Source of the DNA: Rhodobacterales bacterium
Lineage (GTDB): Bacteria > Pseudomonadota > Alphaproteobacteria > Rhodobacterales > Rhodobacteraceae
Assembly: GCA_002747325.1 (NCBI GenBank)
Contig: PDOZ01000029.1
Location: 1 to 64,000, forward strand
DNA length: 64,000 nt
Reading direction: 5' to 3'
Position numbers and translations under genes: made by a program. The notes below the pieces were generated by a model. It ran no database searches, was not told where the DNA came from, and was given only the letters and a program-made list of their open reading frames with translations. Every line of letters starts with the position of its first letter. Within the stretch, counting starts at the first letter, position 1. Positions 1 to 64,000 of this stretch are shown here, one piece after another.

Positions 1-125
1 CCAGATTTTTGCCCTGAGCGTCTTCGCGACCCCTTGAAATAGAACCACTATTCCTGCGGTGCCGCTCATAGTCAGAACAAAAATCTGACAAACCAGTGGC
101 GCAGGGATTATGGGTCTACGCCCTA
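1..125. repeat. Partial copy (right half) of a dispersed MITE-like inverted-repeat element; extends beyond the left window edge
   Basis: Near-identical to 31441..31566 in the same orientation (ccagatttttgccctgagcgtcttcgcgacccc...tcagaacaaaaatctgacaaaccagtgg...attatgggtctac.cccta); ends with the same 33-nt terminal repeat (93..125). Confidence 0.9.
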
Positions 126-449
126 AGCCTGATTCTCGCGCTCGATATAGGCGCGCAACTCTTCCGCCTCCTGCCGCGCGTCGCGCAACCCGTCCATCGC
201 CGCGCGCAACTCCGCCTCGGTCTGATGCAATTGATTGGCCATCTCCGCCTCGCGCTGTTGCAGGTAGATAATCGCCTGATCGCGGGTCTCTTCCGCCTCG
301 TGCAGCGATTGCGCCAGCCGGTCGATCTCACCCATCTCGCCGCCTGCCACGCGGGTAAAGCGATGCAGGAGCCAATAAGCGAACCAGCCCAGCGCGAAGG
401 CCACGAAGAGGATGATCGCCGTAACGATAATGAATTCGGTTCTGTTCAT
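123..449 (-). CDS. Small single-TM membrane protein with coiled-coil C-terminus, conserved hypothetical
   Basis: 108 aa ORF, N-terminal hydrophobic helix then charged coiled coil; stop codon is formed by the terminal repeat of the adjacent element. Confidence 0.7.
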   Translation of the reverse strand: MNRTEFIIVTAIILFVAFALGWFAYWLLHRFTRVAGGEMGEIDRLAQSLHEAEETRDQAIIYLQQREAEMANQLHQTEAELRAAMDGLRDARQEAEELRAYIERENQA

Positions 450-452
450 GGC

Positions 453-2765
453 TTACTCCGTTTCCGGTCTGCTCGCGGGCCGCGTATCGGGTGCGTCCGG
501 GTAAATGATCTCACTAGGCGGGGTTTCTTCGGCCGCTGCTTCGGCAGGCTCAGCTTCCATGGGGGCTTCCGGCGCAACTTCCTCTGAAACGACTTCCTCA
601 GCAGCGGGTGCTTCAGACACTGGCTCCTCAGCGGTAGGTTCCTCGACGGTTGGCTCCTCGGCAGCGGGTTCCTCAGTAACTGGCTCTTCGGCCACAGGCT
701 CGTCGACAACGGGTTCCTCAGCGGTAGATTCCTCAGCAACAGGCTCTTCGGCAGCTTCCGGCGCAGTCTCCGATGCGGTCTCCGGTGCAGCCTCTTCCGA
801 AGCCGCAGCCTCTTCCGACGCTTCTTCCGCAGCAGGCTCCGGCGCATCCATCCCGCCAAATTCCTCCGGGCGCGGCTTGGGCCGGGGCGCATCCGCCAGC
901 GGCGATTCCTGTTGCGCCACCTCGCGCGCCGCAACCTCGGGATCACCGCCGCCAATCAATTTGAACTCGATGCGCCGGTTGGCTTCGCGCCCTTCCTCGC
1001 TACCGTTATCCGCAATCGGGAACTCCTCGCCATAGCCATGCACCGACAGCGCAGAGGTCAGAACCCGGCGCGCCAGCAAGGCCGACAAAACCGAATTGGC
1101 CCGATTGCGCGACAGGTTCTTATTGGTCTCTTCGCGCCCCTGATTGTCCGTATGCCCGCCGATCTCCATCGCCACATCGGGGCATTTCTTCAGAATATCC
1201 GCAATCTTGTCGATGGTCCCGCCGGACCCCGGTTCGATATTCGCCGAACCCGGCGCGAAACGGATCTGCGCCTGCGCCAGAACCGCGTTCACCCCATCGA
1301 CGCATTCCTGCGGCGTCGGCTGACTGGCCACCGGATCAAACTGTTCCTCATAGCGCACCGAAACGCGGAAATCCTCCGCCTGCCCCAACTTGTCGGACAA
1401 CAGCCGCGAAATCTCTGCCTTGGCCTCTTTGTCGCCGGTCACGCCGCTGAGATCGACCACCTCGGATTGCACCACAACCGACCCATTCGCCAGATGCCCC
1501 AGCGCCTCCATCGCGGCCAACGTGCGCACCGCCCAATCGCGCGGCAGCCCCTCGTCGACCCGCATGAAGGCAAAGACGTTTTCCGAACCGAATTGCGCGC
1601 GCGCAAAGCTCTCGGCGATGTTGCGTTCCTGCTCGGTGCGCACCCGTCCGCGCAACTCGACGCGCCCTTCGGCGGAACGGGTGGCTACGAACTCCGCCGC
1701 GCCCTCGCCCGTGCCCTCGATGGAAACCGGATCGGGCAGAACCGCTTTCAATGAAAACACCTCCGGCAACTCGGCTTCCAACTCACCAATCACGCGGTCA
1801 TAAAGCGCCGCATCCGTGTTCTCCGCAGCAACTAGCGACACATCCGCATCAGAGAATGTCAGCGCGCCGCCGCCCAGCTCCACCACCGCCGCAATACCGC
1901 GCGCCACCGCATCCGGCCATTTCGGCGACGGCTCGCCCAGACCGATGGTGCAGGGAATGGTCCCGCCAATCCCCGCCTGTTTGCCCGCCGCAACGATCCG
2001 GCGCTTACCGCTCTCGGACCCAACGGCACAGGCATCAAACACCGGCCGCCCGTCTTGCAGCGTAAACCGGAAGGTAAACGGCGTGATCACCGGACGCGGC
2101 GCCGCAATATCCAGCACAATATCCACCCCGCCGGGCACCAGCCTCTTCAACTGCTGTTCCCAATCGCGCTTTTCTTCCGCCGAGGCCGCAATCGCCGCGA
2201 TCCGAACCTTGTCCGCCGACATGGAAATCTTCGAATTGGGCAAAAGCGCAATCGCCTTCACGGTAAATTCCAACGCTGGCTCCCAAAGCTCCGGCGCGGG
2301 ATAATCGGCGCTTTCCAGAAAATCCGTCACCGTAACATCATCGCCGATACCGCCCACCTGGGCCGAAAGCGCCGGATGGTCTGTTGAGGCCGGAATCAGC
2401 CCGATCATCGACACGCCCGCATCGTTGCGCAGCACTTCAATGGAAAAACTCGGCGGCTTGATCGCCTCGGGCGCGGGCACGTCTATCAGGTCAATGACCC
2501 GCCCGCTATCGACCTGCGCCCCGGCGATGGACAACGCCTTGAAACGCTCGGTCTCCGACGGCGCGGTGCCAGTCAGAATCACCTGCAGCCCATCGGTTTC
2601 CACCGTCGCCCAGTCCTTGCCCTCCAGAAACAGCGCGCGCTCCACCGTGCTGCGCGACAGATTTTCCACGCTGACCGACGCCGCCACCGCCGCCAATACC
2701 GCCAACAGCGCGGCCAGAACCATCATGCCAATGGACAGGGTTAAATTCGAAAGCCGAAAGCGCAT
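453..2765 (-). CDS. OmpA family protein with long acidic C-terminal EEPVxEEP repeat tail
   Basis: N-terminal TM helix, OmpA-like domain (IRFAPGSANIEPGS...IGGHTDNQG...NRRIEFKLIG), then a low-complexity Glu/Ala/Pro tail. Confidence 0.85.
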   Translation of the reverse strand: MRFRLSNLTLSIGMMVLAALLAVLAAVAASVSVENLSRSTVERALFLEGKDWATVETDGLQVILTGTAPSETERFKALSIAGAQVDSGRVIDLIDVPAPEAIKPPSFSIEVLRNDAGVSMIGLIPASTDHPALSAQVGGIGDDVTVTDFLESADYPAPELWEPALEFTVKAIALLPNSKISMSADKVRIAAIAASAEEKRDWEQQLKRLVPGGVDIVLDIAAPRPVITPFTFRFTLQDGRPVFDACAVGSESGKRRIVAAGKQAGIGGTIPCTIGLGEPSPKWPDAVARGIAAVVELGGGALTFSDADVSLVAAENTDAALYDRVIGELEAELPEVFSLKAVLPDPVSIEGTGEGAAEFVATRSAEGRVELRGRVRTEQERNIAESFARAQFGSENVFAFMRVDEGLPRDWAVRTLAAMEALGHLANGSVVVQSEVVDLSGVTGDKEAKAEISRLLSDKLGQAEDFRVSVRYEEQFDPVASQPTPQECVDGVNAVLAQAQIRFAPGSANIEPGSGGTIDKIADILKKCPDVAMEIGGHTDNQGREETNKNLSRNRANSVLSALLARRVLTSALSVHGYGEEFPIADNGSEEGREANRRIEFKLIGGGDPEVAAREVAQQESPLADAPRPKPRPEEFGGMDAPEPAAEEASEEAAASEEAAPETASETAPEAAEEPVAEESTAEEPVVDEPVAEEPVTEEPAAEEPTVEEPTAEEPVSEAPAAEEVVSEEVAPEAPMEAEPAEAAAEETPPSEIIYPDAPDTRPASRPETE

Positions 2766-2824
2766 CTCGCCATCCGTTATTCCAGAAGTCCGCCCTCCTT
2801 ACGACCTGTCAGAGCGGGGCGCAA

Positions 2825-3793
2825 TCACACGAACAGGGAAACGGCGAAAAACAGCACGGGGATCAGGCCGGTATTGCGGTTTGAACGGAACAGACGCAGG
2901 CAAACCGCTGGATTATCCGCGTCAAAATTGCGCAACTGCCACAACAGATGAAATCCCATGGCCCAAACCCCGGCCAACGCGAGCACCAACGAAGCCAACG
3001 ACCGCCCCGGCGCATAGGCCAAAATCACCGCCATCGCCAAAAGAAGCACCGTCAGCATGAGAAACCCGGCCAGCCATTTGCCGCTGTTTTCGCCAAACAG
3101 CCGCGCGGTGGATTTGACTCCGATCAGCGCGTCATCCTCCGTGTCCTGATGGGCGTAGATCGTATCGTAGAACAGGGTCCAGGTGATCCCCGCGCCATAG
3201 GCCACAACCGCGGGCCAGCCGAGCACACCCGCATGGGCCGCATAGGCCAGCAATGCGCCCCAGTTAAACGCAACACCAAGAAACACCTGCGGCCACCATG
3301 TAAACCGCTTGGCAAAAGGATAAATCGCCACCGGCACCAGCGCGAGCGCTCCCAACAGGATCGCCGCCCCGTTGAACGACAGCAAAATAACAAAGGAAAC
3401 AAGCACTTGCAGCATGAGCCACAGCATCGCCTGTTTCACGCTCACCTGCCCGGAAGGGATCGGCCGCGACCGGGTGCGCTCGACCTGCGCGTCAAATTCG
3501 CGGTCCGTGATGTCGTTCCAGGTGCAGCCCGCGCCGCGCATCAAAAACGCCCCAAGCGCGCAGGCAATAACGATCCAAAGGTCCATCAGCCCGGCACGCC
3601 CATCCGCCGCCATCGCCAGCAGCACCCCCCAGTAACACGGGATCAGCAAGAGCCACGTCCCGACCGGCCGATCCGCCCGCGACAGACGCAGATAGGGGCG
3701 CAAAGCTGCCGGGGCGCGATGATCAACCCAGTTGCCCTGAACCGCATCCGCGACCTGCCCTTTTACCTCTGGCCTCTGCGATGCTCCCGCCAT
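2825..3793 (-). CDS. ubiA: 4-hydroxybenzoate polyprenyltransferase
   Basis: UbiA family motifs (GCTWNDITDREFDAQVERTRSRPIPSG; YDTIYAHQDTEDD). Confidence 0.93.
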   Translation of the reverse strand: MAGASQRPEVKGQVADAVQGNWVDHRAPAALRPYLRLSRADRPVGTWLLLIPCYWGVLLAMAADGRAGLMDLWIVIACALGAFLMRGAGCTWNDITDREFDAQVERTRSRPIPSGQVSVKQAMLWLMLQVLVSFVILLSFNGAAILLGALALVPVAIYPFAKRFTWWPQVFLGVAFNWGALLAYAAHAGVLGWPAVVAYGAGITWTLFYDTIYAHQDTEDDALIGVKSTARLFGENSGKWLAGFLMLTVLLLAMAVILAYAPGRSLASLVLALAGVWAMGFHLLWQLRNFDADNPAVCLRLFRSNRNTGLIPVLFFAVSLFV

Positions 3794-3804
3794 AACCTGC
3801 CCCC

Positions 3805-4530
3805 ATGTTGGACCGTGAAAAAATTCGCCTCTTTGTAGACGCGCCGCTGGGGGCGGGGCAATCCATTGATCTCACCCGCGATCAGGCAAATTACCTCTTC
3901 GCCGTCATGCGCCTCAAACCCGGCGCACGGCTGGCGCTGTTTAACAGGCGCGATGGCGAGCATACGGCAGAGATTGCCGAGGGCAGCAAACGCGGCGGCA
4001 CGCTGACCTGCCTCGGCCCCTCTGCACCGCAAATGAACCCGCCGGATCTCTGGCTGCTCTTCGCGCCGATCAAGAAAGCGCGCACTGATTTTATCGTCGA
4101 AAAGGCCACCGAGATGGGGGCCGCGCGGATCATGCCCGTGACGACCGATTTCACCAATTCCGAGCGCATCAAGCGCGAACGGCTTCAGGCCCACGCGGTT
4201 GAGGCGGCGGAACAATGCGGCGGAACCTTTGTGCCGGAAGTGGCGGGATTAACCAAGCTGGAGGCGCTGTTAACCAACTGGCCAGAAGAACGGAAGCTGA
4301 TGTTCTGCGACGAAACCCGTGCAGGAGAGGGGCTGGGACTCGCCGGCGAGCGCGAAGAGAAGTGGGCGATCCTGATCGGGCCGGAAGGCGGGTTTTCTGA
4401 AGCCGAACGTGCCCGACTGCGCGGGCTTGCCGCCGCCCGTCCGGTATCGCTCGGCCCGCGCATCCTGCGCGCCGACACCGCCGCGGTCGCAGCGCTGACC
4501 CTGTGGCAAAACGCGTTAGGAGACTGGTAA
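3805..4530 (+). CDS. rsmE: 16S rRNA (uracil1498-N3)-methyltransferase
   Basis: RsmE/SPOUT family: AILIGPEGGFSEAE ... SLGPRILRADTAAVAAL. Confidence 0.93.
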   Translation: MLDREKIRLFVDAPLGAGQSIDLTRDQANYLFAVMRLKPGARLALFNRRDGEHTAEIAEGSKRGGTLTCLGPSAPQMNPPDLWLLFAPIKKARTDFIVEKATEMGAARIMPVTTDFTNSERIKRERLQAHAVEAAEQCGGTFVPEVAGLTKLEALLTNWPEERKLMFCDETRAGEGLGLAGEREEKWAILIGPEGGFSEAERARLRGLAAARPVSLGPRILRADTAAVAALTLWQNALGDW

Positions 4531-4531
4531 C

Positions 4532-5380
4532 ATGCTGCACGACGCCCGCCCGGAAGATGCAGGCGAGATCGGAAATTTCCTCGCCAAACACAGCGCCACC
4601 TCGATGTTTCTGCGCTCCAACCTCGCCGAATTTGGCACCGAACCCTGCGATGATCCGCGCTCGACCCGCTTCGTTTTCTCCCGCGAGAAAGGCGAGATCA
4701 ACGCGGTTGCGGGTCTGTCGCAAGCGGGATTTTTAGTCTTGCAAGCGCCGGAAAACCCCGCCTTCCTCGCCGCGCTCAAACCCGCTTTCAAAGGACGCAA
4801 ATTAAGCGGCATCAACGGCGCCTCGCAGCAGGTCGAAGAGGCGCTGCATGCTTTCGGCCTGAACGATGCTGAATTTGCCCTGCGCGCGCCAGAACCCTTG
4901 TATGAACTGCCCCTGTCCGCGCTCAAAATCCCCGATGCGCCGGGCAATATCCGCCGCGCTACCGAAGCCGACCGCGCGCTGCTGCAGGCTTGGATTTTAG
5001 ACTATGACACCGGAACGCTCGGCCTGCCAGTTAATGCCGACATCCGCGCTCAATGCGCCCGAAAGGTGGAAGCAAGCATCGACAGCGACCGGCACGTAGT
5101 GCTGGAAGTAGAAGGCCGGGCCGTGGCCAAAACCGCATTCAACGCTGTCCTGCCCGACGCGGTGCAGATCGGCGGGGTTTACACGCCCCCGGCCCTGCGC
5201 TCCAAAGGCTATGCCCGCCTCGCCGTCGCGCTGCATCTCGCACAAGCCCGCACGCAAGGCGTTGAAAAAGCGTTTCTTTTTTCTTCCAGCCCCGACGCTT
5301 GCCGCGCCTATGAAGCCATCGGCTTTCGCCGTATCGGCAGCTATTCCCTCGCCATCCTGAAAACCGCAATCGAGGTATGA
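4532..5380 (+). CDS. GNAT family N-acetyltransferase
   Basis: C-terminal GNAT motif (GGVYTPPALRSKGYARLAVALHLAQA); RBS-spaced after rsmE. Confidence 0.8.
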   Translation: MLHDARPEDAGEIGNFLAKHSATSMFLRSNLAEFGTEPCDDPRSTRFVFSREKGEINAVAGLSQAGFLVLQAPENPAFLAALKPAFKGRKLSGINGASQQVEEALHAFGLNDAEFALRAPEPLYELPLSALKIPDAPGNIRRATEADRALLQAWILDYDTGTLGLPVNADIRAQCARKVEASIDSDRHVVLEVEGRAVAKTAFNAVLPDAVQIGGVYTPPALRSKGYARLAVALHLAQARTQGVEKAFLFSSSPDACRAYEAIGFRRIGSYSLAILKTAIEV

Positions 5381-5381
5381 C

Positions 5382-5894
5382 ATGGGGTTTTTTCGCCCGG
5401 AAGCGATGGAAAAACTGACGCGGTTTCGCGAGGCGGGGGCGGGGCTTGGGCTGACCGCGCTCGGGGCCTTCTGGTTCCTGACCTCGCTCGGCGTGATCAA
5501 ATGGCTCGGCGCGCTCATCGCCCTTCTCGGCCTCGCCCTGTTACGCACCGGCATCCGTTCCGCCCGCATCCCGCGCCGCCATGACGGGCCGGGCGTCGTG
5601 CAGGTTGATGAAAAACAGATCACCTACCTCGCCCCCTTCGGCGGTGGCTTCGCTTCCCTCGATCTGTTGCAGGAAGTGCGCCTTGAAACCGACCGCAGCG
5701 GCGCGACAATCTGGCGGCTGAACAGCCTTGGCGAAAGCCTGATCATCCCGACCAACGCGGAAGGGGGCGAAGCACTTTTCGACGCTCTGACCCAACTGCC
5801 CGGCGCAAAGATCGACACCGCCATTCACGCCGTGAAAACAGGCACGGCCGAACCACTGCTCATCTGGCGCAAAGAGCCGCGCGCCCTGCATTGA
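5382..5894 (+). CDS. Hypothetical membrane protein
   Basis: 170 aa with N-terminal TM pair; overlaps into rsmE-GNAT-gshA gene order. Confidence 0.65.
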   Translation: MGFFRPEAMEKLTRFREAGAGLGLTALGAFWFLTSLGVIKWLGALIALLGLALLRTGIRSARIPRRHDGPGVVQVDEKQITYLAPFGGGFASLDLLQEVRLETDRSGATIWRLNSLGESLIIPTNAEGGEALFDALTQLPGAKIDTAIHAVKTGTAEPLLIWRKEPRALH

Positions 5895-5945
5895 CACTCC
5901 TCGCCGCTTGGCACACCAATGGGGCGACCCAAACGGAGAAACGCC

Positions 5946-7316
5946 ATGTCCATTCCTCAATCCGGCGGCGGCCCGATCACCCATGCGGACCAACTCGCAG
6001 CTTATCTGGAGAGCGGATGCAAGCCGCGCGAAGACTGGCGCATCGGCACCGAACACGAGAAATTCGGCTACTGCAAGGACACGCTGAAGCCACTGCCTTA
6101 CGAGGGCGAGCGCTCGGTTCTGGCGATGCTGACCGGGCTACGCGATCAGTTTGGCTGGCTGCCGGTGCATGAGGACGGACGCATCATCGGGCTGGAACTC
6201 AAGGGGGCGAATATATCGCTGGAACCGGGCGGACAGCTCGAACTTTCCGGCGCGCCGCTGGCAACGATTCACCAAACCTGTGACGAGGTTAACCAACATC
6301 TGCGCGAAGTAAAAACCGTTGCCGACCAGATCGGCGTCGGTTTTATCGGCCTCGGTGCCGCCCCGACCTGGACACATGAGGAAATGCCCGTCATGCCGAA
6401 GGGGCGCTATGCGCTGATGACCGAATACATGGATCGGGTTGGCAGTCTTGGTAAACAGATGATGTATCGAACCTGCACCGTGCAGGTGAACCTCGATTTC
6501 GCCTCGGAAGCGGACATGGTGCAGAAATTCCGCGTGGCCCTCGCCATGCAGCCGATCGCCACCGCGCTTTTCGCCAATTCTCCCTTCCTTGAAGGCAAGC
6601 CAAACGGGCATAAATCCTGGCGCTCGCGCATCTGGCGCGACCTCGATTCGGCGCGCACCGGGATGCTGCCCTTTGTCTTTGAGGACGGGATGGGTTTTCA
6701 GCGATATGTCGATTATGCCCTCGATGTGCCGATGTATTTCGTGTACCGGGATGGTAAATATATCAACGCCTTAGGGCAGTCTTTCCGCGACTTCCTGCAA
6801 GGCAAGCTCCCCGCTCTTCCCGGCGAAATGCCAACGCTTTCCGACTGGGCCGACCATCTGACCACCATCTTCCCGGAAGCCCGGATCAAGAAATATATGG
6901 AGATGCGCGGGGCGGATGGCGGGCCCTGGCGGCGGATTTGTGCGCTGCCTGCCTTCTGGGTCGGGCTGATGTATGATCAGGCGGCGCTGGATGAGGCGTG
7001 TGATATGGTTAAGGGCTGGGACGCGGAGACCCGCGAAGCGCTGCGCGTTGCCGCCTCGGTCGACGGGCTGCATGCGGAAGTTGGCAACATGAAAATGCGC
7101 GATCTGGCGGCACAAGCGCTGAACATTTCCCGCTCTGGCCTGCGCCGCCGCGCCCGTCCGGGGTTCTCTGGCATGGTGCCCGATGAACGGCATTTCCTGA
7201 ACGCGTTAGAAGACAGCGTTGAAGACATGCAAACCCCGGCGGACGAGTTGCTGGCGAAATATCACGGCGAATGGGGCGAGGATCTCACCCGCATTTTCGC
7301 CGAGTTTTCATATTAA
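5946..7316 (+). CDS. gshA: Glutamate--cysteine ligase (plant/alphaproteobacterial type)
   Basis: GTEHEKFGY, LELSGAP, MTEYMDRVG motifs typical of this GCL class; start chosen at MSIPQSGGGPIT. Confidence 0.92.
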   Translation: MSIPQSGGGPITHADQLAAYLESGCKPREDWRIGTEHEKFGYCKDTLKPLPYEGERSVLAMLTGLRDQFGWLPVHEDGRIIGLELKGANISLEPGGQLELSGAPLATIHQTCDEVNQHLREVKTVADQIGVGFIGLGAAPTWTHEEMPVMPKGRYALMTEYMDRVGSLGKQMMYRTCTVQVNLDFASEADMVQKFRVALAMQPIATALFANSPFLEGKPNGHKSWRSRIWRDLDSARTGMLPFVFEDGMGFQRYVDYALDVPMYFVYRDGKYINALGQSFRDFLQGKLPALPGEMPTLSDWADHLTTIFPEARIKKYMEMRGADGGPWRRICALPAFWVGLMYDQAALDEACDMVKGWDAETREALRVAASVDGLHAEVGNMKMRDLAAQALNISRSGLRRRARPGFSGMVPDERHFLNALEDSVEDMQTPADELLAKYHGEWGEDLTRIFAEFSY

Positions 7317-7783
7317 TCCCGCTTGACACCGGGAATGTCGGACGAGGTGTATGCACCACCGCCGCCACCGCCAAAGCCTGTCGTATCGCCCCCCTTCGGA
7401 TCCGGCCCGAAGCGGTTAGCACCGCGCGTTCCGTCGGTCACAAAGAACACCAACAGCACGATGAAGCCGATCAGCGGCACAAAAGCAATCAAAAACCACC
7501 ATCCGCTGCGGTCCGTATCATGCAAACGCCGCACAGCTACCCCCAAGGAAGGAAGAAACGATGCAAGCGCAAAAATACCGGACAGAGCCATCACCTGCAT
7601 TTCCACTTTAACGCCGTAAACCAGTCTCTCTACGCTGCCAAACAACGCGCCATCCACGAAGGTCAGCGCCGCATAAGCGATCATATAAAACAGTATGAAC
7701 CACCAGTATTCCGACCGCGTTGCCCGCCCGGAAAAGGTCGCATATTTCGAATAAACGGTGCGGACGCTTTCACCAAAACCCAT
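7313..7783 (-). CDS. DUF805 domain-containing membrane protein, copy 1
   Basis: GRATRSEYWWF ... VRRLHDTDRSGWW ... NRFGPDP; convergent with and overlapping the gshA stop by 4 bp. Confidence 0.88.
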   Translation of the reverse strand: MGFGESVRTVYSKYATFSGRATRSEYWWFILFYMIAYAALTFVDGALFGSVERLVYGVKVEMQVMALSGIFALASFLPSLGVAVRRLHDTDRSGWWFLIAFVPLIGFIVLLVFFVTDGTRGANRFGPDPKGGDTTGFGGGGGGAYTSSDIPGVKRD

Positions 7784-7856
7784 TTTCAGTCCCTCCTTTT
7801 TTCCCGACTGTCTGCCTTCGGTTCAATAAAAGCAACCATATTTTTCAACCTAACCC

Positions 7857-7969
7857 CTTGAAAGAGTTAGAATACAGCACCAAAGACACGCAAATACCGG
7901 CGGGAGCTGCCTCTGACGAGCGGAGCAAGGAACGCGCCTGCATTTTCGCCCGGTTTTCGTATCAGTCCC
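7857..7969 (+). pseudogene. Decayed duplicate of the gshA 3' end
   Basis: Aligns with gshA 7197..7316: gttagaatacagcaccaaagacacgcaaataccggcgg vs gttagaagacagcgttgaagacatgcaaaccccggcgg, and cctgcattttcgcccggttttcgtatcagtcccgcttgac vs cccgcattttcgccgagttttcatattaatcccgcttgac. Peptide LEYSTKDTQIPAG...IFARFSYQ vs LEDSVEDMQTPAD...IFAEFSY*. Confidence 0.85.
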
Positions 7970-8432
7970 GCTTGACGTTCGGGATGTCAGACGAGGTATA
8001 AACTGCGCCGGTGTTGCCGCCAAAGCCTGTCGTGCCGCGCCCCTTCGGATCCGGCCCGAAGCGGTTGGCGCCGCGTGTGCCGTCGGTCACATAAAACACC
8101 AGCAGAACGATACCGCCGATGATTGGGACAAAACTAATCAGGAGCCACCAACCAGTATGATCGGTATCGTGCAGGCGCCGGATAACGACCGCCAACATCG
8201 GAAGCGCGGTGGTCAACACAAAAATGCTGGTTAATATGGGTGTTTCCGTTGAGGCGCTAAAGCTGGTTGCATCGGTTCGAACGGTGCCAAACATCGTGCT
8301 ATCCACAAAGACCAGAACCAAAACCACAATTGTATAAAACAGCGTAAACCACCAGTATTCTGACCGCGTTGCCCGCCCGGAAAAGGTCACATATTTTGAA
8401 TAGGCGGTGCGAACACTTTCACTAAAACCCAT
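7962..8432 (-). CDS. DUF805 domain-containing membrane protein, copy 2
   Basis: Same length (156 aa) and architecture as copy 1; near-identical N- and C-termini. Confidence 0.88.
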   Translation of the reverse strand: MGFSESVRTAYSKYVTFSGRATRSEYWWFTLFYTIVVLVLVFVDSTMFGTVRTDATSFSASTETPILTSIFVLTTALPMLAVVIRRLHDTDHTGWWLLISFVPIIGGIVLLVFYVTDGTRGANRFGPDPKGRGTTGFGGNTGAVYTSSDIPNVKRD

Positions 8433-8479
8433 TTTTAGTCCCTCCTTTTTTCTGACTGTCTGCCTTCAACCCCGCAAAA

Positions 8480-8950
8480 TCAATCCCGCTTAACATCAGG
8501 AATACGAGACGAAGTGTAAACCGTGCCAGTACCTTCATTGAAATCCGTCGCATCACCACCATTCGGGTCTGGCCCGAAACGGTTGGCCCCGCGCGTACCT
8601 TTGGTCGCCATAAATACAAGCAATACAATCGTACCGATAAGTACAAAGACGCCAAGCAAAGCCCACCACCCAGTGCGATCAATATCATGCAAACGTCGAA
8701 CTGTAAGCGCTAGCGCTGGAAGAAATGTCGCATACGCAAAGATGCTGCTGAAAATGGGGCGGTCGATTATCGCAAAATAGAGTGCTGCATCCTTTTGCAC
8801 ATCCCCAAACAGGAAACTATCCAGGAAGGACAACGAAAGAGCGGCTAAAGAGTAAAAGATCACGAACCACCAATATTCCGACCGCGATGCACGCCCGGAA
8901 AAGGTCGCATATTTCGAATAAACGCTGCGAACGCTTTCACTGGAACCCAT
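8480..8950 (-). CDS. DUF805 domain-containing membrane protein, copy 3
   Basis: Third 156 aa tandem paralogue (GRASRSEYWWF ... VRRLHDIDRTGWW ... NRFGPDPNGGDA). Confidence 0.88.
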   Translation of the reverse strand: MGSSESVRSVYSKYATFSGRASRSEYWWFVIFYSLAALSLSFLDSFLFGDVQKDAALYFAIIDRPIFSSIFAYATFLPALALTVRRLHDIDRTGWWALLGVFVLIGTIVLLVFMATKGTRGANRFGPDPNGGDATDFNEGTGTVYTSSRIPDVKRD

Positions 8951-8986
8951 TTTTCACCTCTTTTTCGTTTTGAACCCACCCAACGA

Positions 8987-9577
8987 TCAACTGTATTTGC
9001 CAATTCGACTCTCTGAACCATCGCGCAGTCGCGCAATGTTTTCCTTATGCCGATATGTGATCACAACAGCCATGGCGGCAGTCGCGTAAAATGCCTCCTG
9101 ACCCACCAGAAACGCGGCCCAAACCGGCATTGTGATCACGCTCGTCAGCCCCGCCAGCGACGAAAACCGGAAAATCGCCGCGACGCCGAGCCAGGTCGCC
9201 GCACCGATCAGGCCCAGCGGCCACGAAATCGCGAACATGGTTCCGAACCAGGTCGCCACCCCTTTCCCGCCATGAAACCGCAGGAAAATCGGGAAGCAAT
9301 GGCCCAGCATTGCCGCGAAACCCGCAAGCTCCGGGCCGCTCATAAAGCCGGAATAGCGCACCACCAGAACCGCCACCGCGCCTTTGCCTGCATCCCCGAG
9401 GAATGTCAGCAAAGCGGCGAGTTTGTTGCCGGTGCGCAGGACGTTGGTCGCGCCAATATTGCCCGACCCAAGCTGGCGCAAATCGCCAAGCCCAAACACC
9501 CGCGCCCAAACGATACCAAACGGAACCGAGCCTAAAATATATGCAAAAATCAAGGAGATAAGCAGAGACGTGTCCAT
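8987..9577 (-). CDS. plsY: Glycerol-3-phosphate acyltransferase PlsY
   Basis: YILGSVPFGIVWAR, GSGNIGATNVLRTG, FLRFHGGKGVAT motifs. Confidence 0.95.
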   Translation of the reverse strand: MDTSLLISLIFAYILGSVPFGIVWARVFGLGDLRQLGSGNIGATNVLRTGNKLAALLTFLGDAGKGAVAVLVVRYSGFMSGPELAGFAAMLGHCFPIFLRFHGGKGVATWFGTMFAISWPLGLIGAATWLGVAAIFRFSSLAGLTSVITMPVWAAFLVGQEAFYATAAMAVVITYRHKENIARLRDGSESRIGKYS

Positions 9578-9579
9578 GG

Positions 9580-10842
9580 TCAGGCTCCAAATACCCGCGC
9601 GCCGCCGACCCAGGTTCCGCGCACAACGCCGTGCATTTGCGCCCCGTCAAACGGTGTGTTCTTCGCCTTGGATTTGAGGGTGAAACGGTCGAGCGTGAAG
9701 CCCGCATCCGGGTCGAACAGCACCAAATCCGCCGGGGCACCGGGGGCGAGTGAACCGCCCTCAAGGCCGAAACGACGCGCCGGGTTGGTCGACATCGCGC
9801 GCCAGATCACGGGCAACGAAATCGCACCGGACCGCGCAAGGCCGATGGCCGCGGGCAACAGGGTTTGCAAGCCAACCGCGCCGGACGCGGCCTCCTCAAA
9901 CGGCAGGCGCTTGCTTTCCTCGTCCTGCGGCGTGTGAAACGACGACACGGTGTCGATCAGACCGGACGCGACCGCCTCCAGCATCGCGATCCGATCCGCT
10001 TCCGCGCGCAAAGGCGGCTTCATCTTGAAAAAGGTGCGGTATTCCCCGACATCCAACTGGTTAAAAATCAGGTGATGAATGTTAACGCCAGCGGTGACAT
10101 CCAGTCCCGCCGCCTTGGCCCGCGCCAGTGGTTCAAGCGCGGCAGCGGCGGACAGGTTATCGGCATGGTAGCGCGCGCCAGTCATCTCGACGAAAGCCAG
10201 ATCGCGCTCCAACCCGATGCGCTCCGCCATGGTCGAAACAGCGGGCAAGCCCTTGGTCGCGGCAAATTCCCCCGCCGTCGCCGCCGCCCCTTTTGACAGG
10301 CCCGGCTCCTGCGGATGGCCCATAACCAGCGCGCCGATATGCTTCGCATACGTCAATGCGCGCGACAAAACCTTCGTATTTTCAACCACTTGATCGCAAT
10401 CGGTAAAAGCAACCGCACCCGCGTCGCTCAAAAACCCGATCTCGACCATCTCCCTGCCGAGCCGCCCCTTGGTCAGTGCAGCCATGGTCTCAACCCGCAC
10501 GCGCGACACCTCCGCCGCACGACGCGCCACGAAAGCCAAAGTCTCCGGCGCATCAATCGCCGGGCTGGTATCGGGGCGGATGATCATGGTGGTCACACCG
10601 CCCGCCGCCGCCGCCTGACCCGCCGTTTTGAAGCTCTCCTTATGGCGCTCACCGGGTTCCCCAATCTTAACGCCGATATCAACAATCCCCGGCGCAAGGC
10701 ACATCCCAGCGCAGTCGATAACCTCCGCATTCGCTGGACGATCCGCAACGATCCGCCCGTCAGAAACGAAAATCTCGCCGCGCCGCTCTTCGCCCGCCTC
10801 CGGGTCAATTAACCGTGCGTTCTGGAAAACCACCGCCGTCAT
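9580..10842 (-). CDS. pyrC: Dihydroorotase
   Basis: Amidohydrolase/dihydroorotase family; upstream of plsY and near pyrB; start at MTAVVFQ. Confidence 0.9.
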   Translation of the reverse strand: MTAVVFQNARLIDPEAGEERRGEIFVSDGRIVADRPANAEVIDCAGMCLAPGIVDIGVKIGEPGERHKESFKTAGQAAAAGGVTTMIIRPDTSPAIDAPETLAFVARRAAEVSRVRVETMAALTKGRLGREMVEIGFLSDAGAVAFTDCDQVVENTKVLSRALTYAKHIGALVMGHPQEPGLSKGAAATAGEFAATKGLPAVSTMAERIGLERDLAFVEMTGARYHADNLSAAAALEPLARAKAAGLDVTAGVNIHHLIFNQLDVGEYRTFFKMKPPLRAEADRIAMLEAVASGLIDTVSSFHTPQDEESKRLPFEEAASGAVGLQTLLPAAIGLARSGAISLPVIWRAMSTNPARRFGLEGGSLAPGAPADLVLFDPDAGFTLDRFTLKSKAKNTPFDGAQMHGVVRGTWVGGARVFGA

Positions 10843-10843
10843 T

Positions 10844-11251
10844 TCACGTTCCCCGGATCGTGGCCGCAATCCCCGCCGGGTCGGGCAGATACTTGATCAT
10901 GTGTTTGTCGCCTTTTTCGGTCACGACCTGCGCCGCAGAAAAAATCACCCGCACCGCCTTGATGTCACGCCGGTTAACCTCGACTCCGGCGGGAGTGATC
11001 AAGCGTCGGTCCGTCAGGGTCCAGACCTGCCCCAATGCTTCCGAAGCGACATACCAACCACGCACCCCGATGGCCAAAACCGCACCGACCACCCCAACCC
11101 ACGGGTTCGGATCGCCCATCCACATCAGCACCGCCACCGCCAGAACCGAGCCCAGCGCCGCAAGGATCACATGCTCGCGGATATAGGTGCCGCGATTGGC
11201 ACGAAACTCCGCTTCAACGCGCTCGCCCGACGCCAAAACCGCCTTAGCCAT
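10844..11251 (-). CDS. Small membrane protein, PH-domain-like (DUF304-like)
   Basis: Two TM helices then WTLTDRRLITPAGVEVNRRDIKAVRVI, resembling bacterial PH-like proteins; start at MAKAVLASG. Confidence 0.65.
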   Translation of the reverse strand: MAKAVLASGERVEAEFRANRGTYIREHVILAALGSVLAVAVLMWMGDPNPWVGVVGAVLAIGVRGWYVASEALGQVWTLTDRRLITPAGVEVNRRDIKAVRVIFSAAQVVTEKGDKHMIKYLPDPAGIAATIRGT

Positions 11252-11669
11252 GGCGCAATTCCTCCATCTGCCCGGCCAAATCTTGCGGGTCATCCGGTTC
11301 CAGCTTCAACATAACCCGCCGCTTGCCGCGCTGAGCGGTGACGCGCACTTGCCGCCCCTGCACGTTAACCGCTTCGATGTCCGAAAGCGGCATCTCCCCG
11401 CCACGCTGCAACACCAACCGCCGATCCGTCACCGCCCAACCGCGTTTGCCGCGCAAAAGGACATTCCCAAGGCCGAAAATAACGAAGAAAGCACCGGCAA
11501 AAATCAGCGATTTCATGGGGTTAAAATCGGAAAACAGCGCGCCCAGCATCCCATGCAACAGCCCCGCAACCACTGTTCCGAGCGCCGCGTCGCGCAGAAT
11601 CCCGGACAGGCTTGGTTCACCACGGGCGATAAGTTTTTCCTCAGATTGCAAATTTAACCAGTCAGACAT
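11244..11669 (-). CDS. Small membrane protein, PH-domain-like (paralogue-like neighbour)
   Basis: [26 protein letters not shown] resembles the adjacent protein; start at MSDWLN, overlapping the pyrB stop. Confidence 0.65.
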
Positions 11670-12627
11670 CGACCACCCGCCTTTTCTGCGCCGCATCGCG
11701 CGTCGCTTTCAAATTCCGCGCCAACAAATCCATCGCCGCCATCCGCACCGCAACCCCCATCTCAACTTGCTCCTGAATGACGGAACGGGTCAGGTCGTCG
11801 GCAATCGCACCGTCGATTTCAACGCCCCGATTCATCGGCCCCGGATGCATCACGATGGCATCGCTTTTCGCATGGGCCAGCTTGTCAGCATTAAGGCCAA
11901 AACGGTGATAATATTCGCGCTCGGAGGGGATAAACCCGCCATCCATCCGCTCGCGTTGCAGCCGCAGCATCATCACCACGTCAACGCCCGCAAGCCCCGC
12001 GCGCATATCATGGTAAACCGTCGCACCGCGCGCAAGGCTGGACGGAACCAGCGTCGGCGGCCCGACAAGGCGCACCTCATTGCCCATTTTTTGCAACAAA
12101 ATCAGATTCGACCGCGCAACCCGGCTATGGGCAATATCGCCGCAAATCGCGACTTTCAGCCCCTCGACACGCCCCTTCGCACGCCGAATGGTTAACGCAT
12201 CCAGAAACGCCTGCGTCGGATGTTCGTGCCGCCCGTCCCCCGCATTCAACACCGCGCAATTTACCTTCTGCGCCAGAAGCGCCACCGCCCCGGAATGCGG
12301 ATGGCGCACCACCAGCAGATCCGGGTGCATCGCGTTCAGGGTCAGGGCGGTATCAATCAGGGTTTCACCCTTTTTGATCGACGACGCCTGCATCGACATA
12401 TTCATCACATCCGCGCCGAGCCGCTTTCCGGCCAACTCGAAAGACGACTGTGTGCGGGTCGAATTTTCGAAAAACATATTGATCTGGGTCAGACCCGCGA
12501 GCGCGTCAGAGCGCTTGACCGACTGTCGGTTCAGATCAACATAACGGTCGGCCAGATCCAAAACGGTGCGGATTTCATCGGGAGACAGATCCTCGATGCC
12601 GATCAGATGGCGTTGCTGAAAGGTCAT
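11662..12627 (-). CDS. pyrB: Aspartate carbamoyltransferase catalytic subunit
   Basis: [47 protein letters not shown] motifs. Confidence 0.95.
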
Positions 12628-12738
12628 GGTCCCTCCCCGTTCGCTTTGCATCGCTTATAAGTAGCGCATTAGGGCGGCGCAACGGCTCAGGCGGAAAAAG
12701 CGGTTCGCCTTGCGGGCGGGGCGGGGTAGGGTCCGCAT

Positions 12739-13518
12739 ATGGAATCACTGAACTGGCATGCGGCGAAGGCGGCTTTGGAGTGGCAAATGGAGCTGGGCGC
12801 GATGGACGCGGTCGGCGACGTGCCGGTGGACCGCTATGCGCTGGCGCCGAAAGTGGCGAAACCGGCGCGCGCCAAGGCCGCGCCGCCTCCCCCGCCCATC
12901 GAGCCAGTGCGCAACCCGCGCGCAGAAGCGCTGGAAGCGGCGGCGCGGGCGCGGGATTTAACCAGTTTGCGCGCAGCTTTGCAGGACTTCGACGGCTGCG
13001 CCCTGAAACGCGGCGCGCGCAATTTTGTCTTTACCGAAGGGCTGGACGCAGCGGATTTGCTGGTCATCGGCGACGCGCCGGGCGGTTTGGAGGAGCGGGC
13101 AGGAAAGCCATTTCAAGGGGCGGAAGGGGCATTGCTTGATCGCATGTTCGCCGCGATTGGCCGGTCCCGTAACGCCGATGCGCCGGAAACCGCGCTCTTG
13201 CTGGCAACCGCTCTGCCATGGCGACCGCCGGGGGATCGCCCGGCCAGCGCAGACGAGTTGTCGCAAATCGCGCCGTTTCTGGAACGCCTGATCGCGATTG
13301 CCCCGGCCAAGGCGGTAATTCTGATGGGACCATCGCCCTGTCAGGCGTTGCTCGGACAATCAGCGCTCAAGGAACTGCGCGGGAAATGGCAAGTCATCGC
13401 CGACAAACCCGTCCTGCCCATGCGCGACCCGCGCCATCTGCTGCGTCGCCCGATGTCAAAACGCAACGCATGGGAAGACCTGAAAGCGATGCGCAACAAA
13501 CTCAAGGAAATCACATGA
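12739..13518 (+). CDS. Uracil-DNA glycosylase family protein (family 4-like)
   Basis: VIGDAPGGLEERAGKPFQGAEGALLDRM and MRDPRHLLRRPMSKRNAWEDLKAM. Confidence 0.88.
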   Translation: MESLNWHAAKAALEWQMELGAMDAVGDVPVDRYALAPKVAKPARAKAAPPPPPIEPVRNPRAEALEAAARARDLTSLRAALQDFDGCALKRGARNFVFTEGLDAADLLVIGDAPGGLEERAGKPFQGAEGALLDRMFAAIGRSRNADAPETALLLATALPWRPPGDRPASADELSQIAPFLERLIAIAPAKAVILMGPSPCQALLGQSALKELRGKWQVIADKPVLPMRDPRHLLRRPMSKRNAWEDLKAMRNKLKEIT

Positions 13519-14057
13519 GCCATATTACCAAAGACCGCCCGTTTCAGCCGGTGCGAATCGCCGTTTTGACCCTGTCGGACAGCCGCAGTCTTGCGGAAGA
13601 TCGTTCCGGCGATACGTTGGTGAAACGACTTGAGAGGGACGGGCATGTTTTGGCGGATCGCGCAATTTTGCCCGATGACCGCGCTGCAATCGCTGAAAAG
13701 CTGCGTGGCTGGTGCGACGATCCGGAGATTGATGTGGTGATTTCCACCGGAGGCACCGGGCTTACGGGCCGCGACGTGACGGTTGAGGCGCACCGCGATG
13801 TCTATGAGAAAGAAATCGACGCTTTCGCCACCATCTTCGCCATGGTCTCCTATCAGAAAATCGGCACGTCCGCCGTGCAAAGCCGCGCGACCGGCGGGGT
13901 GGCAAACGGCACCTATCTCTTCGCTTTGCCCGGCTCCACCGGCGCCTGCAAAGATGCCTGGGACGAGATCCTCGGGCCGCAACTCAACATCAATCACCGC
14001 CCCTGCAATTTTGTCGAGATCATGCCGCGTTTGGGCGAGCATTTACGGAGCAAATAA
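13515..14057 (+). CDS. moaB: Molybdenum cofactor biosynthesis protein B
   Basis: MoaB/MogA family: LTLSDSRSLAEDRSGDTL, VISTGGTGLTGRDVTVEA, ALPGSTGACKDAWDEIL; ATGA overlap with the UDG gene. Confidence 0.92.
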   Translation: MSHITKDRPFQPVRIAVLTLSDSRSLAEDRSGDTLVKRLERDGHVLADRAILPDDRAAIAEKLRGWCDDPEIDVVISTGGTGLTGRDVTVEAHRDVYEKEIDAFATIFAMVSYQKIGTSAVQSRATGGVANGTYLFALPGSTGACKDAWDEILGPQLNINHRPCNFVEIMPRLGEHLRSK

Positions 14058-14058
14058 T

Positions 14059-14865
14059 TCAATCCAGCGGACGATCCGAATCACAGCCGTGAATATCCAC
14101 CGCACGGCCCGATGAGATGATGGTCAGGCGCAAGCTCATTGGATTGAGATCAAACGGCGCGGCTTTGGGCGGCACAAAATCGGCGGTGGCGGTCAGAAGA
14201 TCGCCCCGCCGCGCGCTCATCGCCTCGGAAATCCAGATGTCGCGCTGATCCGCCTCCATAACCACAAATTCCGTGTCGCCCAGCGCCGGAAGATGCAGCT
14301 TTGCCGTCACCCGAACGCCATCGGCAATCGGCTCCACCGTGCAATGCGCAGAAACCAGCCCCGCTTCCGCCGCACTATCGGGCCGCGCGACCAGAGCCGC
14401 CTCGATTCGCGGCATGCGCACGCCGGAAACCGGCAATTCCGCGCGCAATTTGGCCTGCATCGGCATGCAAATATCATGGCAAATACCCAGCGAAATATCT
14501 GCCACAACCCGGATCGGCGCGCCCGCATCGACCGGCACGATTTCCACCGGCAGAACCAGCGCATCATGAAACACCAGTGAAGTCATGCCGTTGTCAACGT
14601 CAACCTCCGGCACCGGCCAGTGATAATAGATTTCTGCAATGTTTTCAGAACCTTCCCAGTTTACCACTGGCGGCAAACCCGCCTCTCCCGGCGCGCGCCA
14701 ATAGGTCTTCCAGCCAGGCTCCAGCGACACCAGAATAGCCGCCATGTGATGCCCATTTTCCATACGCCAGCCGGACAAGATAGACACTTCCGCCGGACGC
14801 ACCTCATCGGCAACGGCAGCAAGGGGCCACAAGACCACAAACAAAATGGCAAGAATCCGCTTCAT
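14059..14865 (-). CDS. DsbD N-terminal-domain-like periplasmic protein
   Basis: Signal peptide, GWKTYWRAPGEAGLPP, ICHDICMPMQ Cys pair typical of the DsbD alpha domain without the TM/thioredoxin parts. Confidence 0.75.
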   Translation of the reverse strand: MKRILAILFVVLWPLAAVADEVRPAEVSILSGWRMENGHHMAAILVSLEPGWKTYWRAPGEAGLPPVVNWEGSENIAEIYYHWPVPEVDVDNGMTSLVFHDALVLPVEIVPVDAGAPIRVVADISLGICHDICMPMQAKLRAELPVSGVRMPRIEAALVARPDSAAEAGLVSAHCTVEPIADGVRVTAKLHLPALGDTEFVVMEADQRDIWISEAMSARRGDLLTATADFVPPKAAPFDLNPMSLRLTIISSGRAVDIHGCDSDRPLD

Positions 14866-14956
14866 GCGCCCGATATAGCGGCGAAATCTTAAAGAAAGAA
14901 TAACAATGGCGATAAAAGGACTTCAAACCAGCGTGATCTACCCCCATCTCTAACTC

Positions 14957-15520
14957 ATGGACACACCTCTCAACCTCTCCGGCCAGATGCTGATCGCCAT
15001 GCCGAGCCTCAACGATCCGCGCTTCGAACATGCGGTGGTTTTTCTCTGTGATCACTCGGAACAAGGCGCGATGGGACTGATCGTCAACAAGGCGGTTCCG
15101 GGCATGTCGCTGGCTAACCTGCTGGAAGAAATGGATATTTCCTCCAGCGAAGGGATTAACCAAACCGAGATCTACTTCGGCGGTCCGGTCGAAGGCGGGC
15201 GCGGCTTTGTGCTGCATAATCCGGGGTTTGAGGGCACGGGAACCGTCATGGTTAACGACCACTTCTCCCTGACCGCAACCCGCGACATCCTCGAAGCCAT
15301 GGCGACTGGAAACGGGCCGGAACAGGTGCTGGTCGCCCTGGGCTATGCCGGATGGGGGCCGGGGCAGTTGGAGAACGAGTTGAAGCGCAACGACTGGCTG
15401 ACCACCCCCGCCGAAGATGCCATTGTATTCAACGCCGATCCCGGCACGAAATGGCATCAGGCGCTGGCGGCGATGGGGATTGATCCGGTGCTGCTCTCCG
15501 CCGAGGGCGGCACGGCCTAA
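14957..15520 (+). CDS. YqgE/AlgH family protein
   Basis: GQMLIAMPSLNDPRFEHAVVFLCDHSEQGAMGLIVNK signature. Confidence 0.93.
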   Translation: MDTPLNLSGQMLIAMPSLNDPRFEHAVVFLCDHSEQGAMGLIVNKAVPGMSLANLLEEMDISSSEGINQTEIYFGGPVEGGRGFVLHNPGFEGTGTVMVNDHFSLTATRDILEAMATGNGPEQVLVALGYAGWGPGQLENELKRNDWLTTPAEDAIVFNADPGTKWHQALAAMGIDPVLLSAEGGTA

Positions 15521-16104
15521 ATCGGCGCAATGCCCGCAAACGCCGCATCAGGCAACGCATCGTGCAGTTCACACAAGGTTTTCCCCAAAACCGGATGGCG
15601 CCAATCCGGCGCGACGTCCAGCGCGGGAACCAACACGAAAGCGCGGTCCTGCAGGCGTGGATGGGGCAGTAACAATTCCTCCGGCACCATCTCTTTTTGA
15701 GCGGAAACTGGCAGGTTTATCCACTTTTGGATCGTTTTCTGGTCAGGCAACACCAATTGATCCATCATTAAGATATCAAGGTCCAGCGTCCGGTCCTGCC
15801 AACGCCGGTCCCGTTTCCGCCCACTCGCCGCCTCAATGCGGTGCAGGTGGCGCAACAATATTTCCGGGCCGAAATTGGTCTCGACCCGGACAACCGCGTT
15901 CACGAAATCAGCCCCGCCACCGGGGGGATAGAAAGGAGTGCGATAAAACCGACTGACAGCGCGAATGCGCAGCTCTGGCTGCTCCATGTCCGCCAAAGCA
16001 TTTTGCAAAGTTGACGTAGGGTCACCGTGGCGCGACACCAGATTACTGCCTAAAGCGACCAGCGCTTCGTGTGTAAGCTTGGACGAAGGGACAGGTTGAA
16101 GCAC
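15517..16104 (-). CDS. folK: 2-amino-4-hydroxy-6-hydroxymethyldihydropteridine diphosphokinase
   Basis: ALGSNL, RKRDRRWQDRTLDLDILMM, LPHPRLQDRAFVLVP motifs. Confidence 0.93.
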   Translation of the reverse strand: MLQPVPSSKLTHEALVALGSNLVSRHGDPTSTLQNALADMEQPELRIRAVSRFYRTPFYPPGGGADFVNAVVRVETNFGPEILLRHLHRIEAASGRKRDRRWQDRTLDLDILMMDQLVLPDQKTIQKWINLPVSAQKEMVPEELLLPHPRLQDRAFVLVPALDVAPDWRHPVLGKTLCELHDALPDAAFAGIAPI

Positions 16105-16190
16105 AGGTCAGCATCCTTATGTTACGTCAATCCGCTCGCCGATTATCACACAACAAGGCGGGCAGCGATCCAAATTAGAGAGAGCCAACC

Positions 16191-16760
16191 ATGTTTTACA
16201 GAGATGAACGACTCGCCCTATTTATCGATGGGTCCAACCTATACGCCGCCGCAAAAGCGCTCGGCTTTGACATCGACTACAAGCTTCTGCGGCAAGAATT
16301 CATGCGTCGCGGCAGAATGCTGCGCGCTTTCTATTATACCGCGCTGCTGGAAAACGACGATTATTCGCCAATCCGCCCGCTGGTGGACTGGCTGAATTAC
16401 AACGGCTTCACCATGGTGACGAAACCGGCCAAGGAATTCACCGATTCCATGGGGCGGCGCAAGGTGAAGGGCAATATGGACATCGAGTTGACCGTCGATG
16501 CGCTCGAACTGGCCCCGCATGTGGACCATATCGTGCTGTTTTCCGGCGATGGTGATTTCCGACCGCTGGTGGAGAGTCTGCAACGCAAGGGGGTGCGGGT
16601 TTCGGTCGTGTCCACCATCCGTTCGCAGCCGCCGATGATTGCCGATGAACTGCGCCGTCAGGCAGACAATTTCATCGAGTTGGAAGAACTGCGCGACGTG
16701 ATCGGTCGCCCACCGCGCGAAGATTACGATGCAGATGAACGGCAGGACGCGGACGACTGA
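16191..16760 (+). CDS. NYN domain-containing protein (LabA/DUF88 family)
   Basis: LFIDGSNLYAAAKALG, KGNMDIELTVDAL, VLFSGDGDFRPLVE. Confidence 0.92.
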   Translation: MFYRDERLALFIDGSNLYAAAKALGFDIDYKLLRQEFMRRGRMLRAFYYTALLENDDYSPIRPLVDWLNYNGFTMVTKPAKEFTDSMGRRKVKGNMDIELTVDALELAPHVDHIVLFSGDGDFRPLVESLQRKGVRVSVVSTIRSQPPMIADELRRQADNFIELEELRDVIGRPPREDYDADERQDADD

Positions 16761-16766
16761 TCCCCG

Positions 16767-17228
16767 ATGCGTCTGATTGCGTTTACCGATGGAGCCTGCT
16801 CCGGCAACCCCGGCCCTGGTGGCTGGGGTGTGCTGCTTCGCGCCATGCGGGGCGAGGAGGTGGTGAAGGAGCGCACGCTGAAGGGCGGCGATGCGGAGAC
16901 CACCAACAACAAGATGGAATTGATGGCGGCGATTCAGGCGCTGGAAGTGCTGGAACGCCCGTCTGAGATCACCATCATCACCGACAGCGCCTATGTGAAA
17001 AACGGTGTGACCGGCTGGATTTTTGGTTGGAAGAAAAACGGCTGGAAAACTGCGGCGAAAAAGCCGGTGAAAAATGTCGAGTTATGGCAACGACTGGATG
17101 CAGCGCAGGCGCGGCACCGGGTCGAATGGCAATGGATCAAGGGCCATGCGGGGCACGAAGGCAACGAACGCGCCGACGAACTGGCCCGCGAAGGGATGGC
17201 GCCGTTCAAAGTTGGTAAAACACAATAA
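16767..17228 (+). CDS. rnhA: Ribonuclease HI
   Basis: [51 protein letters not shown]. Confidence 0.96.
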
Positions 17229-17269
17229 CCACAAAGCAGGCATCTTAAAACGTTTCGTATCGCTCAGAG

Positions 17270-17305
17270 GGCAGCGTCCGCCCGGGGGGGGCGGTCGGGC
17301 GCTGC
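17270..17305. terminator. Strong GC-rich hairpin with poly-G loop downstream of rnhA
   Basis: ggcagcgtccgcccggggggggcggtcgggcgctgcc, inverted arms GGCAGCG/CGCTGCC; lies between convergent rnhA and the next gene. No clear U-tract, so terminator role is tentative. Confidence 0.45.
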
Positions 17306-17341
17306 CCGGCGGTTCCGCCAGGCAAGACAAATTTCACAATC

Positions 17342-17578
17342 CTACGTTCTGAAATACGTCTGATAAATCCAGATCAAAAGCAACGCGCCGAGGATCGCAC
17401 CCACCAGCCCCGCCGCCATGCCCATCAGCGCAATCAGCGCGCGCAGCACGAGTGAGCCGATGATGGCGCCCAATACCCCGATGGCGATGGTCACAGGCAC
17501 CGAGGTTTCGAGATCCATGGCGCGGGTGGCGATGAAGCCTGCAGCGGCGCCGACGATGATGAGCAAGATAAAAGGCAT
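17342..17578 (-). CDS. GlsB/YeaQ/YmgE family stress-response membrane protein
   Basis: 78 aa, GAAAGFIATRAMD...IGVLGAIIGSLVLRAL...GAILGALLLIWIYQTYF. Confidence 0.85.
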   Translation of the reverse strand: MPFILLIIVGAAAGFIATRAMDLETSVPVTIAIGVLGAIIGSLVLRALIALMGMAAGLVGAILGALLLIWIYQTYFRT

Positions 17579-17759
17579 GTCCCCAATATGGGGACTTGCC
17601 CCGCGATTTCAATCCGACATTGTGCCTCTCGCCCGCGCGCCCTATACCAGCGCCACGATACCCGCGAGCCACAGGCAGGGTTGCTGCGCGCCGGCGCTTA
17701 CCCAAAAGGGAGCCGCGGCGCGGTCGTCATCCGTCCGGCTCGCCAGTTGGGAGAAACAC

Positions 17760-18410
17760 ATGCCCCGCCCGCCGCTGCGATACGAGCGCGACCCGAAGGC
17801 GATTTACGCCGAAAGTTTTGCCACCGTGGCCCGCGAGGCGCGGCTGGAGCGGTTTTCGCCCGGCATGGCGGCGCTGGCAACGCGGGTGATCCACGCTTGC
17901 GGCATGGTCGAAATCGCTGACCGGCTGGCCTTCTCCCCCAAAGCGCACGAGGCCGGGCGCGCGGCGCTGGAACAGGGCGCGCCGGTATTGTGCGATTGCG
18001 AGATGGTCGGCGCGGGCATCATCCGGCGATACCTGCCCGCAGACAATGAAGTCATCGTCACCCTCAACCGCGAAGACGTCCCTGCCCGCGCCCGCGAGAT
18101 CGGCAACACACGCTCAGCGGCGGCAGTCGAACACTGGCTTCCCCATCTCGACGGCGCGGTGGTCGCCATCGGCAACGCCCCGACCGCGCTGTTTCACCTC
18201 CTCGAATTGCTGGATCAGGGCGCGCCGAAACCGGCGGTGATCCTTGGCTTCCCGGTCGGCTTTGTTGGCGCGGCGGAGAGCAAGGCGGAATTGGCCGCCA
18301 ACCCGCGCGGCTGCGACTTCATCGCGCTCAGGGGGCGGCGCGGCGGTTCCGCCATCGCTTCCGCCGCCGTAAACGCCCTGTCGGCGGGACTACCGGAGAC
18401 TGCAAAATGA
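17760..18410 (+). CDS. cobH: Precorrin-8X methylmutase
   Basis: CobH/CbiC family: YAESFATV...VIHACGMVE...DCEMVGAGI...GFPVGFVGAAESK. Confidence 0.94.
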   Translation: MPRPPLRYERDPKAIYAESFATVAREARLERFSPGMAALATRVIHACGMVEIADRLAFSPKAHEAGRAALEQGAPVLCDCEMVGAGIIRRYLPADNEVIVTLNREDVPARAREIGNTRSAAAVEHWLPHLDGAVVAIGNAPTALFHLLELLDQGAPKPAVILGFPVGFVGAAESKAELAANPRGCDFIALRGRRGGSAIASAAVNALSAGLPETAK

Positions 18411-19606
18411 CCCAACCCTGGTTGCATATCATCGGCATTGGCGAAGACGGGATCGACGGGCTGACCCCGGCGACTCGCGCGGTTCTCGAAGCGGCGGAAG
18501 TCGTTGTCGGCGGCGCGCGGCACCAGAGCCTGATCGACACCAACGCCACCCGCCTTGAATGGCCCTCGCCCTTCGACGCGCTGATCGACCAGTTGAAAGC
18601 GCTGCGCGGGAAACGCGTTGCGGTGCTGGCCACCGGCGACCCGCTATGGTTCTCCGTCGGCTCGCGCATCGGGCGTGAAATTCCGCCCGCCGAGATCACC
18701 TATCACCCGCAGGTCGGCGCCTTCCAACTCGCCGCCGCGCGCATGGGCTGGTCGATGTCGGATCTTGAAACTCTGACCGTGCATGGCCGTCCGGTTGAAC
18801 AGATGATCGCCTTCATCCAGCCCGACGCCCGCCTGCTCATCCTGACTACCGGCTCCGACACGCCCGCCCAGATCGCGCGTTTCCTGACCGACCGGGGCTT
18901 TGGCGCCTCGCGCATGACGGTGCTGGCCCATATGGGCGGCGCAGACGAAGCGCGATTTGATGGCACGGCGGAAGATTGGGATCACGAGGTTCCCGCGTTC
19001 AATACACTCGCGGTGGAGTGCATCGCCGCCAAGGGTGCGGCGCTGTTGCCACGGGTGCCGGGCCTTGCCGATAAGCTTTTTGAGCATGACGGCACCATGA
19101 CCAAACGCGAAGTGCGCGCCGTGACCCTCGCCAGGCTGATGCCCATGCGCGGGGCGTTGCTTTGGGATGTGGGCACCGGCTGCGGCTCGGTGGCGGTCGA
19201 ATGGATGCGGGCGGCGCGCTATTCCCGCGCCATTGGCATTGAGCCGCGCGCCGATCGTCGCGCCATGGCCGCCGCCAACGCCCTCGCCCTCGGGGTGCCG
19301 CAACTCAAGATCATCGAAGGCACCGCCCCAGACGCGCTCACCGGCCTGCCCGCGCCCGACGCCATCTTCATCGGCGGCGGCATGAGCGAGGCGGTGTTCG
19401 ATGCGGCATGGGACGCGCTCAAACCCCTCGGGCGGCTGGTCGCCAATGCGGTCACGCTCGAAACCCGCGCCGTGCTGACCAAGCTGGCCGCAAAACACGG
19501 CGGGGACCTGATCGAAATCGCCATTTCCCGCGCGGAGAGCCTCGGCCCCCATACCGGAATGCGCCCGCAAATGTCCGTCTTCCAATGGAGCCTGATCAAA
19601 CGATGA
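18407..19606 (+). CDS. cobL: Precorrin-6Y C5,15-methyltransferase (decarboxylating)
   Basis: Two-domain CbiE/CbiT fusion: IIGIGEDGIDGLTPATRA...LWDVGTGCGSVAVEWMRA. Confidence 0.94.
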   Translation: MTQPWLHIIGIGEDGIDGLTPATRAVLEAAEVVVGGARHQSLIDTNATRLEWPSPFDALIDQLKALRGKRVAVLATGDPLWFSVGSRIGREIPPAEITYHPQVGAFQLAAARMGWSMSDLETLTVHGRPVEQMIAFIQPDARLLILTTGSDTPAQIARFLTDRGFGASRMTVLAHMGGADEARFDGTAEDWDHEVPAFNTLAVECIAAKGAALLPRVPGLADKLFEHDGTMTKREVRAVTLARLMPMRGALLWDVGTGCGSVAVEWMRAARYSRAIGIEPRADRRAMAAANALALGVPQLKIIEGTAPDALTGLPAPDAIFIGGGMSEAVFDAAWDALKPLGRLVANAVTLETRAVLTKLAAKHGGDLIEIAISRAESLGPHTGMRPQMSVFQWSLIKR

Positions 19607-20316
19607 GTGGAAAACTGATTGGCGTCGGCCTTGGCCCCGGCGACCCGGATTTGATGACCCTGAAAGCGGCGAAAGAGATCGCGCGCGCCCGCGTGCTGGC
19701 CTATCCCGCCCTGCCCGGCACCACCTCGATGGCACGCAGCATCGCAGCGCAGCATATCTCCCCGGACGCACGCGAGATCACTCTTGAAATCCCGATGACC
19801 ACCGCGCGCGGCCCGGCGCAGGAAGCCTATGACCGGGGCGCCGAAGCAATCGCGCGCGCGCTGGAAACGGGTGAAGATGTGGTTTTCCTGTGCGAAGGCG
19901 ACCCGTTTTTCTACGGCTCGTTCATGTATGTCCATGCCCGCCTCGCCGATCGTTTCGAAACCGAAATCGTGCCCGGCGTATCCTCGCTCAACGCCGTCGC
20001 CGCTCAGACCCGCGCACCGCTGACCGCGCGCAACGATGTGCTGACCGTGCTGCCCGGCCCCCTGCCCGATGACGTGTTGCGCGCACGCATTGAAGATGCC
20101 GACAGCCTCGCGATTATGAAAGTCGGGCGGCACCTTGGCCGTATCCGCGCCCTGATCGAAAGCCTTGGGCTGGCGGAGCAGACCCGATATGTCGAACGCG
20201 CCACCCTGCCCGATGAACGGCAAATGCCGCTGGCCGACGCGCCGGACCCCGCCCCCTATTTCTCCATGATTCTCATTGCAAAAGGTGCTGATCCTTGGCT
20301 CAAAACCCCGTCGTAA
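19603..20316 (+). CDS. cobI: Precorrin-2 C20-methyltransferase
   Basis: GVGLGPGDPDLMTLKA, CEGDPFFYGSFMY, EIVPGVSSLNA; ATGA overlap with cobL. Confidence 0.93.
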   Translation: MSGKLIGVGLGPGDPDLMTLKAAKEIARARVLAYPALPGTTSMARSIAAQHISPDAREITLEIPMTTARGPAQEAYDRGAEAIARALETGEDVVFLCEGDPFFYGSFMYVHARLADRFETEIVPGVSSLNAVAAQTRAPLTARNDVLTVLPGPLPDDVLRARIEDADSLAIMKVGRHLGRIRALIESLGLAEQTRYVERATLPDERQMPLADAPDPAPYFSMILIAKGADPWLKTPS

Positions 20317-22112
20317 TCGCCCTGAACACCGCCGGGGAACCCGTCGCCCGCCGCATCGCTGCCGCCCTCAACGCGCCGCTGCATGGCCGCGAGGGCCGTG
20401 TGACGCAAGCGGATGTGTTCTTCCCCAACGCGCTCGACCATCTGCGCAATCTCTACGCCGCCGGGCACCCAGTCATCGGCGTCTGCGCTGCCGGCATTCT
20501 GATCCGCGCCGTGGCGCCGCTTTTGTCGGACAAACGCACCGACCCGCCGCTGATTGCCGTGCCCGACGATGGTTCCACCGCCATTCCCCTGCTCGGCGGA
20601 CATCGCGGCGCCAACCGGCTCGCGCGCGACATTGCCAGCGCGCTAGAGACCAAACCGGCCGTGACCACGGCGGGCGATCTGGCCCTTGGCCTCGCTCTTG
20701 ATGAACCGCCGGAGGGCTGGGTGCTGCGCAACCCGGAGAACGCCAAAGCCGTCATGGCCGCGCTGGTCAACGGCGCGAAAGCGCGGGTCAGCGGGGAAAA
20801 AGCGGAGTGGCTGGCGGGGCTGCACAGCGAGGCGACCGGCGGCGAAGGGGTTGACCTGCTCTGCACCACCGCCCCCACCGACGCGCCCGAAACCGCGCTG
20901 GTCTATGCGCCACAGCGCTACACCCTCGGCGTCGGCTGCGCCCGCAATTGTCCGCCGGAGGAGCTGATCGCGCTGGTGGGGCGGCAACTGACCGCCGCGA
21001 ATATCACCCCCGAAGCCATAAAATGTATCGCCACGCTGGACCTGAAGGCAGACGAACCGGCCATGCACGCGCTGGCCCGGCACCTGAACCTGCCGCTACG
21101 CTTGTTTGACGCCGCCGAACTGGACGCCGAAACCGTGCGCACATCGCAGCCTTCCGAGGTAGTCTTCGCCGAAGTCGGCACGCATGGTGTAGCGGAAAAC
21201 GCGGCCCTCGCCGCCGGGGGCAAAACCGCCACCCTGAGCCAACCGAAAATCAAGAGCGACATGGCCACCGCCGCCCTCGCCGCCGCGCCCGAACCGATCA
21301 CCGCCCTGCGCGGACGCTCGCGCGGGCATCTGGCCATTGTCGGCATCGGGCCGGGACAGGCAAGCTGGCGCACCCCGGAGGCCAGTCGGCTGATTGCCGA
21401 GGCGGAAGAACTGGTCGGCTATGGCCTCTATATCGACCTTCTCGGCCCCCTCGCCGCTGGCAAAAAGCGCAGCGATTTCCCGCTGGGCAAAGAGGAAGAC
21501 CGCTGTCGCTACGCGCTGGAAGAGGCTGCGAAGGGCAAGCGCGTGGCGCTGATTTCTTCTGGCGATGCGGGGATTTACGCCATGGGCGCGCTGGTCTTTG
21601 AACTGATGCACCGCGGGCCGGAAGCGATGGGCGTGTCCGATGCGGCGCGGCGTGTCGAGGTGGTCTCAACCCCCGGCATTTCCGCCCTGCAAGCCGCCGC
21701 CGCTCGCGCCGGGGCGCCGCTGGGCCACGACTTCTGCGCCATCTCGCTGTCAGACCTGCTAACCCCGCGCGAAGACATTATCCGCCGCCTACACGCCGCC
21801 GCCGAGGGCGATTTTGTCATCGCCTTTTACAACCCGGTCTCCATGCGCCGCCGCACCCTTCTTGCCGAAGCGCGCGACATTCTGCTCAAGCATCGCCCCA
21901 CCGATACGCCGGTTCTGCTGGCCAGCTCGCTGGGCCGCCCGGAGGAAGAAATCCGCTACCGGAAACTGGCGGAACTCGAGGTCGATGAGGTCGACATGCT
22001 GACCGTGGTTCTCGTCGGCTCGTCCAACTCGCAACTGGCGCAACTCGGCGAAGGCCCGCGCATGTTCACCCCCCGCGGCTATGCCCGCAAAATCGACGGA
22101 GATCTGGCATGA
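20295..22112 (+). CDS. cobJ: CbiG/CobE-like domain fused to precorrin-3B C17-methyltransferase
   Basis: N-term CbiG_N (VIGVCAAGILIRAVAPLL...IPLLGGHRGAN), middle CbiG_C/CobE (LGVGCARNCPPEELI), C-term CobJ (IVGIGPGQASWRTPEA...SGDAGIYAMG...FYNP.S..RR). TTG start. Confidence 0.9.
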   Translation: MAQNPVVIALNTAGEPVARRIAAALNAPLHGREGRVTQADVFFPNALDHLRNLYAAGHPVIGVCAAGILIRAVAPLLSDKRTDPPLIAVPDDGSTAIPLLGGHRGANRLARDIASALETKPAVTTAGDLALGLALDEPPEGWVLRNPENAKAVMAALVNGAKARVSGEKAEWLAGLHSEATGGEGVDLLCTTAPTDAPETALVYAPQRYTLGVGCARNCPPEELIALVGRQLTAANITPEAIKCIATLDLKADEPAMHALARHLNLPLRLFDAAELDAETVRTSQPSEVVFAEVGTHGVAENAALAAGGKTATLSQPKIKSDMATAALAAAPEPITALRGRSRGHLAIVGIGPGQASWRTPEASRLIAEAEELVGYGLYIDLLGPLAAGKKRSDFPLGKEEDRCRYALEEAAKGKRVALISSGDAGIYAMGALVFELMHRGPEAMGVSDAARRVEVVSTPGISALQAAAARAGAPLGHDFCAISLSDLLTPREDIIRRLHAAAEGDFVIAFYNPVSMRRRTLLAEARDILLKHRPTDTPVLLASSLGRPEEEIRYRKLAELEVDEVDMLTVVLVGSSNSQLAQLGEGPRMFTPRGYARKIDGDLA

Positions 22113-22900
22113 AAGTCTATTTCATCGGCGCAGGACCGGGCGACCCGGAACTTCTGACCCTGAAAGCACAACGTCGCATCGCCGCCTGCCCCGTCTGCCT
22201 TTATGCCGGGTCGCTGGTGCCGCCGGAAGTCGTCGCCTGTGCGCCGGAGAACGCGCGGGTGCTGGACACCGCACCGATGACGCTGGACCAGACCCACGCG
22301 GAAATCCTCGCAGCCCACGCGCGCGGCGAGGACGTGGCCCGCGTGCATTCCGGCGACCCCTCGCTTTACGGTGCCATTGCCGAGCAAATCCGCCGTCTGC
22401 GCGCCGATAATATCGCTTATGAAATCATCCCCGGCGTGCCGGCTTACGCCGCCGCTGCCGCCGCTCTGGGGCAGGAACTCACCATCCCGGAAATCGCGCA
22501 AAGCATCGTGCTGACCCGGATGTCGATGCAGTCAACCTCGATGCCCGAGGGCGAAGCGCTGGAAAATTTCGCCGCCACCGGCGCAACCCTCGCCATTCAT
22601 CTCGCCGTGCGCAACATGCGCGAGATCGAACGCGTTCTGACGCCGCATTACGGTGCCGATTGCCCGGTCGCTGTGGCCTACCGCGTCGGCTGGCCGGATG
22701 AAATGCTGATTCGCGGCACTCTGGCCGATATTCGCGCCAAAGTCCGCGCGGAAAAGATCACCCGCACCGCGCTGATCCTCGTCGGCCCCGCCTTGGCGCA
22801 CGGTCTCGATTTCAAGGACAGCGCGCTCTATGACCCGGAAAAACCTCATGTTTTACGACCGGTTACCGGGGTTGATCTCGTGGAAGATCACAATACCTGA
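22109..22900 (+). CDS. cobM: Precorrin-4 C11-methyltransferase
   Basis: FIGAGPGDPELLTLKAQR, YAGSLVPPEV, HSGDPSLYGAIAEQ, EIIPGVPAYAAAAAAL. Confidence 0.95.
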   Translation: MKVYFIGAGPGDPELLTLKAQRRIAACPVCLYAGSLVPPEVVACAPENARVLDTAPMTLDQTHAEILAAHARGEDVARVHSGDPSLYGAIAEQIRRLRADNIAYEIIPGVPAYAAAAAALGQELTIPEIAQSIVLTRMSMQSTSMPEGEALENFAATGATLAIHLAVRNMREIERVLTPHYGADCPVAVAYRVGWPDEMLIRGTLADIRAKVRAEKITRTALILVGPALAHGLDFKDSALYDPEKPHVLRPVTGVDLVEDHNT

Positions 22901-22969
22901 GAAAATCCGCGAAGAATTAACTTGTTCTTTACCCGACCCATGCCAAACTGTTGGTGTCTGGAGGGCGAA

Positions 22970-23323
22970 ATGTCGACATATCTGTCAAAAGAAGTGCTGG
23001 AGGGGCTGGAAGGCGCCCGCAAACGCGCGCTGAAGAAGAAGACGCGGCTGCGCGTTGTTGTCGGCTTTGAGGCCTATCCGATCCTGGAGTTCGACGAGGA
23101 GCAGGGCTTCGCGCTCGACATCGAGAACGCGCCCAAATTGCGCGGGCTGGTGGACCTGTATGACGGGTCGCGCCATCTCTATCAGTGCCTGATCATCGCC
23201 TCGGAAGCGGAAGGCGACCTGATGCGGTACGATTTCAAGCAAATCACCGCCGCAACCGACAAAGCCCCGAAAGATTTCGTCGAAGCAGAAGACGCGCCGG
23301 TGGCTCTGATCGAAAGTGGTTAA
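22970..23323 (+). CDS. Conserved hypothetical protein
   Basis: 117 aa ORF starting MSTYLSKEVLEGLEGARKRALKKK with RBS-like ggag upstream. Confidence 0.7.
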   Translation: MSTYLSKEVLEGLEGARKRALKKKTRLRVVVGFEAYPILEFDEEQGFALDIENAPKLRGLVDLYDGSRHLYQCLIIASEAEGDLMRYDFKQITAATDKAPKDFVEAEDAPVALIESG

Positions 23324-23964
23324 CCGGCCTCCTCCGCCGTCAACAGCCCCGCCTGAACCAACCGCGCGGCCCAAGCCTGCGGGCTGGTAAACACATGCCC
23401 CTGCCAACCGCGCGCTTCCGCTGCGGCGACATTCTCCGCCCGGTCATCGGCAAACAACAACCGCTCCGGCGCAATGCCGCAATCGGCTTCAATATGGGCA
23501 TAAAACGCCGGGTTCGGTTTGGTGACACCCATATGCCCGGAAATATAACGGCGATCAAATTCGTGCAAAAAATCATACGCTGTTTCCGTCGCCGCGAAGC
23601 TGCCAATACCGAAATTGGACGCCGCAAAAACCGGCACCCCCTTCGCCCGTAACGCGCGCAACAGGCGCACCGAATGCGCAATCACTGGACGCGCCAAATC
23701 CGGCCACCGATCATGCCACATGCGAATTTCCTCTGCAAATTCAGGATATTGTGCCGCCGTGTCATAAACCACGGCGCGAAAATCCCCGCCGCGATCGACC
23801 AGTTCATTCATTCCGTGCAAGTCCACCGCCGCGAACATCGCCTCGCGCCGCGCCCGCCCGATCATCGCATCAAACCGCGCTTCGGGCTGCCATTCGATCA
23901 ACACATTGCCAATATCAAACAAAACCGCTTCCGGGCGCGGCAATTCCGCCATCTTCTGATCCAT
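23320..23964 (-). CDS. HAD family hydrolase
   Basis: VLFDIGNVLIEW, FAASNFGIGSF, KPNPAFYAHIE, LFADDRAENVAAAEARGW. Confidence 0.92.
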   Translation of the reverse strand: MDQKMAELPRPEAVLFDIGNVLIEWQPEARFDAMIGRARREAMFAAVDLHGMNELVDRGGDFRAVVYDTAAQYPEFAEEIRMWHDRWPDLARPVIAHSVRLLRALRAKGVPVFAASNFGIGSFAATETAYDFLHEFDRRYISGHMGVTKPNPAFYAHIEADCGIAPERLLFADDRAENVAAAEARGWQGHVFTSPQAWAARLVQAGLLTAEEAG

Positions 23965-24066
23965 AGGCCGACCCTACCCGCCCCGCAGCTTTTTGCAACA
24001 CCGCCCCGCAAGACGATTGCACTTGCGCCGATTTTCCGCTTCAACACGCAAAACCCGGAGCAAAAC

Positions 24067-25023
24067 ATGGCAGGTTTCACAACGCGCGATCATGGCGGCG
24101 GGCTGGACGCCGCGATCCGCCGCTATGGCGGGCGGCGCAGCGATTGGATTGATCTGTCCACCGGCATCAACCCGGAGAATTACCCCCTCCCCGACCTGCC
24201 CAAAGAATGCTGGCGCGCCCTGCCGGACCGGGGTGCCGAAACAGCGCTGATCGACGCGGCGCGCGCGTTTTGGGACGTGCCCGACGCGGCGGATATTCTG
24301 GCCGCCCCCGGCGCGTCCGCCCTGATCGTCAACCTTCCGCGTCTGTTGCCGCCGGGCCGCGCCCGCATTGTCGCGCGCAGCTATAACGAACACGAAGCCG
24401 CCTTCCGCGCCGCTGGGTGGGAGGTAACGCGCAGCGACAATCCAGCGGCACAGGCCCGCGTCATCGTGCATCCGAACAACCCGACCGGCGCGTTCTGGAA
24501 CGGCGACGGCCCCACGCCCCCGCTTCTGATCCTCGACGAGAGCTTTTGCGACACCGCGCCAGAGCGTAGTCACATGGCCAATTTCGGCACCCGCAAAGGC
24601 ACTATCCTTTTGAAAGGGTTAGGAAAATTCTGGGGGCTTGGCGGAATGCGCTTAGGCTTTGCCATCGGCGACCCGGGACTGATCGACCAACTTCGCGAGA
24701 TGCTTGGCCCCTGGCCTGTCTCCGGTCCCGCGCTGGCAATCGGCCGCGCCGCGTTGAGCGATGCCGCATGGGCCGAGGCAACCCGCACCCGCCTGCGCCG
24801 CGACGCCGCCCGCCTCGACGCGTTGATGCAATCCAAAGGCGCGGAACCCATCGGCGGCACCCCACTGTTCCGGCTGTTCCGCGTAGAGGATGCGCAGGCG
24901 TGGCAAACCCGGTTGGCGCGCGGGCGCGTCTGGTCCCGCATTTTCCCCTATGACCCGACCTGGCTGCGCCTCGGATTGCCACCCAGCGCCCACTGGTCCC
25001 AACTCGAAGAGGCTCTCGCATGA
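24067..25023 (+). CDS. cobC: Threonine-phosphate decarboxylase / class I/II aminotransferase
   Basis: HGGGLDAAIRRYGG...DLSTGINP...HPNNPTGAFW...DESFCDTAPE...LKGLGKFWGLGGMRLGF; adjacent to cobD. Confidence 0.9.
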   Translation: MAGFTTRDHGGGLDAAIRRYGGRRSDWIDLSTGINPENYPLPDLPKECWRALPDRGAETALIDAARAFWDVPDAADILAAPGASALIVNLPRLLPPGRARIVARSYNEHEAAFRAAGWEVTRSDNPAAQARVIVHPNNPTGAFWNGDGPTPPLLILDESFCDTAPERSHMANFGTRKGTILLKGLGKFWGLGGMRLGFAIGDPGLIDQLREMLGPWPVSGPALAIGRAALSDAAWAEATRTRLRRDAARLDALMQSKGAEPIGGTPLFRLFRVEDAQAWQTRLARGRVWSRIFPYDPTWLRLGLPPSAHWSQLEEALA

Positions 25024-25925
25024 GCGCTTTTGTCCTGACCCTCGCCCTCGCTTTGGACGCCGCCATCGGGGAGCCGGACCGCATCTGGCGCCGCGTGCCA
25101 CACCCCGCCGTTCTCATGGGCCGCGCCGTGGATTGGTGCGACCGGATGATGAACCACGGGCGCGGCAAAGTCGGCGCGGGCGCGATGGCGCTGTTCGGGT
25201 TGGTGCTGCTCGGCTGGTGGTGCGGCAAGGTGTTGGGCCTGCTCGGCTGGCCGATGGAAATCCTCGTTGCGGCGATTTTGATCGCCCAGCGCTCGTTGGT
25301 GCAACACGTCGCCGCAGTCGGCACGGTCTTGAACCGCTCGCTGGAGGACGGGCGCGCGGCGGTGGGCAAAATCGTTGGCCGCGACACGGCAGAAATGACG
25401 GAGGCAGAAGTCGCACGCGCGGCCATCGAAAGCGCGGCGGAGAATATCTCCGATGGCGTCGTGGCGCCTGCGTTCTGGTTTTTGCTGCTCGGCCTGCCGG
25501 GGCTGATCGCCTATAAGATGGTTAACACGGCGGATTCAATGATCGGCTATCGCAACGAAAAATACGAAGCTTTCGGCAAGGCGGCGGCGAAACTCGATGA
25601 CCTGCTGAACTGGATCCCCGCCCGCCTGACCGCGCTGCTCATCTTCATTACTGCGCCGAGCCGCGCGGGCTGGCAGATCATCCGCCGCGATGCGCCGTTG
25701 CACCGCTCGCCCAATGCCGGCTGGCCGGAAAGCGCGATGGCCGTTGCCCTCAATGTCGCCCTCGCCGGGCCGCGCAATTACCACGGCAAGCGCGAAGAGC
25801 TGGCTTGGGCGCACCCGGAAGGCACCCGCGACATCGGCGCGCCGGAGATTTTCGCCGCAACCCGCACCCTCTGGCTGGTCTGGGCGCAACTCATCGCGCT
25901 CACCCTGCTGATCGCCATTGTCTGA
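25020..25925 (+). CDS. cobD: Adenosylcobinamide-phosphate synthase (CbiB/CobD)
   Basis: ALDAAIGEPDRIWRRVPHPAVLMG...ESAAENISDGVVAPAFWFLLLG...YKMVNTADSMIGYRNEKYEAFG. Confidence 0.95.
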   Translation: MSAFVLTLALALDAAIGEPDRIWRRVPHPAVLMGRAVDWCDRMMNHGRGKVGAGAMALFGLVLLGWWCGKVLGLLGWPMEILVAAILIAQRSLVQHVAAVGTVLNRSLEDGRAAVGKIVGRDTAEMTEAEVARAAIESAAENISDGVVAPAFWFLLLGLPGLIAYKMVNTADSMIGYRNEKYEAFGKAAAKLDDLLNWIPARLTALLIFITAPSRAGWQIIRRDAPLHRSPNAGWPESAMAVALNVALAGPRNYHGKREELAWAHPEGTRDIGAPEIFAATRTLWLVWAQLIALTLLIAIV

Positions 25926-25966
25926 ACGGTTTTTCCTGCTAGGCTGACAAAAAACGAGGGGTCTCC

Positions 25967-27166
25967 ATGCGAAAACTTATCGCCACACTAGCCATTTGCC
26001 TGTCCGCCAGCACCGCCACCGCCGGGGCGGGCGACATTCCCGCACCGATCGTATCTTGCGGCGGGTCTTTTTCCAGCTTTGTCACCAAGATGAAAAAACT
26101 CGCCGTTTCGCGCGGCCACGATGCAAACACGGTTAACAAGTTCTTCGCCAATGTGCGTCAGGACCAACGCACCCTGAAAGCAGACCGCGCTCAGGGTATT
26201 TTCAACAAAGGGTTCGTCGATTTTTCCCGCGCCCTGATCTCACAAAACCGGATCAATAATGGCCGGGCAAACCTGAAAAAATACGCCCGCGTTTTTGACG
26301 TGATGGAAAGTCGGTATGGCGTATCACGCGGCGTGTTAACCGCGTTTTGGGCCTTTGAAACCGACTTCGGCGCGTTCCAAGGCGATTTCAACACGCTGAA
26401 CTCCCTGATGACCCTGAGCCACGATTGCCGCCGCCCCGGCCTGTTCCAACCGCAGGTTCTGGCCGCGCTGACGCTTTATGAACGCGGCGACTTCTCTCCA
26501 ACCAAGACCACCGGCGCCTGGGCCGGGGAAATCGGCATGGTTCAGATGCTTCCGGCCGACATCATCGCCTCCGGGGTCGATGGCGATGGCGACGGGCACG
26601 TTAAGCTTAAATCCTCCGCCCCCGACGCGCTGCTCTCCGGGGCGAACATGCTGCGCAAACTCGGCTGGAAGGCGGGGCAACCGTGGCTGCAAGAAATCAC
26701 CCTGCCCGCCGGGTTTGACTATTCCCTGAGCGGCATTCACCAGAAGCACAGCGTCGGCGATTGGGCCGCGATGGGCGTGAAGCCGCGCAGCGGTTCGTGG
26801 CAATCCCGCAACGCGCGCGCTTCCGTCATCGTGCCGCAGGGGCATAAAGGCCCGGCATTCATCGCCTACCCGAATTTCGACGTGTTTTTTGAATGGAATC
26901 AGAGCTTTACCTACGTTCTGACCGCCGCATATTTCGCCACCCGCCTCGAAGGGGCGCCGATTTACAATGCGGGCAATCCGAGCAAACCCCTGTCGGGCAG
27001 TCAGATGAAAGCCCTGCAACAAAAACTGCGCGCACGCGGCTATGACGTGGGCAAGATCGACGGCATTCTGGGCGCGAAAACCCGCATTGCGGTGCAGGCG
27101 GAACAGAAACGGCTGGGCCTCGTGCCGGATGCCTGGCCAACGGTTCAACTGCTGAACAAGCTGTAA
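25967..27166 (+). CDS. Lytic murein transglycosylase (MltB-like) with peptidoglycan-binding domain
   Basis: Signal peptide; ILTAFWAFETDFGAFQGDFNT, EIGMVQMLPADI, C-term LQQKLRARGYDVGKIDGILGAKTRIAV. Confidence 0.92.
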   Translation: MRKLIATLAICLSASTATAGAGDIPAPIVSCGGSFSSFVTKMKKLAVSRGHDANTVNKFFANVRQDQRTLKADRAQGIFNKGFVDFSRALISQNRINNGRANLKKYARVFDVMESRYGVSRGVLTAFWAFETDFGAFQGDFNTLNSLMTLSHDCRRPGLFQPQVLAALTLYERGDFSPTKTTGAWAGEIGMVQMLPADIIASGVDGDGDGHVKLKSSAPDALLSGANMLRKLGWKAGQPWLQEITLPAGFDYSLSGIHQKHSVGDWAAMGVKPRSGSWQSRNARASVIVPQGHKGPAFIAYPNFDVFFEWNQSFTYVLTAAYFATRLEGAPIYNAGNPSKPLSGSQMKALQQKLRARGYDVGKIDGILGAKTRIAVQAEQKRLGLVPDAWPTVQLLNKL

Positions 27167-27170
27167 CAAA

Positions 27171-27197
27171 AAAGCCCCGCCAATCCGGCGGGGCTTT
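27171..27197 (+). terminator. Rho-independent-type terminator
   Basis: aaagccccgccaatccggcggggcttt perfect stem-loop directly after the stop codon. Confidence 0.88.
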
Positions 27198-27202
27198 GCT
27201 TT

Positions 27203-27240
27203 GATCCAGGGCTGTTTACCAGATCCAGGGCTGTTTACCA
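27203..27240. repeat. Perfect 19-bp tandem duplication overlapping the stop codon of the YbjN-like gene
   Basis: gatccagggctgtttacca repeated twice back-to-back. Confidence 0.95.
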
Positions 27241-27708
27241 GCCGATAAACTCTTCGTATTCTGCCAGACGATCAACCCAAAGCTCCAACAGATCCTCGAA
27301 ATCGCGTCTGGAAATCCCGTCCGCGCCGGTAGCGATATCCATCTCAATCCGCGCCGCACCATCTTCGCTCAGATAGGCCCGCGTAAACCGACGGTCGCCG
27401 GAATTCCACTCATTGATCTTCCTAAGGCTGGGCGCTTTATCAAGCATGTAACCGGAATAGAGCTGCAGCGAGAGACAATCTTTGTTGTTCTCACAATCAT
27501 AGAAAAACATCGCTTCGGTCTCGCCCCTCAGACGAAACTCGATCAGCGGGTCGCCTACAGCATCCTCCGTCAGTTGAGCCGGATAGCCTGCCTCGAAAAA
27601 CACATCTAGAAAGCCCTCCGGGTTCGAAGCGCGCAGATTCTCGGCCTGCGCGCCGGTTGCCATCAAAGCGCTAAAAGCGACGGCGGTTGCAATGGTCTTG
27701 GAAAACAT
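27235..27708 (-). CDS. YbjN domain-containing periplasmic protein
   Basis: Signal peptide MFSKTIATAVAFSALMATGAQA; YbjN-like LRLRG...FFYDCENNKDCLSLQLYSGY. Confidence 0.8.
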   Translation of the reverse strand: MFSKTIATAVAFSALMATGAQAENLRASNPEGFLDVFFEAGYPAQLTEDAVGDPLIEFRLRGETEAMFFYDCENNKDCLSLQLYSGYMLDKAPSLRKINEWNSGDRRFTRAYLSEDGAARIEMDIATGADGISRRDFEDLLELWVDRLAEYEEFIGW

Positions 27709-27774
27709 GGTCTCTCCCCCAGTGTTAAGCTTTCTCACCGACAGCTTAGACATTTGGCCGTGCAAATCAATGCT

Positions 27775-30700
27775 TTACGCAACCATAGCTTCGGCCTTTT
27801 TCAAATCGACGGAAACCAGTTGGCTCACCCCCTGCTCGCCCATCGTCACGCCAAACAGCCGGTCCATACGCGCCATGGTCACGGCATGGTGCGTGATCAT
27901 CAAGAAGCGGGTTTCGGTACGGCGAGTCATCTCGTCGAGCAAGTCGCAAAAGCGGGTGACGTTGGCATCATCGAGCGGCGCGTCCACCTCATCCAACACG
28001 CAGATCGGCGCCGGATTGGCCAGAAAGACGCCGAAGATCAGCGCAAGGGCGGTCAGCGTCTGCTCCCCGCCGGAAAGCAGGGAAAGAGTGGACAATTTCT
28101 TGCCCGGTGGCTGGCACATGATCTCCAGCCCAGCCTCCAGCGGATCATCACTTTCCACCAGAACAAGGTTCGCCTCACCGCCGCCAAACAGGTGCCGAAA
28201 CAGCATTTTGAAGTTGGAATTGACCTGCTCAAACGCGGTCAACAGGCGTTCGCGCCCCTCTTTGTTGAGGTTGGCAATGCCGGAGCGCAGCTTGCGGATC
28301 GCCTCTTCCAGATCGGCCTTGTCGCGGACCAGTTGCGCGTGTTCCTCCGTCACCTCTTTGGCGTCTTCCTCGGCGCGCAAATTCACCGCGCCCAGACTAT
28401 CGCGCTGCCGTTTCAGGCGGGACACATCATGTTCAATCTGCTCCGACGACGGCATCTTTTCCGGGTCTTCCTCCAGCTGCTCCAGCAACGCCGCGGGGGT
28501 GCAATCCTGCTCCTCCCGAATGCGCTCCGCCGCCTGCGAAACCCCCTCTTTCGCCGCATCGGCACGCGCCTCCGCGCGGGCGCGCGCCTCTCGGGCCTCC
28601 CCGGCGGCACGCTCATTTTCCCGTTCCGTATCAGAGGCTTGGCGCAAATCCGTTTCCGCTGAAGACAACGCATCCTGCGCCGCAGCCTTGCGCGCTTCCG
28701 CCTCCGAGATCGAGCGCGCCAACTCATCGCGGCGGGTGCGAATCTCGTCGGGAACCTGTTGCGCTTCGCCCAGTTCCGCTTCCGATTGTCCCTTGCGTTC
28801 CGCCAGTTCCGAGACCCGTTTCCCCGCCGTTTCCTTGCGGTGTTTCCAGCCCGAAACCTCCTTGGCAACCTCCTGCGACCGCTTCTGCCGCGCCTCGCCC
28901 TCACGGCGGGTTTCGTCGAAAGCGGAGCGGTGCGACATCATCGCCATGCGCGCCGCTTCAACCGTCATCTTAACGTCTTCAACCTCCGCCCGCGCCGCAT
29001 CCAGATCGCCCAGTTCCGCCATCGCCGCGCTGGCCTCCTTGACGCGCAACGCAGCCGCCAAAACCTCCTCATCCAACCGCGAAAGCGAAAGCGAAACCCC
29101 TTCGGATTTGCTCTCCGCCATTGAAAGCTCGGCTTCCGCACGAGAAGCGGCGCGCGCGGCATCCACCGCCGCCCGATCCGCCGCTTTGCGCGCCTCCCGC
29201 GCCGCCTGATCCGCCTGCGTTGCTGCCGCAAGCTCGGTCTTGATCGCCTCATGCGCGGCCATCGCACCGTCCGCGCGCGCCGAGGTCCGTTCCAGATCCT
29301 GCTTCAATTCTTCCAGCCGGTTTAGCTGTTGCAACCGAAGCGCCGCCGCCGACGGGGCGTCTTCTGCGGCAGCCCGAAACCCGTCCCAGCGCCAAAGATC
29401 CCCTTCCAGCGAAACCAGCCGCTGCCCCGGCAGCAAATCCGCCTGCATCCGGTTTCCGGCCTCTGGTTCCACGATGCCGATCTGCCCCAGACGGCGCGTC
29501 AGAACCGCCGGTGCGTTAACGAAGTTTGACAGCGCCTTAACCCCTTCGGGCAAGCTCTGTGGCTTGGCATATCCCGGCAGCGAGGCCCAGCCAGAAGGCG
29601 CATCGGCCTCTACCTCCGGCGCGCGCAGATCGTCCGCCAACGCCGCGCCAATCGCCTTCTCATAGCCCACCGTCACCTTGAGCGCATCGAGCAACTGCCC
29701 GGTCTCAGAGGTGTCGCGTTCCAGCAGTCGGGCCAACGCCATCACCTCGGCGCGCAACGCATTCACCTCGCCCTCCGCCTCGGACCGCTCCGCGCGCGCA
29801 TCCGCCTCGCGCGCCTGCAACTCTGTGCGCCGCGCATCCGCCGCCGTCAGTGCTTCTTCCGCCGCTTCCGCCGCTTGCGCCGCCGCCACGCGATCCGATT
29901 CGCGCGCCTGCACATCCCCCCGCGCCTTGGTTAACGCCTCACGGGTCGCCGCCAGTTCCGCGCGCGACTTTTCCGCTTCCGCTTCGCTGCGCGCCAAAGA
30001 TTTCTCGCTGTCCTGCAAAAGCCGCGTCGCCGATTGATGCCGCGCCGCCAACCGCGCCACGTCTTCCGTTTGCTGCGCATGAAGCGCCTCGCGCTCCGAC
30101 AAAATCTCCGCCGCCTCGCGCGCCTTTGCCTCTGCCGCTTCCATGCGCTCCGCATGACCCGCGCCCGCCTTGGCTAGCTCACGCGCTTCCCATTCCAGCC
30201 GCGCAATGGTCTCATCCGCGTCCCGGTTCAACGCCTCTTCACGCTCGATATCTCGGGCCAGTTGCGCAATCCGGGCGGTCAGGGTCTCAATCCGGGTTTC
30301 CGCCTGTTTTTCCTGATCCGCAAGCTGATCGCGGCTAACCAAAACCCGCTGTAACACCGCGCTGGCAATCGCCTCTTCCTCGCGCAGCGCAGGCAATTTC
30401 CCTTCCGCCGCTTCACGCGTTTTCGACGCCTTGCGCGCTTCCGCTTCCGCCTGTGCCGCCGCCTTGGTGCGCTCGGTCAGGGTCGCTTTTGCCGCCAACG
30501 CAACCTCATCCGCTTCCCGCCAACGGCGATACAGCAACATCCCCTCTGCACGGCGCAACTGCGTGCCAATGTCACGATAGCGCGCCGCTTGCCGGGCCTG
30601 CCGCGCCAGTTGTGCCAACTGCCCCGCGAGTTGCTCAATCACATCTTCGACCCGAAGCAGATTATTCTCTGTCCCCTTCAGCTTCAACTCCGCCTCATGA

Positions 30701-31230
30701 CGCCGCTGATAGAGACCCGAAATCCCCGCCGCTTCCTCCAGAATACGCCGCCGGGCCTTGGGCTTGGCATTGATCAATTCCGCAATCTGCCCCTGCCGCA
30801 CCAGCGCCGGGGAATGGGCGCCGGTCGAGGCATCGGCAAACAACATCTGCACATCGCGGGCACGCACATCCTTGCCGTTAACCTTATACGCCGACCCGGC
30901 ATCCCGCGTGATCCGGCGCACAATCTCCAACCCATCGCTGTCGTTAAACCCGGAAGGTGCAAGACGGTCGGAATTATCGATGGTCAGGGACACTTCCGCG
31001 AAATTGCGCGCAGGTCGCGTTGCCGCCCCGGCGAAAATCACGTCCTCCATGCCACCGCCACGCATGGCCGACGCGCGCGTTTCCCCCATGACCCAGCGCA
31101 GCGCCTCCAGCAAGTTCGACTTACCGCAGCCATTTGGCCCCACAACGCCGGTCAACCCGTGCGCGATCACCAGATCGGTCGGGTCCACAAAGCTCTTGAA
31201 GCCATTCAGACGTAATTTGGTAAACTGCAA
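27775..31230 (-). CDS. smc: Chromosome segregation protein SMC
   Basis: LRLNGFKSFVDPT, GPNGCGKSNLLEALRW, long coiled coil, LSGGEQTLTALALIFG, CVLDEVDAPLDDANV. Start placed at TTG (LQFTKLRLNGFK); the computed ORF extends upstream into the repeat element. Confidence 0.93.
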   Translation of the reverse strand: MQFTKLRLNGFKSFVDPTDLVIAHGLTGVVGPNGCGKSNLLEALRWVMGETRASAMRGGGMEDVIFAGAATRPARNFAEVSLTIDNSDRLAPSGFNDSDGLEIVRRITRDAGSAYKVNGKDVRARDVQMLFADASTGAHSPALVRQGQIAELINAKPKARRRILEEAAGISGLYQRRHEAELKLKGTENNLLRVEDVIEQLAGQLAQLARQARQAARYRDIGTQLRRAEGMLLYRRWREADEVALAAKATLTERTKAAAQAEAEARKASKTREAAEGKLPALREEEAIASAVLQRVLVSRDQLADQEKQAETRIETLTARIAQLARDIEREEALNRDADETIARLEWEARELAKAGAGHAERMEAAEAKAREAAEILSEREALHAQQTEDVARLAARHQSATRLLQDSEKSLARSEAEAEKSRAELAATREALTKARGDVQARESDRVAAAQAAEAAEEALTAADARRTELQAREADARAERSEAEGEVNALRAEVMALARLLERDTSETGQLLDALKVTVGYEKAIGAALADDLRAPEVEADAPSGWASLPGYAKPQSLPEGVKALSNFVNAPAVLTRRLGQIGIVEPEAGNRMQADLLPGQRLVSLEGDLWRWDGFRAAAEDAPSAAALRLQQLNRLEELKQDLERTSARADGAMAAHEAIKTELAAATQADQAAREARKAADRAAVDAARAASRAEAELSMAESKSEGVSLSLSRLDEEVLAAALRVKEASAAMAELGDLDAARAEVEDVKMTVEAARMAMMSHRSAFDETRREGEARQKRSQEVAKEVSGWKHRKETAGKRVSELAERKGQSEAELGEAQQVPDEIRTRRDELARSISEAEARKAAAQDALSSAETDLRQASDTERENERAAGEAREARARAEARADAAKEGVSQAAERIREEQDCTPAALLEQLEEDPEKMPSSEQIEHDVSRLKRQRDSLGAVNLRAEEDAKEVTEEHAQLVRDKADLEEAIRKLRSGIANLNKEGRERLLTAFEQVNSNFKMLFRHLFGGGEANLVLVESDDPLEAGLEIMCQPPGKKLSTLSLLSGGEQTLTALALIFGVFLANPAPICVLDEVDAPLDDANVTRFCDLLDEMTRRTETRFLMITHHAVTMARMDRLFGVTMGEQGVSQLVSVDLKKAEAMVA

Positions 31231-31301
31231 CGCGCGCCTCAGGGGTTCATATTGATTCTTCCGCGCGATTGTCGGAACAGACCCGCCCCGAGTCAACGGC
31301 T

Positions 31302-31566
31302 TAGGGTGTAGACCCATAATCCCTGCGCCACTGGCGCCAAATCCGCGAAAGATCAGCGGTTTGGCGCGCGCAGGACATAGTGGGTCTATTTCCAAGCGCG
31401 TCGAGCCGCTGAGGTGAAGCGGATTTAGCGTCTTCGATTTGCCAGATTTTTGCCCTGAGCGTCTTCGCGACCCCTGGAAATAGCCCCACTATTCCTGCGG
31501 TGCCGCTCATAGTCAGAACAAAAATCTGACAAACCAGTGGTGCAAGGATTATGGGTCTACACCCTA
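31302..31566. mobile_element. MITE-like element with 33-nt terminal inverted repeats and nested internal inverted repeats
   Basis: TIR left 31302..31334 TAGGGTGTAGACCCATAATCCCTGCGCCACTGG vs reverse complement of 31534..31566 (2 mismatches). Internal pairs: caggacatagtgggtctatttcc / ggaaatagccccactattcctg; cagatttttg / caaaaatctg; ggcgccaaatccgc / gcggtttggcgc. Right half repeated at 1..125. Confidence 0.85.
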
Positions 31567-31599
31567 GTCGGGCTTGCCTTCCGCGCGTCATACAGCCAA

Positions 31600-31800
31600 A
31601 ACGGGCCTGCATGGTTTTTCGCCCCAAGGGCGGGATTTGAGGGAAAGCGGATAAGCCGCTGCCGCCCCCGCGACTGTGAATGCCGAGCGCGCGCCAGGGC
31701 CACTGGGAAACCGGGAAGGCGGCGCAAGCTGTGACGCACGAGCCAGGAGACCTGCCATGTGGAAACCAACCCGTCGGGGCTGACGGGCAAAGGAGTATTG
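31600..31800 (+). ncRNA. Cobalamin riboswitch upstream of cobW
   Basis: Conserved core gggaaagcgg...gccgctgccgcccccgcgactgtgaatgccgag...ccagggccactgggaaaccgggaaggcggcgc...gacgcacgagccaggagacctgcc, followed by hairpin cccgtcggggctgacggg just before the SD. Confidence 0.95.
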
Positions 31801-31802
31801 AG

Positions 31803-32852
31803 ATGAAAAAGATCCCCACGACCGTGGTCACCGGCTTTCTCGGTTCCGGTAAAACAACCCTGATCCGGCACCTGTTAGACAACGCGAACGGCAAGCGCAT
31901 TGCCCTTATCATCAACGAGTTTGGCGACCTTGGCGTCGATGGTGACATCCTGAAAGGCTGCGGCGATGAGACCTGCACCGAGGACGATATTTTCGAGCTG
32001 TCCAATGGCTGTATCTGCTGCACGGTTGCCGAGGATTTTATCCCTACCATGCAAGCCCTGCTCGACCGTCCCGACGCGCCCGATCACATCGTTATTGAAA
32101 CCTCCGGCCTCGCCCTGCCGCAACCGCTGGTGCGCGCTTTTCAGTGGCCCGAGATTTCGACCCGCGTGACCGTTGATGGCGTGGTGACTGTGGTCGATGG
32201 TAAAGCGGTGAATGAAGGTCAGTTCGCCGCTAACCTCGCCGCCGTGGATGCGCAGCGCAAGGCGGATGAGAACCTCGATCACGAAACCCCGCTCTCCGAG
32301 CTTTTCGCCGATCAGATCGCCGCCGCCGACATGATCGTGGTAAACAAGACCGACCTGATGGGCGAGGACGCGGCCAAAGCGCTGGTGCAGAAACTGGCGG
32401 GCGAAGCGCGCGGCGGGGTGCAGGTTCTGCCCTCGACGATGGGCAAATTGCCAGTGGAAGTGGTGCTGGGGCAAGGCGCAGAAGCGGAGGCCAACATGGC
32501 CGGGCGCGACGAGATACACCATCACCACCACGATGATGATGACGACGATCATGAACATCACCACGACCACGACGAGTTCGAAACCTTCGTCGTCGAGCGC
32601 GGCGAAATCACCGACCCGGAAGCCTTCGCCGCGCAAATCACCGAGGTCATCCGCGCGCATAACATCCTGCGCCTCAAGGGTTTCGCCGCCGTTGAAGGCA
32701 AGCCGATGCGCCTGACATATCAAGCGGTTGGCCCGCGGGTGGACCATTATTTCGACCAGCCTTTCGGCGCGGATGCGCGGGAAACCCGGCTGGTGGTGAT
32801 CGGTCAGGCGGGGCTGGACCACGCCGCGATCGAAGCCGCCCTGCGCGCATGA
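31803..32852 (+). CDS. cobW: Cobalamin biosynthesis protein CobW (G3E GTPase) with His/Asp-rich loop
   Basis: TGFLGSGKTTLIRHLL, ELSNGCICCTVAEDF, HHHHHDDDDDDHEHHHDHDEF metal-binding segment. Confidence 0.95.
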   Translation: MKKIPTTVVTGFLGSGKTTLIRHLLDNANGKRIALIINEFGDLGVDGDILKGCGDETCTEDDIFELSNGCICCTVAEDFIPTMQALLDRPDAPDHIVIETSGLALPQPLVRAFQWPEISTRVTVDGVVTVVDGKAVNEGQFAANLAAVDAQRKADENLDHETPLSELFADQIAAADMIVVNKTDLMGEDAAKALVQKLAGEARGGVQVLPSTMGKLPVEVVLGQGAEAEANMAGRDEIHHHHHDDDDDDHEHHHDHDEFETFVVERGEITDPEAFAAQITEVIRAHNILRLKGFAAVEGKPMRLTYQAVGPRVDHYFDQPFGADARETRLVVIGQAGLDHAAIEAALRA

Positions 32853-33301
32853 GCTTCACCATCGAACAGGCCGCGCCGGATGAACCCGGTGCGGCTCGCT
32901 TGCTCGGGCAAAGCCACGCGCTGATGCAGAGCCTGTTCCCGCCAGAGGACAATTTTTTCCTCGATATCAACGCCCTGAAAGCGCCCGACATCCGCTTTTT
33001 CGTGGCGCGCGAGGGCGATGCAATTCTCGGCACCGGCGCGTTGAAAATCACCCCCGAATATGGCGAGGTGAAGTCCATGTTTGTCGCGCAGGAAGCGCGC
33101 GGCAAGGGGATCGGCGCCGCCCTTCTGGCCCAGATCGAGGCCACCGCCCGCGCCGAAAACCTGCCCGCCCTGATGCTCGAAACCGGCAACACACTCACCG
33201 CCGCGCACAAGCTCTACGCCGCCGCCGGGTTTGAACCGCGCGGCCCCTTCGGCGATTATCCCAACGCCAAAAGCTCCATCTTCATGCAAAAGATCCTGTA
33301 A
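32849..33301 (+). CDS. GNAT family N-acetyltransferase
   Basis: VKSMFVAQEARGKGIGAALLAQIEATAR; ATGA overlap with cobW and immediately adjacent to cobN. Confidence 0.88.
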   Translation: MSFTIEQAAPDEPGAARLLGQSHALMQSLFPPEDNFFLDINALKAPDIRFFVAREGDAILGTGALKITPEYGEVKSMFVAQEARGKGIGAALLAQIEATARAENLPALMLETGNTLTAAHKLYAAAGFEPRGPFGDYPNAKSSIFMQKIL

Positions 33302-36300
33302 ATGCACCTGCTCGCCGCCACTCCCGGCGCCATTGACGACGGCAAAGAACCCGTCGATCTGGCGCAAAGTCCCGCCGATATTCTCTTCATTTCCGCCGCC
33401 GATACCGAGCTGGCCGCGCTGTCACAGGCCCGCGCCGATATGGACGCCGCCCCGAGCCTGCGCCTCGCCAACCTGACCCATCTGGCACACCCCCTCTCCG
33501 TCGATCTGCACATCGAAACCTGCGCGTCGAAATGCAAGCTGGGGGTGGCACGCGTGCTGGGCGGGCAAGGTTACTGGCGCTATGGCGTCGAACAATATGC
33601 CGCCCATTGTCAGGCGCTCGGCATCCCGCTGGCGCTCTTGCCCGGCGATGACAAACCCGACCCGGACCTCGCCTTGCTCTCGACCGTTTCCGAAGAGGAT
33701 TACGCCGCGCTCTGGGCCTATATGGTCGAAGGCGGCCCGGAAAACACGACCCGTTTCCTGACCTATGCGCAGGCGATGCTGACCGGCAGCGACAAGCCCG
33801 CCCCCGCCGCGCCGCTGCTGAAATCGGGGCTATACTGGCCCGGCAAAGGCTTGGCGGATTTTGATGTTATATCAGAGAGTTGGCAGGAGAACGCGCCGGT
33901 GGTGGCGGTGGTGTTTTACCGCGCGCTGGTGCAATCGGCGGGGCTGGAACCCATCGGCGGGCTGGTCTCGGAGCTAGCCAAACTCGGCCTGAACCCGCTG
34001 CCGATTTTCGTCAGTTCGCTCAAAGACCCGCTCTCCGCCGCGACCCTGCAATCGCTGTTTGAAACCGCCCCGCCCTCGGTGATTTTGAACTGCACCTCCT
34101 TCGCCGTCGGCTCGCCACATGAGGGCGACGACAGCCCGCAAAACCCGTTAACCATGAAGGCCGCGAACGCGGCGCCGGTGTTTCAGGTTGTGCTGTCAAC
34201 CAGCGCCGAGGCGACGTGGCACGAGGGCACGAGCGGCCTGTCCGCCCGCGACATCGCGATGAACGTCGCCCTGCCCGAAGTCGACGGTCGGGTGCTGACC
34301 CGCGCCATCAGTTTCAAGGGCGAAGCGTTCTTCGACGCCGCCACCGAATGCCCCATCGCGACCTACCGCGCCCGCCCGGACCGCATCGCGTTCGTGGCGC
34401 AACTGGCGAAGAACTGGGCCGAGCTGCGCCACACCCCGCTCCCCGAGCGTCGTGTCGCCCTCATTCTGGCCAATTATCCGAACAAGGACGGGCGCCTCGC
34501 CAATGGCGTCGGCCTCGATACGCCCGCCGCAACCATCGAGGTGCTGAACGCGCTTGTTAACCAAGGTTACCGGATTCGTAACACTCCTGAGTCCGCTCAA
34601 GCGCTGATGCAAACCATCCTCAGCGGCCCGACCAACTGGCTTACCGACCGCGCCCAACGCTCCGGCGGCACGACCCTGCCGTTGGGCGAATATCTGACGC
34701 ATTTCCACCGCCTGCCGCAGCAGGTTCAGGACCAGATCGCCGAGCGCTGGGGCACCCCGGAATCCGACCCGTTTTTCGAGGATAATGCCTTCCGCCTATC
34801 GCTGTTTTCCTATGGCAACGCGGTGGTCGGCGTGCAGCCCGCGCGCGGCTATAACATCGACCCGACCGACACCTATCACTGCCCCGATCTGGTCCCGCCG
34901 CACAACTATCTCGCCTTCTATTTCTGGCTCCGCCACAGCTTCAAAACCCACGCCATCGCCCATATGGGCAAGCACGGAAATCTTGAATGGCTGCCGGGCA
35001 AGGCGCTGGCCCTGTCTGAGACCTGCATGCCCGAAGCGGTCCTTGGTCCGGTTCCGCATATCTACCCTTTCATCGTCAACGATCCGGGCGAAGGGACACA
35101 GGCAAAACGGCGCGCAAGTGCTGTAATCATTGACCATTTAACGCCGCCCCTGACCCGCGCAGAAAGCTACGGGCCGATGAAAGACCTCGAAGCGCTGGTC
35201 GATGAATATTACGAAGCGGCGGGAGTTGATCCGCGCCGGATCGAGATTTTGAAGAAGGAAATTCTGAGCCTGACAACTGTGACCGGGCTGGATGAAGATG
35301 CCGGTTTGACCGGCGATGAGGAAAACGATCTGGCCAAGCTGGACGCCTATTTGTGTGAGTTGAAAGAGGCGCAAATCCGGGACGGGTTGCACGTCTTTGG
35401 CAAGTCGCCGGAGGGGCGTTTGTCGCGCGATCTGGTGCAGGCTTTGGTGCGTATTCCGCGCGGCGACGGCAAGGGTGAGAACGCGTCGCTGATCCGGGCG
35501 CTGGCACTGGATCTGGAGCTGAATTTCGACCCGTTGGATTGCGATTTTTCCGCGCCGTGGACCGGGCCAAAACCGGCGCAGCTGAGCGGCGAAACCGCGT
35601 GGCGCTCGCATGGGGATACGGTCGAACGGCTGGAAGAATATGCCGCGCGGCTGATCGAAGGAGAGGCGGCGCCCGGCCCGGCTTCTAGCGCGGTGCTTAA
35701 CCAAGTTGAACACGTTGTTAAGCCAAAAGTAACCCAATGCGGCCCGGCAGAACTTGATGGCATCCTGACCGCCTTTGCCGGAAAATTCGTGCCCCCCGGC
35801 CCGTCCGGCGCACCAACGCGCGGACGGCTCGACACGCTGCCTACCGGACGCAACTTTTATTCCGTTGACAGCCGGGCCGTGCCGACGCCGACCGCATGGT
35901 CCCTCGGCTGGAAATCCGCCAATCTGTTGATCGACAAACATTTGCAAACCCATGGCGACTGGCCACGCGCGATGTTGATCACCGCATGGGGCACGGCCAA
36001 CATGCGCACCGGCGGCGACGACATTGCGCAGGCCTTGGCTCTGATGGGCGTCAAACCCCAATGGGATAAAGCCAATCGGCGTGTCACCGGGTTCGAGATC
36101 ATCCCCGAAACCGCGCTTGGCCGCCCGCGTGTGGACGTAACCCTGCGCATCTCCGGCTTCTTCCGCGACGCCTTTCCGTCGCTGATTTCGCTCTTCGATT
36201 CCGCCGCCCGCGCGGTGATGGAACTCGACGAACCCGACAGCGCCAACCCCGCTGCAGCGCGCGCGAAGACGGAGGGCATCCGCCCGCGTGTTTACGGCTC

Positions 36301-36979
36301 CAAACCCGGCGCCTATGGCGCGGGGCTTCAGGCATTGATCGACGAAAGGCTATGGAACGATCGCGCGGACTTTGCCGAAGCCTACCTCGAATGGGGCGGA
36401 TATTCTTACGGCGCTGGTAACGAAGGTAAACGCGACCGGGCAGGATTCGAACAACGCCTGAGCCAGACCGAAGCCATCGTGCAGAACCAGGACAACCGCG
36501 AACACGACATTCTGGACAGCGACGATTACTACCAATTCGAGGGCGGCGCAGCGGCGGCGGTGGCCCATTTACAAGGGCAGGACCGCCCGATTTACCATAA
36601 CGACCACTCCCGCCCGGAGCGCCCGGTGATCCGCACGCTGGACGATGAGATCGGACGGGTCGTGCGCTCGCGCGTGGTGAACCCGAAATGGATCGAGGGG
36701 GTGAAGCGGCACGGGTATAAGGGCGCGTTTGAGATCGCCGCGACGGTCGATTATCTGTTCGCCTTTGCAGCGACCACCCATGCAGTGAAGAACCATCATT
36801 TCGATCTGGTGCATGCCGCCTTTCTGGAGGACGAAGAGACCCGCGACTTCATCGAGGAACACAACCCCGCCGCATTGGCTGAAATCGCACAACGCCTTGA
36901 AGAAGCAATAGAAAAGGGGCTTTGGATACCACGCTCAAACTCGGCGCGCGCACTGCTGGAACAACTGCGACAGCGCTAA
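33302..36979 (+). CDS. cobN: Cobaltochelatase subunit CobN
   Basis: 1225 aa; CobN/Mg-chelatase H family (IAHMGKHGNLEWLPGKALALSETCMPEAVLGPVPHIYPFIVNDPGEGTQAKRRA). Confidence 0.96.
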   Translation: MHLLAATPGAIDDGKEPVDLAQSPADILFISAADTELAALSQARADMDAAPSLRLANLTHLAHPLSVDLHIETCASKCKLGVARVLGGQGYWRYGVEQYAAHCQALGIPLALLPGDDKPDPDLALLSTVSEEDYAALWAYMVEGGPENTTRFLTYAQAMLTGSDKPAPAAPLLKSGLYWPGKGLADFDVISESWQENAPVVAVVFYRALVQSAGLEPIGGLVSELAKLGLNPLPIFVSSLKDPLSAATLQSLFETAPPSVILNCTSFAVGSPHEGDDSPQNPLTMKAANAAPVFQVVLSTSAEATWHEGTSGLSARDIAMNVALPEVDGRVLTRAISFKGEAFFDAATECPIATYRARPDRIAFVAQLAKNWAELRHTPLPERRVALILANYPNKDGRLANGVGLDTPAATIEVLNALVNQGYRIRNTPESAQALMQTILSGPTNWLTDRAQRSGGTTLPLGEYLTHFHRLPQQVQDQIAERWGTPESDPFFEDNAFRLSLFSYGNAVVGVQPARGYNIDPTDTYHCPDLVPPHNYLAFYFWLRHSFKTHAIAHMGKHGNLEWLPGKALALSETCMPEAVLGPVPHIYPFIVNDPGEGTQAKRRASAVIIDHLTPPLTRAESYGPMKDLEALVDEYYEAAGVDPRRIEILKKEILSLTTVTGLDEDAGLTGDEENDLAKLDAYLCELKEAQIRDGLHVFGKSPEGRLSRDLVQALVRIPRGDGKGENASLIRALALDLELNFDPLDCDFSAPWTGPKPAQLSGETAWRSHGDTVERLEEYAARLIEGEAAPGPASSAVLNQVEHVVKPKVTQCGPAELDGILTAFAGKFVPPGPSGAPTRGRLDTLPTGRNFYSVDSRAVPTPTAWSLGWKSANLLIDKHLQTHGDWPRAMLITAWGTANMRTGGDDIAQALALMGVKPQWDKANRRVTGFEIIPETALGRPRVDVTLRISGFFRDAFPSLISLFDSAARAVMELDEPDSANPAAARAKTEGIRPRVYGSKPGAYGAGLQALIDERLWNDRADFAEAYLEWGGYSYGAGNEGKRDRAGFEQRLSQTEAIVQNQDNREHDILDSDDYYQFEGGAAAAVAHLQGQDRPIYHNDHSRPERPVIRTLDDEIGRVVRSRVVNPKWIEGVKRHGYKGAFEIAATVDYLFAFAATTHAVKNHHFDLVHAAFLEDEETRDFIEEHNPAALAEIAQRLEEAIEKGLWIPRSNSARALLEQLRQR

Positions 36980-37278
36980 GCGCCGGGGCATTCCAGCCGC
37001 GCCGTCATCAAAGCCACATCGCCGCCAAGCGAGCCGTTTTCAACCCGGCATCCGGTGGCGATTTCGACCGCCCGCGTTGCCTTGGCGAAGGTCAGGGACA
37101 TGGAGGGCGAAAGCTCGATGGAGGTGCGGTAAATCTCGACCTCATCGCCGCGCCAATGCACGGCGAAGAGCGACCCACCAACTTCGACAACCTGACGATT
37201 CGCCCCGTGCATCCGCAGGCTTGGGGAATCACAGGCCGTCAGAGCGGCAAGGAACATGGTTAACAACAACGGTTTCAT
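36976..37278 (-). CDS. Small putative lipoprotein, hypothetical
   Basis: MKPLLLTMFLAALTACDSPS lipobox-like signal; ~100 aa; convergent with cobN. Confidence 0.65.
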   Translation of the reverse strand: MKPLLLTMFLAALTACDSPSLRMHGANRQVVEVGGSLFAVHWRGDEVEIYRTSIELSPSMSLTFAKATRAVEIATGCRVENGSLGGDVALMTARLECPGA

Positions 37279-37300
37279 GCCGCCACTATGGCGCAAAAAC

Positions 37301-37355
37301 CGTTAAAAAACTCTTAACGCGTTCTTAACCAAGGTTAACGCGCCAAGCTTAACGC
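37301..37355. promoter_or_regulatory. Cluster of TTAACG/CTTAAC motifs with a TTAACCAAGGTTAA palindrome upstream of the TDT-like gene
   Basis: cgttaaaaaactcttaacgcgttcttaaccaaggttaacgcgccaagcttaacgc in a divergent intergenic region. Confidence 0.4.
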
Positions 37356-37440
37356 ACAGGTGCGTCAACTTGTCGCACAGCATTCCCCAAGCCGCTTCGC
37401 TATTTACATTCCAAATCCTGAATATGAATGGAGCCCTCCA

Positions 37441-38646
37441 ATGCAAACCAACCGTGTAGCGGACAAATATTCTCCGCTTTATTTCCTCGCCTCCGTCGGC
37501 GCCGGCGGCCTTTCGGTGTCGTTCTTCATGTATCTGCTGTTCTGGGTGCCGCACAAAGGCACCCCGGTCGCAACCTTCAATCACATCGCCGCTTACTGGC
37601 CCAATGCCTCGATGTCCGCCAAGGGCGCCATCGCGCTGGCCATGACGGCGATTGCGGTTTTCGCTTTCCTCAACCTGCAAAAGCTCGCCTGGAACATTTC
37701 CGCGTTCAACCGCTGGAAGCAAACGGACGCCTATCAAACCCTGCGCAATTCCAACGCCGAAACCACCCTGCTCGCCTATCCGCTGGCCCTCGCCATGACC
37801 GTGAACGGCCTGTTCATTGTTGGCCTCGTCTTCGTGCCGGGGCTGTGGAACGTGGTGGAATATTTGTTCCCGGTCGCCATGTTCACCTTCGCCCTGATCG
37901 GCATGTTCGCGCTGTCGATCATCGGTGATTTCCTTGGCCGCGTACTGACCAAAGGCGGCGTGTTCGACGTGACCGCGCATAACTCCTTCGCGCAGATGCT
38001 GCCGACCTTCGCCCTCGCCATGGTCTCCGTTGGCTTCGCTGCTCCGGCCGCCATGTCGTCGGTCCCGGTTACGGTCGGTTTCTCGCTCGTCGGCTCGACC
38101 TTCTTCGGCACCGCCGCCGTGATTTATGCAGCCCTCGCGCTGTTCACCGCCTTCAACTCGATGCTGCACTACGGCACCGCGAAAGAAGCCGCGCCGACCC
38201 TGATGATCGTGGTTCCGCTGATGACCATTCTCGGCATCATGTCCCTGCGTCAGGATCACGGGCTGCACGCGACCTTCAACGCCCACGGCGCCCCGGTGGA
38301 AACCATGATGTTTCTTGCCAAACTGATCTCGGTTCAGGTCGTCTTCCTGCTGCTCGGCATGACCGTGTTGAGCCGTCAGGGCTACTTCAGGCAATTCGTG
38401 CTCGGCAACGACACCTCGCCAGGTTCTTACGGCCTGATCTGCCCCGGCGTTGCCTTCTCGGTGCTGTTGCAGTTCTTCGTCAACAAGGGGCTGGTTGCCG
38501 CCGGGCTGGTGGATAAATTCTCCATCGCTTATTGGGCCATCACTGCCATCGCGCTGGCCTCGCAGTTCCTCATGGTCTGGCTGATCCTGCGCCTCAACAA
38601 GCAGCATTTCTCCAAAGTAGAAACCGCTGCGGTTCCGGCGGAGTAA
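37441..38646 (+). CDS. Polytopic membrane protein, TsoY/TDT (TehA-like) transporter-like
   Basis: ~10 hydrophobic segments, 401 aa; resembles TsoY-annotated marine Rhodobacteraceae proteins (recalled similarity, not searched). Confidence 0.6.
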   Translation: MQTNRVADKYSPLYFLASVGAGGLSVSFFMYLLFWVPHKGTPVATFNHIAAYWPNASMSAKGAIALAMTAIAVFAFLNLQKLAWNISAFNRWKQTDAYQTLRNSNAETTLLAYPLALAMTVNGLFIVGLVFVPGLWNVVEYLFPVAMFTFALIGMFALSIIGDFLGRVLTKGGVFDVTAHNSFAQMLPTFALAMVSVGFAAPAAMSSVPVTVGFSLVGSTFFGTAAVIYAALALFTAFNSMLHYGTAKEAAPTLMIVVPLMTILGIMSLRQDHGLHATFNAHGAPVETMMFLAKLISVQVVFLLLGMTVLSRQGYFRQFVLGNDTSPGSYGLICPGVAFSVLLQFFVNKGLVAAGLVDKFSIAYWAITAIALASQFLMVWLILRLNKQHFSKVETAAVPAE

Positions 38647-38664
38647 ACGCAGCAAATGAAAGCG

Positions 38665-38693
38665 AAAGGCGGGCCTTCGGGTCCGCCTTTTTC
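38665..38693 (+). terminator. Rho-independent-type terminator
   Basis: aaaggcgggccttcgggtccgccttttt hairpin with UUCG-like loop and T-tract. Confidence 0.88.
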
Positions 38694-38746
38694 GTTTGCC
38701 TTTCACACACGGGCGCGTCACTCTTGCAGCGAAACAGGAGAACGAC

Positions 38747-39355
38747 ATGAGCGCAGAGAACGAAAAACACGCGACGAAAATGGCCAAGAAGAAGGCCGCG
38801 CGGGACCGGATGATGGCAGCAAAGACTGATAAAAAGGGGCTGATCATCGTTCATACCGGCAAGGGCAAAGGCAAATCCTCCGCCGCCTTTGGTATGATTT
38901 TCCGCGCCATTGCGCATAACATGCAATGCGCCGTGGTGCAGTTCATCAAGGGCGGGATGGAATGCGGCGAACGCAATCTTATTCAGGAAAAGTTCTCCGA
39001 CCTCTGCGCGTTTCACACGATGGGCGAAGGGTTCACTTGGGAAACTCAGGACCGTTCGCGCGACATCGAGATGGCGCAGGCGGCGTGGGAGAAGTCAAAA
39101 GAGCTGATCCGCGACCCGGCAAACACCATGGTTTTGCTCGATGAAATCAACATCGCGCTGCGCTATGACTATATCGACGTGAACGATGTCGTGGCCTTCC
39201 TGCGCGACGAAAAACCGGAGATGACCCATGTCATCCTGACCGGGCGCAACGCCAAGGAAGAACTGATCGAAATCGCCGATCTGGTGACGGAAATGGAGCA
39301 GATCAAACATCCATTCCGTGCCGGGATCAAGGCGCAGATCGGGGTGGAGTTTTAA
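38747..39355 (+). CDS. cobO: Cob(I)yrinic acid a,c-diamide adenosyltransferase
   Basis: GLIIVHTGKGKGKSSAAFGMIFRAIAH...LLDEINIALRYDYID...HVILTGRNA. Confidence 0.95.
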   Translation: MSAENEKHATKMAKKKAARDRMMAAKTDKKGLIIVHTGKGKGKSSAAFGMIFRAIAHNMQCAVVQFIKGGMECGERNLIQEKFSDLCAFHTMGEGFTWETQDRSRDIEMAQAAWEKSKELIRDPANTMVLLDEINIALRYDYIDVNDVVAFLRDEKPEMTHVILTGRNAKEELIEIADLVTEMEQIKHPFRAGIKAQIGVEF

Positions 39356-40380
39356 AGATTGTCCTCAACCCGGAACCCGTCCGGGATTGCGTCCGTGCCA
39401 TTCAGTGCGAGGTCGGCCATAACCTGACCGACCAGCGGCGCCATGCCGAAGCCAATCTTGAAGCCGCCATTGGCGATGAAGTGCCCCGGCTTGTCGGGCC
39501 ATGCGCCCAGCATCGGTGCGCGCGAACGTGCCCGTGGCCGCAACCCGGCCCAGCGTTCGATCACTTCCGCCCCCGCGAGTTGTGGGCAGACCTGAACGCA
39601 TTTTTCCAACACATCGTCCAGAAGCGCATCCACACCGTCTGCCGTGTCAAATTCCCGCTCGCTGGTCGATCCAACCGCCACCGTCCCGTCCTCATGCGGC
39701 ACGATATGCACCCCGTCAGCGAAGAGTTGCGGCAGGTCGCACGCCTCATAGGCCAACAGGGCGGACTGGCCCTTGACCGCGCCGCCGACATTCTTGCCGA
39801 CCCGCGCCGATAAATCCACCAGCCCCGCCGCGCCCGTGGCCCAGACCACGCGCCCCTCATACGGCCCCGCTTTCGCGACCTCACCGCCCAGCACCTCAAT
39901 CGCCCCGACCAGCGCCGCCACCGCCCCGCGCGGGCGCATCCGCGCGGTCAGATCGTCGAAAATCCACTTTCCCGTCGGCGAAACCGGCGCCCATTCCGGC
40001 GCTTCGTCGCGCACTTCCCAGCGAAACCGCCCCTGCCAAAGCTCCGCCGCGCTCAAGGCCCGCGCTTCGGCCCGCGCGATCCCGGCTTCGTCGGCAATGG
40101 GTTGCAGCCGGCCCGTGCGCCCGTAGCCCGGCGACTGGCCCGACAACGTCGCCACCTCGGCCCAAAATCCTTCCGCCATGCACAGGCTCTCAAACTGAAA
40201 CGCCTTTTTCGGGTTCCAGTTTTCCGGCACATGCGGCGCCAGCGCGCCAACGATCCCGCCCGACGCCCCCGCGCCCGGTCCCGCCGGATCAATCACCCGC
40301 ACCCGCGCGCCCTGTTTCAGCGCCGCATAAGCCACCGAAAGCCCGAAAATCCCGGCGCCACGCACCGTCAACTCCACCAT
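39352..40380 (-). CDS. FAD-dependent oxidoreductase, MnmC2-like (DAO family)
   Basis: VRGAGIFGLSVAYAALKQGARVRVIDP; divergent from the mnmD-like gene, consistent with a split MnmC. Confidence 0.8.
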   Translation of the reverse strand: MVELTVRGAGIFGLSVAYAALKQGARVRVIDPAGPGAGASGGIVGALAPHVPENWNPKKAFQFESLCMAEGFWAEVATLSGQSPGYGRTGRLQPIADEAGIARAEARALSAAELWQGRFRWEVRDEAPEWAPVSPTGKWIFDDLTARMRPRGAVAALVGAIEVLGGEVAKAGPYEGRVVWATGAAGLVDLSARVGKNVGGAVKGQSALLAYEACDLPQLFADGVHIVPHEDGTVAVGSTSEREFDTADGVDALLDDVLEKCVQVCPQLAGAEVIERWAGLRPRARSRAPMLGAWPDKPGHFIANGGFKIGFGMAPLVGQVMADLALNGTDAIPDGFRVEDNL

Positions 40381-40414
40381 TGTAAAGCCCTCACATCCCC
40401 CGCATTGTCCCCGC

Positions 40415-41107
40415 ATGGACAGAGACAAAATGCCCGAAAATTCCTTCGCCGAAATCAGTTGGCGCGACGAGGTCACGCCCCTGTCAAACCGATTCGACGA
40501 CCCCTATTTTAACCTCGCTAACGGGCTGGAGGAAACGCGGCATGTGTTCCTGTCGGGCAACGATCTTGCGGATCGGTTGCAAAACGACCTGCACATCGCG
40601 GAGCTGGGCTTTGGCACAGGGTTGAACCTGATCGCGCTGTGGCTGGAATGGCGGCGGGTCGGCGGGGGCAAGCTGCGGTTTACCAGTTTCGAGGCCTTCC
40701 CGATGAACCCCGAAGACATGGCCCGCGCCCTAAGCGCCTTCCCGGAAGCCTTTGAGGCCGCTGGTCCGTTGCTGGCGGCGCGTGAAGCGGGGCTGGATAC
40801 GTTCGACATGGCGGGGATTGAGGTGGAACTGATCATCGGCGACGCCCGCGAGACCCTGCCGCGCTGGGGCGGTAAAGCAAATGCGTGGTTTCTCGACGGG
40901 TTCAGCCCGGCCAAGAACCCCGAGCTTTGGGACGCGGATCTGTTACAAGCCGTCGCCGATCACACCGCGCCCGGTGGCACCGCCGCAACCTACACCGCTG
41001 CCGGTTTCGTGCGTCGCAACCTGCAAGCCGCCGGGTTCGATGTCACCCGCGCGCCCGGCTATGGTCGCAAACGGCACATGACCCGCGCCCGGCTTACCGC
41101 TGCTTGA
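40415..41107 (+). CDS. mnmD: tRNA (5-methylaminomethyl-2-thiouridine)(34)-methyltransferase MnmD-like
   Basis: LHIAELGFGTGLNLIALWLEW, LIIGDARETLPRW, WFLDGFSPAKNPELW. Confidence 0.9.
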   Translation: MDRDKMPENSFAEISWRDEVTPLSNRFDDPYFNLANGLEETRHVFLSGNDLADRLQNDLHIAELGFGTGLNLIALWLEWRRVGGGKLRFTSFEAFPMNPEDMARALSAFPEAFEAAGPLLAAREAGLDTFDMAGIEVELIIGDARETLPRWGGKANAWFLDGFSPAKNPELWDADLLQAVADHTAPGGTAATYTAAGFVRRNLQAAGFDVTRAPGYGRKRHMTRARLTAA

Positions 41108-43049
41108 GCAGTGCCGTCATCCCGATCGGCTGCGCCTGTCCCGTGAGCCGCGCGCGATAGACAAAAATGCTCTCCGTGACCCGCATGACATAATTGCGGG
41201 TCTCGTCAAACGGGATACTCTCGATCCAGTTCACAATATCCACCCCGCCCAACCGCGGATCGCCCAGCGCTCTGGACCACGAATTTGCCCGGCCCGGCCC
41301 GGCATTATAGGCCACCGCGATCAGCACCGGATTGCGCCCGTATTTCTCCTGCAAATAGGCAAGATATTCCGAGCCAAGCCGCGTGTTATAGGCCATGCCA
41401 TCGGTCAGCCGTGCGGCGGAGTATTCGATCCCGAGCCGCTTTGCCATGTCCTGCGCCGTGCCGGGCATCAACTGCATCAACCCGCGCGCCCCAACCCGGC
41501 TCACCACCTCCGGGTCAAACTCGCTCTCACGCCGCGCAATCGCCAGTTCCAGCGCACGCGGCACGGTGCGGTTGCCCCGACCAATATCCGGCACCGGGAA
41601 ATAGGGCCGCACCAGCAAATCCCCGTGATATTTGATCGCATATTTCGCCAAAACCAACTGCAAATGCGGCGCGCCTTCCGCCTCCGCCCAAGCGGCCAGT
41701 TGCCCAACCCCGGTGCGGTCCATATCCTCGGAAAGCTGCACGAGAAACCGCTCCGCGAAATACATCTCCCCGGCCGCAAGCGCCAACCGCGCCGCCTCGA
41801 ATCGGGGATCGTTCCAACGGGGATTTTGCTTGTAATTCGGGAAGGTTTCCGCCCCGATCAGCGCCGGATCCATCCCCATCCCAACCTTTTCCGCCGCCAA
41901 CAAACCGTAAAACGCGGTCTGATGCTGGCCGCCCCGCGCAAAAGCGGCCCGCGCCTCCTGCGCCCGACCAAGCGCCTCCAAGGCCCGACCCTCCCAATAG
42001 CCCGCGCGGCCAAGACTGATCGGCGTGTTTACACCCGCGGCAAACCGGCGAAAATGCGCCAGCGCCGTCTTCGCATCGCCCAGCTTAACCAGCGCCACAT
42101 AGCCCGCCAGCCACTCCAACTCATTGCGCTTTGAACCGGAAGTCAGTTGATGACTCGCCGCCGCCCGATAGGCCAGCCGCGCATTGCCCTCGCGCATCGC
42201 CGCCCGCGCCAGACGTAGCCGCTGCCCCGCCCAACGCTCCGGCTTGCCAAGGCTCTCCACCGATCCCGAACGCGCGAGCAACAGCTCCAACGCCGCCCCG
42301 GACCGCCCCTTGCGCACGCGCCACAAAAACCGCTCGTAAGCCAGTCCCGGATCGCCCGCGAGACTCGCCGGAACCGCCTCGATCAGCGCATCCACCCCGT
42401 CCACATCGCGGCGCAACCCGGCCCGCGCCGAAAGCAACGCCTGCTGCCCCGCACCAAGCAAATCACGCATCTTCTCCGCCTCGCCGGTCAGCCCGCGCCA
42501 AAGCAACATATCCGCGCGCTGCCAGTGAAACCGCTTTGTCGTCTTCGGCCAATCAACACGAAACCGCTCAAACGCCTCATCCGTCAGGGAAAGCTCCGTC
42601 CAGCCCCGAACCGCCTCCGCCATCGCCTCTTGTTTCAGCCCCGCATCCCAAAGCGCCTTGGCCAGATGCAAAGACCCCTCGCCCGTCTGCGGCTTCACCC
42701 CGGCAAAAAACGCGCGCACCACATCCCCGCGCGGCGCGTCCGGCATCATGCCCTCGACTTTCTTGCGCAACAGCTTCAACCCCGGCCAATCCGGCCTGCG
42801 GGCAACGAACTCGACCCCCTGTTCAAAGCTGCCAAAACTCGACCGCAACCGGCTCCAGATGATCATATCCGACGCCACCGAGCCAGGCGCCCCCGCCGCC
42901 CGAACCGCCGCATCGCCATCGCCGGAACGATAAATCTTCATGGCATTTTCAAATTGCTCAACGCCCTGCGCCGGGATCGCCCCCGCCCCCAAAACGCAAA
43001 AAATCAAAGCGGCGCCCAGCGCGCGCAAAATATCTGATCTCATTTTCAT
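41094..43049 (-). CDS. Soluble lytic murein transglycosylase (Slt-like)
   Basis: SLT motif ARRESEFDPEVVSRVGARGLMQLMPGTAQDMAKRLG ... AYNAGPGRANSW; start at MKMRSDILRALG. Confidence 0.92.
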   Translation of the reverse strand: MKMRSDILRALGAALIFCVLGAGAIPAQGVEQFENAMKIYRSGDGDAAVRAAGAPGSVASDMIIWSRLRSSFGSFEQGVEFVARRPDWPGLKLLRKKVEGMMPDAPRGDVVRAFFAGVKPQTGEGSLHLAKALWDAGLKQEAMAEAVRGWTELSLTDEAFERFRVDWPKTTKRFHWQRADMLLWRGLTGEAEKMRDLLGAGQQALLSARAGLRRDVDGVDALIEAVPASLAGDPGLAYERFLWRVRKGRSGAALELLLARSGSVESLGKPERWAGQRLRLARAAMREGNARLAYRAAASHQLTSGSKRNELEWLAGYVALVKLGDAKTALAHFRRFAAGVNTPISLGRAGYWEGRALEALGRAQEARAAFARGGQHQTAFYGLLAAEKVGMGMDPALIGAETFPNYKQNPRWNDPRFEAARLALAAGEMYFAERFLVQLSEDMDRTGVGQLAAWAEAEGAPHLQLVLAKYAIKYHGDLLVRPYFPVPDIGRGNRTVPRALELAIARRESEFDPEVVSRVGARGLMQLMPGTAQDMAKRLGIEYSAARLTDGMAYNTRLGSEYLAYLQEKYGRNPVLIAVAYNAGPGRANSWSRALGDPRLGGVDIVNWIESIPFDETRNYVMRVTESIFVYRARLTGQAQPIGMTALLKQR

Positions 43050-43178
43050 GCCGGGTTTGTAGCGCGCCTTTGCAATGCAACAATACACAATCTTGGCATT
43101 TGCCGCGAAGGCGGCTAGTTTCCGCGCGTCCCCGGTCTGAATCGGAACACACTGACCCCAAACGCAAAGGAGCGTGTC

Positions 43179-44048
43179 ATGTTCAAAGGATCCCTGCCTG
43201 CCCTGATCACGCCGTTCAAAAACGGCGCGCTGGATCTTGATGCGCTCAAACATCTGGTCGAGTGGCAAATTTCCGAAGGCTCGCACGGGCTGGTCCCCGT
43301 CGGCACAACCGGCGAAAGCCCGACCCTGAGCCATGCCGAGCATGAGCAAGTGGTGGAAACCGTGGTGCGGCAGGCCGCCGGGCGGGTGCCGGTCATTGCG
43401 GGTGCGGGATCGAACAACACCACCGAAGCGCTCCGCTTTGTCGAACATGCCAAACAGGTCGGCGCCGATGGCGCGCTCGTGGTGACGCCCTATTACAACA
43501 AACCGACGCAAGCCGGTTTGGTGGCCCATTTCCGCGCGCTGACCGAAGTGGGCCTGCCCATCGTGATTTACAACATCCCCGGCCGCTCCGCCGTCGATAT
43601 GAGCGTCGAAACCATGGCCGAATTGTCCAAACTCGACACCATCGTTGCGGTCAAAGACGCCACTGGCGATCTGGCCCGCGTCGCGTGGCAGCGGATGCAA
43701 TGCGCCAAGGACTTCATCCAGCTCTCCGGCGAAGACGCCACCGCGGTCGGCTTCAACGCCATGGGCGGCACCGGCTGCATCTCCGTCACCGCCAATGTCG
43801 CGCCGAAACTCTGCGCCCAGCAACAGGAAGCCACCCTCGCCGGAGACTACGCCCGCGCGCTGGAGCTTTCCGACAAGCTGATGGCCCTGCATAAAGCCAT
43901 CTTCCTCGAACCCGGCGTGGTCGGCGCAAAATACGGCCTCTCACTTCTGGGTAAAGCCACGGAAGAGGTCCGCAGCCCGATCTTTGGCGCCTCTGACGAA
44001 ACCAAGGCCGCGATCAAATCCGCCATGCAATCCGCTGGCCTGATCTGA
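43179..44048 (+). CDS. dapA: 4-hydroxy-tetrahydrodipicolinate synthase
   Basis: [58 protein letters not shown]. Confidence 0.96.
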
Positions 44049-44055
44049 GACACTC

Positions 44056-44532
44056 ATGGCCAAACCGAAGGACAACCCCAACTACAAGGTCGTCGCCGAA
44101 AACCGGCGCGCCCGCTTCGATTACGCCATCGAAGAGGATATCGAATGCGGCATGGTCCTGATGGGCTCCGAGGTCAAATCCCTGCGCAGCGGCAGCGCCA
44201 ACATCGCCGAAAGCTACGCCGAAGTCGAAAACGGCGAGCTATGGCTGGTCAATTCCTACATCGCCCCCTACGCGCAAGCCAAAACCTGGGGCCACGAAGA
44301 GCGCCGCCGCCGCAAATTGCTCGCCTCCAAACGCGAGCTGTCGCACATGTGGAACGCGACCCAACGCAAGGGTATGACCCTCGTTCCCATCGTGCTGTAT
44401 TTCAACCATAAAGGCCTCGCCAAAATCAAAATCGGCATCGCCAAAGGTAAAAAACACCACGACAAACGTGCTGACGCCGCCAAACAAGACTGGCGCAAAC
44501 AACAGGCCCGCCTGCTCAAAGCAAGGCACTAA
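44056..44532 (+). CDS. smpB: SsrA-binding protein
   Basis: [59 protein letters not shown]. Confidence 0.96.
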
Positions 44533-44577
44533 AGCCATTTCTTCTTAGAAAAAATACTCCCGCCGGAGGCCAGCGGC

Positions 44578-45477
44578 CTAGCCAACCCGCGCAGGCAGAT
44601 CGAAACCGCGCAAAAACGCTTCCTGATCCATCGCCCGCTTGCCGGGCCGTTGTGCGCGCAGGACCTCAATCGCCCCCTCGCCGCAGCAAATGGTAAACGG
44701 CGCGCGGATTTCCCCCGGCGTCCCCGCCACATCCGCCAAACGACAGCAATGCAGCTTCACCCGCTCACCACCCATCTGCACCCAGGCACCCGGAAACGGC
44801 GACAAGCCCCGGATCAACCGATCCACCTGCACCGCAGGCAGGCTCCAATCAATCTCCGCCTCCGCCTTGTCGACCTTATGCGCATAAGTAACGCCCTCTT
44901 CCGGCTGCACCTGCGGCTCAAGCGCATCCAACCGTGACAGAACATCCACAATCATCCGCCCGCCCATCTGCGACAGCCGGTCATGCAACGCGCCCGTGGT
45001 CTCCTCCGGCCCGATCCCCGTCGCCTCGCGGAGCAGCACCGGCCCGGTATCCAATCCCGCGTCCATCTGCATGATGCAAATGCCGGTTTCCGCATCCCCT
45101 TCCATGATCGCGCGATGGATCGGCGCTGCCCCGCGCCAGCGCGGCAACAAAGACGCATGAATGTTCAAACACCCCCGCTTCGGCGCGTCCAGAACCGCCT
45201 GCGGCAAAATCAACCCATAGGCCACAACAACCGCAACATCCGCCTCAAGCGCAGCAAATTCCGCCTGTTCTGCGGCGCCCTTCAATGACACCGGATGGCG
45301 CACATCAAGCCCCAATTCCAAAGCCCGCGCATGCACCGGCCCCGGACGCAGCGCCTTGCCCCGTCCCGCCCGACGCGGCGGCTGCGTATAAACACACACA
45401 ACCTCATGCCCCGCCGCAACCAGTGCCTCCAAAGCCGGAACGGAAAAATCCGGCGTGCCCATGAACACAACTTTCAT
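44578..45477 (-). CDS. fmt: Methionyl-tRNA formyltransferase
   Basis: [41 protein letters not shown]. Confidence 0.95.
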
Positions 45478-45968
45478 CGCTTCTTCGCCGCCTTTTTCAA
45501 CAACATATCCCGCTTGGTCTTCGACAGATGGTCGAAATACATCTTACCCGCCAAGTGATCGATCTGGTGCTGCACCGAGGTGGCCCAAAGCCCGACAAAA
45601 TCGCGCTCCTCCACCGCACCCTGCGCATTGAGAAACCGCACCGTTACCGCGCGCGGACGCGAAATAACCGCGGAAACACCGGGCAGATTCGGGCTGGCCT
45701 CCTCATGCTCCGACAGCTTCACCGAAGCGTGCAGCACTTCCGGGTTGGCCATGCAAATCGCCTGCCCGCGCGCGTCTGACGCATCCACAACCGCCAGCCG
45801 CTGCATGATCCCCAACTGCACCGCCGCCAGCCCAACACCGAGCATCGCGTCCATCGCATAGATCATCTCGTCCCAAATGGCGCGGGTCTCATCCGTGATC
45901 TCCGCCACATCCGCCGCCGCCATGCGCAATCGCCTGTCGGGCCAGAGCAGGAAAGGCCGATGCTTCAT
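45474..45968 (-). CDS. Peptide deformylase-like protein, predicted catalytically degenerate
   Basis: PDF fold ([11 protein letters not shown]) but motif 2 reads EEASPNLPG instead of EGCLS and motif 3 reads HQIDH instead of HEIDH. Confidence 0.9.
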
Positions 45969-46486
45969 ATCCGCGCCCGTTCGCGCTTCAGTTTCTGCGA
46001 TTTGCGCGTCATCATCTGCCGCTTCATGGCGCCCAGATAGTCGATGAACAACTTGCCGTTCAGATGGTCGATCTCATGCTGCAACACCGTCGCCCAAAGC
46101 CCGTCAAAATCACGCTCCTGCTCGTTGCCCTTGGTATCGACCCAGCGCACCCGAACCTCCGCCGGGCGCGTCACTTCGGCAAATTGCTCCGGGATCGACA
46201 AGCAGCCTTCCTCGTAAACGCTGGTCTCGTCCGAGGACAATACCACCTCCGGGTTAAACATCACGATCGGCTCCGGCGTCGCCTCCGGGTCGCGCTGCGC
46301 ATCCGCCACAATCAGCCGGTCCAAAACCCCAACCTGCGGCGCCGCCAGCCCGATCCCCGGCGCGTCATACATGGTCTCCAACATATCCTCCGCCAACGCC
46401 AACAGCGCATCGGACAGATCGGGAACGGGCGTGCATACCTTTTTCAGGCGCGGGTCGGGGTGGATCAGAATAGGGCGTATCGTCAT
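45965..46486 (-). CDS. def: Peptide deformylase
   Basis: GIGLAAPQVGV, EEGCLSIPEQ, LQHEIDHLNGKLF canonical motifs. Confidence 0.95.
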   Translation of the reverse strand: MTIRPILIHPDPRLKKVCTPVPDLSDALLALAEDMLETMYDAPGIGLAAPQVGVLDRLIVADAQRDPEATPEPIVMFNPEVVLSSDETSVYEEGCLSIPEQFAEVTRPAEVRVRWVDTKGNEQERDFDGLWATVLQHEIDHLNGKLFIDYLGAMKRQMMTRKSQKLKRERARI

Positions 46487-46582
46487 GCGTTTCACATAGG
46501 TGAAGCCGCCCCGGCAATCAATCCCGAACCCGGCCTTGCGCCGGGCGGCAAGCCGGGTAATCTGCGCGCAAAGGAGATACCC

Positions 46583-47755
46583 ATGCCCAATTTTGACACC
46601 CCTATCAATCGCATCGGCACCAATTCCCTGAAATGGGACATGATGGAAGCACGTTACGGCGTGTCGCCCAAAGACGGCTTGGCCATGTGGGTGGCGGATA
46701 TGGATTTTGAGGCCGCGCCCGTGATTCGCGAGGCGCTGCAAAACATGGTTAACGGCGGCATTTACGCCTATCCCGGCGCCGATGACGCCTACCGCGGGGC
46801 GATCCAATGGTGGATGCAAACGCGGCACGGCTGGACCGTCGATCCCGGCGATATTTTCACCACTGCTGGCGTGGTAAACGGCGTCGGCATGTGCCTGCAC
46901 GCCTTCACCGAACCGGGCGACGGCATCGTTCTGACCACCCCGGTCTACCACGCCTTCGCCAGCACCATCACCGCCGCCGGGCGCGAAGTTACCGAATGCG
47001 CGTTAACCAACAATGCCGGGCATTACGAGATGGATTTCGAGCGCTGGGAAACGGAACTGACCGGGCGTGAAACCATGTTCGTGCTTTGCTCGCCGCATAA
47101 TCCCGGCGGACGGGTCTGGACGCGCGAGGAACTGGAAGGTGTTGTCGATTTCTGCGCCAAACACGATCTGATTCTTGTTTCCGACGAGATCCACCACGAC
47201 CTGACCATGCCCGGCCAAACCCATATCCCCATGGCCAATATCGAAGGCGCCGCCGAACGCCTCATCATGCTGAGCGCCGCGACCAAAACCTTCAATATCG
47301 CGGGCGGACAAACCGGCAATGCGATTATTTCCAATCCCAAACTGCGCGCCCGCTTCGCCAAGGCCGTGGCTGGGATCGGTCTCAATGCCAACAGCTTCGG
47401 CCTGACCCTGACGCGGGCAGCTTATTCGCCAGAAGGCGCGGAATGGGTCGACGCGCTGCGCGGCTATATTGACGGCAACCGCAAAGCGTTCGACGCCGGT
47501 ATCGCCGCCATTCCCGGCCTCAAAAGCATGGCGCTGGAAGCAACCTATCTCTCCTGGGTCGATTTTAGCGATACCGGCATGGAGCCAGCGGAAATGAACG
47601 CCCGCGTGGCGAAAGAAGCGCGCATCGCCGCCAATCACGGCGCAACCTTCGGCAAGGGCGGCGAAACCTTCCTGCGCTTCAACCTCGCGACCCAGCGCGC
47701 ACGGATCGAAGAAGCGGTTACACGCCTGCAAAAAGCCTTCGCCGACCTGCAATGA
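46583..47755 (+). CDS. MalY/PatB family PLP-dependent enzyme (cystathionine beta-lyase-like)
   Basis: MWVADMDFEAAPVI...CSPHNPGGRVWTREEL...VSDEIHHDLTMPG...SATKTFNIAGGQTG. Confidence 0.93.
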   Translation: MPNFDTPINRIGTNSLKWDMMEARYGVSPKDGLAMWVADMDFEAAPVIREALQNMVNGGIYAYPGADDAYRGAIQWWMQTRHGWTVDPGDIFTTAGVVNGVGMCLHAFTEPGDGIVLTTPVYHAFASTITAAGREVTECALTNNAGHYEMDFERWETELTGRETMFVLCSPHNPGGRVWTREELEGVVDFCAKHDLILVSDEIHHDLTMPGQTHIPMANIEGAAERLIMLSAATKTFNIAGGQTGNAIISNPKLRARFAKAVAGIGLNANSFGLTLTRAAYSPEGAEWVDALRGYIDGNRKAFDAGIAAIPGLKSMALEATYLSWVDFSDTGMEPAEMNARVAKEARIAANHGATFGKGGETFLRFNLATQRARIEEAVTRLQKAFADLQ

Positions 47756-48276
47756 AACAGGCCGCGAAGGTCTTTGCGCGCCTGTCGCTGCTCGCCCTGT
47801 TCGCGGGGCTTGCGGTGATTCTATACCGGCAAACGCCCCCGGAAGAGCCGCCTCTGACCGCACCGATCGACCGCATTCTGATCGAAAAATCCGCCCGGAA
47901 AATGACCGTGTTCCGCGACGGGGTAGCGCTCAAGACATATCGCATCGCGCTGGGGTTCGCTCCGGTGGGCGACAAGGTCCGGCAAGGCGACGGGCGCACC
48001 CCGGAGGGCGTTTTCCGCATCAACCGACGCAACCCGAACAGCGCTTTTCACCTGTCGCTGGGGCTGGATTATCCGCAACCCGAAGACATCGCGCGCGCCG
48101 AGGCCGGCGGCTATTCCCCCGGCGGCGACATCTTCATTCACGGCCAGCAAAACGGGCGCGGCGCCATCACGCTGGCATATGACTGGACCGCCGGTTGCAT
48201 CGCCGTTTCTGACAAGGAAATCCAAGAGTTATGGGAATTTACCCCCATCGGAACGGAAGTCGAAATCCGCCCATAG
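47752..48276 (+). CDS. L,D-transpeptidase (YkuD) family protein
   Basis: VGDKVRQGDGRTPEGVFRI...IFIHGQQNGRG...DWTAGCIAVSDKEIQELW. Confidence 0.93.
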   Translation: MKQAAKVFARLSLLALFAGLAVILYRQTPPEEPPLTAPIDRILIEKSARKMTVFRDGVALKTYRIALGFAPVGDKVRQGDGRTPEGVFRINRRNPNSAFHLSLGLDYPQPEDIARAEAGGYSPGGDIFIHGQQNGRGAITLAYDWTAGCIAVSDKEIQELWEFTPIGTEVEIRP

Positions 48277-48293
48277 CGGCTCCCCAAAAAGAC

Positions 48294-48317
48294 AAACCCC
48301 CGAGCTTTCGCCGGGGG
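48294..48317. terminator. Putative terminator hairpin between convergent L,D-transpeptidase and rpsU genes
   Basis: acccccgagctttcgccgggggt inverted repeat. Confidence 0.65.
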
Positions 48318-48350
48318 TCGCCAATGCTTTAAAAGCCAAAACGGATGGTC

Positions 48351-48557
48351 TTAGAGAAGACCCTCACGCTGCGCCTTTTTGCGCGCCAGTTTCCGCGCGC
48401 GGCGGATGGCTTCAGCTTTTTCGCGTGCGCGCTTGATCGAGGGCTTCTCGAAATGCTGCCGAAGCTTCATTTCGCGGAAGACGCCCTCACGCTGCAACTT
48501 CTTCTTCAGGGCACGAAGGGCCTGATCGACGTTGTTATCGCGAACCGATACCTGCAT
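48351..48557 (-). CDS. rpsU: 30S ribosomal protein S21
   Basis: [56 protein letters not shown]. Confidence 0.96.
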
Positions 48558-48663
48558 GTGGTGTCACCACCTTTCTAAGTTGGATTTGCAAGATTGCAGG
48601 AGCCGTCCGCTTAACAGACGGATTGGTGCTTGTCCAGAGTGTCGCGGGATGCGAAACAGGGGC

Positions 48664-49326
48664 ATGACACAGGATATGACCCGCGAAGAGTTCCTCGAAG
48701 CATCCCTTGGCCACGCGCTGTTCGATGGCTGGAGCGAAGCCACCATCGCCCTCGCCGCCACCGATCTCGGCATGGATATTGCCGCCGCCCGCGCCCTGTT
48801 TCCGCGCGGTCCGGTCGATCTGGCGCTGGAATATCACCGCTCTGGCGACCGGGCGCTGGAAGCGATGCTGGCGACCGAAGACCTCTCGGAAATGAAGGTG
48901 CGCGAGCGCATCACCCATGCGGTGAAAACCCGGCTTTTGCTCTCTGATCGCGACCTCGTGCGCAACGGGTTTGCCCTGTTCGCCCTGCCGCAAAACGCCG
49001 CCACCGGCTCGAAGGCGCTTTGGGGCACCTCCGATCTGATCTGGCGCACGCTGGGTGATCCCTCGCGCGATATCAACTGGTATACCAAACGCGCCACCCT
49101 TTCCGCCGTGATCTCTTCGACCGTGCTATACTGGCTCGGCGATGACAGCGAGGGGCAGGCGAAAACCTGGGACTTCCTTGATCGGCGCATTGAAAATGTG
49201 ATGCAGTTCGAGCGCTTCAAGTCGAAGGTTAAATCCAGCCCCTTCGGGCGCGCCTTCGATGCGGGGCCGGGGCGGCTGGCCGGGTTGGTCAGTGCGCCAA
49301 AATCGGCACAGGAGGACGCGAAATGA
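48664..49326 (+). CDS. COQ9 family ubiquinone biosynthesis protein
   Basis: TREEFLEASLGHALFDGWSEATIALAA...WYTKRATLSAVISSTVLYWLGDDSEG...FLDRRIENVM. Confidence 0.9.
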   Translation: MTQDMTREEFLEASLGHALFDGWSEATIALAATDLGMDIAAARALFPRGPVDLALEYHRSGDRALEAMLATEDLSEMKVRERITHAVKTRLLLSDRDLVRNGFALFALPQNAATGSKALWGTSDLIWRTLGDPSRDINWYTKRATLSAVISSTVLYWLGDDSEGQAKTWDFLDRRIENVMQFERFKSKVKSSPFGRAFDAGPGRLAGLVSAPKSAQEDAK

Positions 49327-50315
49327 GCTTACCCGACACCATGCGCGCCATCGAGATCAGCGAGCCGGGCGGACCGGAGGTTCTGCGTCTGTGTGAGCGC
49401 CCGGTGCCCGCGCCCGAACAGGGCGAAATCCTGATCCGGCTGGCCCATGCCGGGGTGAACCGCCCCGACGCGCTGCAACGCGCCGGGTCTTACGCGCCGC
49501 CCCCGACCGCCTCTGACCTGCCCGGTCTTGAGGGTGCGGGGGAGGTGGTCGCGGTTGGTCCCGACGTGAGCGAGTGGCAGCCCGGCGATCTGGTCTGCGC
49601 GCTGTTGCCCGGCGGCGGCTATGCCGAATATGTCACCTGCCCCGCCGCCCATGCCCTGCCGGTTCCCGAGGGCATGAACCTCAGACAAGCCGCCTGCCTG
49701 CCCGAGACTTTCTTCACCGTCTGGTCCAACGTCTTCATGCGCGGCGGGCTTCAAGCGGGCGAGCGGTTTTTGGTGCATGGCGGCTCCTCCGGCATCGGCA
49801 CCACCGCCATCCAACTCGCCAACCATTTCGGCGCCCGCGTCTTCGCGACCGCCGGTTCGGCGGAGAAATGCGCCGCCTGTGTTGATCTGGGCGCCGAACG
49901 CGCGATCAACTACCGCGAGGAGGATTTCGGCGCGGTGCTGAAAGCGGAAGGCGGGGCCAATCTGATCCTCGACATGGTCGGTGGCTCCTATATCGAACGC
50001 AACATCCGCGCCCTCGCCGTCGAAGGGCGCATGGTGCATATCGCTTTCCTTGAGGGGCCAAAGGCGGAGATCAACTTCGCCCTGATCATGGCCAAGCGCC
50101 TGACCATCACCGGCTCAACCCTGCGCCCGCAATCCGACGCCGCCAAGGCCGAAATCGCCGATGCATTGCGCAAAAAGGTCTGGCCGCTGCTCGACGCGGG
50201 CCGCATCGCGCCGGTCATGGATCAGAGCTTCTCGCTGGCAGACGCCGAGCGCGCCCATGCCCGCATGGAAAGCTCCGCTCATATCGGTAAAATCGTCCTT
50301 GATATTCAGGAGTAA
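49323..50315 (+). CDS. NAD(P)H quinone oxidoreductase (PIG3-type MDR)
   Basis: HAGVNRPDALQRAGSYAPPP, LVHGGSSGIGTTAIQLANHFGARVFATAGS. Confidence 0.92.
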   Translation: MSLPDTMRAIEISEPGGPEVLRLCERPVPAPEQGEILIRLAHAGVNRPDALQRAGSYAPPPTASDLPGLEGAGEVVAVGPDVSEWQPGDLVCALLPGGGYAEYVTCPAAHALPVPEGMNLRQAACLPETFFTVWSNVFMRGGLQAGERFLVHGGSSGIGTTAIQLANHFGARVFATAGSAEKCAACVDLGAERAINYREEDFGAVLKAEGGANLILDMVGGSYIERNIRALAVEGRMVHIAFLEGPKAEINFALIMAKRLTITGSTLRPQSDAAKAEIADALRKKVWPLLDAGRIAPVMDQSFSLADAERAHARMESSAHIGKIVLDIQE

Positions 50316-50321
50316 CCCGCC

Positions 50322-50711
50322 ATGACCCCGTGGATCCTCGCCGTTCTCGCCATCTATTTCGTGCAGACCTTCCTGCCCTCCATCACCCGTGCCATGACGC
50401 ATGAAAAAACGCAGTTGCAGTATCTGCGCGGCACGCGTGACGACCGCCCGGAAACGCCGGTTCTGACCGCCCGCATGGAACGCGCGCAGAAGAATATGAT
50501 GGAAGCGCTGCCGATCTTTCTGCCCCTCGCCCTGCTGCTGGAAATGCAGGGCATTACCGGGGGCTTGGCCACGGCTGGCGCCGCGACTTTCACCTTCGCC
50601 CGCCTGCTCTATCCGGCGGGATATGCCTCCCCCTGGCCGCTCCTGCGCTCCGCCATCTGGACCGTCGGCCATATCGGACTGGGAATCATGGTCTGGGCGT
50701 TGCTGGCTTAA
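50322..50711 (+). CDS. MAPEG family protein
   Basis: RMERAQKNMMEALPIFLPLALLLEM...FTFARLLYPAGYA. Confidence 0.85.
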   Translation: MTPWILAVLAIYFVQTFLPSITRAMTHEKTQLQYLRGTRDDRPETPVLTARMERAQKNMMEALPIFLPLALLLEMQGITGGLATAGAATFTFARLLYPAGYASPWPLLRSAIWTVGHIGLGIMVWALLA

Positions 50712-50712
50712 G

Positions 50713-51339
50713 TCACCGCGGCTCAAACAACGCGTCCTGCAAGGTGCAGTCACGGATCACCTCCGGCCCGCAAGTGCGGGGGTGCAAGTCCTTGGTGAGA
50801 CACAACCGCGCCTCCTGAATATGCCCGGCCTTGCAGGTTACGGTCAGCATATCCGCTTCCCAACCCGGATTGGCCTCTAAAAACGCCGCTTCAATAACCG
50901 ATGCGGGCAAGGCATAGGTCTTCTGCGTGCGGTCCAGAACCTCTGGTTTCTGCACCATTTCAAAGACTCGACGCGCCATGTCATAATACGCCGCAGGCGC
51001 AAGCCCCGAACAAGTGCCGTGTTTTTTCCACTGATACCAAGCCGCGCCGCCCGTGCCGAACAAATCCGCCTGCGCGCCGGTCATGCTGCGCGAGGGGGCA
51101 CGGAAATTGTGGCGGCAATAGGAGGGCCAACCGCGCTCGAATTGCGGCCAAAGCCCGTGCAAAACCCAGCCCAGATTGCGCCCGCACTGCTCCGATCCCC
51201 GCGCCTCTCCCTCAAGCGCGCACCAGTTGGGCGACCAACTCATCGCCAGCACATAATAGTCAAATTCCCCGGCCCGCTCCCCCTTGGCCCAAGCCGCCAG
51301 AGGCACACAGAAAAACGCCAGATAGATCAAAAGCCGCAT
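50713..51339 (-). CDS. Ribonuclease T2 family protein
   Basis: LAMSWSPNWC...WVLHGLWPQFERGWPSYC...WYQWKKHGTCSGL. Confidence 0.93.
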   Translation of the reverse strand: MRLLIYLAFFCVPLAAWAKGERAGEFDYYVLAMSWSPNWCALEGEARGSEQCGRNLGWVLHGLWPQFERGWPSYCRHNFRAPSRSMTGAQADLFGTGGAAWYQWKKHGTCSGLAPAAYYDMARRVFEMVQKPEVLDRTQKTYALPASVIEAAFLEANPGWEADMLTVTCKAGHIQEARLCLTKDLHPRTCGPEVIRDCTLQDALFEPR

Positions 51340-51476
51340 TTTCTCTTCCTTTTACCTGTCCCACGCAGTATATACCCCCCAAGTTTCCCGACAACGGTAA
51401 CCCGCCAAGCCCCGGCTCGGCCGCCCATTCAGGGCAGGGTGCCGCTATGTGTCGAACGATTTGAAGGAGGTTCGCG

Positions 51477-52214
51477 ATGAACAAACCGATCATGACCAAG
51501 GCCACCGCTGTCTGGCTGGTGGACAATACAACGATCAGCTTCAAACAGATCGCGGATTTCTGCGGCCTGCATGAGCTGGAAGTGCAGGGCATCGCCGATG
51601 GCGACGTGGCTGCGGGCGTCAAGGGTTTCGACCCGATCGCCAATAACCAGCTCACGCAGGAAGAGATCGACAAGGCGGAAAAAGACCCGCTGCACAAGCT
51701 GAAGCTGAAGTTTTACGCCGCTGCCGTGGGCGAAGAAAAGCGTCGCGGTCCGCGTTACACCCCGTTGTCGAAGCGTCAGGACCGTCCGAATTCGATCCTC
51801 TGGCTGGTCAAGTTTCACCCGGAACTGACCGACGGGCAGATCGCCAAGCTCATCGGCACCACCAAGCCGACCATTCAGGCGATCCGCGAGCGCACGCATT
51901 GGAACATTCAGAACATGGAACCAATCGACCCGGTGGCGCTTGGCCTGTGCAAACAGATCGAGCTGGATACGGTCGTACAGAAGGCCGCCGCCAAGAAGGC
52001 CGCTGAAGGGTCGGTAATGTCGGATGACGAGCGTCGCAAGCTGGTCTCGACCGAGCAGAGCCTCGCCATGGACGCCGAGCCGAAAATCCCGACCGCCATT
52101 GAAGGACTGGAAACCTTCACCCTTACCGCCGACGAACGCGAGAAAGAAGAAGCGACCCCAGACGCGGAAAGCTTCTTCAACCTGCCCGACGACAGCGACG
52201 AAGACGACAAGTAA
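51477..52214 (+). CDS. trcR: DUF1013 protein, TrcR-like cell-cycle transcriptional regulator
   Basis: MTKATAVWLVDNTTISFKQIADFCGLHELEVQGIADGDVAAGVKGFDPI conserved alphaproteobacterial DUF1013. Confidence 0.88.
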   Translation: MNKPIMTKATAVWLVDNTTISFKQIADFCGLHELEVQGIADGDVAAGVKGFDPIANNQLTQEEIDKAEKDPLHKLKLKFYAAAVGEEKRRGPRYTPLSKRQDRPNSILWLVKFHPELTDGQIAKLIGTTKPTIQAIRERTHWNIQNMEPIDPVALGLCKQIELDTVVQKAAAKKAAEGSVMSDDERRKLVSTEQSLAMDAEPKIPTAIEGLETFTLTADEREKEEATPDAESFFNLPDDSDEDDK

Positions 52215-52220
52215 ACGATC

Positions 52221-52357
52221 AAGGCTCCCCTATAGCGAAATCGCTTTAATCTGTATTATCGAGCATCAAGATTCACGTTCGAAATCGGCAGGATGCTGAC
52301 CCCGAGGCAGGGAATTTTGATTCAGATTTAGCGATTTCCGCTCTAAACGGGAGCCTT
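52221..52357. repeat. Long inverted-repeat (hairpin) element between convergent trcR and pbpC
   Basis: Left arm 52221..52253 AAGGCTCCCCTATAGCGAAATCGCTTTAATCTG vs reverse complement of 52323..52357 AAGGCTCCCGTTTAGAGCGGAAATCGCTAAATCTG; inner atcaagattc / gaattttgat. Confidence 0.85.
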
Positions 52358-52359
52358 TT

Positions 52360-54375
52360 TCATTCGACCTCGATCCGCACCCGCGCCGCGCGCCCGTTGG
52401 CATCGACCACGGTGAGCAACATATGTCCCGGCGCGGCGGCAATCTCCGCCTGTGCGCCGCGCAGCCCGGTGGCACGCACTTCCCCATTGACCAGCCATGT
52501 GTAAGGCGGCCTGCCCCCCTCGACCCGCGCGAAAAACCCCTCCCCCGCACGCGCAACCAGCGCCCCGTCCGGCGGAAAGGCCAGTTCCGGGCCGGCCTGC
52601 GCGCTATCCGGTTCGCCGAAGCTGCGCAGCGGCGGGGGAAGGGCAGCGTTGGACAGCATGAGCGTGCCCGGCGGCGGTGGTCCGAGCGGCTCCGGCGCCG
52701 GCTTCACGCGGGCAAAGGCCTCGAACAATAGCGGCGCCGCCGCATCCGCCCCGAATGCCCCCGGCACCGGCGTGCCATCCGGTCGCCCGATCCACACCGT
52801 CACCACGTGCGCGGCGTCGAACCCCACCGCCCATGCGTCGCGGTAACCATAAGAGGTACCGGTTTTGTAGGGCAGGCGAAAGCGCGCGGCATTGGGCGGC
52901 GGCGGCACCCCTGCGAGGATATTGGCCACCTGCCACGCCGCCGGTTCGGACACGACCCGCGCGCCCGGCGGTTCCGCCCGCCCCGTCACGCGCAGCGCCC
53001 CGGCCTCGCCCCCGCGCGCCAGCATCGCGTAAAGCTCCGTCAGCCCAAGCGGAGACACCCCAACCCCGCCCAAAACCATCGCCAGCCCCGGCGGCGCCTC
53101 TCCCGGCAATACCGGCCCCGCGCCAGACGCCTTCAGCGCCGCGAAAATCCGCGCCGGGCCAATCCGGTCCGCCAACGCCACCACCGGCACGTTGAGCGAC
53201 ATCTGCAACGCCCGGCGCACCGATACCGGCCCGCGAAATCCGCCGTCAAAGTTTTGCGGCGCGTAAGCTCCGAAGCGCATCGGGCGGTCGAACATCACCG
53301 TTTCCGGCTGCACCAACCCCTCATCCATCGCCAGCGCGTAGATCAGGGGCTTGAGCGTCGAGCCGGGCGAGCGCAGCGCCGTGGTCATGTCGACAAAGCC
53401 CTGCCCCCGCGCGCCATAGCCAGCCGATCCAACCGAGGCCAAAATCTCGCCGCTGCGGTGATTGGCGACGAGGATCGCCACCGACAGTGCCGCTTCGCGC
53501 CCCGCGACCGCCCGCGCCGCCAGGGCTTCAAGGCTGGCCTGCAAATCGCCGTCGAGGGTGCTGCGGATGACCCGCGCATCGCTTTCGCGCAAGAGCCGGT
53601 CCGCCAACAGTGCCGCCCGCTGCGGCATGGCGCGCCGGACGTTCGGCACCGGGTCGCGCCGCGCCGCCTCCGCCTCTTCCGGCGTCAACACCCCTGCCGC
53701 CACCATGCGCCCCAGCACTATGTCCCGTGCCCTGCGCGCCGCCTCCGGGAAGGCGTCTGGTCGCCGCGTTTCCGGCGCTTGCGGCAAGGCCACGAGCAGC
53801 GCCGCTTCCGCCTCCGTAAGCCGCGCCGGTTCCTTGCCAAACCACGCCAGCGCCGCCGCCCGCACCCCTTCAAGGTTGCCGCCAAACGGCGCACGGGCGA
53901 GGTAAATGTCGAGGATTTCCGCCTTGCTCAGCCGCCGTTCCAGCGCCAGCGCCAACCGGATTTGCCGGATCTTGCCCGACACCTCCCCGGTCGGCCCGCC
54001 CTCCAGCAATCGCGCCGCCTGCATGGTCAGGGTCGACGCGCCGGAAACGATCCGCCCGCGCGTCACCGCCTGCCAAAGCGCGCGTAGCATGGCGCGCGGA
54101 TCAACCCCGGAATGCTGAAAAAACCGCTTGTCCTCATAGGCCACGAGCATGTCGAGATAAGTCGGGGCCACCCGGTCCGCCGCCATGCGCCAACGCCCGT
54201 TCTCAACCATGAAGGCCCGCAACAAGTCCCCCTCCCGGTCGCGCAACTCGCGCGAATAGGCCGGTTCCAGCGGCGGGATATGCGTCGCCTCAACCCATCG
54301 GTCAAACCCATCGCGGGCAAAAGCGGCGCCCCAGAGAAGGAGCGCCGCCGTAAATATGCCCCGCGCGCGGATCAC
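52360..54375 (-). CDS. pbpC: Penicillin-binding protein 1C
   Basis: Transglycosylase (YEDKRFFQHSGVDPRAMLRAL; GASTLTMQAARLLE), transpeptidase SPGSTLKPLIYALA, C-term PBP1C domain; adjacent to alpha-2-macroglobulin gene. Confidence 0.94.
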   Translation of the reverse strand: MIRARGIFTAALLLWGAAFARDGFDRWVEATHIPPLEPAYSRELRDREGDLLRAFMVENGRWRMAADRVAPTYLDMLVAYEDKRFFQHSGVDPRAMLRALWQAVTRGRIVSGASTLTMQAARLLEGGPTGEVSGKIRQIRLALALERRLSKAEILDIYLARAPFGGNLEGVRAAALAWFGKEPARLTEAEAALLVALPQAPETRRPDAFPEAARRARDIVLGRMVAAGVLTPEEAEAARRDPVPNVRRAMPQRAALLADRLLRESDARVIRSTLDGDLQASLEALAARAVAGREAALSVAILVANHRSGEILASVGSAGYGARGQGFVDMTTALRSPGSTLKPLIYALAMDEGLVQPETVMFDRPMRFGAYAPQNFDGGFRGPVSVRRALQMSLNVPVVALADRIGPARIFAALKASGAGPVLPGEAPPGLAMVLGGVGVSPLGLTELYAMLARGGEAGALRVTGRAEPPGARVVSEPAAWQVANILAGVPPPPNAARFRLPYKTGTSYGYRDAWAVGFDAAHVVTVWIGRPDGTPVPGAFGADAAAPLLFEAFARVKPAPEPLGPPPPGTLMLSNAALPPPLRSFGEPDSAQAGPELAFPPDGALVARAGEGFFARVEGGRPPYTWLVNGEVRATGLRGAQAEIAAAPGHMLLTVVDANGRAARVRIEVE

Positions 54376-57300
54376 TGTTGCCGGATGACCACCCGCCCGG
54401 CCTCACCAACCGCGAAACGGCTGGGCCGGTAGCGGTTTTCAACCGAAGGTGCGGCGTGGGCATAGTCGCCCGGCGTCACCGCGCACACGAGATAGGCGAA
54501 ACGCAGAGGCGATTTGGACGACCAGCGCACCGAGGCGGCGAAACGGTCCGGCAGGAAGACGGTCGCCTGCGCAATATTGCTCAGGTCAAGCCAGTCCAGC
54601 GCCGCCACATCGCCATTGCGCAGGAGGCTGCCGCCATCGAACTCAAAGCCCGCGGGCAGCGGATCAAGCAGCAAAAGTTGCGCATCCATCGGCCCATAAG
54701 GCTCGACCGTCAGCACCACCACAAGCCGCTCGCCCTGCGCGATTGCATCGCCGGAAACCGGGTTGCCCTCAAAATCAAACAGAGCGCGGCTGATGGCATA
54801 GCCGTCGTTATACGCCGGACCCGGATAGATCGGCACCCCGCGCGCGCTGAGAATCAGGGACAGGTTCGCCTTGCCCGGATTCTCCACCCGAAGGCCATCC
54901 ACCAGCGCTGCCGGGTCCACGTCGATCACCATCTCGCGCGTCGCCACGCCGCCCAGCCGAACCTCCGGCGCACTGTCACGCATCTGTGCCGCTGCACGCA
55001 GAACCCAGCTCGCCTCCTGCACGGAATAGGACGTCGTCCGTCCGCCGATCCGATCAACCAGCGCGGCACGGTCCACCGCCTGCGACCCGGCTTCGAGCGC
55101 TAACGCCAGAACCCCCGCCGCATCGCGCCGCCCCGTGCCGTAATCGTCGCGCCATCCGCTCTCCTTGACCTCATCGGCCAGCATCGCCCCGGCCCGTGCA
55201 AAGAGCTTGTCGGCACGCGGTTGATCGCCATAAGCGGCCAGCGCCGCGCCCAGATGCGCCGCCGCCAACGGGGTGGCCAAGGCCTCGCCCTTCACATCGG
55301 CATAATAGCGCAAATCGCCCATGCTCGCCGCACCCTCACGGGCCAGAACATAAAGCGCATAAGCCAGCCCCTCACCGCCGCTGTCAAACTCCGGGTGGTA
55401 ATTGACCCGGTTGCCAAGGTTGCCAAGCGCGGCGCGCAAAGCCAGCTCCGGCACCACCTGCACGAAACCGCGTGCGCGGGTCAGGAAGTCGGTCGCATAG
55501 GCTTCCAGCCACAGCTCCCCGTTGCCCGCATACCACGCCCCGAAGCCGCCATTACCGCCCTGCCGTGCCAACAACTCGCCCACCGCTTGCGGCACATCGG
55601 CGCCGGCAAAGCCGTCAAGCGTCGGGAACGCGCGGGCAATGATCGCCTCGGTCGCGCCATAAGCGGGCCGCTGCAACCGCGCTTCGGCGGCGGACACATC
55701 CATGCGCGCAAAATCACCCAGCGCCAGCGTGACCTTCAGCCCCTCCGGGTCGAGACCCATGGTGAAATCTCTGGGCAGAACAAGGCTTCGCCCCGGATCA
55801 AGGGTTAACCAATCCTGCAACACCACTGGCGGATCAAGGCGACGAATATCGAGCGGCAAGACCCGTTCGCGCTGCGATCCGTCCGGCAAGGCGGTGGTCA
55901 GAACCAATTCCGCCAGCCCGCTTGCCCGCGCCGTGATCGGCACCGACAATACGCGACGCGCACCCGGTGCCACCGATACGGTTTCCGTGAAAGTGCCGCC
56001 GTCAACCTCAATCCCGGCGCCCCGGAGTGACACTTCAACATCCCCGCCTTCGCCCGCGCGATGCACCAACTCAATGCGCGCTTCAGACGTATCGCCCGGC
56101 GACAGGAAACGCGGCAGTGACGCGGTAATCACAACCGGATCGGCAATCTCCACGTCGCGCGCCGCTCCCCCAACCGCGTCATCCGACCAGACCACAGCCA
56201 TCAGTCGCACCGTGCCGTCAAAATCGGGCAGATCGAAGGAGACCCGCGCCTCACCATTGGTCAGGGCAATCGGCCCGCTGAACCGCGCCATCAACTCGCC
56301 CTGCGGTGGCGGCGCCTGCATCCGCAACTGCGCCATCGCATCGCCACCGGAGCGCAGCGCGCCCATGGCCCCCGCCTGCCCGTCGATCAGCCGCCCATAG
56401 AGATCGCGCAGATCGAGGCCAAGACGCCGTTGACCAAAGTAATGATCCGCCGGATCGGGGGCGGTAAAGCCGGTGAGGTTGAGGATGCCCAGATCAACCG
56501 CGGCAACACTGGCAAAAACCTCGCCCTGCGCGCCCGGCACCCGGATCACCGCCTCAAGCGGCCCGTCCGGGCGCATCTCCTCCGGCGCATCAATCTCGAC
56601 CGCCATCAGCCGCGCACCGGGATCAACTCCCGCATGGGCCAGCCCCAGCGCCCGCACCGGCGCCCGAACCGCCTCGCCCGCCAGGGGCCGCACTACCTGC
56701 ACCGTGACATAAGCGCCCGCGCCCCAGTCCTCCGACACCGGCAGGTCCAACAGGTTCTCCCCCGGCACCGCATCTACCGCGACCATGTCGATCAGTCGGT
56801 TGGACATCACCGTGACCAACGCCTTGCCCGCCGCGCGCGGCACGAACCGCAACTGTGCCGTATCGCCGGGCGCATAGGCCTCGCGATCGAGCGAAACCTC
56901 CAGCACATCCGGCGTCTGCGTCGCATCGGCAGGCGCATACCACCCGGCATAAAAGTCGTAACTGCTCTCAAGATACGCCCCGCCCTTGCGGCTCACCACG
57001 ATCTCGTAGCGCCCCCAATCGACCGGCGCCGCAACGCGCACCGGCTCCGTCCCAAGGCGTGCATCACCGGAAGCAACCCGCTTGCGCGTTGTCACCGGCT
57101 GCCACTGCCAATCCCCGGAAGCGCGGAACCACTGATACCGCGTCTGCACCCGGTTGATCTCCCAGCGCACATCCATCGCCTGCACCTCCCCATCCGGGCC
57201 CAGCGCGATCAGGTCAAACGCCGCTTCGCCGCCCTCGGGCAACACGTCGTCAAACCCCGGACGAATGCCCAGCATCGGCCCGCTCGCCGCAACCGGAACC

Positions 57301-59732
57301 CGCAACTGCCGCGTCACCGGCCGCCCGGACCCTTCCTGCACATCGGCGCTCACCACCGCCTGCAACGGTCGCCCGACATCCGCCGGAACCGGCGCAGAAA
57401 GCAGCAACTCCGCCGCGCCATCCGCATCGGTCACGCCGCTCACCGCCTCGCCGAAAATCGGCTCAAACGGCGCGTCATAAGCGCCGAAAGCATAGCCGGG
57501 CCAACCCTCAACCGCATCCGCCGCCACGATTGTAAGCGACGCTTCCGTATAAAGATCCGCCGCCTTGGCGCCAAAGAGATAGCGCGCCGCGACGTTCAGA
57601 CGGTTCTGCGCGTTGGGCACAAATTCCTCACCCCCCAGCGCGAGATCGAAATCAATGCGCTCCGGCAGGAAGTCTTCGACAAGGAACGCCACAGAGGCCA
57701 GCGCCGGCGCATCCGGATCCACGAAAGCTTCCAGCCGCCACGTCCCCCGCTGCGCCGCCTTGCTCAGCGCGGTCTCAAACACATACCCACCAGCACGCCC
57801 TTCGTTCGACACGATCCGCGCGTGTTCAACCCCGTCCGGCCGCGACACAACCAGCGTCAGTGCGAGGTCCGACAACGCGCGGCCCTGCCCGTCGCGGGCC
57901 AGCGCGGTGGTGTAAACGGTCTCGCCCGCGCGGTAAGCGCCGCGATCCGTGGTCAGGAAAACGTCAATCGGCGGTGCGGCGGGATGCCCCTCAACCCCAC
58001 GGTCCGAAAGATCAAACGCCGCCCCATCGAGCGCAAGGAAAGTCATGTCGTCGCCCACGCGCGCCATCAGCATCGCAGGCGCATCGCCGCCCTGCCCCGC
58101 TGTAGCCCCGGCGGCAAATTGCGCATAGCCGCGCGCATCGCTCAAAGCCGTGCCAAGCTGGGCATTATTGCCGGAAAGCAGGGTCAGTTCCGCCCCCTCC
58201 AAAGCCTGCGCATCACTCAGAGCGCGCAGGAACACATGCAAGCCATCCGCGCCCTGCATCGTGGTCACGCCAATATCGGAAATCACAAACCATTGCGTCG
58301 CGGGCGGCACATCGTTCTCATCCGTCCTCGGCACGCTGGCACGAAGCGCATACAGACCCGGCGGCTGATCGCCAATCACCTCGCCCACCGGCAGGCGCAT
58401 GGTGACTTCCCGGTTCAAATCAAGCGTCGCTGACACCTCCCCGCGCCAAACTTCCGGCCCGATCCGGTCGGTAAAATAATCAATATCGTAACGCGAGATG
58501 CGCTCAGCGAAATACCCGTCCTGCAACGAGCGCAAGAGGTTGCGATCAGTGACGCGGAACAGCTCCAGCTCCAGCAGAGCGGTGTTCACCGTCACCACCG
58601 GCACCCCCGCATCCGGCCCGGCGGGCAGAACATAAGCCTGCCCGGGAAAATGCACCGAAGGTTGCCGGTCGCGCACATATTGGATGAGTTCCACCGGCTT
58701 GGACAAAGTCTCGCCCGCAGCGGAAGGCAGCCCCGAACGCAGGGTGAAACGGTAGCGCGAGCCATGCGACACGCCGGTTAGACAAAGCTGCGAACCGCGT
58801 GCCTCGACTGCAAGCCCCTTCGCGTCACTCGCCACGAAAGGCGCATAATCGACCCCGCCGCGCGCCAGTTCCTCGGAAAACACGGCACAAATCCGCGGCT
58901 CCGCGCTGTCACTGTCCACAAAACTGTCCGTCACCCGGAAACCAAACATCGCCTCCGCCCGTGCCAGATCGGGCGCAAATTCCGGCGCATCCTGCACCGC
59001 CATCCGCCATGCGAAAACCGAATCCCGCCCGTCGCCGCGCGCTTCCAGCGCACGCGCCATCACCGCCATCGGCACCCCCGGCGCCGCACCGCGCAGATAC
59101 GCCATGACCGCCGCGTTAAACCCCTCTTTATGGTATTTGCGCGTTTGCGAATTGCTGTCCGCCAGCGCCACCGCCGATGCCAGCCGCGCCAGATCGGCCC
59201 AATCCTCCGGCCTGTCGCCAACAACCACCGCCGAAGCCATATACCGCTTGGCCACGACAAGACTGGCCTCCGCTTCCGCATCACGGGAATAAGCGACCAA
59301 CTCGTCGCGATCCCAGCCGCCTGCCATATATTCACGCGCCAGTTCGCGGGCATATTCCCGCGCGGCAGCAATATCCCTGGAAGTCAGAAAATCCACCTCT
59401 GCCGCCCGCGCCTCTGCCAGCGCCAGATCCGCCGCGCTGCGCGTATATACCAAAGCCGAAAGCGCCCCGCCGAACGGCACCTCTTCCGCCGCACCGGATT
59501 TCAAAAAACACGCGCCCTTATTGGAATTGAAGGTAAAAGCCCGGCAATCCTCGCGGGCAAAACAGGCGCTTTCACAAGCGGCGAATCGCGTGTCAAAGAT
59601 CGACTGAAGGTCCTGACCCGGAAAATCCATGTCCCGGAACACTACCGATCGACGCAGATCCATCTCCCCACCCGCCATCGCCGTTCCGGCAAAATTGATT
59701 AGAATTGTCAATAAAACAAGAACATTTCGCAT
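54372..59732 (-). CDS. Bacterial alpha-2-macroglobulin (YfhM-like) with N-terminal PAN/Apple domain, thioester motif absent
   Basis: 1786 aa, MG domains; PAN-like Cys pattern CESACFAREDCRAFTFNSNKGACFLK; RPAYGATEAIIARAFP at the place of YGCxEQ; pbpC neighbour. Confidence 0.92.
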   Translation of the reverse strand: MRNVLVLLTILINFAGTAMAGGEMDLRRSVVFRDMDFPGQDLQSIFDTRFAACESACFAREDCRAFTFNSNKGACFLKSGAAEEVPFGGALSALVYTRSAADLALAEARAAEVDFLTSRDIAAAREYARELAREYMAGGWDRDELVAYSRDAEAEASLVVAKRYMASAVVVGDRPEDWADLARLASAVALADSNSQTRKYHKEGFNAAVMAYLRGAAPGVPMAVMARALEARGDGRDSVFAWRMAVQDAPEFAPDLARAEAMFGFRVTDSFVDSDSAEPRICAVFSEELARGGVDYAPFVASDAKGLAVEARGSQLCLTGVSHGSRYRFTLRSGLPSAAGETLSKPVELIQYVRDRQPSVHFPGQAYVLPAGPDAGVPVVTVNTALLELELFRVTDRNLLRSLQDGYFAERISRYDIDYFTDRIGPEVWRGEVSATLDLNREVTMRLPVGEVIGDQPPGLYALRASVPRTDENDVPPATQWFVISDIGVTTMQGADGLHVFLRALSDAQALEGAELTLLSGNNAQLGTALSDARGYAQFAAGATAGQGGDAPAMLMARVGDDMTFLALDGAAFDLSDRGVEGHPAAPPIDVFLTTDRGAYRAGETVYTTALARDGQGRALSDLALTLVVSRPDGVEHARIVSNEGRAGGYVFETALSKAAQRGTWRLEAFVDPDAPALASVAFLVEDFLPERIDFDLALGGEEFVPNAQNRLNVAARYLFGAKAADLYTEASLTIVAADAVEGWPGYAFGAYDAPFEPIFGEAVSGVTDADGAAELLLSAPVPADVGRPLQAVVSADVQEGSGRPVTRQLRVPVAASGPMLGIRPGFDDVLPEGGEAAFDLIALGPDGEVQAMDVRWEINRVQTRYQWFRASGDWQWQPVTTRKRVASGDARLGTEPVRVAAPVDWGRYEIVVSRKGGAYLESSYDFYAGWYAPADATQTPDVLEVSLDREAYAPGDTAQLRFVPRAAGKALVTVMSNRLIDMVAVDAVPGENLLDLPVSEDWGAGAYVTVQVVRPLAGEAVRAPVRALGLAHAGVDPGARLMAVEIDAPEEMRPDGPLEAVIRVPGAQGEVFASVAAVDLGILNLTGFTAPDPADHYFGQRRLGLDLRDLYGRLIDGQAGAMGALRSGGDAMAQLRMQAPPPQGELMARFSGPIALTNGEARVSFDLPDFDGTVRLMAVVWSDDAVGGAARDVEIADPVVITASLPRFLSPGDTSEARIELVHRAGEGGDVEVSLRGAGIEVDGGTFTETVSVAPGARRVLSVPITARASGLAELVLTTALPDGSQRERVLPLDIRRLDPPVVLQDWLTLDPGRSLVLPRDFTMGLDPEGLKVTLALGDFARMDVSAAEARLQRPAYGATEAIIARAFPTLDGFAGADVPQAVGELLARQGGNGGFGAWYAGNGELWLEAYATDFLTRARGFVQVVPELALRAALGNLGNRVNYHPEFDSGGEGLAYALYVLAREGAASMGDLRYYADVKGEALATPLAAAHLGAALAAYGDQPRADKLFARAGAMLADEVKESGWRDDYGTGRRDAAGVLALALEAGSQAVDRAALVDRIGGRTTSYSVQEASWVLRAAAQMRDSAPEVRLGGVATREMVIDVDPAALVDGLRVENPGKANLSLILSARGVPIYPGPAYNDGYAISRALFDFEGNPVSGDAIAQGERLVVVLTVEPYGPMDAQLLLLDPLPAGFEFDGGSLLRNGDVAALDWLDLSNIAQATVFLPDRFAASVRWSSKSPLRFAYLVCAVTPGDYAHAAPSVENRYRPSRFAVGEAGRVVIRQQ

Positions 59733-59862
59733 TATTAGTCTCCCAGGCAGATGCCAACATGGTTGCACGCGCCGGATCACAAAGCAACGACCGGCAAAGA
59801 AAATCCAGCGACGTTAACCTCCCGTTCACCAATCTCGCGCAAAATGGCGACAAGCAGCGAAA

Positions 59863-62094
59863 ATGACGGAGACCGGGATGAACGCCGAAGACCTTTTGAC
59901 CCAAGAACGCCGGGCGCGCATGGCAGCGGAACAGTTGCTGGCGCAAAAGCAGGACGAATTGAACGAGGCCAACCGCCGGTTGTCGCATCACGCCATTTCG
60001 CTGACCGAAGATCTGGTGGAAAAACGCGAAGAGGTGGAAGAGGTGCGCGGCGAAAACTCGCGGGTGCGCGCCGATCTGGTGCGTGCGACCGAAGAAGTCA
60101 GCATCGCCAAACAGCGGCTTTGGGATTCAATCCAATCTATTGAGGACGGGTTTGCCGTGTTTGACAGCGATCACCGCATGGTCATCGCCAACGAAGCCTA
60201 TCTGCGCCCCTTCGACGGGTTGGAATGTATCCGCCCCGGTGTGCATTATGAAGAAATTATCGAAGCGCTGGTGTCGGAAGGCATCGTGAACCTGCAAGGG
60301 GTTGGCCGCTCGCTTTGGCGCGAAACCATGCTGACGCGCTGGTATTCTCCCCTGCCGGAACCGCGCGAAATCAAGCTTTGGGACGGGGCGTGGCTGCGCC
60401 TTCAGGACCAGCGCACCACCGGCGGCGATACCGTCTGCCTCGGCCTCAACATCACCGAAACCATGCGCCGCGAACGCGCCCTCAAGGAAGCGACCGAACG
60501 CGCCGAAGCCGCCAACCGCGCCAAATCCGCCTTCCTCGCCAATATGAGCCACGAAATCCGCACCCCGATGAACGGCGTGATTGCGATGGCGGACCTGATG
60601 GCGGAGGGCGAGCTGGACGACGAACAGAAGCTCTATATCGACACCATCCGCGACAGCGGGCAGGCTTTGTTAACCATCATCAACGACGTGCTGGATTACT
60701 CCAAGATCGAGGCGAAAAAGCTGCACCTGCAATCGGAGCCGTTCGATCTGGAGAAAACCGTGCTGGACGTGATCCAGCTTCTGCAACCCGAGTTGAAAAA
60801 CAAGGGTCTGAAACTGATTTTCGACCACGATATGTTCCTGCCGACAACCTTCCGCGGCGACCCGGTGCGCCTGCGTCAGATCATCACCAACCTGATGGGC
60901 AACGCGGTCAAGTTCACCGAGAAGGGCCATATCCTGATCCGTATCGTCGGCCTGCCCGCGCAGGAAGAGGGGCACCAGCAACTGCATTTCACCATCGAGG
61001 ACACCGGCATCGGCATCCCGACGGACAAGCTCGAACACGTGTTCGGCAAGTTCAATCAGGTCGAAGACGAGCGCAACCGCTCCTATGACGGCACTGGCCT
61101 TGGCCTCGCGATCACCCGGCAACTGGTGGAACTGATGGGCGGCACGATCTGGGTTGATAGTGAGGTTGATGTCGGCTCGTCCTTCGGCTTCCGCATCACC
61201 CTGCCCATCGTCGATCCGGTAGAAACGCCGACCATCCCGGACTGGCAGAAAACCGCGCTGATCATCATGGACGATGACCTCAACCGCATCATTTTGCAAA
61301 AGCGCCTGCTCGCTCTGGGCCTGAAGGTTACGATGGTTGCTTCCACCGAGCAGGCCACCGCGCTCACAGACCCGCAATTCGACATGATTTTCGCCGATCA
61401 GGAACTTCCCGAGCCGCTCACGGCCAGCGCCATTGAAGACCTGCGCACCCATCATATCAACGCCCCGATCCTGATGCTTTCCGCCCCGAGCAACATCCAT
61501 GCCACCGTGCCAGGCATCGCCAAACGGCTCTTGAAACCAACCCCGCGCCCGGCGCTGATCGAAGCATTGAACAACCTGCCAGAACCCGCTCCGGCGCTCG
61601 CCCCAATGCCCGCTCCGATGCCCGCCCCAATGTTTGGCAGCCGCCGCACCCCGCAGGAACCGGAAGCCCCGCAACCCGCCAAAGACACGCCGCGCAAGAT
61701 GCGTGTGCTATGCGCCGAGGACAACAAGACCAACCAGCTGGTTTTCTCCAAATTCGTCAAGAATTGCGACATCGACCTGAAATTCGCGGGCAACGGGCAG
61801 GAAGCGGTGGAGTTGTTCGAGAGCTTTCAGCCGGACCTGATCTTCATGGATATTTCCATGCCGGTGATGGACGGCAAAGAGGCCACCCGCACCATCCGCG
61901 CTTTAGAGGCCGACAAAGGTTTGCCGCGCACCCGGATCGTCGCCGTCACCGCCCATGCCATGACCGGCGATGGCGAAGAGATCATGTCACACGGGCTGGA
62001 CAACCATCTGACCAAACCGCTGAAGAAACCCGCTCTGTTTAAGGAATTGACAGACCATTGCCCCGAAGGCGCGACGCCTGCGGTGCCGGAATGA
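59863..62094 (+). CDS. Hybrid sensor histidine kinase (coiled coil-PAS-HisKA-HATPase-REC-REC)
   Basis: FLANMSHEIRTPMNGVIAMADLM, DTGIGIPTDKLEHVFGKFNQ, GTGLGLAITRQLVELMGG; two receiver domains, C-terminal LIFMDISMPVMDGKEATR. Confidence 0.94.
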   Translation: MTETGMNAEDLLTQERRARMAAEQLLAQKQDELNEANRRLSHHAISLTEDLVEKREEVEEVRGENSRVRADLVRATEEVSIAKQRLWDSIQSIEDGFAVFDSDHRMVIANEAYLRPFDGLECIRPGVHYEEIIEALVSEGIVNLQGVGRSLWRETMLTRWYSPLPEPREIKLWDGAWLRLQDQRTTGGDTVCLGLNITETMRRERALKEATERAEAANRAKSAFLANMSHEIRTPMNGVIAMADLMAEGELDDEQKLYIDTIRDSGQALLTIINDVLDYSKIEAKKLHLQSEPFDLEKTVLDVIQLLQPELKNKGLKLIFDHDMFLPTTFRGDPVRLRQIITNLMGNAVKFTEKGHILIRIVGLPAQEEGHQQLHFTIEDTGIGIPTDKLEHVFGKFNQVEDERNRSYDGTGLGLAITRQLVELMGGTIWVDSEVDVGSSFGFRITLPIVDPVETPTIPDWQKTALIIMDDDLNRIILQKRLLALGLKVTMVASTEQATALTDPQFDMIFADQELPEPLTASAIEDLRTHHINAPILMLSAPSNIHATVPGIAKRLLKPTPRPALIEALNNLPEPAPALAPMPAPMPAPMFGSRRTPQEPEAPQPAKDTPRKMRVLCAEDNKTNQLVFSKFVKNCDIDLKFAGNGQEAVELFESFQPDLIFMDISMPVMDGKEATRTIRALEADKGLPRTRIVAVTAHAMTGDGEEIMSHGLDNHLTKPLKKPALFKELTDHCPEGATPAVPE

Positions 62095-64000
62095 TCAATC
62101 GCCCGCGATAGCGGTCAGGAACGCGTCACCAAACCGGGCGACGCGCGCCTCGTCCATGCCGGAAACACGCGCCAGATCCGCCACCGTTGCCGGGCGCCGT
62201 TCAGCCACCCGCTTCAATAGCAACGCATTGCAGGAAAGCGGCTTTTCAATACCGCTTTCACCGCGATGCAAACGTTGCGCCGCCTCTTGCAGTCGATCAA
62301 ACACCTGACCGCTTTCGCGCCCGGCCAGCTTCTTGCGCGCCGGATGCAGATCCGGCGTATCCCCGGCAATAACGCGCAAAAACGCCTCGCCGTAACTCGC
62401 GAGCTTCTTCGCCCCAACCCCGCTGATCGCCGCCATTTCATCAAGGTTGCCCGGGCGCCGCTCCGCCATCTCGATCAGGGTGCGGTCATTGAACACCACA
62501 TAGGCCGGAACCCGCGCCGCCTCCGCCAGTGCCCGCCGCTTGGCCTTGAGCGCGGATAGCAGCGGCGCGTCCTCATCAGAAACCAGCGCCTTGACCGCCG
62601 GGCGGCGTTTCGATTTGCGGATGCTGTCCTTGCGCAGGGTGATTTCCTCCTCGCCGCGCAGCGCCGCATGGGCCCGCTCGCGCACCCGTAGCGCGCCGTG
62701 TCGTTCCGGGTCGGGACGGACAAAATCCAGCCCCATCATCTGCCGAAACACCGCGCCCCATTCCGCGCGGTTCAGATCGCGCCCAACGCCAAATGTCGGC
62801 AAACCATCATGCCCATTCTGCCGCACCCGATCGGTCGCGTTGCCGGTTAAAATGTCGGTCAGATAACCCGCGCCAAACCGTTCATCGGTGCGCAACGCGG
62901 CGGAAAGCGCCATGCGAACGGGCTGCGTCGCGTCGAACAATTCAGGCGGATTGCGGCAATTATCACAGTTGTTACAGGCCTCAGCCGCCTCCCCAAAATA
63001 GCCCAACAGAACCACCCGGCGACACCCCTGCGCCTCCGCCAGCCCCAACAGCGCATTGAGCCGCCCATGATCCGCCGCGCGCCGCTCCGGCGGGGCCAGC
63101 CCTTCGTCGATCTGGGCCCGGCGCAGGCGGATATCATCGGGACCAAATAAAGTCAGCGTATCCGCCGCTGCCCCATCGCGCCCGGCCCGGCCGATTTCCT
63201 GATAATAAGCCTCGATGGATTTCGGCAGATCGGCATGGGCGACCCACCGGATGTCCGGCTTATCAATCCCCATGCCAAACGCCACCGTCGCGACAACGAT
63301 CAGCCCATCCTCGGTCTGAAACCGCCGCTCGACCGCCCGGCGCTGATCCGGCTCCATACCCGCATGATAGGCCACCGCGGCATGTCCCTGCGCCACCAGC
63401 GCCGCCGCGAGGCTTTCGGTCTTGGCCCGCGTCGCGCAATAAACGATGCCGGAAAGCCCCTCGCGCGCGCCCGCGAAGCGCAAAATCTGCTCCCGCGGGC
63501 TGTTTTTCGCCTCAAAGGCAAGGGTCAGATTAGGCCGATCAAAGCCGCGCAGAAAAGTTTCCGGCGCCACCCCGTCGAACAGTTTCTCAACAATCTCATC
63601 GCGCGTTTCCGCATCCGCCGTAGCGGTGAAAGCCGACAACGGCACGCCCAGCGCCCGGCGCACCTCACCAATGCGCAGATAATCGGGGCGGAAATCATGC
63701 CCCCATTGGCTCACGCAATGCGCCTCGTCCACCGCAATCGAGGACACGCCCGCGCGTCGCAAGAGGCCCAAAGTGCCGCCGGACGCCAGCCGTTCCGGGG
63801 CGAGATACAGCAGCTTGAGCCGCTTTTCGGCGATGGCCTGAAACACCTCGTCGGTCTCTTCCTCGGTATTGCCCGAGGTCAGCGCCCCCGCTTCAACCCC
63901 GACCGCCCTGAGCGCACGAACCTGATCGCGCATCAGGGCAATCAGCGGCGAGATGACCAGCGTCACCCCGTCGCGCATCAAGGCAGGCAGTTGAAAACAA
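62095..64000 (-). CDS. recQ: ATP-dependent DNA helicase RecQ (5' end beyond window)
   Basis: VISPLIALMRDQV, AVDEAHCVSQWGHDFRPDY, YYQEIGRAGRDG, zinc-binding CNNCDNC, HRDC domains. Confidence 0.95.
   Translation of the reverse strand, partial: CFQLPALMRDGVTLVISPLIALMRDQVRALRAVGVEAGALTSGNTEEETDEVFQAIAEKRLKLLYLAPERLASGGTLGLLRRAGVSSIAVDEAHCVSQWGHDFRPDYLRIGEVRRALGVPLSAFTATADAETRDEIVEKLFDGVAPETFLRGFDRPNLTLAFEAKNSPREQILRFAGAREGLSGIVYCATRAKTESLAAALVAQGHAAVAYHAGMEPDQRRAVERRFQTEDGLIVVATVAFGMGIDKPDIRWVAHADLPKSIEAYYQEIGRAGRDGAAADTLTLFGPDDIRLRRAQIDEGLAPPERRAADHGRLNALLGLAEAQGCRRVVLLGYFGEAAEACNNCDNCRNPPELFDATQPVRMALSAALRTDERFGAGYLTDILTGNATDRVRQNGHDGLPTFGVGRDLNRAEWGAVFRQMMGLDFVRPDPERHGALRVRERAHAALRGEEEITLRKDSIRKSKRRPAVKALVSDEDAPLLSALKAKRRALAEAARVPAYVVFNDRTLIEMAERRPGNLDEMAAISGVGAKKLASYGEAFLRVIAGDTPDLHPARKKLAGRESGQVFDRLQEAAQRLHRGESGIEKPLSCNALLLKRVAERRPATVADLARVSGMDEARVARFGDAFLTAIAGD

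Follow-up and report, generated by a model that had tools for sequence, protein, structure and literature searches.

MITEs are usually regarded as remnants of insertion sequences (ISs) that are defined by their ends. Several described families can be compared with the element reported here, which lies in a stretch of 64,000 nucleotides of a Rhodobacterales genome (referred to below as the window). ERIC (also IRU or RU-1; 127 bp) is likewise non-coding, intergenic and strongly folded, with terminal inverted repeats (TIRs) ending in TA, and it carries anchors resembling those of our hairpin, AAGGCG...AACGC, in the same order; it differs in having another TIR, half the length and an apical hairpin of other sequence. 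NEMIS/Correia elements are also dispersed MITEs near genes that form stable stems in transcripts, for which RNase III cleavage has been reported, but they have another sequence, other hosts and a single TIR family; both ERIC and NEMIS stems can influence mRNA stability (PMC2229807, PMC10969869). RUP of Streptococcus pneumoniae shares with the present element the TIRs of a resident IS (IS630-Spn1) and TA targets, but it involves one IS and one host, and a structured body in common with other families is not known for it; apart from this RUP/IS630 case, TIR-to-IS matches for bacterial MITEs have mostly not been sought or not been found, according to a review (PMC2229807). REPINs are similar in being an inverted pair of strand-polar hairpins, but consist of 20–40 bp REP units tagged GTAG or CGTC without DDE-type TIRs (PMC3733652), whereas our hairpins are ~95 nt long and lie inside DDE-type TIRs, so that the element does not qualify as a REP or REPIN. 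Finally, the palindromic, dispersed YPAL (RU-2) repeat of Yersinia (~168 bp) is similar in size to a one-hairpin form of our element of 162–168 bp (PMC2759123). In the literature searched, no description was found of a MITE body common to more than one IS family, nor any text with the sequences reported here.

Judged by its sequence, the element in the window is a MITE (Table 1). With 265 bp and TAGGGTGTAGACCC, it is not a 127-bp element with TATACCC TIRs as ERIC is, and its boundaries recur in other copies. The first-pass annotation had described 33-nt TIRs with two differences, further inverted pairs nested inside, and the absence of a transposase reading frame. All three points hold: an inverted-repeat search of the window gives a TIR complementarity of 31/33 (94%) at a spacing of 199 nt, the nested pairs comprise pair I2 as well as the stems of two hairpins, A and B, and the element contains only stop-to-stop read-through frames. 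The short peptide AGIVGLFPGVAKTLRAKIWQIEDAKSASPQR, suspected to be spurious, indeed results from reading the minus strand through hairpin B and the centre. The prediction of a highly structured fold was also borne out, with folding energies (MFE) of -148.8/-154.7 kcal/mol against means of -82.7/-85.4 for shuffled sequences (z = -13/-15), and none of 200 shuffles equally stable. The second copy, at the start of the window, is real (95%) and dispersed, but it is not a natural half-element. Base 1 of the window is base 1 of contig C9, and the contig end cuts the copy; contigs C10, C16, C41 and C46 of the same MAG likewise end within copies, indicating that the repeat broke the assembly.

Table 1. 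Positions of the element, its parts and its second copy in the window
Feature	Position	Strand	Length	Basis or remark
Complete element, TA at both ends (TAGGG...CCCTA)	31302-31566		265 bp	TIR pair and same boundaries in other copies (own genome, other genera)
Left TIR	31302-31334	+		Outer ~16-18 bp resemble IS5-family IS of own genome
Right TIR	31534-31566	-		Inverted partner of 31302-31334
Hairpin A, motif strand +	31336-31430	+		Model R1 28.2 bits, E 2.5e-4
Hairpin B, mirror copy, motif strand -	31440-31530	-		Model R1 80.8 bits (own sequence in training set)
Apical part of hairpin A, ATAGTGGGTCTATTTCCA	31377-31394	+		Inverted pair I2
Apical part of hairpin B, mirror of ATAGTGGGTCTATTTCCA	31475-31492	-		Inverted pair I2
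Centre between hairpins A and B	31431-31439	no strand		Site of extra ~45-nt hairpin pair in 310-312 bp copies (L004, L005, L057)
Second copy: hairpin B 1-89, right TIR 93-125	1-125			Cut by start of contig C9

Hairpins A and B are the same motif, since a covariance model (R1) built from 52 B hairpins only also detects hairpin A, both in the window and elsewhere (up to 46.6 bits). The two are mirrored, and the motif strand is therefore the plus strand for A and the minus strand for B. The consensus of this strand reads stem 1, CAAGGCG, stem 2, GCAGGnA, an apical stem with a UGGUU-like loop, UUUCAAG, stem 2', CAACGCAG and stem 1', with conserved letters in the internal loops and at the tip. The stems covary strongly: compensatory changes were found in 26 of 30 pairs, 93.9% of cells are paired, and the covariation score of 0.642 compares with 0.173 in shuffles (0/500 as high). 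Selection preserves the fold rather than the stem sequence; template switching within palindromes is also able to keep arms complementary.

In a structure kept as double-stranded DNA, G.T mismatches should be as well tolerated as A.C mismatches. On the motif strand, however, the G.T:A.C ratio is 134:45 or 78:40 for hairpin A and 162:32 or 129:91 for hairpin B, depending on the strand used for the fold, while the TIR stem shows little asymmetry (62:45). A column sign test gives p 0.0025 for B folded from the motif strand; the other three runs point in the same direction with p 0.05–0.15, the tests for hairpin A being weak (p 0.12–0.15), and related sequences are not independent in these statistics. 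A first count on unaligned sequences, which had given no strand asymmetry in the hairpins, was superseded by the aligned counts, and the A2/A3 mismatch counts were discarded as biased, as the fold or alignment itself favours G-U. This moderate evidence suggests that the G.T excess on the motif strand of both hairpins reflects single-stranded folding, probably of RNA, an inference made without transcript data.

An IS with matching TIRs could be identified in the same genome and in a relative (G003). It belongs to the IS5 family (DUF4096 and DDE domains; PF13340, PF01609) and shares the outermost 16–20 bp of the TIRs, with 16 of the first 20 bases identical at the left end. In the own MAG it is a pseudogene of 952 bp, and in the relative there are four 851-bp copies with two overlapping transposase frames. 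The similarity is restricted to the ends; the interior of the MITE has none to the IS. Nearly all copies of the element have TA at both ends, and the target context Y-TA...TA-R is common to most MITEs and all four IS copies of the relative. For copies other than that of the window, empty orthologous sites were found reciprocally in Sulfitobacter EhC04 and DFL-14, where two copies lie ~70 bp apart in one spacer and each site is empty in the other strain. As the empty alleles have GA and AA where the filled alleles have TA, a 2-bp TA target duplication can only be inferred; it is likely but not proven. On contig C38 of the own MAG (L012:61-600), a gene of the YjbR/MmcQ family is interrupted by a one-hairpin copy of 162 bp; its flanks, once joined, match PF04237. 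Mobility of the element is thus strongly supported by comparison of sequences, in the absence of transposition data, and mobilisation in trans by the transposase of a resident IS is inferred. Strains with empty sites were also sought for copies on Phaeobacter and Pseudosulfitobacter plasmids, and none were found. Copies of genome G201 with ~1 kb between the halves (L102, L103) were considered as autonomous versions but rejected, as they proved to be IS3-type and IS630-type insertions into the element. Near TIR singletons of three genomes (G003, G000, G186) no further IS was found except at one locus (L069).

The first-pass annotation had proposed a dispersed MITE family widespread in Rhodobacterales, which would be refuted by only two copies in the genome and no intergenic copies in relatives. 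The family is indeed dispersed, and mostly intergenic, both in the own MAG and in other genera. The MAG contains 35 sequence matches and at least eight elements bounded by paired TIRs (162, 265, 265, 267, 310, 312, 377 and 381 bp), and the window copy is matched in at least 20 of the 397 Rhodobacteraceae genera sampled, which is a minimum, as scoring was limited to two candidates per genome. When a more central sequence (L037) served as query, 17 of 19 genomes had matches, with up to 25 in one. Among Rhodobacteraceae copies the length remains nearly constant at 264–268 bp while identity drops to ~70%; there are also variants of 310–317 bp (L004, L005, L057, L160, L167, L200), and those aligned carry an extra ~45-nt mini-hairpin pair exactly between A and B. 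Out of 97 elements placed with a simple ORF finder, only two lie within ORFs, and the intergenic setting is convergent for 40, tandem for 40 and divergent for 14, with a median distance of 19.5 bp to the gene 3' ends that face them. In Sulfitobacter (L158, L161, L254) a different short repeat of ~68 bp (GCATCGCAAATGTCC...) occurs beside and within copies. On Phaeobacter gallaeciensis plasmids (L283/L284), an internal deletion within the element accounts for a 68-bp difference between strains in one and the same insertion.

What the earlier reading missed is the interior module, which reaches far beyond Rhodobacterales with different IS ends. A 24-base tip motif was found in at least 114 stretches of genome contigs, the matches listed including Rhodobacteraceae, Novosphingobium and other Sphingomonadales, Microbulbifer and an unclassified gammaproteobacterium. 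Model R1 has matches in 71 of 399 Pseudomonadota genomes, representing 50 of 213 genera; scoring covered just the best matches in each genome, and E-values are rough. The surrounding elements are mostly ~265–270 bp, or ~160–168 bp with one hairpin, and are bounded by many unrelated types of TIR, most starting in or beside TA. Microbulbifer litoralis carries a one-hairpin form of 164 bp, in at least 20 copies, whose ends are those of a resident IS630-family IS (1148 bp, DDE_3 transposase), with 28 of 30 bp identical at one end. This links the hairpin to transposases of at least two families. Sequence comparison thus demonstrates one hairpin module under different TIRs; that the remaining TIR types belong to other ISs is an inference. 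A search with the Novosphingobium TIR type retrieved only ~269-bp elements and no IS pair. Pattern matches in viral contigs were dismissed as chance, having neither a TIR pair nor an extended fold. A degenerate one-hairpin copy was also seen on a plasmid of Shewanella sp. ANA-3 (L280, 2501-2635), where it separates hsdS from hsdR in a type I restriction operon.

Of the kinds described so far, ERIC comes nearest to the element. At four of seven ERIC loci a broadened model (R2) has its best match on the ERIC copy, each time with identical strand and register, albeit weakly (18.0, 14.6, 14.3 and 8.7 bits; E 0.002 to 0.7); at two more loci, matches of lower rank share this register. In addition, other gammaproteobacteria have elements of two hairpins bounded by ERIC-like TIRs, TATACCC...TTCAAG (L238, L330, L356; L302 is similar), and no IS with such TIRs was found around the TIR singletons of G636/G648. 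Given the weak model match, the inferred kinship with ERIC is suggestive only.

We consider it probable that the element represents a pan-proteobacterial structured MITE body that acquires its TIRs from resident ISs and is moved in trans. In the window genome, an IS5-family transposase supplied in trans would recognise the element ends, with insertion at YTAR-like sites. The interior is an inverted pair of one ~95-nt hairpin, and not a deletion remnant of that IS; in each lineage this module would be bounded by the TIRs of a resident IS, as shown for the two cases that could be resolved, IS5 in Rhodobacteraceae and IS630 in Microbulbifer. The hairpins would fold as a single strand, most likely as RNA in transcribed copies, often directly past stop codons, and since they are mirror images, transcription from either side would give one hairpin in the functional sense. 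Based on the effects of ERIC and NEMIS stems on mRNA stability, we propose that the hairpin may be a structure for processing or protection of the transcript, by which insertions can be tolerated and the element can persist, as has been proposed for these two families. This appears to be its most likely role, inferred with moderate confidence and without transcript data. A wider proposal, to which we give an even chance, is that a MITE superfamily spanning the Proteobacteria has as its heritable unit an ancient strand-polar hairpin, usually in mirrored pairs, that repeatedly changes its TIRs (IS5, IS630 and others), with classical ERIC as a shortened branch; this would offer a route to the origin of ERIC, so far unknown. 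Here the ends vary and the folded middle persists, over at least two transposase families and as many proteobacterial classes, by which the question why bacterial MITEs are so structured becomes directly testable. The covariance models could also annotate many spurious ORFs and unexplained intergenic repeats.

It is unlikely that this is an ordinary, internally deleted IS5-derived MITE whose palindrome arose incidentally through inverted duplication and template-switch repair and whose hairpins have no function. The TIRs do match an IS5-family IS, template switching can homogenise palindromes, and the TIR stem shows little strand asymmetry; yet the interior lacks similarity to the IS, the same hairpin, including the conserved letters of its internal loops and tip, is also flanked by TIRs of IS630 and of many other types, and the motif strand of both hairpins has more G.T than A.C mismatches irrespective of the strand from which the fold is derived. 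As far as can be judged from these comparisons, an IS5 origin of the interior is largely refuted. REP hairpins in REPINs are recognised by RAYTs, and a signal at the DNA level, in which the mirrored hairpins fold in single-stranded DNA or a cruciform and are bound by a host or transposase protein, remains possible, though we regard it as doubtful. The geometry is REPIN-like, in that two inverted, strand-polar hairpins read inward from the ends, their conserved internal-loop and tip letters resemble a protein site, and single-stranded DNA would give G.T tolerance too, but the ends belong to DDE transposases, which act on double-stranded DNA.

The position of the window copy might also suggest a cis-regulatory RNA of one of the neighbouring genes, smc (minus strand) and cobW (plus strand), which are divergent and have the element in the spacer between them, a setting that is in the minority among the placements. 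The cobalamin riboswitch (31595-31773) starts only 28 bp past the element end. We nevertheless hold such a role to be highly improbable, as the dispersed copies in many genomes have unrelated neighbours and no curated Rfam family fits the element, only the riboswitch itself being matched; a conserved regulatory RNA fixed at one site in all relatives would be at odds with a dispersed family. No sigma-70-like site was detected between the element and the riboswitch in a simple scan. The room for a cobW promoter in this interval is small, and the element may supply or displace that promoter.
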